Shown here in pieces: positions 1-64,000 of a stretch of 64,000 bases of DNA. The position numbers and the translations under genes are program-made. Position 1 is the first letter of the stretch. Each line of letters starts with the position of its first letter. The stretch spans positions 186,001-250,000 of the forward strand of contig JNDT01002236.1 of NCBI GenBank assembly GCA_000697055.1, given 5' to 3'. Under the pieces are notes generated by a model. That model made no database searches and was not told the DNA's origin. It was given only the letters and a program-made list of their open reading frames with translations. This DNA comes from Saksenaea vasiformis B4078 (lineage: Eukaryota > Mucoromycota > Mucoromycetes > Mucorales > Saksenaeaceae).

Positions 1-142
1 GGCGACCGCTGTTTGTGAAACTTCTATTATTTTCTCCCCCGGACATGTTTGCCCGGGCCTTTCTTTTTTTTTTTCCCACAAGGAAATTTTCATTTCTACA
101 TGCATTTGATAAAACAAAAGAAGTTTGAAACAAACGTTTGAC

Positions 143-1090
143 CTAGTCTACTTCTGCTAATAGAGACGCCATCAATTGATCTTTTCCTTTGCGCCTTATC
201 AACTTTTCCAGTCTTAGACATTTCTCATAACGGGCTGCTCCCAACTGTACTAGTGGTGCATCCTCCATAGGTGCTACATCCGCCTTTGTTCGAGAAGTAA
301 GTTCCCTAGTATCATTACTTCTTCTTTGATTTACCAGAATGATATCTATTAAATTCGCTATCGTATCACGGTCCTTTTGCATATGCTAGAAAAAGTTAAA
401 AAAAAAGGTAAGCTTCATGTAAGGAAAAGGAACAATAAGAAGAGGAGACCTGTTTCATAACCGTAGGTTGTGGACGATTGTCTTTTGATATCTGATTCCG
501 TCTGTACCTTTGGCCACAAGTTAGTCTTTTTCTTTTTATCTCTTTTTTTTTCTTTTACTTTTTCGCATAATCCATAAAGTTTTTTTTGATCATCTGTGCT
601 TTTACTCGATAGATCACGCCACCATACTTCCATGCTTCTCTTGCAACATCATCTGCCATCGATCCATTCGAATCAGCTTCGGACTCATCACTCGTAGTTG
701 TATCCACGTCATTGTCCCTTGAAAGGATAGGATCCATGGGTGCCACATTCGTTGGCCGTTTCTGTCCCCGAGCCTTAGAAAGAATGAGGCGCCTTTTCTA
801 AATTCGTCATTGTAACTATTTTTTACCGGTTGATAATCTTTATGGTTCGGACATTTCCATTCAGTGTGTGTAGTAGTAGTAGTAGGAGTAGATAAGGATG
901 GGCTGATACAATCTAGGTGACAAAATAATTCACAACCTTCACAAGATAGCATTGATTTTGCTAGAGCTGTTCCTTGGCATTGGGAACAAGTGACGAATCT
1001 TCGCTCATCATCTCCACTGTTTTCATTTGGTAAAATAGGAATTGTAGATTTCAGAACTTACTTGTCTTCTTTCTTTAATAGCGAATTCAT
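143..1090 (-). CDS. PHD-finger protein, Rco1/PHF12-like finger
   Basis: Five exons read in phase: 1062-1090, 827-1016, 628-773, 450-507 and 143-385, giving about 221 residues. Near residues 20-70 lies a zinc-binding PHD pattern: CSQC, CEGC, HLDC, and a closing CPNH in which His replaces the last Cys. A finger ending in CPNH resembles the second PHD of Rco1/PHF12-type subunits of Rpd3S-like deacetylase complexes; this is recalled family knowledge and only a tentative assignment. The rest is acidic and low complexity, then a short basic helical C-terminus. Role inferred: chromatin reader in the nucleus. The protein is shorter than Rco1 and I see no first PHD upstream, so it may be a distinct small PHD protein. 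Apparent frame changes near 795 and 628 are explained by introns with GT/AG ends. Confidence 0.7.
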
Positions 1091-1225
1091 TTCTATCAAA
1101 AACAAAAATACGTTCAGGTGAGTTAACAAAAAAGATGAGAAATTCTTTTACTCTGTAATTCCTGAATGAATTCATCAAAATAGTCAGAGTGTGATATAGT
1201 CTGCATAGAAAAAGATAAAAATTTT

Positions 1226-1262
1226 TTTTAGATAGATAGAGAAAGAAAGAAAGAAAGAGAAA
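1226..1262. repeat. GAAA-type microsatellite
   Basis: Imperfect GAAA/GA repeat in the spacer upstream of the PHD-finger gene. Confidence 0.8.
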
Positions 1263-1360
1263 GAATTCAGCATAACACAGACGAATTCAATTTTTTTATG
1301 GACCCCAAATGGTTACATACCACAAGACAGATCACCAACTAAGGAGTGAATTAACTAACT

Positions 1361-1365
1361 CTCTT

Positions 1366-1408
<43 letters not shown>

Positions 1409-1410
1409 TC
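1361..1410. repeat. CTCTTT / CT microsatellite with poly-T
   Basis: Pyrimidine tract of CTCTTT units grading into a (CT)n run and a T run. It lies between the PHD-finger gene and the next minus-strand gene. Confidence 0.85.
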
Positions 1411-1516
1411 TCTCTGTCTTTATTATTTGTCTGACATGACATGCCATGCATTCTCTCTTTCTTTCATGTTTACCAAGTCTCATTTCCCTCATTCGCTCGA
1501 TCTTAACCCTGTCTCT

Positions 1517-2437
1517 TTATGCACCTTTATATTTATAACGAGCTTTTTCTAGTTCATCAAAATTCTCTTCTACTTGACGCATCATACGAATCGCTAAAAG
1601 ATCCAACCCTAGTACCGCAAGTGGAATAGACCAGTAACCAAATTCAATCCATGTTGTTTCGAATACAGACATGACAGGTGCCACAGACCCCGTCAAGACA
1701 GTTAATCCGACACCTGGCCTATCCAGACGACCCAATCCACGATGACTGGGACGACTCCATACCAACTCGCGGGGTGATAGCCGACAAGTGCGAAGAAGTG
1801 TATAAATCGACAGATACACCGAAAGAAGACTTGTTACGCATGCAAACCGAGGCTCTGGTACATACGACACAACAGGTGCACCCATCATCGGTACCGGAAT
1901 CATCGGCACCGACAGAAGGTGCGATGGATAGGAAACGTCGTACAAAAAAATGACATATCTAACCGACACCAGTTAAGACTTTCTGTCTCTCTCTCTCCCC
2001 GCCCGACTCCACTCGTTCACAAACTTGTCTTACATCGTCGATACAAGCAAGGCAACAGCAACAAGACCACGCTGAATTCCAACTCCCATTTTAGCAAGTC
2101 ACTTTTCCTATGCCTAAACTATTTGCCTGTATAAAAAGATTCGATGTTTCGTTTTGCTTTCGAAGTTCCTGCAGGAGCCGCTCTTGTTCTGAGTTGAAGA
2201 ATGCAATGAGACCATCAGCCATGCTTTGTCTAGAAGAACCCGTTCTTTACCCTCCTCATCAAGGAACTCTGTTTCTTCTTCCTTGTTAACCGAAGGCTGC
2301 TTGCGACTATGCAATCCTTCCATGACCCGAGCAATGAAATCTACGAACTTTTTTTTCCCCGCAAGCTCGCTCTTTTTCACCTTCACCAGACAACAGTCAC
2401 GCGTTCGTGATGATGATGCATGATCGTGGTTGAACAA
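1517..2437 (-). CDS. Unassigned small membrane protein
   Basis: The well-supported C-terminal part is exon 1517-1958 joined in phase to 2034-2089 through a GTAAGAC..TTAG intron. It encodes about 165 residues with several hydrophobic stretches, and ends with a charged coiled segment around QVEENFDELEKARYKYKGA. Further upstream an open frame (about 2110-2437) with a GTAAAG..CTCAG intron encodes a charged helical segment containing EEEQERLLQELRKQ. The two parts probably belong to one gene, but the junction near 2090-2115 would need a very short intron, so they may be separate. No family recognised. Membrane location is inferred from hydrophobicity only. Confidence 0.4.
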
Positions 2438-3256
2438 AAATGGGGCGTGGCATTAGACGACTTACGCTATGTGCCAGAATGAAGTAGTGCGCTTAGATGA
2501 AAAACAAAACCAGCTGCTTAAAGAGGACCGATGATGATGTGAGGACTCATCGATCAGTTCTACTAGAGTTTTGGAGAGCACAAACTGAAAATGTAGCTGC
2601 AGGAAAGAATCCTTCACAGGGTTACTGAATCATAGAGAACTAGACGAGGTTTCTACAATCATAGCGCACCAAGTTGTAGGCTAGCAGTTCTTGCTGCTGC
2701 ATTAAAAATTCATGCATGGGATGTGTCTGAGGTAGCAGCAGCGCGAAGATCAAAGTCTTACTCTATTGTCTGAAACAGAAGAAGATAAGGACTGGATTTG
2801 CTATGGGGAAGATCCAATAGATTGAGACTATTGACGCAAACTATGTCCTTAAATGTTTGAACCTTTTTACGTGGGAAAGCCTCCGCCTTCAGTTACCACG
2901 GACTAATTTCTATAATTTGACGTCAAGGAAACGTAAGTGCTCATGCTACTTGCTTTCGAAGGCGTCAACCTATGAAAGAAGAAGAAGCCGGCAGAACGAA
3001 TGAAAAAATTAGCTAACACCTATCTGTTTGCAGCATTGACGAGAAGCGGAGGTATTTTTCTTGCATGAAGAAGAATGTTCACCATGCTAAGGACACGATA
3101 GACAACTAAGTGATCGATAGCCGCCGTTGATGCGCTTGTTCCCGTTTCTGGAGAAGGAAGCCCTCTATTCTCGTACCGGATCCTGTGGACGGCGGCGTTC
3201 CCAAGGAGACCCTTTTAAAATCCGCTGTACAACTATGCCTTGCCACTCTTTCACCC
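2438..3256. other. Intergenic region, nothing recognised
   Basis: Spacer between divergent genes. I see no convincing open frame, RNA gene or element. It probably holds promoter sequence for the phosphodiesterase on the plus strand. Confidence 0.5.
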
Positions 3257-4970
3257 ATGAGCGAATCTACGCACTTGCTGCCATCATCACAGGCACCTGA
3301 CACATACCAGGCTGTCCCGTCACCAGACGAGGTAAATGCGGACGATGAGAAGTTGCCGCGAACTAATGGTGTCATTTTTGCCAGAGACCCACGCGTACGT
3401 GGAAAAAGCGCTATGCTGCGACTGCCCTTGGGGTTGTTCTCTTCTTTACAACGATCGTGTGTGTCTCTGCTTGGAAATCCAGCCACCAACCAACAGGTCT
3501 CTCTAACGGAACGCATGTCTTTTATCCTACCGTATTCCTTATCTCGCTGGACGGTGTGGTGAACCATGACCTGGATCTTCACTTGACACCGCATCTGAGT
3601 CAGATGGGTAAGTGAACTTTTTTTTTGGATTTCCGCCCGTCATTTTTTTTAAGAAATGTTTCAGCTGATCAAGGGGCTCGAGCAAAATGGATGACCCCAT
3701 CGTTTCCGGTAAGCTTGGGTTTGATGAGGATTTTGGAATAGAATACTATATATATATATTTCTATAGCCTATCACGTTTCCCAATCATTGGTCATTGGTT
3801 ACGGGGCTGTACCCGGAAGCACACGGCATTATCGCCAACTATTTTTGGAGCCAAGAATACAATGAAACATTTAATTACAAAAATCCACTTCAAAGTTGGG
3901 ATGCCAAATGGTGGGGTGGTGAACCGGTAAGGAGATGAAGAAGTAATAATGAGAAGAAGGGGGGAACAGCGTCTGATGTTTTTTTTCCTCAAAGATCTGG
4001 AACACGGTTGTACGTCAAGACAAGCTTTCGGGTGTCATTATGTGGCCTGGCTGCAGTACCTCTTTCAATGGGCTGAAACCGACGTACTCTGTGCCTTTTG
4101 AGGACAATGTCGCGTTTGATGATAAAGTGGATCAAGCACTCGCATGGTTGGATCTACCATTGGAAGACCGGCCCCAATTCATTGGGTTGTATGTCCCGGA
4201 AATTGATCAAGCAGGTCATCGCTATGGTCCCTATGCCAACCAGGTAAACCCAGAAAAAAAAACAAGTATGCTCTTCTTCTTGGTAACAAATCTGTGTGCG
4301 TTAGACCTTGACGCAGTTGAAGAGGGCCGACGCGAGTATTGGTCGCCTGTTAAAGGAGTTGAAAAAGAGACATTTGACAGATATTGTAAATCTAATTGTT
4401 GTTAGTGATCATGGCATGTCAGCGACAGACAAATCGCGCTTGATTTACTACGATGATGTGCTGACAAAGGAAGAACTCGCCATGATTTGGCGCCTTGAAT
4501 CGTCCCCACTTCTTGCGATCCGACCGCGTCCTGACTTGAACGAAGAGAAAGCGGTGGAAACGCTCTATCAAGCATTCAAACGCCTTCATCGCCAATTAAA
4601 AGAACCTCATTTTGAGATCTACAAGCGTGAAAATATTCCCGCAAGGTTTATGTACAGCAACAACGATCGTATTGCACCGCTCCTTGTGATCCCGGATCCT
4701 GGATGGAATCTGGTTACCCGCAAAGAGTTTGATCCCAGCCAAAAGGTCTATCATCCACGCGGTACCCATGGTTACGACAACTTGTCGCCACAGTCAAGAG
4801 CCATCCTTGTGGCCAATGGTCCCGAGTTTAAGGACATGGGCACGTTGGTACCGTTTTGGAATGTGGAACTCTACGACGTGATTGCGCGTATTCTCGATCT
4901 GCAACCAGCAAATAACAATGGTACATTGAAAGGTCATCTTCGACGCGAAGAAGAACAAGAAGAAGAATGA
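3257..4970 (+). CDS. Ectonucleotide pyrophosphatase/phosphodiesterase (ENPP/Npp1 family)
   Basis: Six exons read in phase: 3257-3331, 3385-3607, 3665-3708, 3768-3926, 3995-4243 and 4305-4970, giving 471 residues. A short cytosolic tail rich in Ser/Pro/Glu is followed by a signal-anchor helix (around ATALGVVLFFTTIVCVSAW), so this is a type II membrane protein. The lumenal or extracellular domain has family hallmarks: FLISLDG (metal Asp), TFPNHWSLVTGLYPEAHG (nucleophile Thr region), ANYFW, WWGGEP, PEIDQAGHRYGP and VVSDHGM, and a late RGTHGYDN. These are the two-metal alkaline-phosphatase-fold positions. It should hydrolyse nucleotide phosphodiester or pyrophosphate bonds outside the cytosol, as yeast NPP1 does. 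The start is the ATG that leads directly into the tail. The 58-nt first intron explains the frame change before the membrane helix. Confidence 0.93.
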
Positions 4971-5052
4971 TCAAAATAAAACCCGTTATTATTACTATTA
5001 TCTATCTAAGCACGAGTTCGGTAGTGTGATGAAGAAAAGAAAAAACAAATTC

Positions 5053-6162
5053 CTAGAAATCCAGGTAGTCTGTGGGGGAGACGGTTCGTAGGCCGAGGTC
5101 TTTTGGACGAGATGCATAGGCACGTATGCGTTGGATATCTTCAAAGGTTAATTTATCGACAAAGTTGGAGCGATCGTGCTCGGGTTCCCAGACCTCGGGA
5201 AAATCACTTTCTGGGATGGCACATTGCTCGAGGCCAACCATTTCGAGTAATGGGCTGCCGTGGACGAGGTGCCGTACGCCATGGCTGGAGATACGGCTGC
5301 AGAACGAGAGATTGATATCTTGGAGATGGGGCAGATGTTCGCGGATGACGCGGAGTGATTGGTCTGTGATGTCGCACGCGATGAGATTGAGGCTCCTTAG
5401 ACGGGGATGGGATTGGATAAAGGGGATAATGATCTCATCGTCCATTTCGGCGCCGCTGCCGGTGAGCGAGATCGCATGCAGGTCTGGTAGGGGCACGTCG
5501 CCGCCGGTTTTTTTGGGTAGCAGATGACGCATGAATTTCTTACAGATGGTGCTGCAACACACAAGATCAAGATCTTTCAGCAGAGAGAGGGATTGGAGGT
5601 CAAAGGCGGTATCTTCTGCTGTAAGCCATCGACATAATGACAGATTCAGGGTTTCAATGGGACAGCTTGTGAGAGGAAGAAGCGCAAACGGACAAAGCGA
5701 GCTACAGGCGCTTAGATCGAGTTTGCGCAAATGTTTGAGTTGAGAAAAATAATGGAGGGAGCGATAGGTGATGGATGCGGTATTCAGACAAATCTCCTCT
5801 AGTTGTGGACACGCTTGCACCAATGGGATGATGCTTGCATTGGTCAGACGCTCGGCACGTCTCGCTCTAAACACCTCCAGATGCGGCATGTACTGCGCCA
5901 AGAAACAACATTCCTCATCCGTAACCAGACAACTGATGTGAAGGCGACGGACATAGGAACCAACAGGCGATGTGGCGATGTAAAGACTTGCGCATAGTTT
6001 TGACAAAGCCAACTCATGTTCAACTACAACATCACGCCAAAAGAAAGGTCTGCATGCTGTATAAAAACGTTTGTTGACAAGACAGCATTCATAAAGACAA
6101 CGGTCCACTAACGATGAGGCGATCCGACCCAAAATCTCTGTAGGTAGGTTGTTGATACTCAT
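5053..6162 (-). CDS. F-box protein with leucine-rich repeats
   Basis: Single exon of about 369 residues. I chose the ATG giving MSINNLPTEILGRIASSL because the F-box motif follows at once (residues 4-45, ending near FFWRDV). The frame is open further upstream to 6246, but that part is low complexity. The rest is a run of irregular LRRs of 24-28 residues (PQLEEICL, LRKLDLSAC, IETLNLSLC, LKDLDLVCC, LRSLNLIAC, LQDINLSFC). Such proteins usually act as substrate receptors of SCF (Skp1-Cul1-F-box) ubiquitin ligases, with the LRR solenoid binding the target. The substrate cannot be inferred. Confidence 0.9.
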   Translation of the reverse strand: MSINNLPTEILGRIASSLVDRCLYECCLVNKRFYTACRPFFWRDVVVEHELALSKLCASLYIATSPVGSYVRRLHISCLVTDEECCFLAQYMPHLEVFRARRAERLTNASIIPLVQACPQLEEICLNTASITYRSLHYFSQLKHLRKLDLSACSSLCPFALLPLTSCPIETLNLSLCRWLTAEDTAFDLQSLSLLKDLDLVCCSTICKKFMRHLLPKKTGGDVPLPDLHAISLTGSGAEMDDEIIIPFIQSHPRLRSLNLIACDITDQSLRVIREHLPHLQDINLSFCSRISSHGVRHLVHGSPLLEMVGLEQCAIPESDFPEVWEPEHDRSNFVDKLTFEDIQRIRAYASRPKDLGLRTVSPTDYLDF

Positions 6163-6291
6163 AAAGTAACAGAACCCCCGCAAGAAAAAAAAGAAAAGGT
6201 TAAAAAAACTCTGTTGTATATGCAGCACACTTTTGCAGAGGGTCACACTGTGTATTTTTTTTTCTTCTGCTTTTTCTTATTTCTGTTGGTC

Positions 6292-6327
6292 ATACACACA
6301 CACACACACACACAGAGAGAGATATAT
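6292..6327. repeat. (CA)n-(GA)n microsatellite
   Basis: Perfect CA run followed by GAGAGA and TATATA, just upstream of the F-box gene, in its likely promoter. Confidence 0.85.
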
Positions 6328-6473
6328 AGGCTACTCTCTCTGCTTGTCATGATCATTATCATCTATGCTCCCCCCAAACAAATAGGATAGGACGAAAGTT
6401 ATGACTTTAATGTTTTCATTTCCTTTTGGTGTTTTCTTCGTTTTTCTTTTTTTTTTGTTGTCTTTCTTTCTTT

Positions 6474-7231
6474 CTATTCCTCTTCATCTTCTTTACCAGA
6501 GGATTGACTTTCCAAATCACAAAAGATACGTGCTCTTGCTTCTTCATAAGCAGCTTTTCGTTCTTCATAGGTCATTGTTTTTCTTTCTTCTTGAGATTGT
6601 CGTTTTGATGGATGTGAATGCGGTAATGGATTTCGACGCATAATCTTGAATTTGGGAGTTTCAGTTGGTTGTGTATCCTGTTCAACAAGATCTGGAAACC
6701 GGACGGATGGTCTATCATTGGTTAGTTATTTTGTTTTGTTTTTATATGATGGAACTTACAGTTCTGTATATGGGTTTTTACACAGAAATACGGAGCGTCG
6801 AACGGGATCGTAAAAATGACTCAATTTAAAGTATGGGGCTACTTTGTGTACCATCAAACGTTGATAAGAGTTCATTTGTGGTAGATCCAGTCGATACAAC
6901 CTAGTAGATCATATATGTATGTCTTTTGATGAGCTGTCATATTCATTTGTGTGAGTTGTCTTAACTGATAATTATTGATAAAGGCTTCTAGATCTCTTTC
7001 CAGTTTAAGTAAAAATAGGCGTTCCTGTGGTTTTTTCAGTAGACCTAGGATAAATTCGTCTAAGGAGGGAGACGAGCCGGACTGGTGCTGTTGGTATGGT
7101 GAGGGAGAGACCTCTGGAGTATGTGGTCTTTTATCGGTAGACGAAGGTTGACGTCGTAGTAAAATAGGGGTTGATGACGATCGTATTGTATCGTCTTTAG
7201 AAGAATGGCTGGCATCTTGGTTGTCAGACAT
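6474..7231 (-). CDS. R3H and SUZ domain RNA-binding protein
   Basis: Three exons in phase (6966-7231, 6760-6900, 6474-6711) give 214 residues. A disordered Ser/Pro-rich N-terminus precedes an R3H domain: LLKLERDLEAFI, then across the first intron LPQMNSYQRLMVHKVAPYF and SHFYDP. A SUZ motif follows (PKFKIMRR and TYEERKAAYEEARARIF). The R3H-SUZ pair is typical of single-stranded nucleic acid binding proteins of the R3HDM/ARPP21/Encore group, here in a minimal form. Likely a cytoplasmic mRNA-binding regulator; the target is unknown. It shares a 735-bp intergenic region with the divergent deubiquitinase gene. Confidence 0.9.
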
Positions 7232-7966
7232 TGTAGCGATGAGAGACTTTTTTAAATGGAAAAGGTGAGGGATGGTATGTTATTTCCTTAATGCTTTAAA
7301 AAGAGAGATTTTGTTTTGTTTTGTTTTTCTTTTTTACCATAATCTAAGACGATGGACAACTTTTGCCAAACCATGAAATAAAAGAAAAAGGGAAGAAAAG
7401 AGAAGAAAAAAGAAAAAAAAAAGGAAGGCAAAATCAGATAAAAGCAATACCTTCCCGGGTTTCCAGCCCAACAAGTTACTTATATATCTGGAGATTAGGA
7501 GGAAGGAACCAAAAAAGAAAAAAGAAAAAAAAAGGATTTGTTGTATAACTCCCCCAATTCACGTGTGTGTGGAAAAAAAAGAAGAAGAAGAGGTAAAAGA
7601 GAGAGAAAGGGAGAGGGAAAGAGGAAAAGATAATTTTTTTTTTAGTCCGCCATTGACTGTCTGTGTGTGCGTGTGCGTGTGCGTGTATGTGTGTGTTGTG
7701 TGTGTGTGTTGCACCGCAACGTACTCGCACCAGGTTTCACTTTTTTTTATTTTCCTCTCTTTGTAGGAGAATGTATTTCTTATAAAAGCAACATAGCAAA
7801 AACCCGCATTTAAATTTCACCATAAACGCAATGACTTATGCAAAACCAGGATAAAAGCACTTGAAAAAAATAATAATAATAATAGCATTAGAGTGGGAAA
7901 GGGAAACTCGATATATAAAGTCACGGTATCGTGTTTTCGTCACTTCTTACGTTATCTCTTTCAACA
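7232..7966. promoter_or_regulatory. Bidirectional intergenic region with purine and TG microsatellites
   Basis: Separates divergently transcribed R3H-SUZ (-) and UCH (+) genes. It contains poly-T, a GAAAAGAG-type purine tract (7375-7425 and 7565-7625) and a (TG)n-like run at 7661-7711. No gene seen; probable shared promoter. Confidence 0.5.
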
Positions 7967-8948
7967 ATGGAAGAAGAACGACCCAAAATCAAATGGCTAC
8001 CTTTGGAAGCTAATCCCGAAGTATGGAACAAGGTATTCCTCTTCTTCTTCTTCTTTATGAAAACAACTCTAGAAAACTAAAAACTGTACAAAAGATCATT
8101 CACAGTCAAGGTGTCGATTCCTCATGGTGTTTTACCGATATCTATGGTAAGGGAGGATACAGCAAGGGAAGACGTAAAAACAGTTAACCCATAAACCTTT
8201 TTTTTTTTTAAAAAAAAATTCTACAAGGATTCGACCCTGAACTTTTGGCTATGATTCCTCGGCCTGTCAGAGCTATCATTTTCTTGTATCCAATCACCGA
8301 CAAGTTCAAGGAATTCCAGCAACAAGAAGAAGCCCGTTTGACCATTCATGAACAGAACATTAGTCCAAACATCACTTTTTACAGACAAACCATTTCTAAT
8401 GCCTGTGGTATGATGGCCTTGTTACATGCAATGGCAAACAACCAAGACATAGTGGGTAAGTACCTGCTACCCTGTTTTTTTTTATCATTATGATGATTAT
8501 GATTATTCCCTGACATCTTATACTAAAAGTTCCATAAGGTTCTGGGTTGTTCCGTCAGATCTTTGATGATACACAATCCATGTCTACCGAAGAAAGAGTT
8601 GCTTATCTAGAAAGCTGTGAACCCTTGGCCAAATTACATGCTTCCAGTGCACATGAAGGACAAACAATCGCCCCCAGTGAAGAAGAAGAACTGAGTGATC
8701 ATTTTATCTGTTTTGTCCTAGTAGACCAACATTTGTATGAATTGGATGGAAGAAAATCCTTCCCCATCAATCATGGCAAATGCACAGATCTAGTCGAGGT
8801 CAGGATCCATCCTTTCTTTCTTTCACTCTCGCTGTTGACTAAACTTCCTTTATCTTAGGGTGCCGCCAAGGTGATGAGACAGTTTATTCAACGTGAACCA
8901 AACGAAACCAATTATAATGCCATTGCATTGTCAAACATTACAGAGTGA
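7967..8948 (+). CDS. Ubiquitin carboxyl-terminal hydrolase, UCH family (peptidase C12)
   Basis: Five exons: 7967-8032, 8095-8146, 8228-8455, 8539-8798 and 8859-8948. The protein opens with KIKWLPLEANPEVWNK and carries the UCH landmarks: PRPVRAIIFLYPIT, the nucleophile Cys in QTISNACGM, the catalytic His in SDHFICFVLVDQHLYELDG and the Asp of ELDGRK, plus the crossover loop region with SAHEGQT. Length and order match UCH-L1/L3 and yeast YUH1. It should release small adducts from ubiquitin (or NEDD8) C-termini in the cytosol. The ATG at 7967 lies just after a pyrimidine-rich leader. Confidence 0.95.
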
Positions 8949-8959
8949 TATAATTTTTT

Positions 8960-9957
8960 TTAAATCTCTGTAAAAGTGGTTTCGCCATTCTTGGTAATCA
9001 CTTGCAACAATTTACCACTTGTCAATGGAGTACCCGTAGCGTAACCGTATAACTGTCTACTCAAATTGAAAAAAAAAGGATTGTTTAACTTTTTCCCTCC
9101 CATAATCCATGTTGTTCTCTCTTACTTTGCCACTGTTTCCAAAGGTGTCCATGATGAATGATCAGCATCAGGCATGAATTTTCTGTTCATTGGGGTATCG
9201 AGGGTCACACTTTTTTGATGGGATATAAGTTTTGTGCAACCAATATATATATATCTGTTTCACTTACGGACAAATGGCCGTGATACGGACATCTTGAGGT
9301 AATCCACTTCCAGGAGCTGCGAGATCCTTGACCAAATGATGGACGGCTGCCTTGGCTACACCATAACCAATCATACCAGGTGTAGCATCCTGCGCAGCCA
9401 ATGCACCCGTCAAAGTCAACAAACCACCACTATTTCATTTATCTCACCATGTCAACAACAAAAAAAACTTCTGCTGTTCTTCCTTTATGAACTTACGTTG
9501 CAAGGTGCTCAGCAGCCAAACGAGCAGCCACAAAAGAAGAATAGACAGATTGTTTCCACATCAATTCAGAATTCTTCAAGAATTCTAATATTTTCCCATA
9601 AGACAACCAAAACAAAAAAAAACTCATTTACCTCTGTTAGCGGCATTACCACCGGCCCAGCCGCCAGCAACACAGAAAATGGCATTCAATTTCTTTCCTT
9701 CCAAAACCTTTTCCAAGGCCTTGGATGCTGTTTGTGCTTGATTTTCAACTGTATCATTCACATTGACAAGTGCATTAAAGTCGGCAGCTTTGTTCTCCAC
9801 CAAATCAATGCTGGTCACGGTCTAACGCGAGTTTCAGCTTCAACGCGTTCGTCTTTTTCTTTTTTGTGGTTTCTTTTACCCAGCCTTTTTCTTTGAAATA
9901 AGTAACAAGTGCTCTACCAAGAGCACCAGCTCCACCATAAACTGCGAGATTGCTCAT
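8960..9957 (-). CDS. Dihydropteridine reductase (SDR family)
   Basis: Several exons on the minus strand. The N-terminus [18 protein letters not shown] is a Rossmann NAD(P)H-binding loop. The middle has [13 protein letters not shown], and the SDR catalytic YxxxK is in [11 protein letters not shown]; further on comes [16 protein letters not shown]. These match quinonoid dihydropteridine reductase (QDPR), which recycles tetrahydrobiopterin or quinonoid pterins with NADH in the cytosol. The stop is at 8960-8962 after FTEI. Shadow frames on the plus strand here come from intron pyrimidine tracts. Convergent with the UCH gene, with only about 11 bp between stop codons. Confidence 0.92.
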
Positions 9958-10214
9958 GTCGTTGTTCGTGTTGTAGGAAAAAAAAGAAAGGTCAACTTAA
10001 CAAGCGTGGGAACAATGGTTCTTTTTTTTTAAATTTTTGATGGGCGATAGTTGGAACACCGACCCGTCCAGTCACTCACTCACTCACTCACTTCCCAAAA
10101 AACCAGTGCGGACACAAAGGAAAGGTAATAAAAAAAAAGAGAGAGAGGGGGGAAAGGGGTAATGGTTATGTGCGTTGTGTATGTAAAGTTGTTGTTGTGT
10201 GTATATGTGTGTGC

Positions 10215-10261
<47 letters not shown>

Positions 10262-10304
10262 GAAATCAACAAGTTACGTTTTTGTGTGTTGGGCTTTTGG
10301 TTGG
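9958..10304. repeat. Spacer with TCAC, GA and (GT)n microsatellites
   Basis: Contains a CACT tetranucleotide run near 10073-10091, a GA tract near 10140 and a nearly perfect (GT)n at about 10205-10258. It lies upstream of the reductase start and beyond the stop of the Vac7-like gene. No gene. Confidence 0.8.
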
Positions 10305-10777
10305 TTAGTTTAGCATATCCGATCGTCCTTGACCATAAGTCAAACAGTAACTTTCATCTGTCACTTCAGAAACATCTCCGGTTGTCGGATCGACTCGAGC
10401 AACATCACAGATAGCTACGGATTGACGATAAAAGCCAGCCACGAATGGAAATGGATAATATTTCAGTACCCCTCGAGCAACCAACCCGTATGGATAACGA
10501 ATAATCCTCGACCTGGGGGAAAAAAAAACCCAGCATGTTTGGTTAAGGGTAAAATAGATAAATAAGGGAACTTACCATCGTTCATTACCACTTGCATCTG
10601 CTCCTGGTGATTTTACTCGTATTTGAGATATTGCATCCGTCGAGAATTTTGTAAGATGTGATGACGAAAAAGTTAAAGGTTCGTCAAAATGGTAAAAACT
10701 ACCCAAATACTCGGCTGGGTCAACACCTGGAACATAAAGAAAAAGTTGGTGAGAGGGAAGACTGAGACACACACACA

Positions 10778-10825
<48 letters not shown>

Positions 10826-12474
10826 CTCTCCCCTTTCTAGATGGGTACCTTGTGAAGAGACATTGGTATCTAAAAGAGGATGTTGATGCAGTGGTACCAC
10901 TTGACTGAATGCAAAGACGCTGATATCTGCATCTGCTACATGGACGGACCACCAATTCCAGTTGTATGCATTGACGTGCAAATCAAAGATGAGTTCTTTA
11001 TCGGACGCCAACACCCGGCCCATTTCCACTTTGATTTCTGTCAGAGGTTTGGTGTGGTATACAGCAACGATGAATAGAAAAGCTCCCAAGAAAAGAATAC
11101 TAAGGACGGTATTCCTAAGAAAACGGGGCCTTGGATAGTTGGCTTTAGTCTCTTTTTTTTCTTTTTAAAGAATGGTAAAAAAAAAAAAAGATGGGATGAC
11201 GGACCATGAAGACTTTTTGTGGGTACTTATCCGTCCTGGTCTCAATGCCATACTTTCATCGTCGCTTATGTATCCGTCAGCATACCCTGCATAGCTGCGT
11301 CGCATTGATCGACGCGAGGGACTCGTCTTGCCATCGTACCAACTGTGCAATTCTCCCTTACTACTGACACTGCGTAAGGACAGTCCATAATCGGGGATTT
11401 TTGGACGTTGGTGTGGATGGTCCATCACATAACTTCGTAGTTTAGGTCGATGGGCATTTTCAAACCCAACACCCTCTTCTTCACGGAGATCAGACGGGGA
11501 AGTGGGCTTGGCATGATTAAAAAGTGAGACGCGAAATAATCCATTTAAAAATCCACCGTCATGAAGTCTGGTAGGATCATAGGAAGATCCTGGCGTTAAC
11601 CGGATCGGTTGATACTGGTACAAAGAATTGGTACGGTGGAGGTCAGGTATATAATGATTATTATCGGTAGTGTAAGGATATACGTAACGTTCGTTTTCAT
11701 CCGAATCTGGGTTGGAAGAGAGGTTGTAAATAAATAATCATGTTCTCTATCGATCATTTGTCTTTTTTTTTTTTTACCTTCAACATTAGAAACAGCATCT
11801 ACTAAATTTCGATGAAATACTTCGGAAGGCGTTGCCACACCACTAATCGGTGGCGGACGTCTTCGTTTTTTAGAGCATCGTACTGTCTGCAACAAATCAC
11901 ACAGTCAAAAAAAAAAAAAGAATGAAAGAGAGAGCAAGCTAGGTCTTACATCGTTTTTTGATTTGGTTGTCAGTCTACTTTTAATGGACGAAGCACTCGT
12001 GGAGTAGCCTGTGTTTGAATTGATACCGGTACTGGAAGTGGACGGAGGGATGGAGTAAGGTGGTAATGCAGCATGTTCATATGGAGGAGAGACGATCAAG
12101 TGATCTTGTTGCGGAGTGGATGAATTAAGTTGGTGTTGTTGCAATGAATCTTGGGGTAATTCAGTGTTAGAAGAGAGAGACGGTGAGGGTTGTGGACAGT
12201 TCAATGGTTGTGATTCAAAATGGGCCTTTTCTACAGTTAAATTACGATCAAAGTTGGACAAAGGGAGGTCTCGTCGAAGGTGTGGGGAATATTTGTCCGT
12301 ATGGATCGTTGGGAACTTGTTAGGAAAAAGAGGTTTCTGGTAACTGTTCTTGGTCAAAAGAGGACTGATCGCATCATGAGCAGAATGATCTTTGGCTGAC
12401 TCTGTTGTAGAAGGAAAAACAGGCTTTATTGCCTCAGACCCTTTCTGGACCGGCATGCGTTGAACGGGATGCAA
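10305..12474 (-). CDS. Vac7-like vacuolar segregation protein
   Basis: Multi-exon. The N-terminal 190 residues (from MHPVQRMPVQKG at 12474) and the next two exons are disordered and Ser/Pro/Gln-rich. Then follow a single transmembrane helix (NTVLSILFLGAFLFIVAVY) and a conserved lumenal domain with DLHVNAYNWNWWSVHVADADISVFA, VDPAEYLGSFYHFDEPLTF and a C-terminus with GQGRSDMLN. Disordered cytosol, one helix and an LEA2-like beta domain is the layout of fungal Vac7, an activator of the Fab1/PIKfyve PI(3,5)P2 kinase on the vacuole. Family assignment rests on these motifs. The intron near 11160-11235 has a weak donor, so that junction is approximate. The intron before the last domain holds a CA/CT/CTTT microsatellite. 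Confidence 0.8.
10766..10832. repeat. Intronic (CA)n-(CT)n-(CTTT)n microsatellite
   Basis: Compound simple repeat inside an intron of the Vac7-like gene. Confidence 0.85.
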
Positions 12475-14457
12475 AAAACTGAAAAGTTAAAAAGAAGAAG
12501 TGGTAGTAATAAAGGGAAAAGAGATAACTGACTGAAAGATACAAAAGTCGCATATAACAGCAACAACAACAAAAATAAAATATATATATATATATATATA
12601 TGTAAAAAAAAAAGAGGAAAAAAGGGCTCAATTGGCAAACAGCCAATGGGCTCAACAGCAATGCTGGTGGGAATTAACCTATCGATGGTTATATTCTTTC
12701 ACGGTACCGGCCTGGGGAACTCTAACTAACTAACTAACTAACTCTCTCTCTCTCTCATCTTTTTCTCTTTTCCCAACAATTCACATGCTGAACACTTTCA
12801 GGTACACACAGTTTAAATTCCTGTGCTTCCAATCTTTCTTGTTCCTCAAAAGAAAAAAAAATAGATCAATCACGACACTTTACATAGATAATAATAATAA
12901 TAATATATACACACATACACACATACGCACATACGCACACACACATATAAAAAAAAAGACTTTTTTCTTTTTCCCCCAATCAGGCAGGCCCCCGACCATC
13001 AGGGAACCTTCCCAAACTGACCCTCTGTTTAATGATTGGTAGATTCAAAAACATCTGGTGTTCTACTTTCAACTTGCCACATCCTCCCCTTTTTATACAT
13101 ATAAACGAATGATTAGAACTACAGCTGCCTTGAAAGCTTTTTGTAATATAGAAAAGATAGGCACCTATCCATTGGTTGCGGAGTTGGAAGCCCAGATGTT
13201 TCTTAACGGCTGTCAACTGGCTTCCCCCCAGGAACAGAAACGGTAGAAATTTAACCCTCCCCTTTTTTAACGCAACCCATAGCCGGGTGGCTGTTTGTTT
13301 AGGATCCTTGCAGGAAACGCCCATTATCCGACAAGAAAATGAATGAGGACCATCATTTAAACTTTCACCTCCTATATATCCCTCGTAAAATTCCTTTTTT
13401 TTCTCTTTTTTCCTTTTTTTTTCATCGTTTCATTGGGCTAAGAGATATGAAGCTCTCTTTCTTTTACTTTGAGCCTTGGTGGCTGAAACGAACCTCACTG
13501 AGCTAAACCCCATCACGTCATACCAGCTATCAGAAGAACTAGATCTGGAATGGGCTATCCGTATATCGCAACAAATAACAGTCCGTTCCTAGACGCTTTG
13601 ATATATAACTCGGTGAATCGCGGCCCGGTAACCCGTTTAGAAGATGGTAAATAGAATCATTCACACATGCCAATGTGTTTAGCCAGATCCTAAGGCAAAA
13701 AAAAAAATCTGCATGTTTCGGAACCCAAAACCTTTGCTTTTGATGTCATTATCAAATCTCCGAACGCTCTATCTCGCATAACAATCTTGCTGTCAGTCAA
13801 GTAAAAACGAAGCTATTTTGGCTATGTGCAGTCCTCCGTTGAGAAAAAAGAAAAAGATGGATAGCTTCTTGTCGCTACCATTCATGTTCTACGCCTTCGT
13901 TTCCATGGAATCTAACCTCCCAACCCTATTGTCAAAATGCAGATGACGACGAAAATGGACAGTTTGTACACAAAACTTGATCCGGAAAGAACTACGCCCT
14001 AAAAGTAAGCTTAAAAAAACGTTTCTTCCGTCATGTTTGTTTTTTTTTTAAGTTACTGAACGCCGCACAATTGTTCTCTTCCTTCCTATTGTTCCCACCG
14101 TTTGTTTTTAGATATCGATAAAGCTGTCTTCTTGTCCTTGTGAAACGTCCCTGAGCACGGAAGTGACCACCGATAAATAAAAAAAATAAAAAATAAAAAC
14201 TTGGTCGCGCTGACAAGGGCCGTTCGGCAAAAGATAATCCAATCTTGTCTTTTTGGTTAAGCCGACTACTCCATTTTTCTGCCTAAACGTTTTCCGTTTT
14301 CTCAGTAAGAGAGTTACAGAGTCAGAGCTCGTTTAACAGTTGTGTATTTAAGAAAAAAAGGTATTCACAATGTGTATATTTACAAAGGATAGATGAGGAG
14401 AGTGGGTGGGTTGTCAATTGTAGAGAGTTATCGTTGTTGTTGTCTTGGGGATTCATG
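12475..14457. other. Long spacer, microsatellites and a possible 45-codon frame
   Basis: About 2 kb between the start of the Vac7-like gene and the end of the kinase gene. It holds a (TA)n at 12580-12601, a TAAC/CT run at 12722-12757, ACA/CACA repeats at 12890-12950 and several poly-T tracts. A short plus-strand frame at 13109-13246 is listed separately. I see no other gene. The first part is probably the promoter of the Vac7-like gene. Confidence 0.5.
13109..13246 (+). CDS. Possible 45-residue protein
   Basis: Short frame from MIRTTAALKAFCNIEKIG to a stop after QKR. The composition looks protein-like, with an N-terminus rich in Arg, Thr and Ala that would suit a mitochondrial presequence, but this could be chance. 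No family recognised and no supporting context. Confidence 0.2.
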   Translation: MIRTTAALKAFCNIEKIGTYPLVAELEAQMFLNGCQLASPQEQKR

Positions 14458-17138
14458 CTAACGTTTCAACTTCATAGCATCCAATTCCCGTTGGAGTTCG
14501 TCCAAACGTCGTTGCATGGCATCTACTTGTTGCTGCTTTTCTTGTTCTACGCGCTCCATTTCATGACGCATGGCTTCTACTTCGCGGGTTTTGTTATCCA
14601 GCACTCTGGATGTATCTCGCAGTTGAGCTACTAATGTAGTGTACATTTCCTATATCCGAAAACTGTGGTCAATTCAATGTGCCACATAGAGAGACAGGTG
14701 AGGTTGTGTGGCACCACTTACATCAGGTTGTGCGAAGAGCTCAAATTCCAGTAGCTCGCGAGCAGATGGACGGCGACTGGGGTTTTTATCCATCATCCAA
14801 AGAATAAGAGCAGACTAAGAAAGAATTCATTTAATGACCTCGTCTCATCGCAAACTTCCTTTTCCTTTTACCTCTTTCGGATATTTTTCAACAAAGTCAT
14901 TGGGAAAGACGCCACGTTTGATACGATCTAATGTTTCAGCTCGTTCCATCCCTGTGGCAAAAGGATGATAAAGCTCAAAGAAAATAATGCCCAAAGAATA
15001 AATATCCACTTTTTCATCATAGGGCTGGGCAGGAATAGCCATCTGCTCAGGCGATGCATACTACAAAAAAAAAAATAAGTCGCATGTTCTGAAAAAGGTA
15101 AGAACACCCACCGTACGTGTACCAACGCCAATGGTCCGCATACGTCGCGGTTGGGGCCGCGATTTCGTAGACCGCTGGAGCGCAGCAAGATCGGTGGGAT
15201 GGGGCGACGAAGAAAGAACAGATGTTGGCAGAAGAATGGGGCGGTTGCTGCCCGTATCGTCTTGCACTGTGGCAGCCAAACCAAAGTCACCGATCTTTGG
15301 CACCCATGCCTCGTCCCACATACAGTCGCGCAAGCCTTCAGGGGAAAGAACAGAATCATATGAAAATCCATGGTCGTGACTGTACCGGCGGTGGCGCCGC
15401 TGGTATTCTCCCGAAGAAGGCATACTCAAAAAGATATTACTGGGCTTCATGTCGCGATGGATCAAACCCTGTTCATGAATGTAGGCCGTGCCCTCCAAAA
15501 TCTGGGTAAAAATTTCGATATTTCGCTGATTGTCCACCTCGAGTTTGCCACTCTCTGCATACCGCTGATTACGATAATTGATATAGTCGTACAACGTAGC
15601 TAAAAAGAAAAATAAAAGGGTTAATGCCATTGTAACGAAACATCCTTTGTACGCCCCTCCCCCTTTATTTTTAAACTTACTGGGACACAGCTGCATTTGA
15701 ATAAACAGGGTCCATCCCACTCTCGAAGACGATGTCGAAGACTTGGATCGTCGACTACCCGACTTTTTCGTGTTCAAAGCCATAGGTTCCTCGACAGAGC
15801 CGTCTGTGGAAACAGCATTCTGCTCGTCCTCGTCGTCTTCAAACACGAAGCCGATATCGGAGAGATCTTCCTCTTCGTCATCGTCTTCGTCATCTGAATC
15901 ATCAAGATCGTCAAACATAGGGTCTCCTCCTCCAAAGACGCTATGTGCTCTCGACAGTGACAAGGTCGAGTAACCGTCTTCTTCTGTCCACAACGATTCA
16001 GAAACAGAGGGGGAGGGCATGTTGGAAGGATCTACTTCTTCCGCATCGTATTCCAACCACGACGAGTAATATCGGATCACATTGGTATGTTCCAACCGAG
16101 CTAAATTCTTTATCTCCCGGAAAATCTTCTCATAAGGATTATCTTCCCCTTGTTCTTCTTCCAAATCCTGACCGAGGCGAATTTTCTTGATGGCATATTC
16201 AATGTCGTCCAATTTGTTTCGTGCACGGTAGGCACTCGCGAATCCACCTTTGCCGAGAAGACTGATTTCTACAAAATCGTTGCGATATCTTGAGTTTTGC
16301 ACACTCAGGTTGTAGAGCAGGTCCGACTCGGCAATGGATTGCGGATGCAGACTGAGGCCACTTTGGCTGCTGTTACTCGTGCTGCGGGAGTCAATTGCCG
16401 TAAAGTAATCGTTGTCGAAGAAAGAGGACGGAGAATAGGATGTGGAAGAGGAGGAGGACGTGGTGGTGGTGGTAGTGGACGACGCGCCAGGCGTGATAAG
16501 TTTCCGAGGCATTTCTACGAGGCCTTCTGTACGACGAACGGTCTGAACAGCTGTCAAAAAAAGGTTCTGGAACGCACGTTGGAACGTCGATCGCACACTT
16601 GTCATCTCGTCCATAAATTCAGCATCGATAAAGCCAAGCGATCGAAGCGTTTGACAAATCAGGAAAAACACTTTGCGATTGGCCGAGGGTGAATCACCAT
16701 AGATACGACAGAACGACTCGATCAGGGATACAAGTAGCATTTTTGTTTGGCGGCGTTTCGAAACCATTTCGTCTAGAGGCAACACACAGCCATTCATTGG
16801 TGTCTGGCTGCTATTCTGGCAGGGTGAGACAAACGAGCAGTCCTCTTGGTCGTCATAACCAGAAGACGCAGTTGCTCCTGTTACAAAAAAAAAAGAGGGA
16901 ACAAAAAAAAAAGGGGACGGGGTTAAGTTCATGGCCCTACTTCACTTTATGACGGACAAAAGGGTTCACCATCTAACTTACGTTTGAAGTCAATGACGGC
17001 CTGAAGGTCACCAGAGGAAGTCTCGGGACTGGTCCGTGAGGGTCGTGAAAAGAACTTGGTAGAACATTCGGGAGAGTCATTACTATCAGTAAAGATGGAA
17101 ACGTCGGACTCCAATGCAGTATCCTCAAGAAATGTCAT
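14458..17138 (-). CDS. eIF2-alpha kinase, HRI-like
   Basis: Multi-exon kinase starting at MTFLEDTALESDV (17138). An N-terminal helical region (residues about 60-220) precedes the kinase domain: glycine loop LLGKGGFASAYRARN, lysine in YAIKKI, a very acidic insert in the N-lobe (runs of Asp/Glu), catalytic loop LIHRDMKPSNIF, KIGDFGLAA, activation segment RMRTIGVGTRT, YASPEQM, VDIYSLGIIFFELYHPF and a C-lobe ending RRPSARELL. A coiled coil rich in Glu/Gln (AMRHEMERVEQEKQQQVDAM) forms the C-terminus. The N-lobe insert and the TIGVGT-YASPEQ segment are typical of eIF2-alpha kinases; the absence of RWD and HisRS domains argues for the HRI group (fission yeast Hri1/Hri2) rather than GCN2. Role: shuts down translation under stress. 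Confidence 0.9.
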
Positions 17139-17845
17139 TAGAAAGAAAGGACCAAAATGGAATGGAACATGAATGGAAGGTGGAAGAAGGAACACGTTAC
17201 AGTTGAACACAGTGAGATTAAACCTCCCAACTGCTTAAGCGGCTGTTTAAAAAATTGTTGTTTGAAACGATTTAAAACTCCATCACTTGCAACCCACAAA
17301 GCGAAATGAACATGCCAATTTTGGGGCTCCGCTTTTTTCATTTCAGCTTTTCCCGACCATCCATCATCTGGCCAGCCGTCCTTTTTCTTTTTTTTTCCTT
17401 TTTTTTTTACCCACGATCATGCATGGCTTGTTGTAATTAGATCATTGAATAGATATACAAAGAAAGGATCTCGTTCGTAGTGCTGACTGGCTGAGTGACT
17501 GACTGACTGATTGACAAAATGGGCAGCCTACAGGTGGCAGGCCAATGTTTTGAAAACGTTGTCAATGGAGAGACTTAGCCAACTGGGTTAGAAAAATAAG
17601 CTTATTCAACCAAAATTTTGGAATGTCGCATGATTCTTACAAATAGGAAGCAGTAAATACCATGGTTTGTTGCTTATTGTTAAACCCTTGAATTTTAGTG
17701 GATTTGCAGCACTTGCCAAAAAGAGATGGCGAGGTGAAATCCCTTTACAAAAACGAATCGTTGAATCAGAATGATACAGATAAAAAAGTTGGTGGTTTAT
17801 TTAAATGAATGCCGCGTTTAAAAAAGATGCAATGAAAAAGGGGAT
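17139..17845. other. Spacer, probable promoter of the HRI-like kinase
   Basis: Lies between two minus-strand genes. It holds a poly-T stretch near 17385-17408 and a CTGA repeat near 17491-17512. No gene seen. Confidence 0.4.
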
Positions 17846-19536
17846 TTAACTTTTTTTGTCTATTGGTGACTGTAGTTCATAGACTTCGTCTGGTTTCTGG
17901 ATTTCAACCAAGAGATGTCGCTCCGTATTCCGAGGTCGTACTAGAGCACTGGACAATGGCGTCACATCCATAAATGGTTGTGCTCGCATGCTTGCCGTAC
18001 GTTTTGGAATTGTGTTACTATGCGCAAGCTGACCAGCTCTCGGGAGATTCTGGGGCAAAACCCCAAGGCTGAGAGAGCGTTGGAGATTCTCGCGTATATG
18101 GGCCATCCGCTGGGTAAACTGCTGCTCCGGTGTCGTACGTTGCCACTGTGGAAACCAAGGCGAATCATTTCCCTGCTCAACAAGGATTTTATTGCTCGGC
18201 GCGTTTGCCGTCAGGGCTTCCATGAGATCTGCTGGTGCAGGAACGGTACATATCAGTGGGAAAACACCTCGCAATCCTGTTGCCACATTGTATCCCACGG
18301 CCCACCCATCATCAAAGCGACTGGCAATGTACACGAGGTCTCCCACATCGATTTTCAGTTCGTCTGAAAGGTGAGGATGAAAAGGATGGACAACCCAGTG
18401 GAATTCGTCGGTAGGTAGTGTGGTGACCAAGGTGGCTGCTTCTTCCATGACAGGTGTATCTGGTTTGAGATTCTGCCGGGGAACCAGTTGGGGAGAAGGC
18501 GACCATTTATTACTTGCAACGGAACCAGCCGATTTACTGAGGTCAGTCGTTGTCATCAACCCGTTTCCCGATATGTCTCCCAGACGACAGTGTGCGCGTT
18601 CATTCTCGTCAAATTCGTAATCTTTAAACTGGAACTGATTTGCTCGCGTTTTTTTCTGTTTTCGGCGGCGGCAATAATACCAGATGCCATAGCCTATCAG
18701 ACAAAGAAGGAAAACTAGGCCACAAACAAGCGCAATAATAAAGGTAAAGTTATTTCCTTTGATGAACTCCTTGCAGCACGGGTCGTCCTTGTGATTTTGG
18801 CAGTAAGCCTCAGCGTCCGTGGGGGTTCCATACCCTATACAAATTCCCAGATTTGCATGATCAGTGATCCCGCGCGATTTCCGTCATTTTTTTTCTCCTC
18901 CCGTCAAATGATATACTAACCACAATTAAATGGTTCGTTGGCGAGTCCTGATATACATTGCGACTGTTCTCCGCCACTAAAAGCTGGGGTATTCTTGCAA
19001 GCGTCTCTCATCGTTTGCAGTCCTAAAGTTAATGTGGTTGTGTTTTCACAGACTCTGGGATCGCTGGTGATGTCGGCGACGCTGTCCACGTAATCGTTGC
19101 AGGTGTTTTGGCACGACACTCTGGGATATTTATTGAACGCGTAGTTACATGGAAGAGAAAACTTGTTGTTGTGAACGAGCATGGCACAAAGCTCTGTCAA
19201 CGAATACCGAGCGTACTTGACAACGGGGTTGTAGTTTGTGTTCTGGCAACCGAGGCTATTAAGATACACGTCTGGCGTGCTGGCGTAATTCATCATGCGT
19301 TTATCGAAAGAATCAATATCTTGGGTACCAAGCAAGAATTTGAACGTGTACTGCATGCCGGTCAACCCGACATAATAGTCTTTAAATGCTGGACATGCTG
19401 TTGAATTGGCAAGTGATAGACACGTGTAGGCGGCGTCACCCGGCATCGGCACAACATCACCACCCGTATATTGGCTGTATGTAACTTTACATAAAATGCT
19501 TAAAAGCAGTAGCAGGATCGAGGTGATTATATGCAT
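17846..19536 (-). CDS. Single-pass membrane protein with Cys-rich ectodomain and cytosolic SH3 domain
   Basis: Two main exons joined by a GTTAGT..TATAG intron near 18838-18920. I chose the Met at 19536 because a signal peptide follows (MHIITSILLLLLSILCKVTYS). An ectodomain of about 250 residues has many Cys, including LPCNYAF, VSCQNTCNDYVDSVADI and RVCENTT, a pattern like frizzled-type Cys-rich domains, and ends with DDPCCKEF. One membrane helix (FIIALVCGLVFLLCLIGYGI) is followed by a basic stop-transfer RRRKQKK. The cytosolic part contains an SH3 domain (HWVVHPFHPHLSDELKIDVG, then DDGWAVGYNV and GVFPLICTV). It looks like a surface receptor or scaffold that recruits proline-rich partners. The frizzled resemblance is by eye only. 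Confidence 0.8.
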
Positions 19537-20837
19537 AAAGAAAAGAAAAATAGAATTAAAGAAATATAAAAACAAAAGAAAAAAGGAAAAAAAAAAAGAG
19601 AAAAATAAGGGAATGACGGGAAGTACAATGAAATGGTGACGAAATGAGTAACGTAATTTACAAATGATCAGGATTCTTTGGCATCAGCAAGCTTTCGGGA
19701 AGAAGAAGAAAAGAAGAATCACGTAAAAGGAAGCGAGTCTAAAATATATTGGCACCTAGAAATAAAAGTTGGGTTTGAAAAAAGTCCATGGGCCAATGGA
19801 AACGTGTTCTCTTTTCTTTCTGGGACTCATCTCGTTAGAGAGAACGAGGGGCAGTTGTTACTAAAGATGACCGTTTTCTTCTTCGTCTTAAAGAGTTGGA
19901 AAACTTTGTAAGCTTTATTTGATTTAGTAACTACTCCTTTTTGTTGTACTTGTCCCTTTTCTATCGCGTCTGGCGTCGTTACCGACCCGGCGGTAGTACA
20001 AGATAGAAATTTATCACTGGCCAATTGTGTCGGAGCACGAACATAATCTACTCTAAACCGATTTCTATGCATACCATCTCCCTCAGATATTGGTCACAAC
20101 TCTCCATGTGGCTAACGACATTTTATTATTAGGATTTTTTTCCTTTTTCCCTATCTCTCCGTGTGAGAACAGTGGCGTGAATCATTAAAATCAAGCCACA
20201 AGAGAGGAATGAATAAACTTCTCCTTTACTTATTTATAGACGTAAAGAAGTACCGCTACTCTTGATAAAAGAGAGAAAAATATATACATATATAAACCTC
20301 ATCATTTTTTTTTTCCAATGTCTGATTCAAAACGGTCGTGGTACCGAAAAACAAACTCCCCACTGCGACAACACCAATGTTAAGACATGCACACCCCTAG
20401 TGTTATTTTTATGGTTTGCACGCGTTTAACCCACAAAAAAAGGATTGACAAAAGATCGAAAGTGCTCAGCATCGCCACTAATGAGTCTTCCTTTTTTTAT
20501 TGGACCGGCTGGGATTAAAAATGGATAGTGGAATGATCCAAGAGATGATCTTCGTTTTTTCGAGAATTCTGAGACCTTATTCTTTTTTTCTTTCTACATA
20601 AAGCCAGTGACTTGACGCGCATCCAAAAGAATGGAACTGGCCTGTCGTCTTATGCCAAAGATCACCATGGAATTTTGACTGTGAATAGCCATTTGGCTTC
20701 ATAGCACAGCGAACAGTAAAAGATTGGATCACATTGCCCGAGCGTGCAGGGTTGTACCGAGATAGACGCGGTAAAACTCCCATTTTTCTTTTTCTTTGTC
20801 TTTATTATTGGTATTGGATGGAGAATACTAAACGGGA
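19537..20837. other. Spacer without recognisable gene
   Basis: Contains poly-A/poly-T tracts and a few short frames that I do not trust, including one at 20577-20783 on the minus strand. The first 150 bp are probably the promoter of the SH3 gene. Confidence 0.4.
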
Positions 20838-21170
20838 ATGAGAAAACATCCTGTTATGCATGGAAAACGGCAAAGTAAAAGACATGTAGACACTCAAAGG
20901 ATCTGCCGCCACTTCTATTGCAATCCCGCTGATCACATGCTTATCCATTGTTCCGGTGTTTATTCTCACCAACAAAGGAGATCTAAGATTACAACTCGAG
21001 GTTCCGACGCCGCTGATATCTTAGAAGTCAGTTGATCTTCAATGGCGATCGTTTGTCGCATAAGACAGAGGACTTTAACAACAAACAATGATATCTCAAT
21101 TGCCGATCGATAAACATATGGATGCGGACGACCTCCCATCATTCCAAACCATACTCGCATCACTAAAGGC

Positions 21171-21425
21171 TGTCAAGGAGACATCGCCGATCTAACCGGC
21201 CGACTTTATTACTTACAACAAGAAGTACGGCTTGACATAATTGACTATGCTGGTCTATCAACATACCCTGAAGGCATCAACTTTTTGACAACGTATCCCA
21301 ACATTTGTGAAATTGCAATTGATTATGGCGGCAACGTAGAGATTCTTTCTCGACATCAGCTATTGAAAAACAATGAAGTCGAAAAGTTTAACTGTCGTTC
21401 TGCTCCAGTGAAACGTTCGAAATAA
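21171..21425 (+). pseudogene. Orphan coding fragment, LRR-like flavour
   Basis: Open frame of about 85 codons that begins at a possible splice acceptor and ends at a stop. It includes DLTGRLYYLQQEVRLDIIDY and FLTTYPNICEIAIDYGGNV, reminiscent of F-box/LRR repeats. An upstream frame from 21088 runs into the same region in another phase. I cannot build a complete gene, so this may be the last exon of a decayed gene. Confidence 0.25.
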
Positions 21426-21516
21426 AAAAGTTTCATGACGTTGTCCCTCAATATTAACATTGTTCATAAAAGACAAAACAGACATCAGTATGGTAAAAGC
21501 AAAAAAAAAAGAAAAA

Positions 21517-21667
21517 GATGTGTCCTCATCATTAAAAAGACGTGTCCCCGTCGTAAAAAAGATGTGTCCCGTCATAAAAGTGTGTCTCCACCATACAAAA
21601 GACGCGCCCCCGTCATTAAAAAGATGTGCCCTCATCGTTAAAAAGATATGTCCCATCATAAAAAATA
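21517..21667. repeat. Degenerate 23-27-bp minisatellite
   Basis: About six tandem copies of a unit like GATGTGTCCTCATCATTAAA with variation in length and C/T content. It lies between the orphan fragment and a dispersed repeat copy. A frame runs through it, but this is probably incidental. Confidence 0.75.
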
Positions 21668-21689
21668 AGTTTCGCTGATTATCTTCAAA

Positions 21690-21925
21690 GTATCTTCCAT
21701 TTACTAACCGTGAACAATCTTTTATGCTGCTCCAATAAATTATGCGTCCACTGAGGGCCAAGTTGAATGTAAGTGAACGAATGATTTTGTTGCCAATTCA
21801 TTAACAAATGATCGTATATTTTATTTATCTCTCAGCGCAAACTTAGCTCTTCAAAGACGCATAATTTGTTTAGAGTAGTGTAAAAGATGGTTCAATAAAC
21901 AGTAATAGGAGCCTGCGACATGGCA
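21690..21925. repeat. Dispersed repeat, copy 1
   Basis: Shares diverged blocks in the same order with 51,170-51,495: TTCCATTTACTAACC, TTTTATGCTG..AATAAATT, AATGATCGTAT, CAAACTTAGCTCTT and AGACG. The family is unknown; it is non-coding by eye. Confidence 0.6.
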
Positions 21926-22379
21926 TCATATAAGGGTTTCCACTGTGATTGTATCATCCTACTTTTTGTGGCAAATGTAGCATCCCAAAATCAAAAAAAA
22001 AATTCTCGAGGCACATGTCACATTATGCCCCGAGACTTGGTGAGATGGGATGGCTCTTCATCGCTGTTGTGTACTTTGAAGCTGTAACGAACAGGAACAT
22101 TGCTAGTGCTTTTCTCCAGCGCAAGACCACCTTTAAGCCAAAGACATCATTTAAAGGTATGGCAGAATTAGATGCAGGGTCAAGAGTTTTACCTGCAGGA
22201 CCGCATTTCAAATACCGAGAACATAACCTGCGTTAAACACTTGTTCATTCTATTTTACGTGCATGCAACTCCGGAAACTCCCTCCAAGTCTATCGAGAGC
22301 GAATCATTCGATGCTCTGAAGCAAAAATGTCCATTGGAGTTATTGCACATCTTGTGTCGCCGAACTTGGCATACGATAT

Positions 22380-22863
22380 CCGATGAGAAACCACTGTCGC
22401 AAGTTATACTTTAGGAGTCTTGGAGATGGTTTTGGTCACTTCTGGCTCGCCTGTAATCGAATAAATTCGTGTCTGCTCTTTGCCCACGTTGGCTCGCAGG
22501 TTCAACTGCGTAAGCACGAAGCAATAGCATCTGCCATCAACACAAAGAGCGAAAGAGACTTGCCATTCTTGAAAGTGTGTTACCCCCTGAGATGAGCTGC
22601 CAGAAATCTTCTAAGTTTCCATGCCCATAGCTATTCCCGAGCATTGGCAGTGTGATCCTGAAAACTTTCTTTGCTGGATCTATTTTGGAAAAATCCCTGC
22701 CATGTAAAACGTAATCCCAGCTAGGCAGTGCTGGCGTTCTCTCATGTGCATCCATGTGCAGACGCATGGAGTGCGACTCCGAACAAGCTGCAGGTCGCGC
22801 TGTCAAAGCCGAGTTCGAGCTTGTTGAAACAGTTTGCAGCAGCAGGCAACACAAGTAGCCCAT
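22380..22863 (-). pseudogene. Decayed coding fragment of unknown origin
   Basis: A minus-strand frame contains protein-like stretches such as LPSWDYVLHGRDFSKIDPAK and NSYGHGNLEDFWQLISGG. It continues through LCVDGRCYCFVLTQLNLRAN before in-frame stops. No family recognised. Probably a degraded gene or transposon piece. Confidence 0.3.
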
Positions 22864-23795
22864 CTACGGGAAATAGGAGATAAGAAGATGGCGATGTCGT
22901 TTGGAGTCCGAAACCCTATTGCGACGTCTCAATTTCAGCGAAAGATTATACTGTTGGTCTCCAAGTCAATGTTATGTGAGCCAATGATCGTGAAAGGTCT
23001 CCGTCACGCTATTCATCATTCTTGAAGACAAATATTTTTTTAAAGGACACTGTCATTGTTAACTTGGCATTAGTTTTGTTAAAGGCGTAGATCGTCCATT
23101 ACAAGAGTCCCAACATCATGAGCCCAAGAATAACACAGTACGTGCTTGGGTGCTCAAATAGATGCTGTCATCATGGATCACCAAAAAAAAAAAAAACACA
23201 GCTTTGTCAAGAACGTGCAACATCCACCAGGGATCCTTATTCTAAGAATTTCCTATGGGGTTGCTCGTCGCAAATAATGCGGAGACACATTGAATGCTTG
23301 GTAATTGGTTCTAGTTTGGCTTCAATCTATATACACTTTGCTACTAAGCCTAAGGTCGCTACTCCATCCCTTCGAACGTGGACCTGAATAACATATTTGA
23401 GGGGAGGCTGATCTAATTTTCCTGCTTGGGGAGAGGTTAGCCTGCGGAACTCCATCGTCCTTCCATGTGCTTTCACTTGCATCTTTTTACCTTTCGATGG
23501 TATCCCTATTTAATGAAGTACCAAAGAGCGCTGTAGGACTGTCAAACGTGCTATTCAGTGCCCCCTCCTGTCCGGCCCTGCTGGTCAATGAGAGGGAGGA
23601 GATAAATGAATGAGTACGCCATCTCAGATTGACACCCAGACCGGAACACAAAACTCAGAATCTCCGTGACCACGGAGCCGCAAACCATCTGATAAAGACA
23701 AACTTTGCTTTATTATCTAGTTGGATGACAAGGGGGGTTTGGGCGAAAAGGAGACGATTTACATTAACTATGATACAATAATTTAATTCTAATGT
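22864..23795. other. Spacer, nothing recognised
   Basis: No convincing open frame. A short A run lies near 23182-23195. The segment just left of 23796 is the 3' flank of the oxidoreductase gene. Confidence 0.4.
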
Positions 23796-25274
23796 TTACA
23801 TATCGACGTGTTCATCATCAAGAGGGGTCTTCATCCAATTCCAACCGGCGTGCGCATATACATTGTGAGGAATCGAACGGGCGCAGATCCACGATCCAAC
23901 GGCAACCAATTTCTCTTGAACAAATGATTGCATGACACCTTCTTTCTAAATATCCCGAAAGCATATCATGGTTAATAACAAAATGGAGGGAAAGCGTATT
24001 TCCTTTACCTTGCCAAGGATCATACGAATCAATGCCACATCTTTGCTGACGTAGGGTTCAATCTGGTCGTAAGTGGAACCCTCCATCAGTTTCATAATGG
24101 AAGTGATGGCTGCACGGCCCTGAGCCCATGCGTAATGGCCTGTCTTGACATCGGTGTGGTCCAGCACATCTCCCGCAGCAAAGATATGGGGGTATCGGTC
24201 ATCAAAGATTTGCAAGGTTGGCTTCACCTTGACGAAACCATTTTCTGCGATACTTTCCGGGGACAACGTGGCAAGGACACCGCTGTTGGCTGTCATACCA
24301 ATGCACAAAATCTAAAAAAAAAAAAAAAAAGAAAGACGCAGTCGGCTTTGAGTACTTTTCTTTTTCCGAGCAAGAGGGTACTATGCGTAGTAGTAGTAGT
24401 AGTAGTAGTAGTAATCATCAACTTACTGCAAGATCACCCTTGATAACCTGACCACCCCGAGTATGAACCTCCACCGGCTTGACTTCCAATGGGAAACCTT
24501 CCTTGGGTAAAATAGCCCGATCTCCGAGCACTTGGCGGACGCCGTGTTTTCTCAAGATACCATAAACCATTTTATCAACAGTGGTCTTGTAACGCTGCAT
24601 GTATCGTGTTCGTGAATGCATCAACGTGACACGTTTCTCCGGGTACATCTCCTTAATCTCTGCGGCCAATTCTTTATAACTCGGGAAATCAGCAACCATA
24701 GCCCAATCATTGAACCCTATCACTTTACCTGTACCGACAGCTCCACCACCGATGATAATAGGGCGTTCTGATCGTTTGATTGTGTCTTGATACTTCTTGA
24801 GCATTTCGATACCGCCCAGCTTGGTATCCACGTCAAAATGGCCTGGTGGGGGACTGGTGGTCCCTGTGGCGTATACCAGGTACTCGAAATCAACCTTGTT
24901 ACCAAAACCAGGGACCTCCCGGTCAAGTTCCACATGGTTCTTGTGCAATTTAACTGCACGAGCTCTGACCACCACGCCCTTGCGTTCATTACCGTCAAAC
25001 AAGTTATCATAGGGAACAAAAAGTTCGCGCTCAAAACCAGGAACCACGGCTGCACGAGGAAACGCGAAGACGTGATTAAAATGGCTACGTTCTTCAATAA
25101 TCACGATACGATGGGATTCCGAAGGAGCCTTCTCAAGCCACAACAAAGATGCACCGATGGCTAATGATGATATATAAAAATAGATAAGTATGCAACAGTC
25201 TTCCCCTGCTTGCTTGCTACTCTACCTGCACAGGAACCACCAATATAGACAATATTTTTCTGTTCTGTAGCCAT
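23796..25274 (-). CDS. AIF/FSP1-like FAD-dependent oxidoreductase
   Basis: Multi-exon. MATEQKNIVYIGGSCA with its continuation across a GTAGAG..TTAG intron forms the FAD dinucleotide loop. The NAD loop IIIGGGAVGTELAAE appears only when a 57-nt intron at about 24672-24728 is removed. The later FAD motif is PHIFAAGDVLDH. Other landmarks are FNHVFAFPRAAVVPGFE and LVYATGTTSPPP. The layout matches pyridine-nucleotide-disulphide reductases of the AIF/AMID/FSP1 (AIFM2) group, which act as NAD(P)H oxidases or quinone reductases at mitochondria or lipid droplets. The C-terminus is near DDEHVDM. The substrate is uncertain. One intron carries a TAG/GTA repeat. Confidence 0.88.
24384..24414. repeat. Intronic (TAG)n microsatellite
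   Basis: Perfect GTA/TAG trinucleotide run in an intron of the oxidoreductase gene. Confidence 0.85.
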
Positions 25275-25507
25275 TGTGAAAAGAATAAAGTAGACAAAAA
25301 AGGTTTTCTTTCGTTATCAGATCTTTTTTATAGTGTTTCTTCGTATTCCTTTTTTTTTGTATCACATCATCATTTCATTCACAGGTCGATCGGCGGATCT
25401 GCCGAAAGACTCCGAATTCCCCCGCTTAAAGTATTGGGATGAACCCCGCAACAAAAAGGATTTTATACACAACAGAAACAAAGAAAAGGTTTTGCAGAAG
25501 GTGTTGT

Positions 25508-27194
25508 CTATTGTTGTGGTAGAGGAGCATAAGGTTCGGGGCAACATGCATTTTTTACGCATGATTCTTTGATGCATCGAAGTAAACAGACGGTCGATGA
25601 CTATTTTTTTTTCGAGTTAGTTGTGTAATCCAGAAAAATGGGATGATGACAAAAACATTTACCTCTTGCTCGGACAAATCGACGAGGGTATCAGGATTTG
25701 CCAGTGCCAATTCTCCGTCAGACTCCTTTGCAACCATGAGTGTAGTAGCTTCTTCTTCATTCTTGTCTTCCTCATCTTCAATAAACTCGGGTTGAATGGT
25801 TGCCGAATGTACTCCATACTCATGTAAAATGTGCCGCATTTGGGTGGCAAGTTGCATATAATTTGATCGGTTTGTTAGACGGACATGCATCGATGCAATC
25901 AGTTTACTATCAGACAACTGCCAAATATGAAGCTCATGCACCGAAACAACGTCATCCATCTAACAACAAGGTAAGTCCTCAGTACCATGAATGCCGCACC
26001 TTTGTTTTTTATCTCGGAATTTTTTTACCTTTAAAAGATCATCCCGCACATCGTCAATTGGTACTGTACTCGGTACACCTTGCAATAGAATAATACTGGT
26101 AGCCCGCACTGAAAAAAAAGTAGATAAACTGAATATCGCTTGTAATTTCTTTGTTTTTCCTTCCTTACCCAGTGGCATTGCAGAAATGAAAATAATAATT
26201 GCAATAATTAGACTAAATGGATTATCAGTTTCAAAAAGCAACCGGTTTACCGTTGTTTTGTTTACCTTACTAACGGGTCCATATAGAATCGCCAACTAAA
26301 GGGCGTCAGCCATATAAATAGTGCTGAAGCAATAACACCGATGTTTCCCAAAGCATCACCAAGGACATGCAAAAATATCTAAAAAAAACATAGAAGATCT
26401 CAGTGCACATCCAAAAAAAAAAGAACCCTTCTTTTTTCATTGTAAATGCAGACCCCTTTCATATTAAGATGCCCGCCATCATGATGGTCGACCTCAATAT
26501 TTTTCTCGGTATCATGTTGGTGATGCTGATGCTGATGGTGCTGCTGTTGATGATGGTGATGGTGGTGGTGATGTCCATGGTCTAATAAGGTAGGTTGGAC
26601 AGGGTCTCAATTGCGGTTAACGTTTTTTTCTTTTTTTTTTTTTACCATGGAAGAGGACAAGCCCAAGTAAATTTCCTGCGAGACCCGCACAGCCTGTGAT
26701 CAGTACCATGACTGGATCAGTGATACGTTCAGGTTGGAAAAATCGTTCGATAGCATTAAGAAAGATAGTAAAACATAGAGCGAGTAAGAAAACACCATTG
26801 ACCAGTGCACCAAGGATTTCTGCCCGTTGCCATCCGTACGAGTATTTCGGATTCCAACGCCTCATCGCAGCCATCTACATACGTTACTGGTTACAATTGC
26901 ATTTGCTTTTTCGCAATCACTCACTTTGATAGCCCAAAGTGCTATAGCAAAACTTAGCATGTCATTCAACATATGAAAGGAATCGGCGATCTGTAAAAAA
27001 AAGAAATTGAAGTTGGAAGCTCGTTATTACGGATGTGTCGTCGTCGTCGTCGTCGTCGATGCTAATATCGAATTTACCAGCGCAAGCGAATGAACATAGT
27101 AGCCGATGATTACTTCCGCAAAGAATAGTGACCCATTTAGAAAAAGCATGAGCCATATTCTCGTTTGTCGTTTTAAATGAAAACAAGACACCAT
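25508..27194 (-). CDS. Cation diffusion facilitator (zinc transporter, Zrc1/Cot1/ZnT1-like)
   Basis: Multi-exon, start at MVSCFHLKRQTRIWLM (27194). Two metal-site HxxxD motifs are visible: ADSFHMLNDM in TM2 and HVLGDALGNI in TM5, as in zinc CDF proteins. Between TM4 and TM5 is a His-rich cytosolic loop (DHGHHHHHHHHQQQ). The C-terminal cytosolic domain has VPIDDVRDDLLK and VHELHIWQL. A last intron (GTAAAT..AATAG) leads to a Cys-rich tail with CIKESCVKNACCPE, as often seen in fungal zinc transporters. It moves Zn2+ out of the cytosol, into the vacuole or ER or out of the cell. Exons are separated by short introns, one of which holds a CGT repeat. Confidence 0.93.
27035..27060. repeat. Intronic (CGT)n microsatellite
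   Basis: TCG/CGT trinucleotide run inside the first intron of the zinc transporter gene. Confidence 0.8.
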
Positions 27195-27231
27195 TATCCT
27201 AGCATATCACTACAAAGAGGGGAAACTATAT

Positions 27232-27722
27232 TTACAAAGTAAAAAGAGATATTAAGAAGAAGGAAGAAAAAAGAAAGAAGAAAATAGACTGTAGCTTGAA
27301 TCTTTTAGTGCGTAATATAGGGGACCTTCGGGATGGGGGTTTCTTGGGGGGAAAGGCTGCTATTTCGTTTTTTTTAAGGGGTTCCGCCTCTTCGCCGCTT
27401 TTTATAGGTTCAGTTGCGAACGGATATACACGTACATCGAGATGATGCATTAAATTCAATTCTCCGTCCGTTTCTTTTTCCCATATGCGCACGCCTCATG
27501 GCGTAAAAGAAATCAGGGTGTCCCGTTGTTTCTGTACATTCCTTTAAAAGACCTTTATGGATCGGGCCCAAATCAGAACGCCTTCCATGCGCCCCAAAAA
27601 AAGGAGCAAAAGAAAAGAAAAAAACGCACACACACACACACACAAGATCCGGTCACTTGGTGTCTAGCAACGAATGTAACACCATCATGCACTTGCCGCA
27701 ACTTTGTATCGTCTGAGCCCAT
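27232..27722 (-). CDS. Possible small gene, model unresolved
   Basis: Starts plausibly at 27722 with MGSDDTKLRQVHDG. Protein-like frames follow in different phases: one with HKGLLKECTETTGHPDFFYA and one with DGELNLMHHLDVRVYPFA followed by EAEPLKKNEIAAFPPKKPPS. I could not find a splice pattern joining all three. It ends only about 40 bp before the zinc transporter start. A (CA)n run lies within it (27627-27644), probably in an intron. No family recognised. Confidence 0.3.
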
Positions 27723-27753
27723 ATCACGCAGTGCGCTATCTCCCTTTTATGTA

Positions 27754-30700
27754 TTATTTTAAATTTTCAGATGGACACTGCCCAGACTGCCCTGACACAC
27801 AGGTACTGCAATCTGCTCCACAGTCCGAATCTGCAAGTGCTCTATCATTATATACAACAGGTTTTTTCCTCTGATCTTCAAAGTAAACGATCTTGACAAA
27901 GTTTCCATAGTCACAGCCGAGCCCAGTACCACCTAATGGCACTACATGTCGTACCGCCGAAAACGGAAGCATCTCGCTTGCCTCGTCCATGTCATCCTCG
28001 TCACTATCGTGAAGATCGGGTTCGAACTTCTTCGCCACATGCCTTGGTCGCTTGTTATTACTGTCTCTCAGTAAACCCTTCCAAAAGCCTGTATGGTGGT
28101 GCTCTTTCTGCTCCTCTCTAATGAGCCCGTGTTCGAGATCGTGTGTCTCCACGGGTATCTCTAACGTAGGTTCTTGGTACTGCAATGATGCAAACCATAC
28201 TTCCCACTTGTTCGTCGCTGATTCACCCGCTGCTCGTTTCTGCCGAACACCTGCCAGTATCATATTATCGCAAAACACCAAATCTCGTCCAGCGAGCTGA
28301 TCAATTGTTCCCAGAAATGAAGGGATCATTTCTGTGGCGCTGCTACCTCCTAATTGCTCGATATCTATCAGCCCGTTTGTAGGCTGTTCCTCGGCAGACA
28401 CAGGTGTGTGTCGGCTAGGTCGGATATGTCGGAACATGCGCCGTGATGATGTTGACGGTGATGGTGATGGTGTAGTACTTGGAAGTGAAACAGATGACAG
28501 TCGCCGCCGCTCGGTTTTGGATGGTGATAATTCTGAGCCGCTCGACTCTTTCCACACGCGTTTGTACTGTTTGCGGTGGTAGTCCACACTACATAGGGCA
28601 CGGTTGTCATGATGGCCATCTGACCGCTCTAAGCGCCACACGTGGACTGTGTCATCTACCGAGCACGACGCGATCAAAAAACCGTTTCCGAAGCACGTGT
28701 CACACCCGCGACATTGGTCGGGCATGGACTCTACGTCGCAATACCGTGTGATCACCACTTGCGTAACTGATCCGTGATGACTGTTTCGTGAACGTCCGAG
28801 GTCATTCTTGTTATTTGGTTGGCGATTGTCGTAGGTCATTTCACTGATCTTGCTGAACTTCAGCAGAGGTCCTCCGATGTGGATTTCTGGTTGCACTTTT
28901 TTCTTCACGCCCCCTCCTCCGGCAGACAGTGTATGGAGTTTCTGCCCTGTTTCCATGTTCCACACTTTCCCCGCCCCGTCACTCGAGCCGGTAACAAGTA
29001 TACCGATACTTCCCACAGATATCTCAGCCGAAATTGCGGTAATAGCATGGCCGTCATGGCCGTCAATGGTATAAGCGCATGACCATGATGTTGAAGGAGA
29101 AGAAGAGAAACTGTCCTCATCCTCTGGGTCGTTTACGAGCTTACGTTCCCAGCATTTAACAATACCGTCCTTGGATGCTACAAATACCCATGTAACGCCG
29201 AGTTTTCGATGGGGTGGCTTGCATTCGACAACATGAAGCTGCGTAATATCCCGTCGACAACCGGAAGGAATGGTTTGGATGCATTCGCCTGAAACAATGT
29301 CCCATTCGCGCATCATACCGCTCTTGTGAACGGTTAAAATATAATTCTGTGATTGCTGGTCTTTTCCCTGTCGCGCTGCAGCTTCAGCAACAAGCGGATG
29401 ACAGTACTCGGCAACTGAACCAATGAATGCAAGCGAGATCACTCTATCCGCCGCAACTCGCTGACTATGAATAGTACGCGATGCACTACTTCCTCCTCCT
29501 TCAACGCCTCGCTTCCGTAATGTCGGCTTTCTCGCGTCTTCTTCCAACGTCAGTGATACCTCCGAATCTACATGCATTTCGCGCATCAAATGACCGAGTA
29601 ACATATTCCATACACGCACAGTGCCATCGTCAAAGCCGGCAGCAATCCACTTGTTGCTTTGGTCCACCTTGACACATCTAGCAGGTGGTAATCGTTTAAA
29701 GTGTGCAGTGCGGTTATGCTGTCGCTGCTTATGAATCTGCCATAGTTCCTGGTTCAATTCGGCCTCCGTAGCGCCACCTTTGAGTTGTCTGAAGCGATCT
29801 AATCGAGCGATCCATTTACCCCTAGAGGCGTCCCATACGATGATACGACCATCCTGGCCGCATGACACGAGGGTACTATCCTTTGCATTGCAATCCAGTC
29901 TGCGTATATCTGCTACATGCTTGCCTGTGAGTGTTTTGATTCTAACATTGCCGATATGTCGGTGTTGCTGCTGGTGAAATTGTTTCTGTGCAGAAATCGC
30001 GCCATGATGAACACCGTCTTCGTTGTAATCATTCAGTTTCAGTTCCTGTGCGATGCGACGAATGAGGGATGTCGGTTTCCATGGCAAGATTGGTGCGATG
30101 TAATACAACAGGCGCGACATGACGGTAACAAAGATCCTTCCTAACAAGGGTAGTAGCCATTCTTCACGTAAACGTGGCATCATCCACGTGATGATCCCAA
30201 TAAGGACAATGCACAGTATTAAAGAAGGCAAATTAATGCTCAGCAGCGACAGAAGTAGCCAATGTAGAGTTCCTAGAACAATGGATCCGAATGTCGATGT
30301 AGATTGGGAGTGGCTACTGACTTGGGACTGGAAGGCTTGCAGAACCAGTGCTTTTGCGTCGTAGTAATCTTCAAACTGTTGCATCCGTGACAGACCTTCC
30401 TGCATATCCTTGGATAGGATGACGAGATAGGGCGGATAAACCTGCAGCCACTCGGTTTCATGCAGAGGATTGACTGTGCCCCAAAATCGACTGGAAATGG
30501 CCAGGAGACGGGACCCTGTCTCGGTTATCAGGCTCTCACTGGATGGCGTTGCCATCGGTTGGCGCGGATAGTACGAACGGAAAAGTCCGAGCGTCAAGAT
30601 AACCAGACACAGCTGAACACAGAGTTAGGGCTTTATCTCTGTGTGACAATAACTTACAAGTAGTGCATTAAAAGCTCTGTGCGTTCTAAACTGTTTGCAT

Positions 30701-32376
30701 TCTGAACAAGACTTTGGTTGACTGCCGTCAGGTGGATCCTGCACTGGACAATAGTCCGACGCTGGATCAACTTCAACGTCACAGTTGGCCAGTTCGTGCA
30801 GGCGCTTGGACAGCTCTCTGTCTTCCAAATCGGCTAGCTGTGATCAAATTATAAAGTTCAGTACCACAGTATGGACCCATCACCTAATTCAGCTACAGTA
30901 CCTCGGCGCGTCTCACGTCAATGGCGAGAACAGATACGTAAAAGGTCAGTTGCATAAAGTAATCGACCAACAAAGCAATGGATGAAAACAGACAGAATTC
31001 CTTGACCACTGCAATATCCATTGCCATGCCGATACCCACAATAATAAGCTCGGCCATCAGCGTAGAAGTCATTGGTACACCCATACTCTGCAGCGCTGTA
31101 TTAAAAAAGAAAAGTTATAATTAGATCGTCTCCCTTTTTTTCTTTTCTGTTTGTTACGAAGGGAAAACACCTACCACGCCCGATTTTCTCTTTAACTTGC
31201 ATATCACATCCCGAACTCAGCGCAGCGTTTGTCAAAAGAAACACGTTTTCCACTGTAGCGGCGATTGTGATCAGCGGAGGGACATACCATGGTACCAAGT
31301 GGAGTTCAATCCCAAGACGGAAAAGAATGCCCAACGTGGTGACAAAACAAGCCAGTGACATGAATGCAGCTGCAAATCCAAGACCAAAACGGGATTTAAG
31401 CAAATGTGCCTTGCCGAATGAAAGGGATACGATCAGACAAACAGCAAGATAGACCAGACCAAACAAATACGTCTTAGACGGTAGATCGTATGGCAACAGC
31501 TTGAGCTTTTTTTTTTTTGGTTCAAACAATCATTAGTCATCAGGGTGCACATGCTGCGGATCATTTTTCTACCTTGTATTGTAATGTCTGCGCGTGGGTA
31601 TTCATCTGTTTTTGCCACCCCTTGGCCTCCACGTGGGCGCCATGAACCAAGTTCGGTATGCGAAGCTCGGTCGTTACTTCACGCCAGAGTGTATCCCATA
31701 TACGGTTGGTGTTTGTGTATGGCGTTTGTCGAAGAAAAACAGTAAGGATGATGGAATCGGCGGAGACGAAGCGACCACGATTATCAAGTGTCACATTACC
31801 AAACACCGACAAAGGGTGCATCGCCAATCCGGTGGCGTCAGAAACAGTGTCGATGTGTTCATTGATAGTTGTAGTCAAGTCTTCATCCTCCGACACGTTT
31901 GATTCACTGTTGCGCCAGAACTCGAGTGGCGAGTGGACAACGCACAGGCCGCGTTGGGCAAGGCATATGCTGGATAAGGAGGCAGGTTTTCCGTCCACCT
32001 GCACAAAAGTGGTTGCAAGCGCATTTTGTATTTTCAACGTTTGTGTCAAAAGATCTTTCGTGATCTGTTGTGAGGGTGCAGCGATGCGGATCTGTTGTGC
32101 AATGAGTGATGTTGAACGTGCATGTGAGGCGTTGTCCAATTGAAGATGCGGTGAAAATTGCCAGAATTGAGCGTCTATACGATCCAAAATAACTGATCGC
32201 GTTAAATCGAGACCGAGTGAATTGTAATGATGCAGAACAACAGGGTATGATAACATAGTAATGACGGCCAAAGAAAATAACAGCAAGGCTGTCGTTTGTG
32301 ACGCACACACCTTTCCATAAGGATAGAAATAAGTGGATAAGTGTGTGCGTAGCCTTCGTAAAGCCAATAGAGGCAT
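27754..32376 (-). CDS. SCAP: SREBP cleavage-activating protein (SCAP)
   Basis: Five exons give a protein of roughly 1,500 residues, near SCAP size. The N-terminus (MPLLALRRLRTHL, 32376) leads into a first membrane helix and a large lumenal loop. Next comes a sterol-sensing-type multi-helix block (around YDLPSKTYLFGLVYLAVCL, FVTTLGILFRLGIEL, PPLITIAATVENVFLLTNAA and FCLFSSIALLVDYFMQLTFY). The C-terminal half has about six WD40 repeats ending in WD or VW dipeptides (GRIIVWD, GTVRVWN, GMMREWD, GIVKCWE, GAGKVWN, DTVHVWR). SCAP escorts SREBP from ER to Golgi and retains it when sterols are abundant. In fungi the pathway also responds to hypoxia. No SREBP gene is in this window. Confidence 0.93.
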
Positions 32377-32956
32377 TCGTGTAAAACGACAGATATAAAA
32401 CAGAAAAGAGGAAAAGCAAAATGTAGTGTTGGGGAAAAAGTCGATGGGTGCGCAAAATGGAAGTTCGAAATTTCGAACCAGTGCAGCTTAAAAAGGCAAT
32501 TCACTTTTGAAACTGGGTTGAATTAGACGCTCAACCAACCATAGGCATCCACAGTGTTATTATTACTTTATCGCTGTTTTGCACCTCGTTTTCTGTTTCA
32601 GTTAAGAAATGGTGCGACAGAACTGAATAACTGCTTTGTAACCTTGTTCACATGGAGTTTCTGCAAAAAGGATACCCATAATGGACAGGGGCGACCCCCG
32701 ACCTTCCCCGCTAAATAGCCGACACAAATAAATAATCAAATAACAAAAAAAGAGCTGATAGGTACAGGGTTTGCAGAAGCATTATCTCGCTCTCTTTTTT
32801 TTTCTTTTCCTTCTAAAAAATATTTCAAGGGAAAAAAAAAGGGAATCTATAGATAGAAATTACGTTTATAGCATTGTTTATCCTTTTTGCATGAGTGGGT
32901 ACCGATAAAAATTTTTTCTTTGCGTTTAGGTCATGTTTTGTTACATTGAGTAGCAA
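32377..32956. other. Spacer, probable SCAP promoter
   Basis: Between the SCAP start and the arrestin stop, both on the minus strand. AT-rich with T runs near 32800 and 32840. No gene seen. Confidence 0.4.
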
Positions 32957-34425
32957 TCACGAGGCTCCTCTATTGCCAGGGACGGCTACTGAGTCGTAGG
33001 TTGGTAATGATCCCGAGAAACTGTACAAACGCCCAGATCGAACAGCCGTAGTATAGGAAGGTACACGCGACAGATCAATGCCTTGCCATGGTAACGGAGT
33101 CTCGTCATCGTATTCCTCCGCTCCGTCCGACACTGCTGTCCTTGCACGACTGGCGGCTTCATTCGGTATAGCAAGTGCTACAGACGGTGGGAGTCCGCCG
33201 GCCTCGATCAACGCTGCCACTGTACTAGGATCATAAGGTAACGATTTCCAAGCATCTTCGTAAGCTGGTAATGCATTGACATCTTCTTCCGGTGACACCG
33301 CGGCTATAATCACGGGAATGGCTGCCCTTAGCTCTATCATTCCCCGGATAAGAAATGGGCCACTCAGAACAAACGACAGGTTAGTATTCATTACCTGAGA
33401 TATGTCCGTCGGCATTGACAAGCGATACGGTAAATTTGATCTTGTGTTTAACTTTGATAAGATCACACAGAGAATCTGTCAATATCTGGCGAGCTTCAGC
33501 GTCAGGCACATGTATCAGTTCAGTCTTGGTCCATTGTCGTGTTGATGGATCAAATTGGTCGTCACGCACAAACTTGATGACCCGGCTTTCGGTCTTGGTG
33601 TGTTCCTCGGCAGAAAGGGTCGTATACTCTTTCAGGGAACATGACACGGCACGCACCCTTAAATCGGGTGCAATCGGTACCAGTGTAAATGTGACAGGAA
33701 TGACAGCTCCGAGATTAAACACTTTACTAGGAATGCTAATATCATAGGAGAGCTTATCCGTCCACACGTTCGAGATCATCACTGCTTGCGTCAGATCAAG
33801 TGACGAAGGCAACATCATGCGGCTCACGCGCACCGTTTTTTTGTCTGAATAATTGATCGAGAATGTTGGCCGTTCTGCAACTGCCTTTAAACGGTAGTAC
33901 ACCTGTCCCGATGGATGATCCACGCTCTCCGGCAGGTCGCCGGGTAAGGGCAATTCAAAATCCCTGCAAATCAAAAGGGCCGAAGGGTTTGTTTGTCATG
34001 AATGAGAGCAGAAAGGAGGCTTTTTTTTTACCATTTGTACTGGCCTTCAGCTAAATGGTATGCTTTACGGCTCCGGGGCATGAAATGCCATTCATGCTGA
34101 AGAATTGTTTTTTCCTCTTTGTGATGTCGTTGATGCGAGCCAGATCCTGATCAAAAGAAAGTTTAGTGAATTGTGTTGGCGGACATGTTGGTTTTTTTGT
34201 ACCTTCTGTCCAACCAACCTTGGCTTTGGCGAAAAACTTCAATGTAACAGATCTCACTTTTGTCGTCTCATGGCAGTCGAGCGTAACGGATCCTCGTAAG
34301 ATGACGCCTGCCGACTCATCTACAGAACCATGCAAGATGATGTGTTCGTTCTCCAAGTTAATTTTGAATTCACACCCATGGACAAATTGCATAGGGTGGG
34401 CAATGATGGCAGGTGAGTGTACCAT
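32957..34425 (-). CDS. Alpha-arrestin (ART/ARRDC-like trafficking adaptor)
   Basis: Four exons with clean junctions near 33378-33433, 33963-34031 and 34143-34202. The arrestin N-domain begins near the start (INLENEHIILHGSVDESAGV, RGSVTLDCHETTKVRSVTLK) and includes HEWHFMPRSRKAYHLAEGQY and DFELPLPGDLPESVDHPSGQ. The C-domain follows with IPSKVFNLGAVIPVTFTLVP. The tail is disordered and has LPAYE and LPTYD, forms of the L/P-P-x-Y motif that binds WW domains of Rsp5/Nedd4 ubiquitin ligases. The protein should act as an adaptor for ubiquitin-dependent endocytosis of plasma-membrane transporters. I chose the first Met after an upstream stop; an extra 5' exon is possible. Confidence 0.92.
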
Positions 34426-35054
34426 GTTTTTAATGGTGATAGTATGAACAAAATGGCAGATATCCTATTTCAGCAAATTGTTCATTGTCAGATTTGAGAC
34501 TATACAATTTTTCGTTATGTTTTTTTTTAAGTGAAACAATGCGCGCTTTGTGTGTCGTGTGGTCAGCATGATCGACGGAAAAACATTTACGATGTGTAAC
34601 AAAGTGATAATTCATGTGTGAAATATATTCATACTTCTTGTCGCAGCTGATATGGAGATATGCATTTATCGGTCCGTCTCCTTTACTGTTACCATATTGT
34701 GTCATAATGAAGTGCTCGTGTCAAGTTCAACCGATGATGAATAATTTCCACATTTCAAAATCATAGTGACACCAAACATGGTAATTAGTGCAGAAACCTT
34801 GCCAATAATATCATGCATCTGACTGAACAACAAAAGGGGCAAAAAGGAACAGCGCGTCTATGCCAATCATGATTGTAAAAATAATCCAGGTAGGAGTAGT
34901 CCAATGAATGCTAAAATGAAACTGGATAGCACGCTGCAGCTATCACTCTAAAACCAACTCCTTCCCCTTCCGAGGAAGAACAAATCATTTAAAAACATCA
35001 TGTGACGACTCTTTCATCTCTCAACTCTTTTGTCTCTATCTGTTTTTATTTTTT
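34426..35054. other. Divergent intergenic region
   Basis: Lies between the arrestin (-) and the hypothetical membrane protein (+). A 91-codon minus-strand frame (34430-34705) exists but resembles nothing I know and may be 5' leader or chance. Probable shared promoter region. Confidence 0.35.
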
Positions 35055-35858
35055 TTGTGTTCTATTGTTCCCCTCCCATTCCTTAGCGAAAGTCTCATCC
35101 CATTCGTTGTAATGTTTATGAATATATCCCATGCTTTACCTTTAGTGTGGAACTGTTTGACATATCCTGTAGAAACTACGGTCGTCATGACGTTGTGCAC
35201 CTTCATCGCACTTTGGTGCCTGAATGCTCTAGACGATTCAAACACCACCTCTACTCCAGTACGGAACGCAACGTCCGAGCAGACCAACGAGGACTTATTG
35301 GTCAAACAGTATTATCCTTCGGAAGGCCATCCGGACGAATATATCCATCCTTTTCACGTTGGCCCTACTTTACCCACCGTAGACGAAGTCTACGAATCCG
35401 ATATCTTTTTCCGACGAGCACCCATGCCCACTGCAAGCATGTCAACACCGATTCTCGGCCGACGTCGGGCGCATCCGCTTCCTGAACGTCTTGATTTCTC
35501 ATACAGTAACGTGCCATTCACGCCGGTACTATCACCTTCACTTTCGGTCTGTTCCAGTACGTCTGGGTCAAGTATAAGCACTGAATTGGAGACGCTGGCA
35601 CGTCGCCGTCACTCACGTGTGGAAGAAATGGTCCGACAATTCGAAACTGGTAGTTCTGGCCCACAACGGCGATACAGCATCGGTTGCGATTCTAATCGTA
35701 TGATGCAATCTGCAAAACCTAATATACGCAACAGAACATTCGGTTTTCAACCTGTAGTTGGTGCGTGGGAAAAACGGATTGCTGATGCCCTCAAATCAGA
35801 GATGGCAGGTAAAAAAGCTACAATAAAACAAAACGGGAACGAGGGCTGTCGTTATTGA
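35055..35858 (+). CDS. Hypothetical protein, one membrane segment and long disordered tail
   Basis: Uninterrupted frame of 267 codons; initiation could also be at 35112 (MFMNISHALPLVWNC). The N-terminal 60 residues are hydrophobic, with a membrane segment around TTVVMTLCTFIALWCLNAL. The rest is polar and Ser/Thr/Pro/Arg-rich, with RRAPMPTASMSTPILGRRR and a helical patch RRRHSRVEEMVRQFE, and it ends with QPVVGAWEKRIADALKSEM. Amphipathic Arg-Arg-x-Ser sites suggest kinase targets. No family recognised. The long open frame with ordinary codon use supports a real gene. Confidence 0.6.
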   Translation: MCSIVPLPFLSESLIPFVVMFMNISHALPLVWNCLTYPVETTVVMTLCTFIALWCLNALDDSNTTSTPVRNATSEQTNEDLLVKQYYPSEGHPDEYIHPFHVGPTLPTVDEVYESDIFFRRAPMPTASMSTPILGRRRAHPLPERLDFSYSNVPFTPVLSPSLSVCSSTSGSSISTELETLARRRHSRVEEMVRQFETGSSGPQRRYSIGCDSNRMMQSAKPNIRNRTFGFQPVVGAWEKRIADALKSEMAGKKATIKQNGNEGCRY

Positions 35859-36149
35859 ACGATATATCTTGTACGTAAAAGTAACCGTCTTCCCCACTTT
35901 CCTGTTTATACTTAATATACATATATATCCCCTTGCAGTTATATTATTAAGGTTAATGGATGTAATGTATACATCCCGATCTTTGGGAGAACAACATCGT
36001 GTATTGTGATGACAAAAAGGTGTTGCACGGAGTGTGAAAGGGTCAAAGGGGACTGTGATTACATGATGCGATGCCATGGGAGTCACCGGCTGTCTATGCT
36101 TGACAAACAGCTTCGCATTCATTTGATAACTGGATAATCCTTGTTGTGG

Positions 36150-36393
36150 TCATGTTTTGTTATTTAAACCATGAAAAGATCTACAATTGCCATCCGTTGT
36201 TTTATTCATCATCTTCTGATGCTGCAGATCGTCCTCTGATCCTTTTCGCTCAGGGGAGCATAGGTATCTGCAAAATCATTGTTTGATGTAGGAGAGAACA
36301 GTCATATCATTGAACGTACACGCTTTTGATACGTGGTAACAACGAAAGGTCTGCTGCCAAAAAATAAATCTTATTTGTGGCCTGTGCTTCCAT
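36150..36393 (-). CDS. Possible 62-residue two-exon protein
   Basis: A frame from MEAQATNKIYFLAADLSLLP (36393) joins through a GTACGT..TTGCAG intron to YLCSPERKGSEDDLQHQK and a stop at 36150. The splice signals are good but the product is short and unrecognised. It would be divergent from ALG2, with about 100 bp between starts. Confidence 0.25.
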
Positions 36394-36493
36394 TATCAAA
36401 CAAATGCTGTATTTCAAAGCATTGCGCCGCTGGAAAATATGGCAAATTGTCCTTAAAACGTGTCATTTTTTCTTTTTCTTTTCAGAAACAATT

Positions 36494-38128
36494 ATGTCCA
36501 GCGAAGGACGACCTGCATTGAGGATTGCCTTTCTGCATCCCGATCTCGGCATAGGTGAGAATGAGAAACAACGATAGTCCTTGTTTAACAGAGGGAGTCA
36601 CGTTCAGGTGGTGCCGAACGACTTGTGGTAGATGCCGCGGTAGGTGCACAGGAGAAAGGCCACGAGGTTGTCATCTACACCAGTCACCATGATGCAAATC
36701 ATTGTTTTGAAGAGACTAGAGATGGTAATTCTGGTGTGTCTCCTGATGATTTACTTAGTGGGTCGGTTAGGCACGCTTCAGGTTCGCGTCCGGGGAAATA
36801 GCCTTCCTCGAAGCTTGTTTGGCTACGGTTATATTGTTTGCGCTATTATGCGTCAGCTGGTTCTTACGCTATGGTTGTTGTACTGGGAACGGGATTCCTA
36901 CGATATTTTGTTTGTTGATCAACTAAGTGCTTGCGTTCCACTCTTGAAATGGTTCAGCACAGCCCAACTGCTATTTTATTGCCATTTCCCGGATAAACTT
37001 CTCACACATCGCAATTCAACATTAAAACGTCTGTACCGAGCACCAATTGATAAGCTGGAAGAGTGGACAACAGGTTAGTAATAATCTCGTTATTTTTCTT
37101 TTTTTTTCTGAAGAGAGATTATAGGTGCTGCTGATACGGTAGTGGTCAATAGTAGATTCACGGCAGGCGTGTTTAGAAAATCGTTTCCGTCCATCCTGAA
37201 AACGCCACGCGTACTCTACCCTCCAATCAACCTTACTGCCTACGACCGGACGGTTGATATGAGTGACCCCACAGTTCAAATTCTTGAATCGTAAAATCAT
37301 TACAATCAACCACGCTGGAGGATAGTATGGACTGACTGTGCATCATTTTCAGGGCCAAAAAGAGAATTATTTCAATCAATCGTTTTGAACGGAAAAAGAA
37401 TGTTGAACTGGCGCTACGTGCATTTGCCGAACTGAAGCAAGGAGAATTGGTGCCACGTGAAGTATTTGAGGGTTACCAACTTGTTCTTGCAGGTACGTTA
37501 TGATGACATGAAAAGGGTTACTAAAGCAAAGGTAGGTGGATATGATCGCCGTGTGCAAGAGAACGTAGAGTACCTGAAGGAGCTAGACACCCTGGCAACA
37601 TCTACATTTGGTCTCAAGACGTTTACAATACCACCCTTGTCACTGGAGAAACCTCCAGAGGATGCTCAGGTGGTATTTTTATGCTCCTTTAATGATGCAC
37701 AGCGCACGTTTTTATTGCAGCATGCGGAGCTCATGCTATACACGCCAACAAACGAACACTTTGGCATCACTCCTGTAGAAGGCATGTATGCATCTGTTCC
37801 CGTCATTGCAACAAATACCGGTGGTCCTCTCGAATCGGTAAAGGACAAAGAAACTGGATTACTGCTGCCACCTGTGCCAGAAGTGTGGGCAGAGGGTGTT
37901 CGTGATTTTATGCTGCGTAAATATGACGGAAAAGCAATGGGGAGCCATGGCCGTGCTCATGTCCAAGTGAAGTTCTCCTTGGAGGCATTTTCATCTCAAC
38001 TGGAGGACATCTTGGAAGAGTTAGTGAGCGGTGGACGATCAACTAGTTACCGTCACGATAACGTAGAATATTTAATGCGTCTTGTCGTCGCTGTGTCCTT
38101 CTTCTATATATGGTACAAATACCTATAG
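36494..38128 (+). CDS. ALG2: Alpha-1,3/1,6-mannosyltransferase ALG2
   Basis: Multi-exon GT4-family glycosyltransferase. It starts [20 protein letters not shown], and across the first intron [11 protein letters not shown]. Further landmarks are [87 protein letters not shown] (the EX7E-type donor site) and [10 protein letters not shown]. The C-terminus has a hydrophobic segment ([17 protein letters not shown]). ALG2 adds the second and third mannose to dolichol-linked Man1GlcNAc2 on the cytosolic ER face. Frame changes at the 5' end and at 37490-37535 are introns of 40-80 nt. Confidence 0.95.
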
Positions 38129-38945
38129 CGTGAATAAAATATGCCGCAAACAGAATGAAAGTTCACGCTGCTTCAACAAGTTGCGATGGGGAGCTATCAC
38201 ATTTGGATGCACCTGTCCCCCTAGCTGGCGCAAGATTTATTTGGCTAGCATATAGGTTCCATTAGCATCCATGTAATAATTATACTTCGATGTGGGTTTG
38301 TTTCCGGAAAGTGACTCCGCTACAATGCAGGACCGCCTTTGTACCCTGAGTATGAGTAGGACTAGAAGCAACGGCATTGGATTGAGAGCTTATGGATGAT
38401 GACAGGATTGTTTCGACCATGATTTGGCTGGCTTCAGTGAACTCAATACATAGCTTTGCCTTAACTCCTTCGTTCGTCGTGTTACGTACATTATTCTACT
38501 TAGGGAAGCTTGTGTCGCTAAAGAACGAAATGACATGAATTAATGTTGTCCTTGCGTTTTACCGTTCTTGAATTTGCTTTGTTTTCAACAACCGCCTTGG
38601 ATAAACACGTAACGCAAATGTGGGACGCTATATGGCTGACTGTAATGGCAAGTCGTTGAATTTCTGCTAGAAACGATAAATTTAAGTAGTGGATGCTGAA
38701 CATTCCTTTCTCTCAGTATGCATCTCGAAACGTTAAAGTGTGTCTAGATGGTCTCACGAGATGGCTTGCATGCAGAAACAGAAAATAGTGCCATAATATC
38801 AAATATCTTATTCTGTCGTTTGCATTGGCGTGCACAGCATACATTGTACCTGTAACTCCATAATCTGCGTCTTAATCAGTCTTTTGTGTCTTTTCAAGGA
38901 ATAGTTTAATTCTCTTGTCTTCACCTGGTGCGACGTTGAATAAAA
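38129..38945. other. Spacer after ALG2
   Basis: No convincing gene. Unlike the left half it has few microsatellites or long T runs. Confidence 0.35.
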
Positions 38946-40536
38946 ATGTCGCCCAACGAACTATATACGCGTGCTTTTTTGCTTTTCAATGATTGTAAGT
39001 TTGGCAACAACGTCCTCAATCATACATTATGGGGACGGGCAACTGCAATGAATATGCTGGATAAAATAACAATTTGCTCTTCTCAGATCACTTAGCACTT
39101 GCTTTTTCATTGATGCCGTCGACAACTTGGCGCATGGTAATGAGCACCTGACAAATATGGTGTATCCTTGTTAGCTGCCACGACTTCGCGTACAGTCTAA
39201 GGTAGCAATGGTAAGTACCATCAGTGTCAATTTATTATAATTGACGTTGCGGATCTGTAGCAGAAAGTCAGATTCCTGCAGGGCTAAGACAGTCATATGG
39301 TAAAAACTTGTATGACTAGAGCAATTATAACGTTAAGTAGATATATTCGATTCTAGCAACTTCAGCCAGGACATCTCTTTGAACGGCGGTGCAATTATAT
39401 CAAGCGATGGATCCAGTACGAGTATGTAACTTTTCGAGTTGCCTTTTCTTTTTTGGCATCTACTTATAATTTATTGAATAGCACCCCTAAAATTGTACCC
39501 AGTCTTCAGGGCTCTGCACCTGCCAGTATAAGCGCACTATAAGTATGGCGCGGTATGATACTACAGTAACTGATATTTTCTTCTTGAAGTAGCCGTTGAC
39601 GATTTAAGTCGAATTGTCGGATATGCAAAGGGTTAAGCAAGGCGTTGAAAGGAACTGTTGTCTTTTGAATACGTTCCCGACCTATGAAGAAGCGGCTGAA
39701 TATGCCCTGAGCTTGCAAAAATATACATGGCATAGATGAAGATGAAGTTCGTTACGCAATATGGAATAAACTTATAGATTTGGTGAATCTAGATTTCTAT
39801 GATTGTATCTCAAGTATAATTGTTAGCTAACATGACGCCGTAGCACCTAAGAGTGACAAGTGAAAGAAGAATGTCGCTTCGCCAAACTGTCCTCCAATGG
39901 ATAAAAACGTATGAGTTTCCCATTGAAGACGTCTCGCATATCTTTTGCGTCATCGCAGGCAAGTATCGTACCGAGAATGCAAATTTTAGCGATTGAATTA
40001 ATGCATCATATTTAGGATTGCTCGCGAGTCATACAGTAGCAATGGAAGCTGTTCTTCAGTGGCTGTATAGCCAACTGCATTGAGTTCACTCTCTTCAATC
40101 AAAATGGTGGCTCGCCTCTGCTGTCCCCTGCCACAGAAGCTACCTCACGCCAAACAATCTGCCTTGTCGTGATGATGGTAAGATAACTGTATTTTATAAG
40201 CAGATCCTAACTGGATTTGATATTTTCAGATGTTCTACAGATCAGCAAAGCTTACGAACGATGAATCGGCAAGTACGGCAGCTCGCGGGAGCCAGTTTGG
40301 TCAGTCTTCCTCTTGGGTACGCCTGTATGTTGCTCTCTTGCATGGATCAATGTCGAGCTCGTTCGCGTGGGATGAGATTGAGAAGATCATTACGAACTCC
40401 GTGGCAGACAGGACTGATGGTAACACCGGTTGGACACCACAAATGCTATTGTATGGAAATACCGATTATCGTATTTCGACATATATCAATCAACACAGCT
40501 TATATATCTTTCTACTGGCTTCTCTACAATAATTAA
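38946..40536 (+). pseudogene. Possible intron-rich or decaying gene
   Basis: A series of short protein-like frames, many bounded by GT and AG, runs along the plus strand. They include MSPNELYTRAFLLFND (38946), HLALAFSLMPSTTWRM, LQPGHLFERRCNYIKRWIQY, YEEAAEYALSLQKYTW, DEDEVRYAIWNKLIDLVNLD, MSLRQTVLQWIKTYEF (39871) and a final longer frame from 40230 with SSSFAWDEIEKIITNSVADR. I could not splice all of them into one open frame and recognise no domain. It is either a real gene with tiny exons or a relic. Confidence 0.25.
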
Positions 40537-40821
40537 AATAACAGTGATCAGCGGTGCATGTGTGATAAGGAATTCTGTTAAGATAAATTAACTGTCATGT
40601 TTCCTTAGGATGATGGCAGAACTGGTTGTTATTCTGATCTGATCGCTATGACTGCATATCCATGCACCCTAATCTTGATGTCAAGGTAATATAAAATACG
40701 ATGATCCCTGCATAGTTATGTACAGCAGTGTACAGTGATTCCATGCGGGAGATATGTTATGACAGATATTCCATATACCACAGGCAATATAGCCTTTCAG
40801 ACATGAAGAGCACAGTCACAT

Positions 40822-41180
40822 GTGGTATGTAGACGATCATAATATTCATCCTATTGAAATATGTTACATAACAGGAAGATCGAGATTGTATTTCCATTTA
40901 CAGTGAGGTTCTCTATATTGGAACACCGATTATGCCTCATCTCTAAATTATAGAAACATCGCCGAGGTCGTTAACAAGGTGGCACTGCTGCCGCAGTAAT
41001 TACCATCATGAACAGCTATCACCGAGAAGAACGTTTATTTAAATCTGAATTCTGAAAAGACTGAACAAATATAAATAAGCAGACAAATTGAATGAAATAA
41101 AGATATCCAACAGTCTCCAAGGATTTTATGCGTTTCCCCTTTGTTGAACTTACCCAAATACCACATCACATAAATACTGC
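40822..41180. repeat. LTR-like repeat, copy A
   Basis: Clearly homologous to 58,026-58,372 (copy B), with shared blocks such as TTCATCCTATTGAAAT, GATTATGCCTCATCTCTAAA, CTATCACCGAGAAGAACGTT and ACAAATTGAATGAAATAAAG. It has a TATAAATA box and a following AATAAA, as in LTR promoter and R regions. No internal retroelement genes are nearby, so it is probably a solo or fragmented LTR. Confidence 0.6.
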
Positions 41181-41217
41181 TATGTAGCAGCACTGATGCA
41201 TTGTAGATATAAAAGTT

Positions 41218-41282
41218 ATTAAGATTAACCAAGAAGGATAACTAAGAAGGCTAACCAAGGCTAACCGAGAAGGTTAACTGTC
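41218..41282. repeat. Degenerate AACCAAGGCT tandem repeat
   Basis: Imperfect repeats of AACCAAGGCTAACC-like units. A similar motif recurs at 41,810-41,850, bracketing the second LTR-like module. Confidence 0.5.
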
Positions 41283-41689
41283 ATATTTGACATATCATTA
41301 TCATTATACACACTTCATCCACTAAGTCTAAACGATCTTTATTTGAGTTTCTCATACCATCGGCACTTCATCCACAGATAAACCTGATCTATTCAGACAT
41401 CTAACAACGGATAGCTACAATCTGAAGATAATAGGATTCTGTCATGATCTTAAGGTACCCTCCGACATCTCCTATCTTTTGATTAGTGCGACAAGACAAT
41501 TACGATGATTACGATCTTAGCATAGACACAGTGATTAGCCAGACGTCTCTGTCCCTGAACAATGGGATTGTTATTCAGATTCAGCTAGATGACAGCTCCC
41601 CGACCTGACATTAATAAGCATGGATCATCATCGATCCATGATGATTACTCAGAGCTTACGCGTCCTCTGATTACCAAGATACTCAATAA

Positions 41690-41816
41690 GCATTGAACAG
41701 TATAAATAGTGCTGGTAGACATCTGTAATCATTATCTTTACTTCTGAATAAACCTCTACCAAGAGTCTGAAAGTATTTTCTTATTGTTTCCCCTCTTACT
41801 AATTTTTCACTAACCA
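41690..41816. repeat. LTR-like module related to copy B
   Basis: Contains TTCAATAAGCATT, GTATAAATAGTGCTG, GACATCTGTAATCAT, TTCTGAATAAA and CAAGAGTCTGAAAGTATTTTC. The same blocks occur at 57,990-58,040 and 58,370-58,475. TATAAATA and GAATAAA are about 45 bp apart. Confidence 0.55.
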
Positions 41817-42066
41817 AGGCTAATCAAGGCTAACCAAAGCTGATCAGTTCTCCACCTAGTTCTTCGTGATGCGTCAATAATTCCTTATATTCTCTATTGT
41901 GCGCGATGGAAAATAAATGTAAAGAATGATCATGTTACAGCTACAAACATAAAATTGTGCACACATATTCTTCTACATCAATACTGATAGATCCACTGCT
42001 TTCAATATTAAGTTCATCATCAATCACAGTTTGCTCCTGAAGCATGGTCATCATAACAGAAAGAAG

Positions 42067-42092
42067 GGGCATAATGAGAATCCCTAGTTCAA
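42067..42092 (+). repeat. Left terminal inverted repeat of the polymerase element
   Basis: 26 bp beginning GGGCATAATGAGAATCCC, matched exactly in inverse orientation at 46,845-46,870. Similarity stops abruptly on the inner side. Confidence 0.95.
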
Positions 42093-42211
42093 ACAACTAA
42101 CTAACAACGAGCCGTCTCTCACTCCATATTCGTTTTTTTTTCCGGTTCACCAAAATTGGCCCGACACAACGGCCTTCTTGCGTTATTTTCTCCTCGTATT
42201 TTTTGCAGGCA

Positions 42212-42667
42212 ATGACTTCGCTGGATGAGTTCGCGTTAGAAATGAATTTCAATCTGAACCGACCGAAAAATTCAGTGAAGCACAACGAAATAATGACTAA
42301 GCAATGTTGGCAATGCGGCGTTTCGAAGGATTTATGCGACTTCTACCCGAAACGCAAAGTTTGCAAGAAATGCTATCTCGAGAGGCGGCGGTCGCCTTCG
42401 CCTCAGACCGGTACGGGCGCGCCAGGAACTTCGGTTTCGGCTTCGACTCAGACCGGAAGAGCGTCAACGAGGCAATTGGAGGATGCGGACTTGCCGATCG
42501 TTGACGTCGAACCGAGCCCGGACGGACGCGTTAGCCACGAATTACGCCAGCACTTGCCCACAGCGTTTGCAGGTCTGGGAATGATGGCGGTCGGCGTGCT
42601 CACCGCGAACTTCCCACTGATCGGCGCCGGGTACTTAAGCATGCTATTCGGTTCCAGCCGTCGTTAG
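42212..42667 (+). CDS. Small zinc-motif protein with C-terminal hydrophobic segment
   Basis: About 151 residues; ATG at 42212, with an alternative at 42293 (MTKQCWQCG). The zinc-ribbon-like motif is CWQCGVSKDLCDFYPKRKVC followed by KKCYLE (C-x2-C, then C-x2-C). A disordered Ser/Thr/Gln-rich linker follows, and the C-terminus has hydrophobic stretches (AFAGLGMMAVGVLTANFPL, GAGYLSMLF), perhaps a membrane anchor. The related motif at the other end of the element (46,494-46,664) suggests a family belonging to this element. Function unknown. Confidence 0.65.
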   Translation: MTSLDEFALEMNFNLNRPKNSVKHNEIMTKQCWQCGVSKDLCDFYPKRKVCKKCYLERRRSPSPQTGTGAPGTSVSASTQTGRASTRQLEDADLPIVDVEPSPDGRVSHELRQHLPTAFAGLGMMAVGVLTANFPLIGAGYLSMLFGSSRR

Positions 42668-42886
42668 TCCTGGGAATTTTTAAAAGCGTCTCGGTATCGA
42701 TTTACGTCGTTGGTATCATTCACGCGCCACTAGGTGCCATGGAGTTATCTCTCCGTTCTCTCTCACCTTTCCTTTGGTATACACCCCCGTCAACGTCTTC
42801 TTTATCACTTTATCGGTCACGTTTAGGTCACCTTTCATCTTCCTTTGTCGACTGGTGTTTATTGTTGACGTCGTGAAGTGCTGCGG

Positions 42887-45396
42887 TTAGTTTACTAGTT
42901 CGATCAACTTACGGTACATTATCTCGTTTCGACGTTTAGTTACCCTTTCTTCGTACTCGGATTGCGTTTCCGTGTCCGACTTCTCAACGTCATGTGCGAT
43001 GTCTTTTAGCCTCGTAACCTTCGATTTAGCAACGTAACTTCCGTTTGTCTTCCTGTATCCGTACGTTTTACATCCAACGGAGACGGCTTCATCTATCTCA
43101 CACTCATGTTTGAGTTCGCCCAGATTGTTTCCTCGCCCAGGTCCCATGAAATAATCAGCTAAACCATCATGATCTTCGCTTCGACAGTCCGTTACGACAC
43201 TGGCAGTATCACAGTAGTACACGTTGTATCCCTTTGACCGAATACTTTGCAGAAGATCGTACATTAAGTCTCGGGCGTACGACGTAATCGCCGATGCGAT
43301 CGCTATATTTACGTTGTTTAGAAGTACATTCTTCGTCTCGTACGCTAGGAACAAGTTAACCTTGCGGATATACGAACAGTGACCTAGTAGCTCGGCCGCG
43401 ATCAGTTGGGATTCGCTTCTTTTCCCGTAACAACCTATAACTTGCCTATCGTACTTCTTAAACCCCCATGTCCCATAGAACGCGTTGACCGTAATCTTCC
43501 CAGCGTACTCTTTTCCTTTCTCTCCCTTTTCCTTCGCGTCTTCTTCACCTTGAACAGGACTTGAAAGATGTCAGCCGTTACGTAATCGAGTTCGCACGCA
43601 AATCCTCGTAATAGTTTAATCGAGTATCCCAGTTCTATCATTCGGATTATCGATGGCGAAAAGGCGGCATAATTTTCCATATTTGTCATCCTAGGCAATG
43701 TCCCGGCCCACGGATACTCCGACGTAAAATCGTAGAGCTGGAGCCTTTTCTTCACGATGCCTCTGAAGAATGCCTCGTTTCGACCGCCCATGTACCCCCT
43801 TTCAATGAATCGGTGGCATGGTTCGCTGAGAACGTAAATAGGCCACTTTTCGGGCTTGTAGTAACTGGAAAGGAATACTTGCTTTGAGTACGGCGAAGCC
43901 GATACTTGCGCCAATGGATCTGTCTTGAATTGGTCAAACGCCGTCCTTCGATATTCGTTCAACACATTGAACAGAATCTCGCAATCTTGTCGGTTATACT
44001 CGGCGTAGATTTCCTCGTTGACCCACGACTCCTTTGTCACGTTCAACACGTCAATGTTAGGTATTTTTCCGCCGAACCCCATGTCTTTAGCAATCTTATC
44101 TAAACTACCAGGTATTAACGAACAACTATCTCGGAATATAACGTATTTCTTCGAATCAAACCACACCTTTACGCTCAACCATTGCCCATTGAGATATGGT
44201 AACTCGATCGGATGAGTCCTATTCTGGTCACACAACTTCAACGCGGCTTCGAACAAAATATGCTGATCGTAATTCGATCCGTTATGAAACCACACGACTT
44301 CGTTAGGGTGAAAGTCCCTAACGTGTTCAAGGAACTCCTCCGAACATTTTTCCCCTTTGGTTTGGTAGAAATGGTCCTCACAAAGTTCACCCAACATGAT
44401 CGGTACGTGTCTGTGCGTTGACAGGTTGGACGTGTCCGGTTCTCGGTATGACTCGAAATCAGCGACGATCAGCTTGCTGTCGGGATCTTTTGGCTTGGTC
44501 GTTATGATTCGGGATAAGTGAGACTTCGTCGTCGACTTCATCATCATCTTTACTGTTCGTTCGGATAAGTGGGCCTCGTGCACTACCAGCCGAGCATGAT
44601 CCGCAGTTACGAAATAGACACAGTTGTTTATCGTAAAATCAGGGTCGAAGTTATCCACGTCGGCTCGATCGCATGCGACGAAATAGTCGTGAGGGGTGAA
44701 CCGTGTCATGTCGATCGGCGAGTTCGGAGGTTTGGTTTTCACAGCGTAAAGGATCTTTTGTTGTTGACTGTACCTGTCCGCGAACGACATCTCTATCCAC
44801 TCGTCAAGCCTCCCTTGTTTGTATGATAACCAAGCCGAGTATACGTTTACGACACACCTAGTCTTGGTATGCAGGAGGACAAACGCCCAGTATCCGCCGC
44901 CCAACTCCAACGATACACCTTCACCAGCCGAGGGTCGAACATGACCAGACACCGAATGGTGAGAATCCTTTCGCGTGATATGAGCCGATAACGCCGACAC
45001 AAACACGTTGAAATCCTCGTATTGTCCCATTATCGCCGCCAACTCAAATATCATTTGCGAGGGGGTTGCGTTGATAAAACGGTCTCCGTCCATAGCTATC
45101 GTATACATGTACGCGCGGTCAAGGGTTGTACAACTGTTCTGAGCCATTTCATCGAGCTGGACCAAGGTAACTAGGCTGTCTATGGCTATCTGCTGCTTCA
45201 TCACGAAAGCCGCTATATGGTCAATCCCACGGGAGCACTTGACCACTTCGTCACGTAGCTCGGTATCGGTTGACTGGGAAAGCTTATTTCCATCGGCTAG
45301 GTCTTTCCTGAACGCTTCCACGATGCTATCGATGCTAGCAACGGTGCGATGGCTAGTGTTATCATGCTCGTGACTCATTTTACCTGGATTGAACAT
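42887..45396 (-). pseudogene. Protein-primed family B DNA polymerase, broken
   Basis: Two overlapping frames (43,435-45,396 and 42,887 to about 43,530) together make about 835 residues, joined across a single-nucleotide shift near 43,525-43,560. An N-terminal extension of about 300 residues has no recognised domain. The exonuclease motifs are ADFESY (Exo I), WFHNGSNYDQH (Exo II) and EYNRQDCEIL (Exo III). The polymerase motifs are YMGGRNEAF, DFTSEYP (motif A), KITVNAFYG (motif B) and YCDTASVV (motif C), where the usual second Asp of DTD is Ala. TKTYGY-like thumb residues appear as GCKTYGYRKTNG. The family replicates linear DNA using a terminal-protein primer. The Asp-to-Ala change and the frameshift suggest this copy is inactive. 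Confidence 0.85.
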
Positions 45397-45448
45397 GGCA
45401 ACGAATGTTGCACTCGAATGTTTTGTAAAAACGCTTTGACATTTTCAG

Positions 45449-45980
45449 TTATTGGTCCATAACGGACAAAGACGTTTGACTGTCGGTGGCATACCGGTCA
45501 AACAACACGTATATCTCGGAACTAGGAGTGACTTCGGTAGGTGATAAGTGATCGGTGATACCGTCCTTAGGTGGAAGTGACATGACTACCGGGTGGACTA
45601 GTTGGATCTGTTTAATGCGGCACTTCACTTTCCACGTAAGATTAGTGTGTTGGTCCTGACTGGGTTCGCGGCTTGAACAGACCACCCCGAATTCGAGGAT
45701 AGGGATGCAGCGCATAGCGCTGGCCTTGTTCCGGAACACACACCGCAACTCGGCACCGAACACCCCACCACGATGATCTTATCGTCGATGGACACAATAC
45801 GACTTCATCGTCTTCGAGGGTTCTTTCGGTCGAAACAGTGACGTTATTGAAACTGTAGATTCTCCCGTCGTCTCCTTTGAATCTTCGTACCTTTTGCTTC
45901 GTCGTGTTACGCCAACGGTCGAAAGAAACATCGACTTGCTCGTGGTCGAAGTGGTACATTTCGTCTTCCTTCTGACTCAT
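45449..45980 (-). pseudogene. Unknown element-encoded ORF, one frameshift
   Basis: Starts MSQKEDEMYHFDHEQVDVSF (45,980) and continues with RFKGDDGRIYSFNNVTVSTE. At a GGGG run near 45,765-45,770 the protein-like frame changes to one with FGAELRCVFRNKASAMRCIP and IYVLFDRYATDSQTSLSVMD. Combined length is about 175 residues. No family recognised. Its place beside the polymerase suggests a replication or structural role, such as a terminal protein, but nothing in the sequence shows this. Confidence 0.45.
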
Positions 45981-46009
45981 CGTAACGTCGATGATATCCT
46001 CATCGTCCG

Positions 46010-46318
46010 TTAGTTCTTCGATCGTCGTTTTTCTTTTTTGAGCGTTTGGCTCGATTCAGGTACATCGGTCTCAGAGGGAGGTGGACGCGCGTTTAATAAC
46101 TCGATAGCCTTCCTAACTAGGTAGACCTCCACCGTGGCCGGACATCGCTCATATGCATCTGGCGATACGGGAATAAAACCATGAACTTTGTAGAATTCTT
46201 CCCACGCATCAGCAACGAGAAAATCCTGCACTTCGTTCGGGCAATCGTTGAAAGTTGGCTCATCAAACTCGATGAAAAGCCTAACAACAGGGTCTAGATC
46301 GGCATATATATTCTTCTC
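46010..46318 (-). CDS. Unknown element-encoded ORF
   Basis: Minus-strand frame open from a stop near 46,320 down to 46,010, with VRLFIEFDEPTFNDCPNEVQ, DFLVADAWEEFYKVHGFIPV and a basic end KKEKRRSKN. No ATG is visible at its 5' end, so the start may be lost, spliced or non-canonical. It ends just 30 bp before the start of the next ORF, and a shifted frame connects the two, so they may once have been one gene. Confidence 0.4.
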   Translation of the reverse strand, partial: EKNIYADLDPVVRLFIEFDEPTFNDCPNEVQDFLVADAWEEFYKVHGFIPVSPDAYERCPATVEVYLVRKAIELLNARPPPSETDVPESSQTLKKEKRRSKN

Positions 46319-46493
46319 CTTAGTTTCTGACTATCGAGAGAGGAACTCACTATTTGGAAATTCAATTTGGTGATGGGTCTATCGTGTCAGGAATTTTTGT
46401 ATTTTTAAATTAGTCGTGTTTTTTAAATGGTCATCGCCTTTAGCTGTGAGTTCATCTCTTCCAACATCACCCTCAATTCTTTCAACTCGCTCT

Positions 46494-46664
46494 TTACTTC
46501 GTTTCGAATATTGATAGCATTTCCAACATTTGAGACTCTCTTTTCTTTCTTAGTTCGTAGCAGCGTTTGTTGTGACATTTTCTGCACAACCGATGTCTGC
46601 CGTAAAATTCCGGCTCATCGATCGGACAATCGGGATTCTTACAAATTCTTTTCTCGTCTGTCAT
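46494..46664 (-). CDS. Small zinc-motif protein near the right terminus
   Basis: 56 residues from MTDEKRICKNPDCPIDEPEF through CRKCHNKRCYELRKKRE, with a C-x4-C..C-x2-C arrangement like that at the left end of the element (42,212-42,667). It points inward from the right inverted repeat. Short, but the paired arrangement supports it. Confidence 0.5.
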   Translation of the reverse strand: MTDEKRICKNPDCPIDEPEFYGRHRLCRKCHNKRCYELRKKRESQMLEMLSIFETK

Positions 46665-46844
46665 CGTGAGAATCCTTTTGATGTAATTAATTGATGTGAG
46701 ATTCAATTTTCCTTTTTTTTAAGCTGAATCGATAATCCAGAGTGAAATTCGGTAAAGGATGACGGCTGTGTCAGATATGAAATCGTCGAATGTCAAAAAA
46801 ACAACATCTCTTTAGCGAACGAGCGCGCACATCCAACGCAACTC

Positions 46845-46870
46845 TTGAACTAGGGATTCTCATTATGCCC
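46845..46870 (-). repeat. Right terminal inverted repeat of the polymerase element
   Basis: Exact inverted copy of 42,067-42,092. The sequence beyond it (from 46,871) is tnp2 coding sequence. Confidence 0.95.
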
Positions 46871-49848
46871 TTCAAAACCTTTATACCATTTGATCTGGTC
46901 ATTAGATGACGTCGGTAGTTCGGCAGAGCGGTGCTGTTGTACAATATATTTTCCAGGACTATCTGGATCCAAGCGGGCTGTAGACAGCGTCAACGTTGTG
47001 CAAACAAGCTGCAGCGAGAACGTGCGGACTTTCGCAACTGTGGTAAATCGGGCATACTGATTTCGCCTTATCACCGCTTCCAACAAAGCAATCGCGTTGT
47101 GCATGTTTTTGATGGTATCGTTCAGTGTGTGCTCCATCTTTTCTGTTGCCGGACCACCTGAAGACTCCATTACAGTTTTGTTGCGTTCGCTTCTATCATA
47201 CCCCCGACCATCAAGGTACCGGACGCCTCCTTGACTCCAGCTCTCTGGCAACACGTTCGACTCGACCTGCTCATCTGCTACCGGATCATATCTGATATGT
47301 GTGACAGGTAACGTTGATTGGGGATGAAGACAGATACCTTGAGGGTGCCTTCTTCTACAAGTTGCAAGAGGTACCCGTGCCAAGTACGTACGTCACTAGC
47401 ATTACATTTAGTTGACTTCCATCAATGGCAGACACTTACGCCTCCATAGCAGCAATCTCGGTGTTTTTTTAGCTTGTACCGAAGCCTGCGTTGGCAGATG
47501 CGTACTGAGGCCATCGTAGCTTGTCTGGCAGTACTATTCAAATGCTTGACTACTAGAGTCGGGACAATATAGAGTAGAAAGTCTAACCAGTCGACAGCTC
47601 GTAGCTTAGGCATAGTAAGGATATTTCTCCACGATCCTTGGAAAGCCGTTGAGATATACTTTCTCGATTTTTCTACCTTCTCCATAATGGTCCCTAGCAA
47701 TTGACTGTCAATTGCGAATGGGTCATCTGCACCAGGCGCTGTATACTTCCCCTGAATAAGCGAAAAGAACTGGTGACCGATGCTGTGACCCAGGAGGTGC
47801 ATTTCGTCGAGCCCATAAAATTCGGGACCATTGAAGCTCTTCAAAAATGACAGCCGTGGTGGTGCAATGATATTTGGCTACTTCATGGTAAGTTGATACG
47901 TCTAAATAACTTTGAAACATACGCCTTCGGCTGTTCGGAAACTCTCCACAGCTCGCCATTCCGAGCAGCCTTCTCTTTCAGGGAAGTACATACCACCCTC
48001 TTGTGGCCTCTCGCTGCGGGCTACGCAGATGCGACATCCATGATAGGAATTGTGGCCGGCGTGATTTACGAGAGCTGCCACAGCAGGCATATCACCCGAA
48101 GCAAAAAGTACGTGGACTTTGGCATGTATGCTGCTATTACCAACTCGTACAGTCATTCCTTTGTCCTGTAGAGTCTCTAACTCAGCACATAGGTCCATAA
48201 AGGGCCAAAAGTCTCTGGGGTGTTGGGGACCTGGGGCGATGCATATCTGGATCATGTTCTTGAACTCGTAACTGTAGTTTTTGTTAATTAGTTGTTAGGT
48301 TTGTCAAGCTACCATACCGCACTAAAGGACTCATACTGAGAATGACACAGTGAAATATGGTCATGCAATGCTTGTTGGCTGCGCATGGTTGGAATCCGTC
48401 CACGTATAATGCCAATGCAACGTCAAATTGGCTTGTGAATAGGTTTCTTGTATGATTTCTGTAGGTGCTTCCATCAAACAAGTCCTCATAGGTGTTCGGT
48501 TCACGTTGCCTACTGCTGCGATAAGCTAGTAATTCCCTCGTTGATGGATCAGCCAGCATGAGAGCCAGCTGTTCTCCAATGGGTAATGTTTGCAGAGTTG
48601 CATAGGGCACATTTCTGCCTTCTTTTTTTTAGGTGCCCCGCAGAATCTACACCGATCGATGGTCTGACTTCCAGAGAGCAGCATGCACCCGTTTCTGCAC
48701 GCAGGAATGCGCTTGGTCTTGATAGGGTAGAGTTCTGCGCAGAGCTGGCGTGACCGACGTGGCGACAGGAATATCCACGATCTAATCTTGCCAGTCAGAA
48801 CATCACATATCGAGAGCACTATGTGTCTCATACATACTAGCTACAGCATCATTCATGAGTTTTACTAGATCTTCATGTGCTGCTCTTGGAATTGCGTGAT
48901 TGTCGATTAGCTGTTGCATCCTGACACTTAGTCTATGAGTAGGATTGTCGAGCACATTTGATCTTTGGAAGTTAAATAAGATTGGCTCATCAGCTGCAGA
49001 AGGCACTGTATCGGTTTTCTAGTTAATATACGTTGAATCAATCTAAAGTGCAGAATGTACCTGCAGTCTCCTCATTATTGTCCAAGTCATTTCCAGATGG
49101 ATCTTGCTCGTCATCACCACGATCACTCAAAGTACTGTCAACATTGTCACCTGCATCACAATCTTCCTCGTTGTCAGCTGTTGTCTGATGATAATAATCA
49201 ACTTCGTAGTCATCTTGGATATCTAAGGCCATCCAACTATCGTCGAGATTATCAGCGGCTCCAGCACTATGCACAGACATGTCGTCGGAGTCCAACGCTT
49301 GTATGTTGAACTCTTGACTACCTGAGGAGGAAGTAGCAGGAACGGACTGAAAAGTGGCAATACTTGTTGCCTGCTCTTGAGATGTAGTTCTAATGTCAGA
49401 GAACTCTTCAGGTACATTCGCATTGCTATTACTCGTACAAAAGTTAGTTCAACAGCTCGGACATTCCATGTGTACAAAGTATGTCAATACATTTGATTAT
49501 AGCTGAGAGACGATTGTGCTGCATGTGCTTCAGCTTGGTCATGAAGTTGCTTGCATTGACGGTTATGTTTCGTAAAGACGCGTTTTTTGACATTTTTCCC
49601 GCACCAAGTGCGTTGGAAATGTCCATCAGGAATATCCAGTGTTAACTGCGCGCATCCGTTTGCGAGAACGTTCTATATTTAGTAGCAAAACAATTCGGTA
49701 GAGCAAGCAATGAAAGTCGAGAAGGTAGGGAAGTAATATTCGGAGGAGCAATTACTTTAATTACCCCTGTTTCAGACTGATCGATTTCCCACGGTTGTCC
49801 ATATAAGGACAGGCCGTCGCCTCGGTGTCTTTACTGATATCTACAATC

Positions 49849-50589
49849 ATCACCATGCCAAGCACACCAAACATTAAATCCGTTATTAACTTGATCAACG
49901 ATATTATCATTCCCAGTCTCCAGAGGATCGAAGAGACCCAGGAAGCGCGTGAAGTTTGCATCAACTGTTTAGAAGAACTCGCCCTTCGACAGTTCAGCAG
50001 CAGGAAGAGATAATCCGTCTGCTGAAAGAGGGCGAGCATACTTCCTAAGTCTTTGAGGATGAAGAGGAGCTTGTGGAGGAAGGAAGAACGCTGGATCGAC
50101 CAGTCACCATGGTGAATGGCAAAAAGACGTGCGGTCAGACTCACTGCCAGCTATTTCAAGGAATACGTCTGTCAGACCCTTTTTGATGGAAATTCTCAGC
50201 AGGCGACAAACGCAATGATGAACGTTGCAACTACCGTCAAGGACGCTATTAATAAGGTGCGTTCAACTCTGCAGGAGCCTAACCAGAATATCCCTTGGAG
50301 TCAGGTCCCAGCAGACAAACAGGCCTCGGCAGTTGCAGAAGTTGAGCGCTGTGCAAGCGTCTCTGGTGTTAAGCTCCAAAGATGCAAGAATTCCTGGGGC
50401 GCAAAGTGGCTTCTTCAGACTAAGTGGGGAAGCCATTATCAGTATCAAATGTTTTTGCAGAAGGTAAGTTGTCCAGAGTATTATCAGAGATTTACAAACA
50501 TTTCTTGATGCATCTAGGAGACTGAGAACGACGGAACATCATCAGAATATGTAAACAATCCATATCACATTTGGCGGTTAAGAAACATT
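49849..50589 (+). CDS. Second gene of the CACTA-like element, unknown
   Basis: Divergent from the tnp2 gene. Frames: a first segment MPSTPNIKSVINLINDIIIP with REVCINCLEELALRQF (from 49,855), then 50,116-50,466 with LTASYFKEYVCQTLFDGNSQ, AEVERCASVSGVKLQRCKNS and KWLLQTKWGSHYQYQMFLQK. A GTAAGT..TCTAG intron leads to ETENDGTSSEYVNNPYHIWR and a stop. CACTA elements often carry a second DNA-binding protein (TnpA-like), and this is a candidate by position only. Joining of the first two segments is unresolved. Confidence 0.45.
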
Positions 50590-50880
50590 ATGTTTTGACT
50601 AGGACCACTGCCCTTGGGCGTGCATCAAAGCGACGTCGTAATAGGCTGTAATAAAGATGGCTTGTTTGACGAAATCATAATCTACAATGTAGATAGGAAA
50701 ACTCTAGAACATTGCATTGGAACACAGAGCACTGTGAGGTTATCACAGAATTATATGACGTGTCATAGAGATAATCGTGGAATCCGATGATAAACATAGG
50801 GTGTATCATAGAATCTGTTAACATGGAATTTCTATGATCAGCATAGAACTATCGTGGACACTAGTCATAGAAATCGAACT
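50590..50880. other. Subterminal region of the CACTA-like element
   Basis: Carries repeated short motifs such as CATAGA, TATGAT and ATCGTGGA in both orientations, typical of subterminal transposase-binding repeats. No coding sequence. Confidence 0.5.
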
Positions 50881-50906
50881 CTTCTATGATAAATTTTCCC
50901 GTAGTG
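50881..50906 (-). repeat. CACTA-type terminal sequence
   Basis: On the minus strand it begins CACTACGGGAAAATTTATCA. It marks the right end of the transposon. Confidence 0.7.
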
Positions 50907-51169
50907 AGATGTTTGCTCCAGCTAATTATCCATATATATCCGAATTGACTGATCTTATGTATTTGCAAGCAATGAGTCTTCCTGTGAGGAAGTAGTTCAT
51001 TTCACGTTAATCCAAATGGTAGCTCGCGGTTAAATAATCTCATCATTGCATTGAAGCGGCTCATTGATGTTTTCTCGTTTTGATTGCTCTTGCCACTCCG
51101 ACCGCGTCAAATGCGGGGGAGGCTATCTCTGTGGTGGATCTAGCCTTGAGCCTTAAGTAAATTGGCACC

Positions 51170-51495
51170 ACGTATATTCCATTTACTAACCACAAATGAA
51201 TTTTTATGCTGTTCAAATAAATTTACTGGATTTTGACTGAGCATCTGCGTCAAATAAGTGTCACATTTCGTTCAAGTCGAATAAATTTTGCGCCGGAAGG
51301 TGATACGTCTTTGCGGTGAGAAGTAGTTTATTCAATGAGCAGTACGTCAAGTTGATGCAACTAGAGTAATACTTTGGCACCAATCTATAACCTAATGATC
51401 GTATGTTTAATTCCTTCCTTAGCACAAACCTGGCTCTTTATAGACGTCAACTAAGATATGGTAGCATAAAGATTTGTTTAATAAATAGCATGCAC
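51170..51495. repeat. Dispersed repeat, copy 2
   Basis: Diverged copy of 21,690-21,925 in the same orientation. Shared landmarks are TTCCATTTACTAACC, TTTTTATGCTG, AATGATCGTAT and AGCACAAACCTGGCTCTT. It sits just upstream of ALG9 and may overlap its promoter. Confidence 0.6.
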
Positions 51496-51669
51496 ATCGC
51501 TTAAGGCGTGTCCAAAATGAGACTCCGAGCAGCGCAGACGGTTCCGCAAAACACAGCAAAAAGCGGGGTTACAGCGTTTTCGACCGGCGGTCTTTTCTTG
51601 TTTCGGGGGACATTGCTGGGACAAACTTTTACGCGCACGTCCTACCTTTACTTGTTTACCAGCAAACAG

Positions 51670-54036
51670 ATGCCCGAGTTACGCTCGCGCTCTAATAAGA
51701 AGACAAAGAAAGGAGCAAAAAAAGCCGAAGAGGCGTCTGCTTCGCAAGCTCCTCGGGCGAATATCCAGGCTGAAAAGTAATGCTTTGCGCGAATGAAGCG
51801 AACATCACTCCGATTAACCTTTGATGAAGGGCTGCTCGCGATTTGCTGTCGGAATCAGGAACCTTGACCTTGTCATTCAGCTCTGCATTTCGACTCCTTC
51901 TTATCGTTCGTTGCGCCTCAGCGTTATACAACATCATCCACGACTGCGATGAGGTTTACAACTATTGGGAACCTCTGCACTATCTTCAGCATGGTTATGG
52001 CTTGCAGACTTGGGAGTATTCACCTGAATTCAGTATCCGTTCTTGGGCGTATATTGTGCTGCATTCGATGGCGTCGTTTGTTATGAGTATTCTCTTATCA
52101 AGCAAGGTAGAGAGAGAACACATTGCTATCTCATCGACTAAAGCATTTTACCTTCTAGCTTCAAACGTTTTATCTTCTTCGTCTTTCCTTTGCTGCATTC
52201 TCATCGTTTACAGAGGCAAAGTTTTATCGAACTGTAGTGGAGGAGATTAACCCTCACGTGGGTCGGTATATTCTGGTCGCTTTGTTTTTTAGCGCAGGCA
52301 TGTTCAATGCTGCCACTGGTAGGTTTTGGAAGAATGCAGATGTCATCCTGCTAATTGCGCAAAATAAGCCTTCCTACCTTCCACTTTCGCTATGTACACC
52401 ACATTCATGGCTTTCTCATACATCTTGCGACAACCTAACCATATCGACCGCAGTCGTACGTACTACGCAGTGTTTTGGCTCGGTCTGGGAGCGTTAGTGG
52501 GTTGGCCTTTCAGCGCTGTCGTTGGAATTCCATTCGCTATCGAAGAACTGCTAGTGTTTGGACGTGACACAGTTACGAGGAATGGGGTGGTTATGCAAGT
52601 AATGCGCTCACCCAATTGGCGTTTCAAGCGTGCATTCCGTTTGGCAGAAGCCATCCTGGTCTGCGCTGTGGGAATTGCAGTATGTAACGAGTTGGTTTTG
52701 TTTTTGCTATGGTGCTTAACCGCTTCATTAGATTCCCATCCTGCTAATCGATCATTACTTCTATCAGCAATGGTCCTTTGTTCCTCTGCGCATTGTCATG
52801 TACAATGTGTTTGGTGGCGAAAACCGGGGTCCAGATATTTTTGGCACTGAACCATGGTATTTCTATATCCTGAACGGATTTTTGAACTTCAATGTCGTGT
52901 TTTTGCTGGCGTTGGCATCTGCTGGTTGCGTGGTAAGTGCTTTGACAACTAGATTGGGGAACTATTCACAAACTGCGAGTGTAGATGATTACGGCCTATG
53001 TCGATCGTCAACGCGTACCGGGATCCACTCGAATTGAAGCAGCTTGGCCATATATTGTTTTGGGATTGAAACTGATCCCCTTCTATATCTGGTTTATTAT
53101 CTTCACTCTGCAACCTCACAAAGAAGAACGCTTCTTGTATGTTGCCTATCCTTTGATTACACTGAATGCTGCCATTGCACTGTACTTGATACGATCGTGG
53201 ACAAGTCGCGTGGCCCGTGTCTTAGGAGCTAATGTAAGTTGAATAAGAGGATAGGCTATACATGTTAACCACGGTTTGCAGGTCCAAGTGCGTGCCGCAG
53301 TAATCCAATATACTTCGTTTGCCATCTTGACTGTGTTTGCCGTCTTGTCTATGTCCCGTATCATTGCCATCCTTACGCGCTATCGTGCTCCTGCTGCTAT
53401 CTTCAGCTCATTGTGGAAGGAACGTGCACCCGACCAGCTTGTAAATCTTGACTACATCCAAGAGAACTATCCTTACGACACATCAATGAGAGAGCTCAAT
53501 TTGTGTGTGGGCAAGGAATGGCATCGTTTCCCCAGCAATTTCTTTTTGCCAAGTGACGTGCGATTGCAATTCATCAAGAGCGATTTTGAAGGTATGCTTC
53601 CTAAACCTTTCGAAGAAGACTTTGAATTTGCTACGTACAAGGAAGCAAATGAGACCGTGACCTACCGAAGACGCAAATTCCAGTTTGCAGGTGCTAAACA
53701 AGTCCAAAAGGGGTTCAATGATAAAAACAAGGAAGATCCTTCGTCTTATGTAAGACATATTGAAAACAACAGAAGCAGAATAAGAAATCTCTAACTTTTT
53801 CTTTTTACTAGGTGGACATTGAGGCATGTGACTATCTAGTCGATTCAGACTTCCCTCTACGCCCTCTTTCCATGCGTGAACCACGATATCTTCAGGATAC
53901 AAAGACCTGGGAAATTCTAGACTGTTATCCCATGCTTGATTCGGAGAACTCGAACAGATTATCAAGAGCATTCTGGGTCCCAGGTTCGCATGGATTAGCT
54001 TGGGGAGAATACTGTCTATTGAAGCGTAGAGCTTAA
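51670..54036 (+). CDS. ALG9: Alpha-1,2-mannosyltransferase ALG9 (GT22 family)
   Basis: Multi-exon, start at MPELRSRSNKKTKKGAKK (51,670), with a basic, Ala-rich cytosolic tail. Membrane-rich body with GT22 landmarks: the first lumenal loop motif HDCDEVYNYWEPLHYL, then YGLQTWEYSPEFSIRSWAYI, LGALVGWPFSAVVGIPFAIE, YNVFGGENRGPDIFGTEPWY, FTLQPHKEERFLYVAYPL and the C-terminal lumenal part with YPYDTSMRELNLCVGKEWHR. ALG9 adds the seventh and ninth mannose to the dolichol-linked oligosaccharide in the ER lumen. It contains several short introns. It stands alone among transposons, 13.5 kb from ALG2, with which it acts in the same pathway. Confidence 0.95.
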
Positions 54037-55670
54037 TTAGAAGATGTAGCCAAAAAAATAAAATAGATCAATACCTTAGGGACACATTTGTGTGTAACGT
54101 AGTTACCACTCTGTCACCGGTACCTGATGAGCAAAAGTACCTTGGCTAGATCGTATTCCGGGGAAAGCAGTGGAACAAAACTAGGTTAAGCACGATGAAT
54201 GTTGATATCACTTTGTGAGCATACTGCCTAAAAGATTTGCACGATGTTTCGGTGAGAAGTGTGATTCAGACGGTATTACAGGAGGTAATTGTTGACTTTT
54301 CGTGACGGAATCATAATGTTGGAAATGATTATCTTTATGCATCGGAGGCTATATGGGTCGTCCGAGGAGATATCGATGCTTCTTGGAAAATGCAAAACAA
54401 AGAGTCATCTTGTACTACATTTCTCTAGCGGAGGACTATTTGGCGACGGATGGCAAAGAAGGCTTGTAGTTCTTTTTGCATGTAAAGACAGTGTATATCC
54501 ATGAAAATGGTCATCTACCCCACCTTAAAGATTTAGGATATCAACGTGGATAACAAACCAATTCAAACTATAGCCACCCACCATGGTCTCAGAAACTGTC
54601 TATGCAATATGTACGAAATCATTGCATTTTTGACAAGTTTGAATGCAATTTTAGCGGTAATGGAAGGTAAGCTCTAGAGAAAGTAAATCATTTGCTGATG
54701 AAAGCTGTAGATATGTTCTCGCTGTCTCATACAATAATGCATTCCACGGTTATGATAGGGAGAGCAAGACAGACACCATCCTTCAAGCGGACGGGCCTGC
54801 CCTGAAGGCTGAGAGAGCGGGATTAGCGAAGAACACGATTGTCTCGAGGGTCGGGACCGAACCTGCGATTCACAATGATCCTTTGGGATTACACAAGATA
54901 ATACAACTTTCCTTATGTCGTTTTGGTATTACTCTTGATCCGCTGGCATACTAATATAACTCCATGTAAGCGCTATGTTTTTAGAGCATCTTTTACTAAA
55001 GTGTTTACATCTTTTTACAATTGATTTATAAAGTATTGGTTTCCATACCAATTAGCGCTCCTACTTGAAGGTGCGTACTGATACTGATTTAATAGCGGTG
55101 ATTCCTCGAGATCTCTAAAAAGTGTCAAATAATTGTATTGCTGTGAGAAACTGTTCCCTTACATCTCTGTGTACCTATTTCGGTAGCAATGTTTGCCTAT
55201 CCTCTCCCCCTTTCCCAGAATGCTGCCGCGCTACCAGAGTAGAATTGGCATATTTCAGTGCTCGATTTTGATCTATCGACGCACTCCATCTGCAACCTGT
55301 TTGCTCTACCATCAATCAAATCACTGTGCAAGAACTCGCTCTTGAGGGAGTCTGGTACATCGTCTCTCATAATCAAGGACCCCCATTAGTGCGACAAAGT
55401 CCTTTTTAGACGACATGGATGCCTAGCTAGACCCCATAAACCTCGCTATTTAGAACTGGAACTTTGGAATTGGGACTTTGTGTTCTAGTTAACAAGAAGA
55501 ACAAATTTCTATCTCTTATACGCTAAAGGAACACATAATTTTATTATCCAGATTTTTTGTTTATATCCTCAGATATACAATTATACATATGGTATGCGTG
55601 CAGGTGTGTGTGTGATAGGGAGAGATAGGGAGGGAGGGGTGCGTGGGAAGGTGTAGAAGGGTGGGTGTTC
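54037..55670. other. Spacer with relics only
   Basis: No intact gene. A plus-strand frame near 54,760-54,950 is protein-like (ILQADGPALKAERAGLAKNT) but isolated. The end (55,540-55,665) has poly-T and a GGGA/GTGTG-rich stretch. Probably decayed repeats. Confidence 0.35.
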
Positions 55671-56252
55671 TTACTGAGAATCGCTTAGTATCGTTTTCGT
55701 CATTTTAATCCTTCCATTGATAGCAACTATCTCGTTATCCAAGCGTTTACGCTTCTTCAGCTTCACCTGCAACTCTGTCTCAAGCATGATCAGCCCTTCT
55801 TCAAACGGCCTACATTTAATTTAACAAACAAAGCACATTACTGAACATTATGAGCCATATTTGAGACTTACCTTTTCCACGAAGTGGACGGTGTTCGTGG
55901 TAACGAGACGAATATTGCTGCTGCTGCTGGTGGTGGTGGTGGTGACGAGACGGAGACTGGTGTTGGTGGTTGCAGCTGAAAGTCTATTACTTGTTGCCTG
56001 TACACAACGTCTTTGCCGTCATGTTTCACTGGCAGTACTTCAACTTCCAACAGTCCGAACAACGAAGCAATCGAGCGACAGTGCCCGTTGTAGAACACTG
56101 ATGCATTTAAGTGATTATCAAAGTGGAAGCAACAGTAACTGATCAGAAGACGTCATGTCAAAATGACTAACAATATTTTTTAAAGTTCGGAGGATGGTTG
56201 TATCCCTCGGAACGTCCGGAAGTCGAGTGAATGCTACATGTTCGCCCGCCAT
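55671..56252 (-). CDS. Unassigned small protein with C-terminal coiled coil
   Basis: Exon frames: MAGEHVAFTRLPDVPRDTTI (start 56,252), then FYNGHCRSIASLFGLLEVEV and VYRQQVIDFQLQPPTPVSVS with a polyPro/Ala linker. A GTAAGT..TGTAG intron leads in phase to PFEEGLIMLETELQVKLKKR and ILSDSQ with the stop at 55,671. The junction between the first and second exons (about 56,100-56,170) has weak signals. The C-terminal 40 residues form a basic heptad helix. Total about 140 residues. No family recognised; the N-terminal part could be a small beta-barrel domain, but this is a guess. Confidence 0.5.
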
Positions 56253-56377
56253 ATGTCGTCTCTTTCAAAAGACGTTCTCTAAATAAAACGAGTGCACCCT
56301 CTTTAGAAACGTTTGTACTACCGTACAGCAGCCACGTTTTTTAAAACGCCGGCGGCCGCTCGGACATTGTATATTTA
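56253..56377. other. Short spacer before the Tc1 element
   Basis: Nothing recognised; likely promoter of the small coiled-coil gene. Confidence 0.3.
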
Positions 56378-56379
56378 TA

Positions 56380-57719
56380 CACTCCCCTAAAAAAAGTCTG
56401 TAGACGGTTTGTAAACTCCGAAAAATCAAATTATCTTTCTACAATCTATACATGCAATACATCTAACTATTTCTCATATAACATGCATGGGAAGCGCAGA
56501 GTTCGAAGTTATTACATCTGAAAAACTTACATATTACTTTTTTATTATATATTAGTATCTGGTGTGGCCGCCATGAGCCTCGATGACAGCTTTACATCTT
56601 TCGGGCATTGAGGCTACAAGATTTTCACAAACACTTGGAGGAATGGAATGCCATTCACTCACTAGAGCCGCCTCGAGCTCCTCGGAATTCTTGATTCGAT
56701 ATCTTATCTTCGAGATACGACGTTCAAGTTCATCCCAAAGGTGCTCGATTGGGTTGAGATCGGGGCTTTGTGCTGGCCAGCACGACATGACACGGATACC
56801 CTTTCTCTTCTTCCATAGCGTGGTGGATTTACAAGTATGAGGTGTAGCCCCATCCTCCTGGAAGACATAGTCTTCAAGATTGTTTTCATTTAAAAAAGGA
56901 AGTAGATTGCTTTTCAAAATGTCCTGATATTTCTTCCCGTTCACTTGCCTTCTACTGGAGTGATGGGGCCAACTCCGCTTGCATAGAAGCACCCCCAAAG
57001 CATCACTGCACCACCTCCAAACTTCGTTGTTTCACTTATGTGTGTTTCCATAAGTGCTTCTCCATCTTTTCGTATGACACGTTCTCGGCCGTCATTGCCT
57101 TTCACGCGGTATCTCGACTCATCAGACCAGATAACATTCTTCCATTGGTCCATGGACCAATGCTGGTGTTCCAACGCCCACTCCAGCCGTTTCTTCTTAT
57201 GTCTATCTTCTAGGCGTGGTCTACAAACTATCCTACGCGAATGGAATCCAAGTTCATGCATGGCTTTGGTAAACGTAGGGTAAGACATCTCCATGCATGT
57301 CTCTCGGAATGAATCAAAATGGGCCTTTACTGGTGCACGCGGATTGTTTCTGAAATCGCGCTCTAGCATACGCTTCGTTCTTTCTGTTATCTTCCTTGGT
57401 CTTCCTTCCCTCCGTTTTGAAGAAGAAGAACCAGTTGACTCGATGTTTTTTATAATACGATGAACTGTTGATTTTCCGACACCCCTTAACTTCGCGATTT
57501 CACCGTACGACATTCCAGACAGCCTCATGCCATACATGATGGAGTGCTCTTGCTCTGAAAACTCAGAGTTAGGCTTTCTAATAGTTTGCTAATATCCTGA
57601 AGCGTCATAATAAGTGTTTACAAAGAAAAGGAAGTATAAGAATCAAAAAAAGGTTCAAGCCAGTTGGCTAGGAACAGCGGAGTTTACAAACCGTCTACAG
57701 ACTTTTTTTTAGGGGAGTG
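56380..57719 (-). mobile_element. Tc1/mariner-type transposon, nearly complete
   Basis: 1,340 bp flanked by TA dinucleotides (56,378-56,379 and 57,720-57,721), the usual Tc1/mariner target duplication. The inverted termini begin CACTCCCCTAAAAAAAGTCT and are about 41 bp (56,380-56,420 and 57,679-57,719), differing by one T in the poly-T run. They enclose one transposase gene on the minus strand. Confidence 0.93.
56552..57537 (-). pseudogene. Tc1-family transposase with one frameshift
   Basis: The N-terminal frame (56,941-57,537) has paired helix-turn-helix domains (MSYGEIAKLRGVGKSTVHRI; GRPRKITERTKRML) and the first catalytic Asp in VIWSDESRY. The C-terminal frame (56,552 to about 56,960) has the second Asp in VFQEDGATPHT and the Glu in PDLNPIEHLWDELE, the DD34E triad. 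The frames meet near 56,950 and need one base to be continuous. Triad and termini are intact, so inactivation would be recent, or the break is a sequence error. Confidence 0.9.
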
Positions 57720-57721
57720 TA

Positions 57722-58025
57722 CGTCATCTTCTGAATCAGAAATCAATATCATATCTACGAAATTTCTGGATGTCCGCCTAAGGCTTTGTCTTATGCAATA
57801 AGCGACCACTATTGAAGATCAGTTGACTCCAAGATATCGACGGCGTCCAAATCTTTAAATTGTCATCCTGGATCTCTTCCGCTGGTTAGATTGTACACAT
57901 CTTCCGAGATACCTATATAGTCATAGAGATATCCAGTGAACAACTATAAACCTAAAACCATGTCGATCTTGTACATCCTCCTTTGATTGCTAAGATGTTC
58001 AATAAGCATTCGAGCAGTATAAATT
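57722..58025. other. Flank of the Tc1 element and LTR-like sequence
   Basis: Non-coding. The end (57,985-58,030) carries the TTCAATAAGCATT and GTATAAATT blocks shared with 41,690-41,816. Confidence 0.4.
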
Positions 58026-58485
58026 GTGGTATATGTAGACGGTCGTAGTATTCATCCTATTGAAATGTGTTCCAGGAAGATCGGGATTAACGTATTTACA
58101 GTGAGCTTCTCTAAATTGGGACACGGATTATGCCTCATCTCTAAATCATAGAGGCATAGCCGAGGTTGTTAACAAGATGGCACTGCTACCGCAGTAATTG
58201 CTATCATAAGCATCTATCACCGAGAAGAACGTTCATTTAAATCTAGATTCCGAAAGGACTGAACAAATATAAATAGGCAGACAAATTGAATGAAATAAAG
58301 ATATCCAACAGTCTCAAAAGATTTTATCCGTTTCCCTATTGTTAAACCCACTCAATTACCACATAAATAATGCTGATGGACATCTGTAATCATGATCTTT
58401 CCTTCTGAATAAATCTTCACCAAGAGTCTCAAAGTATTTTCTTATTGTTTCTCCTCTTACTAATTCTTCACATACCCAAATCAAT
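58026..58485. repeat. LTR-like repeat, copy B
   Basis: Homologous to 40,822-41,180, and in its last 110 bp to the module at 41,710-41,816. It thus joins, in one block, sequences that are about 520 bp apart in copy A. Contains TATAAATA and AATAAA. Confidence 0.6.
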
Positions 58486-59019
58486 CTTCTCATGATCCAA
58501 AAAAAATAAAGAAGGTTGGGAAGACTAGAAAGGACCATCTTTGTATTCTGAACAAATGACACCATTCCTGAAACAATACATAACATGAAATTTAATAATG
58601 TATCAGAAAGTAGGAATGGGAGAACTAATGAATTCGTTGCACATATTGAAGTACGGTAGTCAGAGTACATGATGTACAGTGCTACGTTGACTGAATGCCA
58701 AAAATTCAGTCTGAGCACGAGATAGGTAGAACTAACTTCTACCAAAACGTGGGAAAAAGAAAATACCCTTCTCATGTTGTCTGCACTGTGATCTTCAACG
58801 TTTCCAGAAATGATCGAAAAACAGGTCTCGATCTCGATTGGGACACATTACCCTCCAGAAAATAACGTGTCTTTGGCCAATGAAATGACTGCACATACAG
58901 TGTCTCTTCTTCAAATTCAAGCTCAGGACGAATGAGAAGAATCGGAAAATAAATTAACTGGTTAGCATACGATTTGCAGGGTGGTATTTCTTCTTGCCCA
59001 CGCACCGACGCCGTAAACA
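58486..59019. other. 3' flank of the Fanzor gene
   Basis: About 530 bp downstream (minus strand) of the Fanzor stop. Two overlapping minus-strand frames (58,356-58,775 and 58,772-59,023) look like chance. In characterised Fanzor/TnpB systems the guide RNA is made from the 3' end of the gene and this flank, so it is the place to look for one. I see no obvious structured RNA by eye. Confidence 0.3.
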
Positions 59020-62000
59020 TCACACGTTTCTATTACGTGGAGCAGTTTCAGTTGAATTTGGTCTAGTAAAGACCGCTGGTCGTTGTCCTTGCTGAATCAT
59101 AGCTATGAATATTGCATGAATGTTTCTTGATGCATTGACATCCCGTTGCCAGACAGTATGACAGTTATTGCAAACTAATACTGAATGCAAGCATCGATGT
59201 TCACCAATATCCATTTTTGCCAGAGCTTTGACTCCGCACCGTGAGCAAACTTGGGATGTGTTGTATTCATCCATGTCAATCGTAATCAGTCGTCCGCAGA
59301 CGTCAGCACGCCTGAGCAACTTCCTGCACTTCTCCGCCAGTCCACATGGCTTTCCCTTGAACACCTTTCGACCAAATCTGGAAGCGCCATACACAACCAC
59401 AGGAACCTTGGTTGTGTCATTCTCCGTAAACGCCTTCCGCCATTTGCTGTTATTAGAGGTCACAAACAAAGTTGTTAAACTATTGTCATGCTCCTGTCGT
59501 CCTTATTCAACAACATAGTCATAACTTACTTCTCCTTAGGTGGAGGGGGTTCACCGGCTTCTCGATCCCGCCTGTTCCTCCGCTTTCTCCTTCTTCGTGT
59601 TCCGTCAGGGCGAAACATTTCATCATCGGCGAACTGGCCATGTCGACGAGATCTGGATAGATTATCAGCGTTACCTAGAGGGTCGTGATATTTAACGCCG
59701 CCATCAATGAAGATCTTGATCATTTCTTCGTCTAATCGTTGGCGACCTTGGTAATTTAAAAATTTCAAGCCTTGTATAGCCCTTTGGCCATAGAAAGCTG
59801 TCACTTCAGGCATGGCGTTCAACGTTGATACTATGAATTCGCAGATGCGGTCCATGTTGGCCGTTCTGTTAGTGCTGATTTCTGATTCAGCTGTTCGTAC
59901 AACGTCTGTCTTGCTAGAGTTGATTCGTTGCGTTGTCTTTTTAAAACCAGCCTTCGTATAGTACTCTGCTGTCGAAAGTCGTCTGATTTCATGTGGTTCA
60001 AATGTGACATCATCATTGTCACCTACAGAAGCCAAACAAAAGTTCAGGAACGCGATGGAACATGAATGATATCTCGTATTACGATTACAATTACCTTCGA
60101 TTTCTTCGGGTACACCTTCGGGTACGCCTTCGTACATCTTCCGGCTCTTCACCTTCAACAGGCGCCAACATACCTTCGTCGGGAATATCCTGGTCATCCT
60201 CCACTATGATATACAAAAGTTTAGATTTACCAATATCTACTTGTTATTGCAACGTCCCCGTCATTGTTGCATTGGAGTATCACGCATAAGACTCAGGTGA
60301 ATCTACTACTTACGTTCGACATCGGGCTCTTCGAGATACACGTTATTGCTTCCATTGCTGCAGACATACACCTCAGTCACACCAGGATCGGTCCCCCAGA
60401 CATTCATATATTCCATTTCCCATTCCTGAAAGTCTTCTGGGGTCAATGTAGGTAGACGTTCCTGCGGCGTAATAGGTTTGTCGAATGGAGTCGAGACTGC
60501 TAAACCATCCGTAAGGATATATCCTGAAAAGATCATACTAGCAATCAACGATGAAGATTGTAGTAATGATTAGTAAGCTGCAGCCAACAGATTTCCTTGT
60601 GTTATTTACCGAGGTTGATGTTTGATCTTACGAAGATCGAGTAAATTAACCAATGTTTCGCCGCCATGCACATAATTGGTCAGTCCCACAGCACGCAATA
60701 TCGTAACCATATCCTGGTTAGTGAGCTTGATGTACTTTTTGGTGAATGAAGGCTTAGGTACAAGATTGAAAAGACGTTGTTGCTTGAAGAGATGGTCTAA
60801 CTCGGGACGAAAAGTCTGGTCATACAAGCGTTGATTGGCTTGCGGGTCGTTTAAGTATATCGTTGATTGTAATATCTGCTGCTTGATTTGTCCAACCGTT
60901 TCGTCCAGCAGTCGTAAAGATTCATCACTCAAATAGCTAATTCGGTCGCGTTCCAACGTCGCATCGTTGATTATCACAGTACGTATCAAATTAGCGAGAG
61001 TTGACCGTCGACGCCGGCCCATCGTTGGGAACTCTGGAATCTGTCTAATTTTCTGGGAGCACCAGGAGCGTGGCGGTTCCGTTTGAACACTATCGATAAG
61101 CTGTAGTTGTTGATCGTTATAGCGTTCAAGATGGACAGCGATGTTGTACGCGTACTTCATGAATAAATCGGTATGGCGAGAGATAACTGCTGTTGTCAAC
61201 GTCGGCTGTTGCTGTACTACTGGCACGCCAACTTGTTGACATTGTTCTATTACAAATTCCAAAAGCTGCTGATTTCCAAACGTATTGTTACCGTAATAGC
61301 GCTGCATGGCTTGATCAAAATGTTGCCGGGCGGTTGTGAACTGTTGTTCCTGGTTTTGCAGCTCACCGGTTCGTTGTTCTAATTGACGAGCCATGTCGTT
61401 TATCCGATCGATTATATTATGTGTGCCATCATCAGTTATGAGTTCCAAATTGAACTGCTGAGTCATTTGCAACAACAAATCGAGCCTGGCTTGGACACCG
61501 GCTATCCTACCAGCCACCGTTTGGTCGTTCCAGCTTGCATCATCAAGTCGGTACTGAAGACCGAGATTAGTCGATAACTGTCGAAGAAATTGCATGGATC
61601 GTTGATATACGAGTATACAGCGGAGAACTGCCTGTAAGAGAAGAACCTGGGGTCCTACTGGTTGCATATCATGGGGCCCAGTGAATGGTTGACCGAGATA
61701 TTCCAAGTGATTGAATCCAATATCAATCAACACTGTTCGAGCACCATGTTGCGGCTGGATGATAGAGTCATGGAGCGATCGATAAAGAGACTCCAGGGTC
61801 TTCTGCGTTGCATCTTGGTGATGTTGAAGGTTGGCCAAGTTGAAAATGACCGTAATGTCGATATCAGCTTCGTCCATTACTTGTACAATGCTATCGTTCA
61901 CATGCTCGGTGTCCCCAAAGTTCGTTAATGATGAAGGAAATATTGGTGGAAACTCGTTATTATTCATACAGCATCCCAGAATGAACAACCCAAGTTTGTC

Positions 62001-63159
62001 TGCGTTGGCTTTAGTGAAATCCTATCGTGTTTAAGGGTACCAGGTCGTCAGTGTGAGTCCATAAACATACACTGGTGTAATAAATCATGAATACCTACCT
62101 GTCGTTGCACTAATTCCCTTAATCGCAAAGAGAACAGATCTGCCATCCATTGTGTCATATCTTCTACAATGCGGTTGTTGAACTTGGTTGCATAGCTATC
62201 CATACTGGAAGAAATAATGGAAGAGTACATTGCGCCATGGACTAAAGGTACCGTACACGAGTCATGGATCGTTGCGTACTGATCAAAAGTGCTAGATAAT
62301 TGTTCCGCAAGCTGCCGATCAATCGTGGTGTTGATCGAAATAGGTCGACGAGTGACAAGTTGGAAGACAGCATAAAAAAAAGATTTCGTAAATATTTTTT
62401 TTTTGATAAGGGAAGGTGCTGTTGTAGACACGTGTAGACATAGTACGTAAGAAATAAATGTGATTTGATGATCACGTCTCGTTTAAAGCATACAACACTA
62501 TCAATTCCATTCAATAGTTGCTCCCTGTCGTCGTCATCCGTCACATTCAACAACGTGTCCAGGCCGACTTTTCGCGTTACTTGCTTTGTGGGGCCAACTG
62601 CAGTACGTAACTGCTGCTTTCGTCCTCCCTGTTGAAATGGACATATACGGTTGCTCGAACGGCTATGCGTAAATGCAGTGTCAGGTCTGTTATTCCGGAG
62701 ACAAGTTGGACAGGGTGTTATCGAGGTTCTCCTCGACATTTCACACCTTAGGCGCGCCGCATCACGCTTTCGAGACTTTTCCTCGTTGGTCTGTCGGCGC
62801 TTTTTTTTTCTTCCTGCCAATTGTCGCTGAATGGAAGCTCCACTGGATTCCGGCTGGTTTCCGTCGTCGTCTTCATCGTCACTTTCCTCCTGTTCACTAC
62901 GTTGGAAACGTCTGTGCGCTAATATGACCAGACAAATAGAAGATATACCAAACTTCTGGTCAGTTGCGTCTGTGATGCTTTTCACCAATTGTTTCTTACC
63001 CTCCTGTAACTGATTCTGCTGCTGTTTGTACCGCTTTTTGTACATAATGATATCGGACACAGACATTCCATCGTAATTTTCCAGTCTAGGTAGCAAATCG
63101 GCACGGGCAATATTCAGGGAACGTAACAACTCAACCAATATGTCATCAGGTATATTCAT
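59020..63159 (-). CDS. Fanzor: TnpB-like RNA-guided nuclease
   Basis: Seven exons: 62099-63159, 60610-62021, 60314-60537, 60174-60203, 60095-60127, 59530-60022 and 59020-59446. They sum to 3,680 nt, so one added base gives exactly 1,227 codons with stop. The missing base falls in the ten-base run at 62,395-62,404. Residues 150-173 form a Cys/His zinc motif (CPTC..H..C). The RuvC-like nuclease begins with an Asp in WGTDPGVTEVYVC (residue about 875) and continues through FEPHEIRRLSTAEYYTKAGF and VVVYGASRFGRK. Next are DMDEYNTSQ, a zinc ribbon CSRCG..CNNCH, and the last catalytic Asp in WQRDVNASRNI (residue about 1,187). This is the TnpB/Fanzor C-terminal signature. Microexons of 30 and 33 nt encode an acidic linker. 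Confidence 0.88.
62395..62404. other. Ten-base homopolymer with apparent 1-nt frameshift
   Basis: T10 on the plus strand (A10 in the Fanzor mRNA). Upstream the coding phase reads YYVYTCLQQHLPL; downstream the protein-like phase is FTKSFFYAVFQLVTRRP. One more A would join them. Confidence 0.6.
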
Positions 63160-63189
63160 TACTTGTGAATCGTAAAGTTTCTGTATAAC

Positions 63190-63340
63190 AGATCACTGAT
63201 GACAAAGAGAGGAAACAGAGATAACGGACAGCGAGAGGAAAGAGAGACAACGGACAGAAAAAGAGAGAGAAGAGAGATAACAAAGAGAGACAACGAATTG
63301 CGACAGTAGATAGACAGAGAGAGAAGAAGATAAAGGGTAA
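63190..63340. repeat. GAGAGACAACGGACAG-like purine repeat
   Basis: Irregular repeats of AGAGAGACAACGGACAG and GAGAGATAACAAAGAG just upstream of the Fanzor start, probably in its leader or promoter. Confidence 0.7.
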
Positions 63341-64000
63341 GTAATGAAAGATCAGAAAATGGTGTCAAAGGGTAAGTGATAAAAAACCAGAAAATGATGT
63401 CAAAGCACAATCATCAAACTAAACTCGTCACATACATTGTTCTCTGGTTAATGCACTGTTCAAAACGTGGACAGTCAACGACAATAAAAAAGTATTGTTC
63501 TTCAATAACGCATATTATTACAAATGCAAGCTGTTGCTTCAGTTAATCCAGTAAGAAGATAATGAAAAGAAGATCGACGCAAAAACCTTATTCCGCTGTA
63601 CTGATCATTACTGCTCAAGTGACAACTATGGTGTTTAGTCTTCACAACACTCACTTTTCATTCTTACAACAAGGAAAGAATGATATTGGATGCTTAACCC
63701 AGGTTTGGAAGTCTGATCTGATCACTTTATTTACTGAATCACATATTCGATCGTCGATACTCAGCACACTTTTCCTGATACCGATTTTTACCTCTGATCA
63801 GAATTCCTCAACGGGGTTTAGAAAAGGAGAGTATGGTGGTAAGTGCGGCTATCTGTAAACTGTGTTCTCAATTAGGAAACAGACATCACTTCGCTGAATT
63901 CGGTTATTTGGAGGAAGTTTTAGCAATATTAGTTCCTGGCCCTTTTTCATACGAATAAACAGTATAACCGACACTATGGAAAATGGGGTTCCTGCTTGAC
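63341..64000. other. End of window, nothing certain
   Basis: A 98-codon plus-strand frame at 63,562-63,858 has no recognisable domain and no supporting context. A pair of GGTAAGTRAT-type motifs occurs near 63,338 and 63,371. Confidence 0.3.

Follow-up and report, generated by a model that had tools for sequence, protein, structure and literature searches.

The unit at 42067-46870 of the window, the 64,000-nucleotide stretch of Saksenaea vasiformis DNA analysed here, is probably a copy of a minimal linear replicon, some 4.3 kb in size, that was captured by a chromosome and has since decayed, and the element as such is best read as a linear replicon that has no capsid and is akin to Polintons and linear plasmids. 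The unit is bounded by exact 26-bp inverted repeats whose arms are 100% complementary, and it carries a polymerase of the protein-primed type that matches the Pfam profile PF03175 (DNA_pol_B_2) with an E value of 2.5e-19. Both features had been claimed in the original prediction and are borne out, as is the claim that this polymerase comes without a recognisable integrase, ATPase, or capsid gene, which holds for the ORFs that were scanned against Pfam. The prediction had also described the base composition of the unit as unlike that of its surroundings. This was overstated because the GC content of the element (0.469) lies inside the range of the 4.8-kb slices of the window (mean 0.435, standard deviation 0.019, maximum 0.478) and differs from them mildly. 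An interspersed repeat lies to the left of the element at 41400-41811; it has at least 41 matches in the genome, itself included, most of them at 90-97% identity, and these matches stop about 255 bp short of the element. The coordinates of the features are given in Table 1.

Table 1. Features of the window copy of the element (positions are those of the window)
Feature	Position	Strand	Remarks
Left terminal inverted repeat	42067..42092	+	26 bp, exact; first letters GGGCATAATGAGA; extra G at 42066
ORF3	42293..42667	+	124 aa from inner ATG; frame open from 42203
Polymerase, C-terminal part, broken	42887..43354	-	Motif C is YCDTAS
Polymerase, main open frame, broken	43435..45396	-	653 aa; part of N-terminal region, exonuclease, and motif A
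Insertion inside polymerase gene	45159..45767	.	About 606 bp relative to C558; approximate bounds
Polymerase, N-terminal part, in more than one frame	45768..46290	-	Candidate terminal-protein region; approximate bounds
ORF1	46494..46664	-	56 aa; zinc-finger-like, then cut off
Right terminal inverted repeat	46845..46870	-	26 bp, exact

The copy search was confined to the host genome (38.7 Mb in 666 contigs). In addition to the window copy (C525, 4804 bp), two complete copies were found, namely, C558 (L029:2496-6838, 4343 bp, with 27-bp ends) and C600 (L030:2800-7122, 4323 bp), and there is a one-ended copy, C152, in which one terminus, ORF3, and roughly the final quarter of the polymerase are preserved. 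Matches to the polymerase, mostly pieces, lie on at least 14 contigs with the window query and on at least 5 more with the query P0001, which gives at least 19 contigs, all of these counts being lower bounds; at least 15 contigs besides C525, C558, C600, and C152 carry such pieces. When the 26-bp terminus was searched in the host genome with up to three mismatches it gave five sites and all of them are element ends (two in C525, two in C558, and one in C152); the control pattern, which is the 26-mer read backwards, gave no site. The ends of the window copy, C558, C600, and C152 all read (A)GGGGCATAATGA, the exception being the right end of the window copy that has one C fewer, and beyond this motif the ends of C600 are unlike those of the other copies. 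The identical ends of C600 are 139 bp long (L030:2800-2938 and 6984-7122) whereas they are 26-27 bp in the other complete copies, which suggests that one end of C600 replaced the other by copying, an event that would be expected in linear replicons. DNA identity among the complete copies is 64-82% over the aligned pieces, and 72-77% in most of the long ones, and the synonymous sites are near saturation. Since the flanks of C558 and C600 are single-copy in the genome, these two are separate insertions and provide no empty site for comparison. The genes beside other copies, which code for a SET domain protein, a biopterin hydroxylase, and a GH5 cellulase, are consistent with a eukaryote. The original prediction had looked to related genomes for multiple copies that share their termini but not their flanks; such copies were found inside the same genome (C525, C558, and C600), and therefore the element belongs to a mobile family.

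Two side observations were made in the course of this survey. An unrelated repeat family with GGGGCATAATGAGAAC is present on L060, L061, L062, L063, L065, and L066, and the element proteins had no match in the stretches of this family that were fetched. Gene pieces at L032:35-2004 and at L031:93-1821 and 6968-7635 adjoin or lie near the polymerase fragments at C152 and C538. These pieces have motifs which we take to be those of Fanzor/TnpB-type nucleases, and by eye the window ORF at 60606-61988 on the minus strand resembles the first of them, but the name was not confirmed by Pfam (five pieces) or by PDB sequence searches (three pieces).

The polymerase of C600 is an open frame of 1052 aa that matches the polymerase profile with an E value of 3.2e-35, and its tryptophan codons are 15 TGG with no internal TGA. 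The frame of C558 is broken late in the gene. In the window copy the gene has at least four open pieces or lesions, among them the insertion in its N-terminal part, within which lie the first 78 or so codons of the main open frame, and a segment between motifs A and B that is shorter by about 55 codons net. In addition, motif C of the window copy is DTA where its relatives have DTD, and so the second motif C aspartate is missing. The residues examined in motifs Exo, A, and B are identical in all five aligned sequences and the two motif C aspartates were found in four of four sequences, the C558 frame ending upstream of them.

The gene order is constant in the complete copies, with the zinc-finger-like ORF1 and the polymerase followed on the opposite strand by ORF3, which is zinc-finger-like and has a hydrophobic tail. 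Thus, among the several unknown ORFs mentioned in the original prediction, ORF1 and ORF3 belong to a constant gene plan whereas the rest represent fragments either of the disrupted polymerase or of the insertion. By eye, the window ORF3 has a zinc-finger-like N-terminus (CxxC...CxxC), a middle part rich in Arg, Ser, and Pro, and a C-terminal hydrophobic stretch ending in SSRR. Relatives of ORF3 are in C558, C600, C152, and C495, its length being 105-124 aa in the four copies compared and 119 aa in C600, where it converges on the polymerase. ORF3 of C600 and C558 gave weak PHROG matches to endonuclease VII (E about 5e-5). ORF1 of C600 has 85 aa with a CxxC zinc-finger-like part and a charged, helix-like tail that has a weak Pfam match below the cut-off (PF12325, E 8.4e-4), and ORF1 of C558 is stopped at 42 aa. 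Judged from the coordinates, about 270 bp of C600 lie outside the genes and the ends and therefore there is no space for another large gene except antisense; the four antisense ORFs of at least 90 aa in C600 had no Pfam match. The Pfam scan covered seven window ORFs, all 11 C558 ORFs of at least 70 aa, and all six C600 ORFs of at least 90 aa together with C600 ORF1. In these ORFs of the three complete copies the polymerase alone was recognised, with no match to an integrase, including the retroviral-type integrase (rve), a capsid protein, an ATPase, or an RNA polymerase, and with no nuclease catalytic domain reaching the curated cut-off. The profile of the Pox_A32 packaging ATPase had no match in the host genome, which is a limited test, and the Capsid_NCLDV profile had none in a search whose control was equally silent.

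Differences between the C600 and C558 polymerases affect 69% of the synonymous sites and 10% of the nonsynonymous ones, which gives a dN/dS of 0.056 over 710 codons, a rough value because the comparison is near saturation. The polymerase dN/dS was 0.04-0.10 in the five of ten comparisons where it could be measured; saturation prevented a ratio in the other five, which include all four that involve the window copy. For ORF3 the ratio was 0.12-0.40 in six pairs, and ORF1 is too short and too saturated for such a measurement. The low dN/dS of the polymerase and ORF3 therefore shows that the lineages diverged as working elements, and we infer that the window copy and C558 decayed after this divergence.

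The closest relatives of the polymerase outside this genome are P0001 (960 aa, 41% identity), P0002 (1072 aa, 33%), and P0003 (1101 aa, 26%), and the remaining eight of the 11 outside matches are shorter proteins with 23-27% identity. The longest contig carrying P0001 is 4380 bp, a length that is no more than suggestive of a free linear molecule and may be due to chance. In a tree of 16 rows, among which there is no named Polinton or linear-plasmid reference, the window copy, C558, and C600 form one supported group that is joined by C170, P0001, and P0002 and then by P0003, the other nine rows standing apart. In the viral library the PolBs of bidnaviruses and densoviruses are among the best matches, and a model of P0001 (mean pLDDT 69) matched phi29 DNA polymerase far above the other polymerases among the matches listed. 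A terminal-protein domain (D1) and a vOTU cysteine protease domain (D2) were sought upstream of the exonuclease after the arrangement described in PMC11071308. The strand and helix order of the D1 candidate fits in the P0001 model, which is of low-to-middling confidence there, and its tyrosine is conserved in five of five sequences; from this order and the tyrosine, a terminal-protein domain in the polymerase N-terminus is plausible. The candidate Cys and His of vOTU are each present in four of five sequences, there was no Pfam OTU match, and fold searches, done with poor models, were silent. The P0001 model is poor at residues 178-319, and structure searches with a separate model of the window N-terminus (pLDDT 52) gave nothing convincing.

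At none of the three complete copies was there a target-site duplication in excess of chance. For the window copy there is a paralogous empty site at C233, where the left-flank match runs directly into the right-flank match, a single base being changed at the joint and no base duplicated or missing, with no net loss; this argument comes from one paralogous site with 74-75% identity. The lack of duplication and the exact join at the empty site fit end joining of complete linear molecules and not the action of an RVE-type integrase. Both ends are kept in all three complete copies, a count that is biased because complete copies were recognised by their termini, and a dedicated integration process could be another cause of it. 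The original prediction had left the choice between an integrated linear plasmid and an undescribed self-replicating transposon. Its mobile family stands and captured copies of a linear replicon are favoured over an integrase-driven transposon because there are no target-site duplications, because the polymerase and two small ORFs fill the coding space, and because the polymerase is under purifying selection. The N-terminus of the polymerase would then be the terminal protein, priming at the GGGG end, and the free element would replicate as a linear molecule whose ends carry bound protein. ORF1 and ORF3 may be DNA-binding helpers, ORF3 perhaps at a membrane, and host end joining, with no integrase, would insert full-length molecules at chromosomal breaks.

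If the element were instead an undescribed self-replicating transposon, it would reside mainly in the chromosomes, use its own polymerase, and insert bluntly without target duplication by means of ORF1, ORF3, or protein-capped ends. This would agree with several copies having the same termini at different sites, with full-length ends in three of three complete copies and the exact join at one empty site, and with the weak endonuclease VII matches of ORF3. We consider it unlikely because no nuclease catalytic domain reached the curated cut-off in the ORFs scanned, and because few complete copies with near-saturated divergence are unlike a transposition burst. An origin from a very small DNA virus whose genome was endogenised, with an unrecognised coat protein that is perhaps the hydrophobic ORF3, is improbable; the viral-library matches of the polymerase and the hydrophobic stretch of ORF3, a gene under purifying selection, speak for it, but no capsid gene was recognised in the ORFs scanned and ORF3 has just 105-124 aa. 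More improbable still is the capture in the nucleus of mitochondrial linear plasmids such as those catalogued for fungi in PMC10583447. The present elements or similar ones may be among those in that catalogue; however, most of the latter, as they are described there, encode an RNA polymerase, for which the ORFs scanned here gave no match, and the TGG-only tryptophan codons and a GC content of 45-47% also argue against this origin. Lower again we place a non-autonomous derivative of a full-size Polinton with its integrase supplied in trans, since it would explain the type of polymerase and the terminal inverted repeats but not the absence of target-site duplication in three of three copies or, in a limited test, of Pox_A32 matches in the genome. 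Lastly, although the host assembly is in 666 contigs, an assembly artefact or a chance inverted repeat is ruled out in practice by the three complete copies, whose sequences have diverged and whose flanks differ.

The protein-primed polymerase is common to Polintons, linear plasmids, and several virus families, among which the gain and loss of coats and integrases is debated. A polymerase with two small genes that selection has maintained, and that lies complete in chromosomes without target duplications, would be a near-minimal unit with which to test whether protein-capped linear DNA is able to persist in a nucleus and to enter chromosomes without an integrase. The element is also a warning that short pPolB elements in fungal genomes are not necessarily mitochondrial plasmids or Polinton fragments. 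We propose, as a tentative extension, that it represents a class of its own among self-replicating elements of the nucleus, a linear replicon of three genes, coding for a terminal protein-polymerase and two zinc-finger-like proteins, that would be among the smallest of the Polinton and linear-plasmid world and would alternate between a free linear form in the nucleus and blunt insertion without duplication or integrase.

Like Polintons/Mavericks, the element has terminal inverted repeats and a protein-primed PolB with a long N-terminal region. However, its complete copies are 4804, 4343, and 4323 bp where Polintons have 15-20 kb, genes for an integrase, ATPase, protease, or capsid were not recognised, and the target-site duplication, which is 5-6 bp in Polintons, is absent; identity with Polintons was rejected on size, integrase, and target-site duplication. 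The yeast cytoplasmic linear plasmids (VLEs) are also capsid-less protein-primed replicons, but they have RNA polymerase and capping genes of their own, neither of which was found here. According to PMC4431711, A/T in VLEs is over 75% and nuclear captures of their genes (NUPAVs) are on record, whereas here A/T is 53-55% (GC 0.45-0.47) and whole elements with both ends are in chromosomes; kinship with the yeast plasmids is unproven. Bidnaviruses, whose PolB is assigned to the Polinton lineage in PMC11071308, resemble the element in their polymerases, but no parvovirus-type capsid or NS1 was recognised here and the copies are chromosomal. In PMC10583447, 95 complete pPolB elements that have terminal repeats are described from plants and from fungi, with Mucoromycota among the hosts, and they are classed as mitochondrial linear plasmids with nuclear and/or mitochondrial copies. 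These share with the element a pPolB between terminal inverted repeats and copies in the nucleus. The element differs in that no RNA polymerase gene was found in the scanned ORFs, in that C600 uses TGG only for tryptophan (TGA for tryptophan is taken here as the mitochondrial code, which may not be that of the host), and in its candidate vOTU Cys and His, which are without fold support, the domain being reported as absent from mitochondrial plasmids in PMC11071308. In these respects it does not resemble a mitochondrial linear plasmid. Because most of the elements of PMC10583447 are described as having an RNA polymerase, because C600 has TGG only, and because the yeast plasmids are extremely A/T-rich, we call the element a capsid-less linear replicon of three genes that uses the standard code and has complete copies in chromosomes, set apart from the elements of PMC10583447 by the description given of them there.
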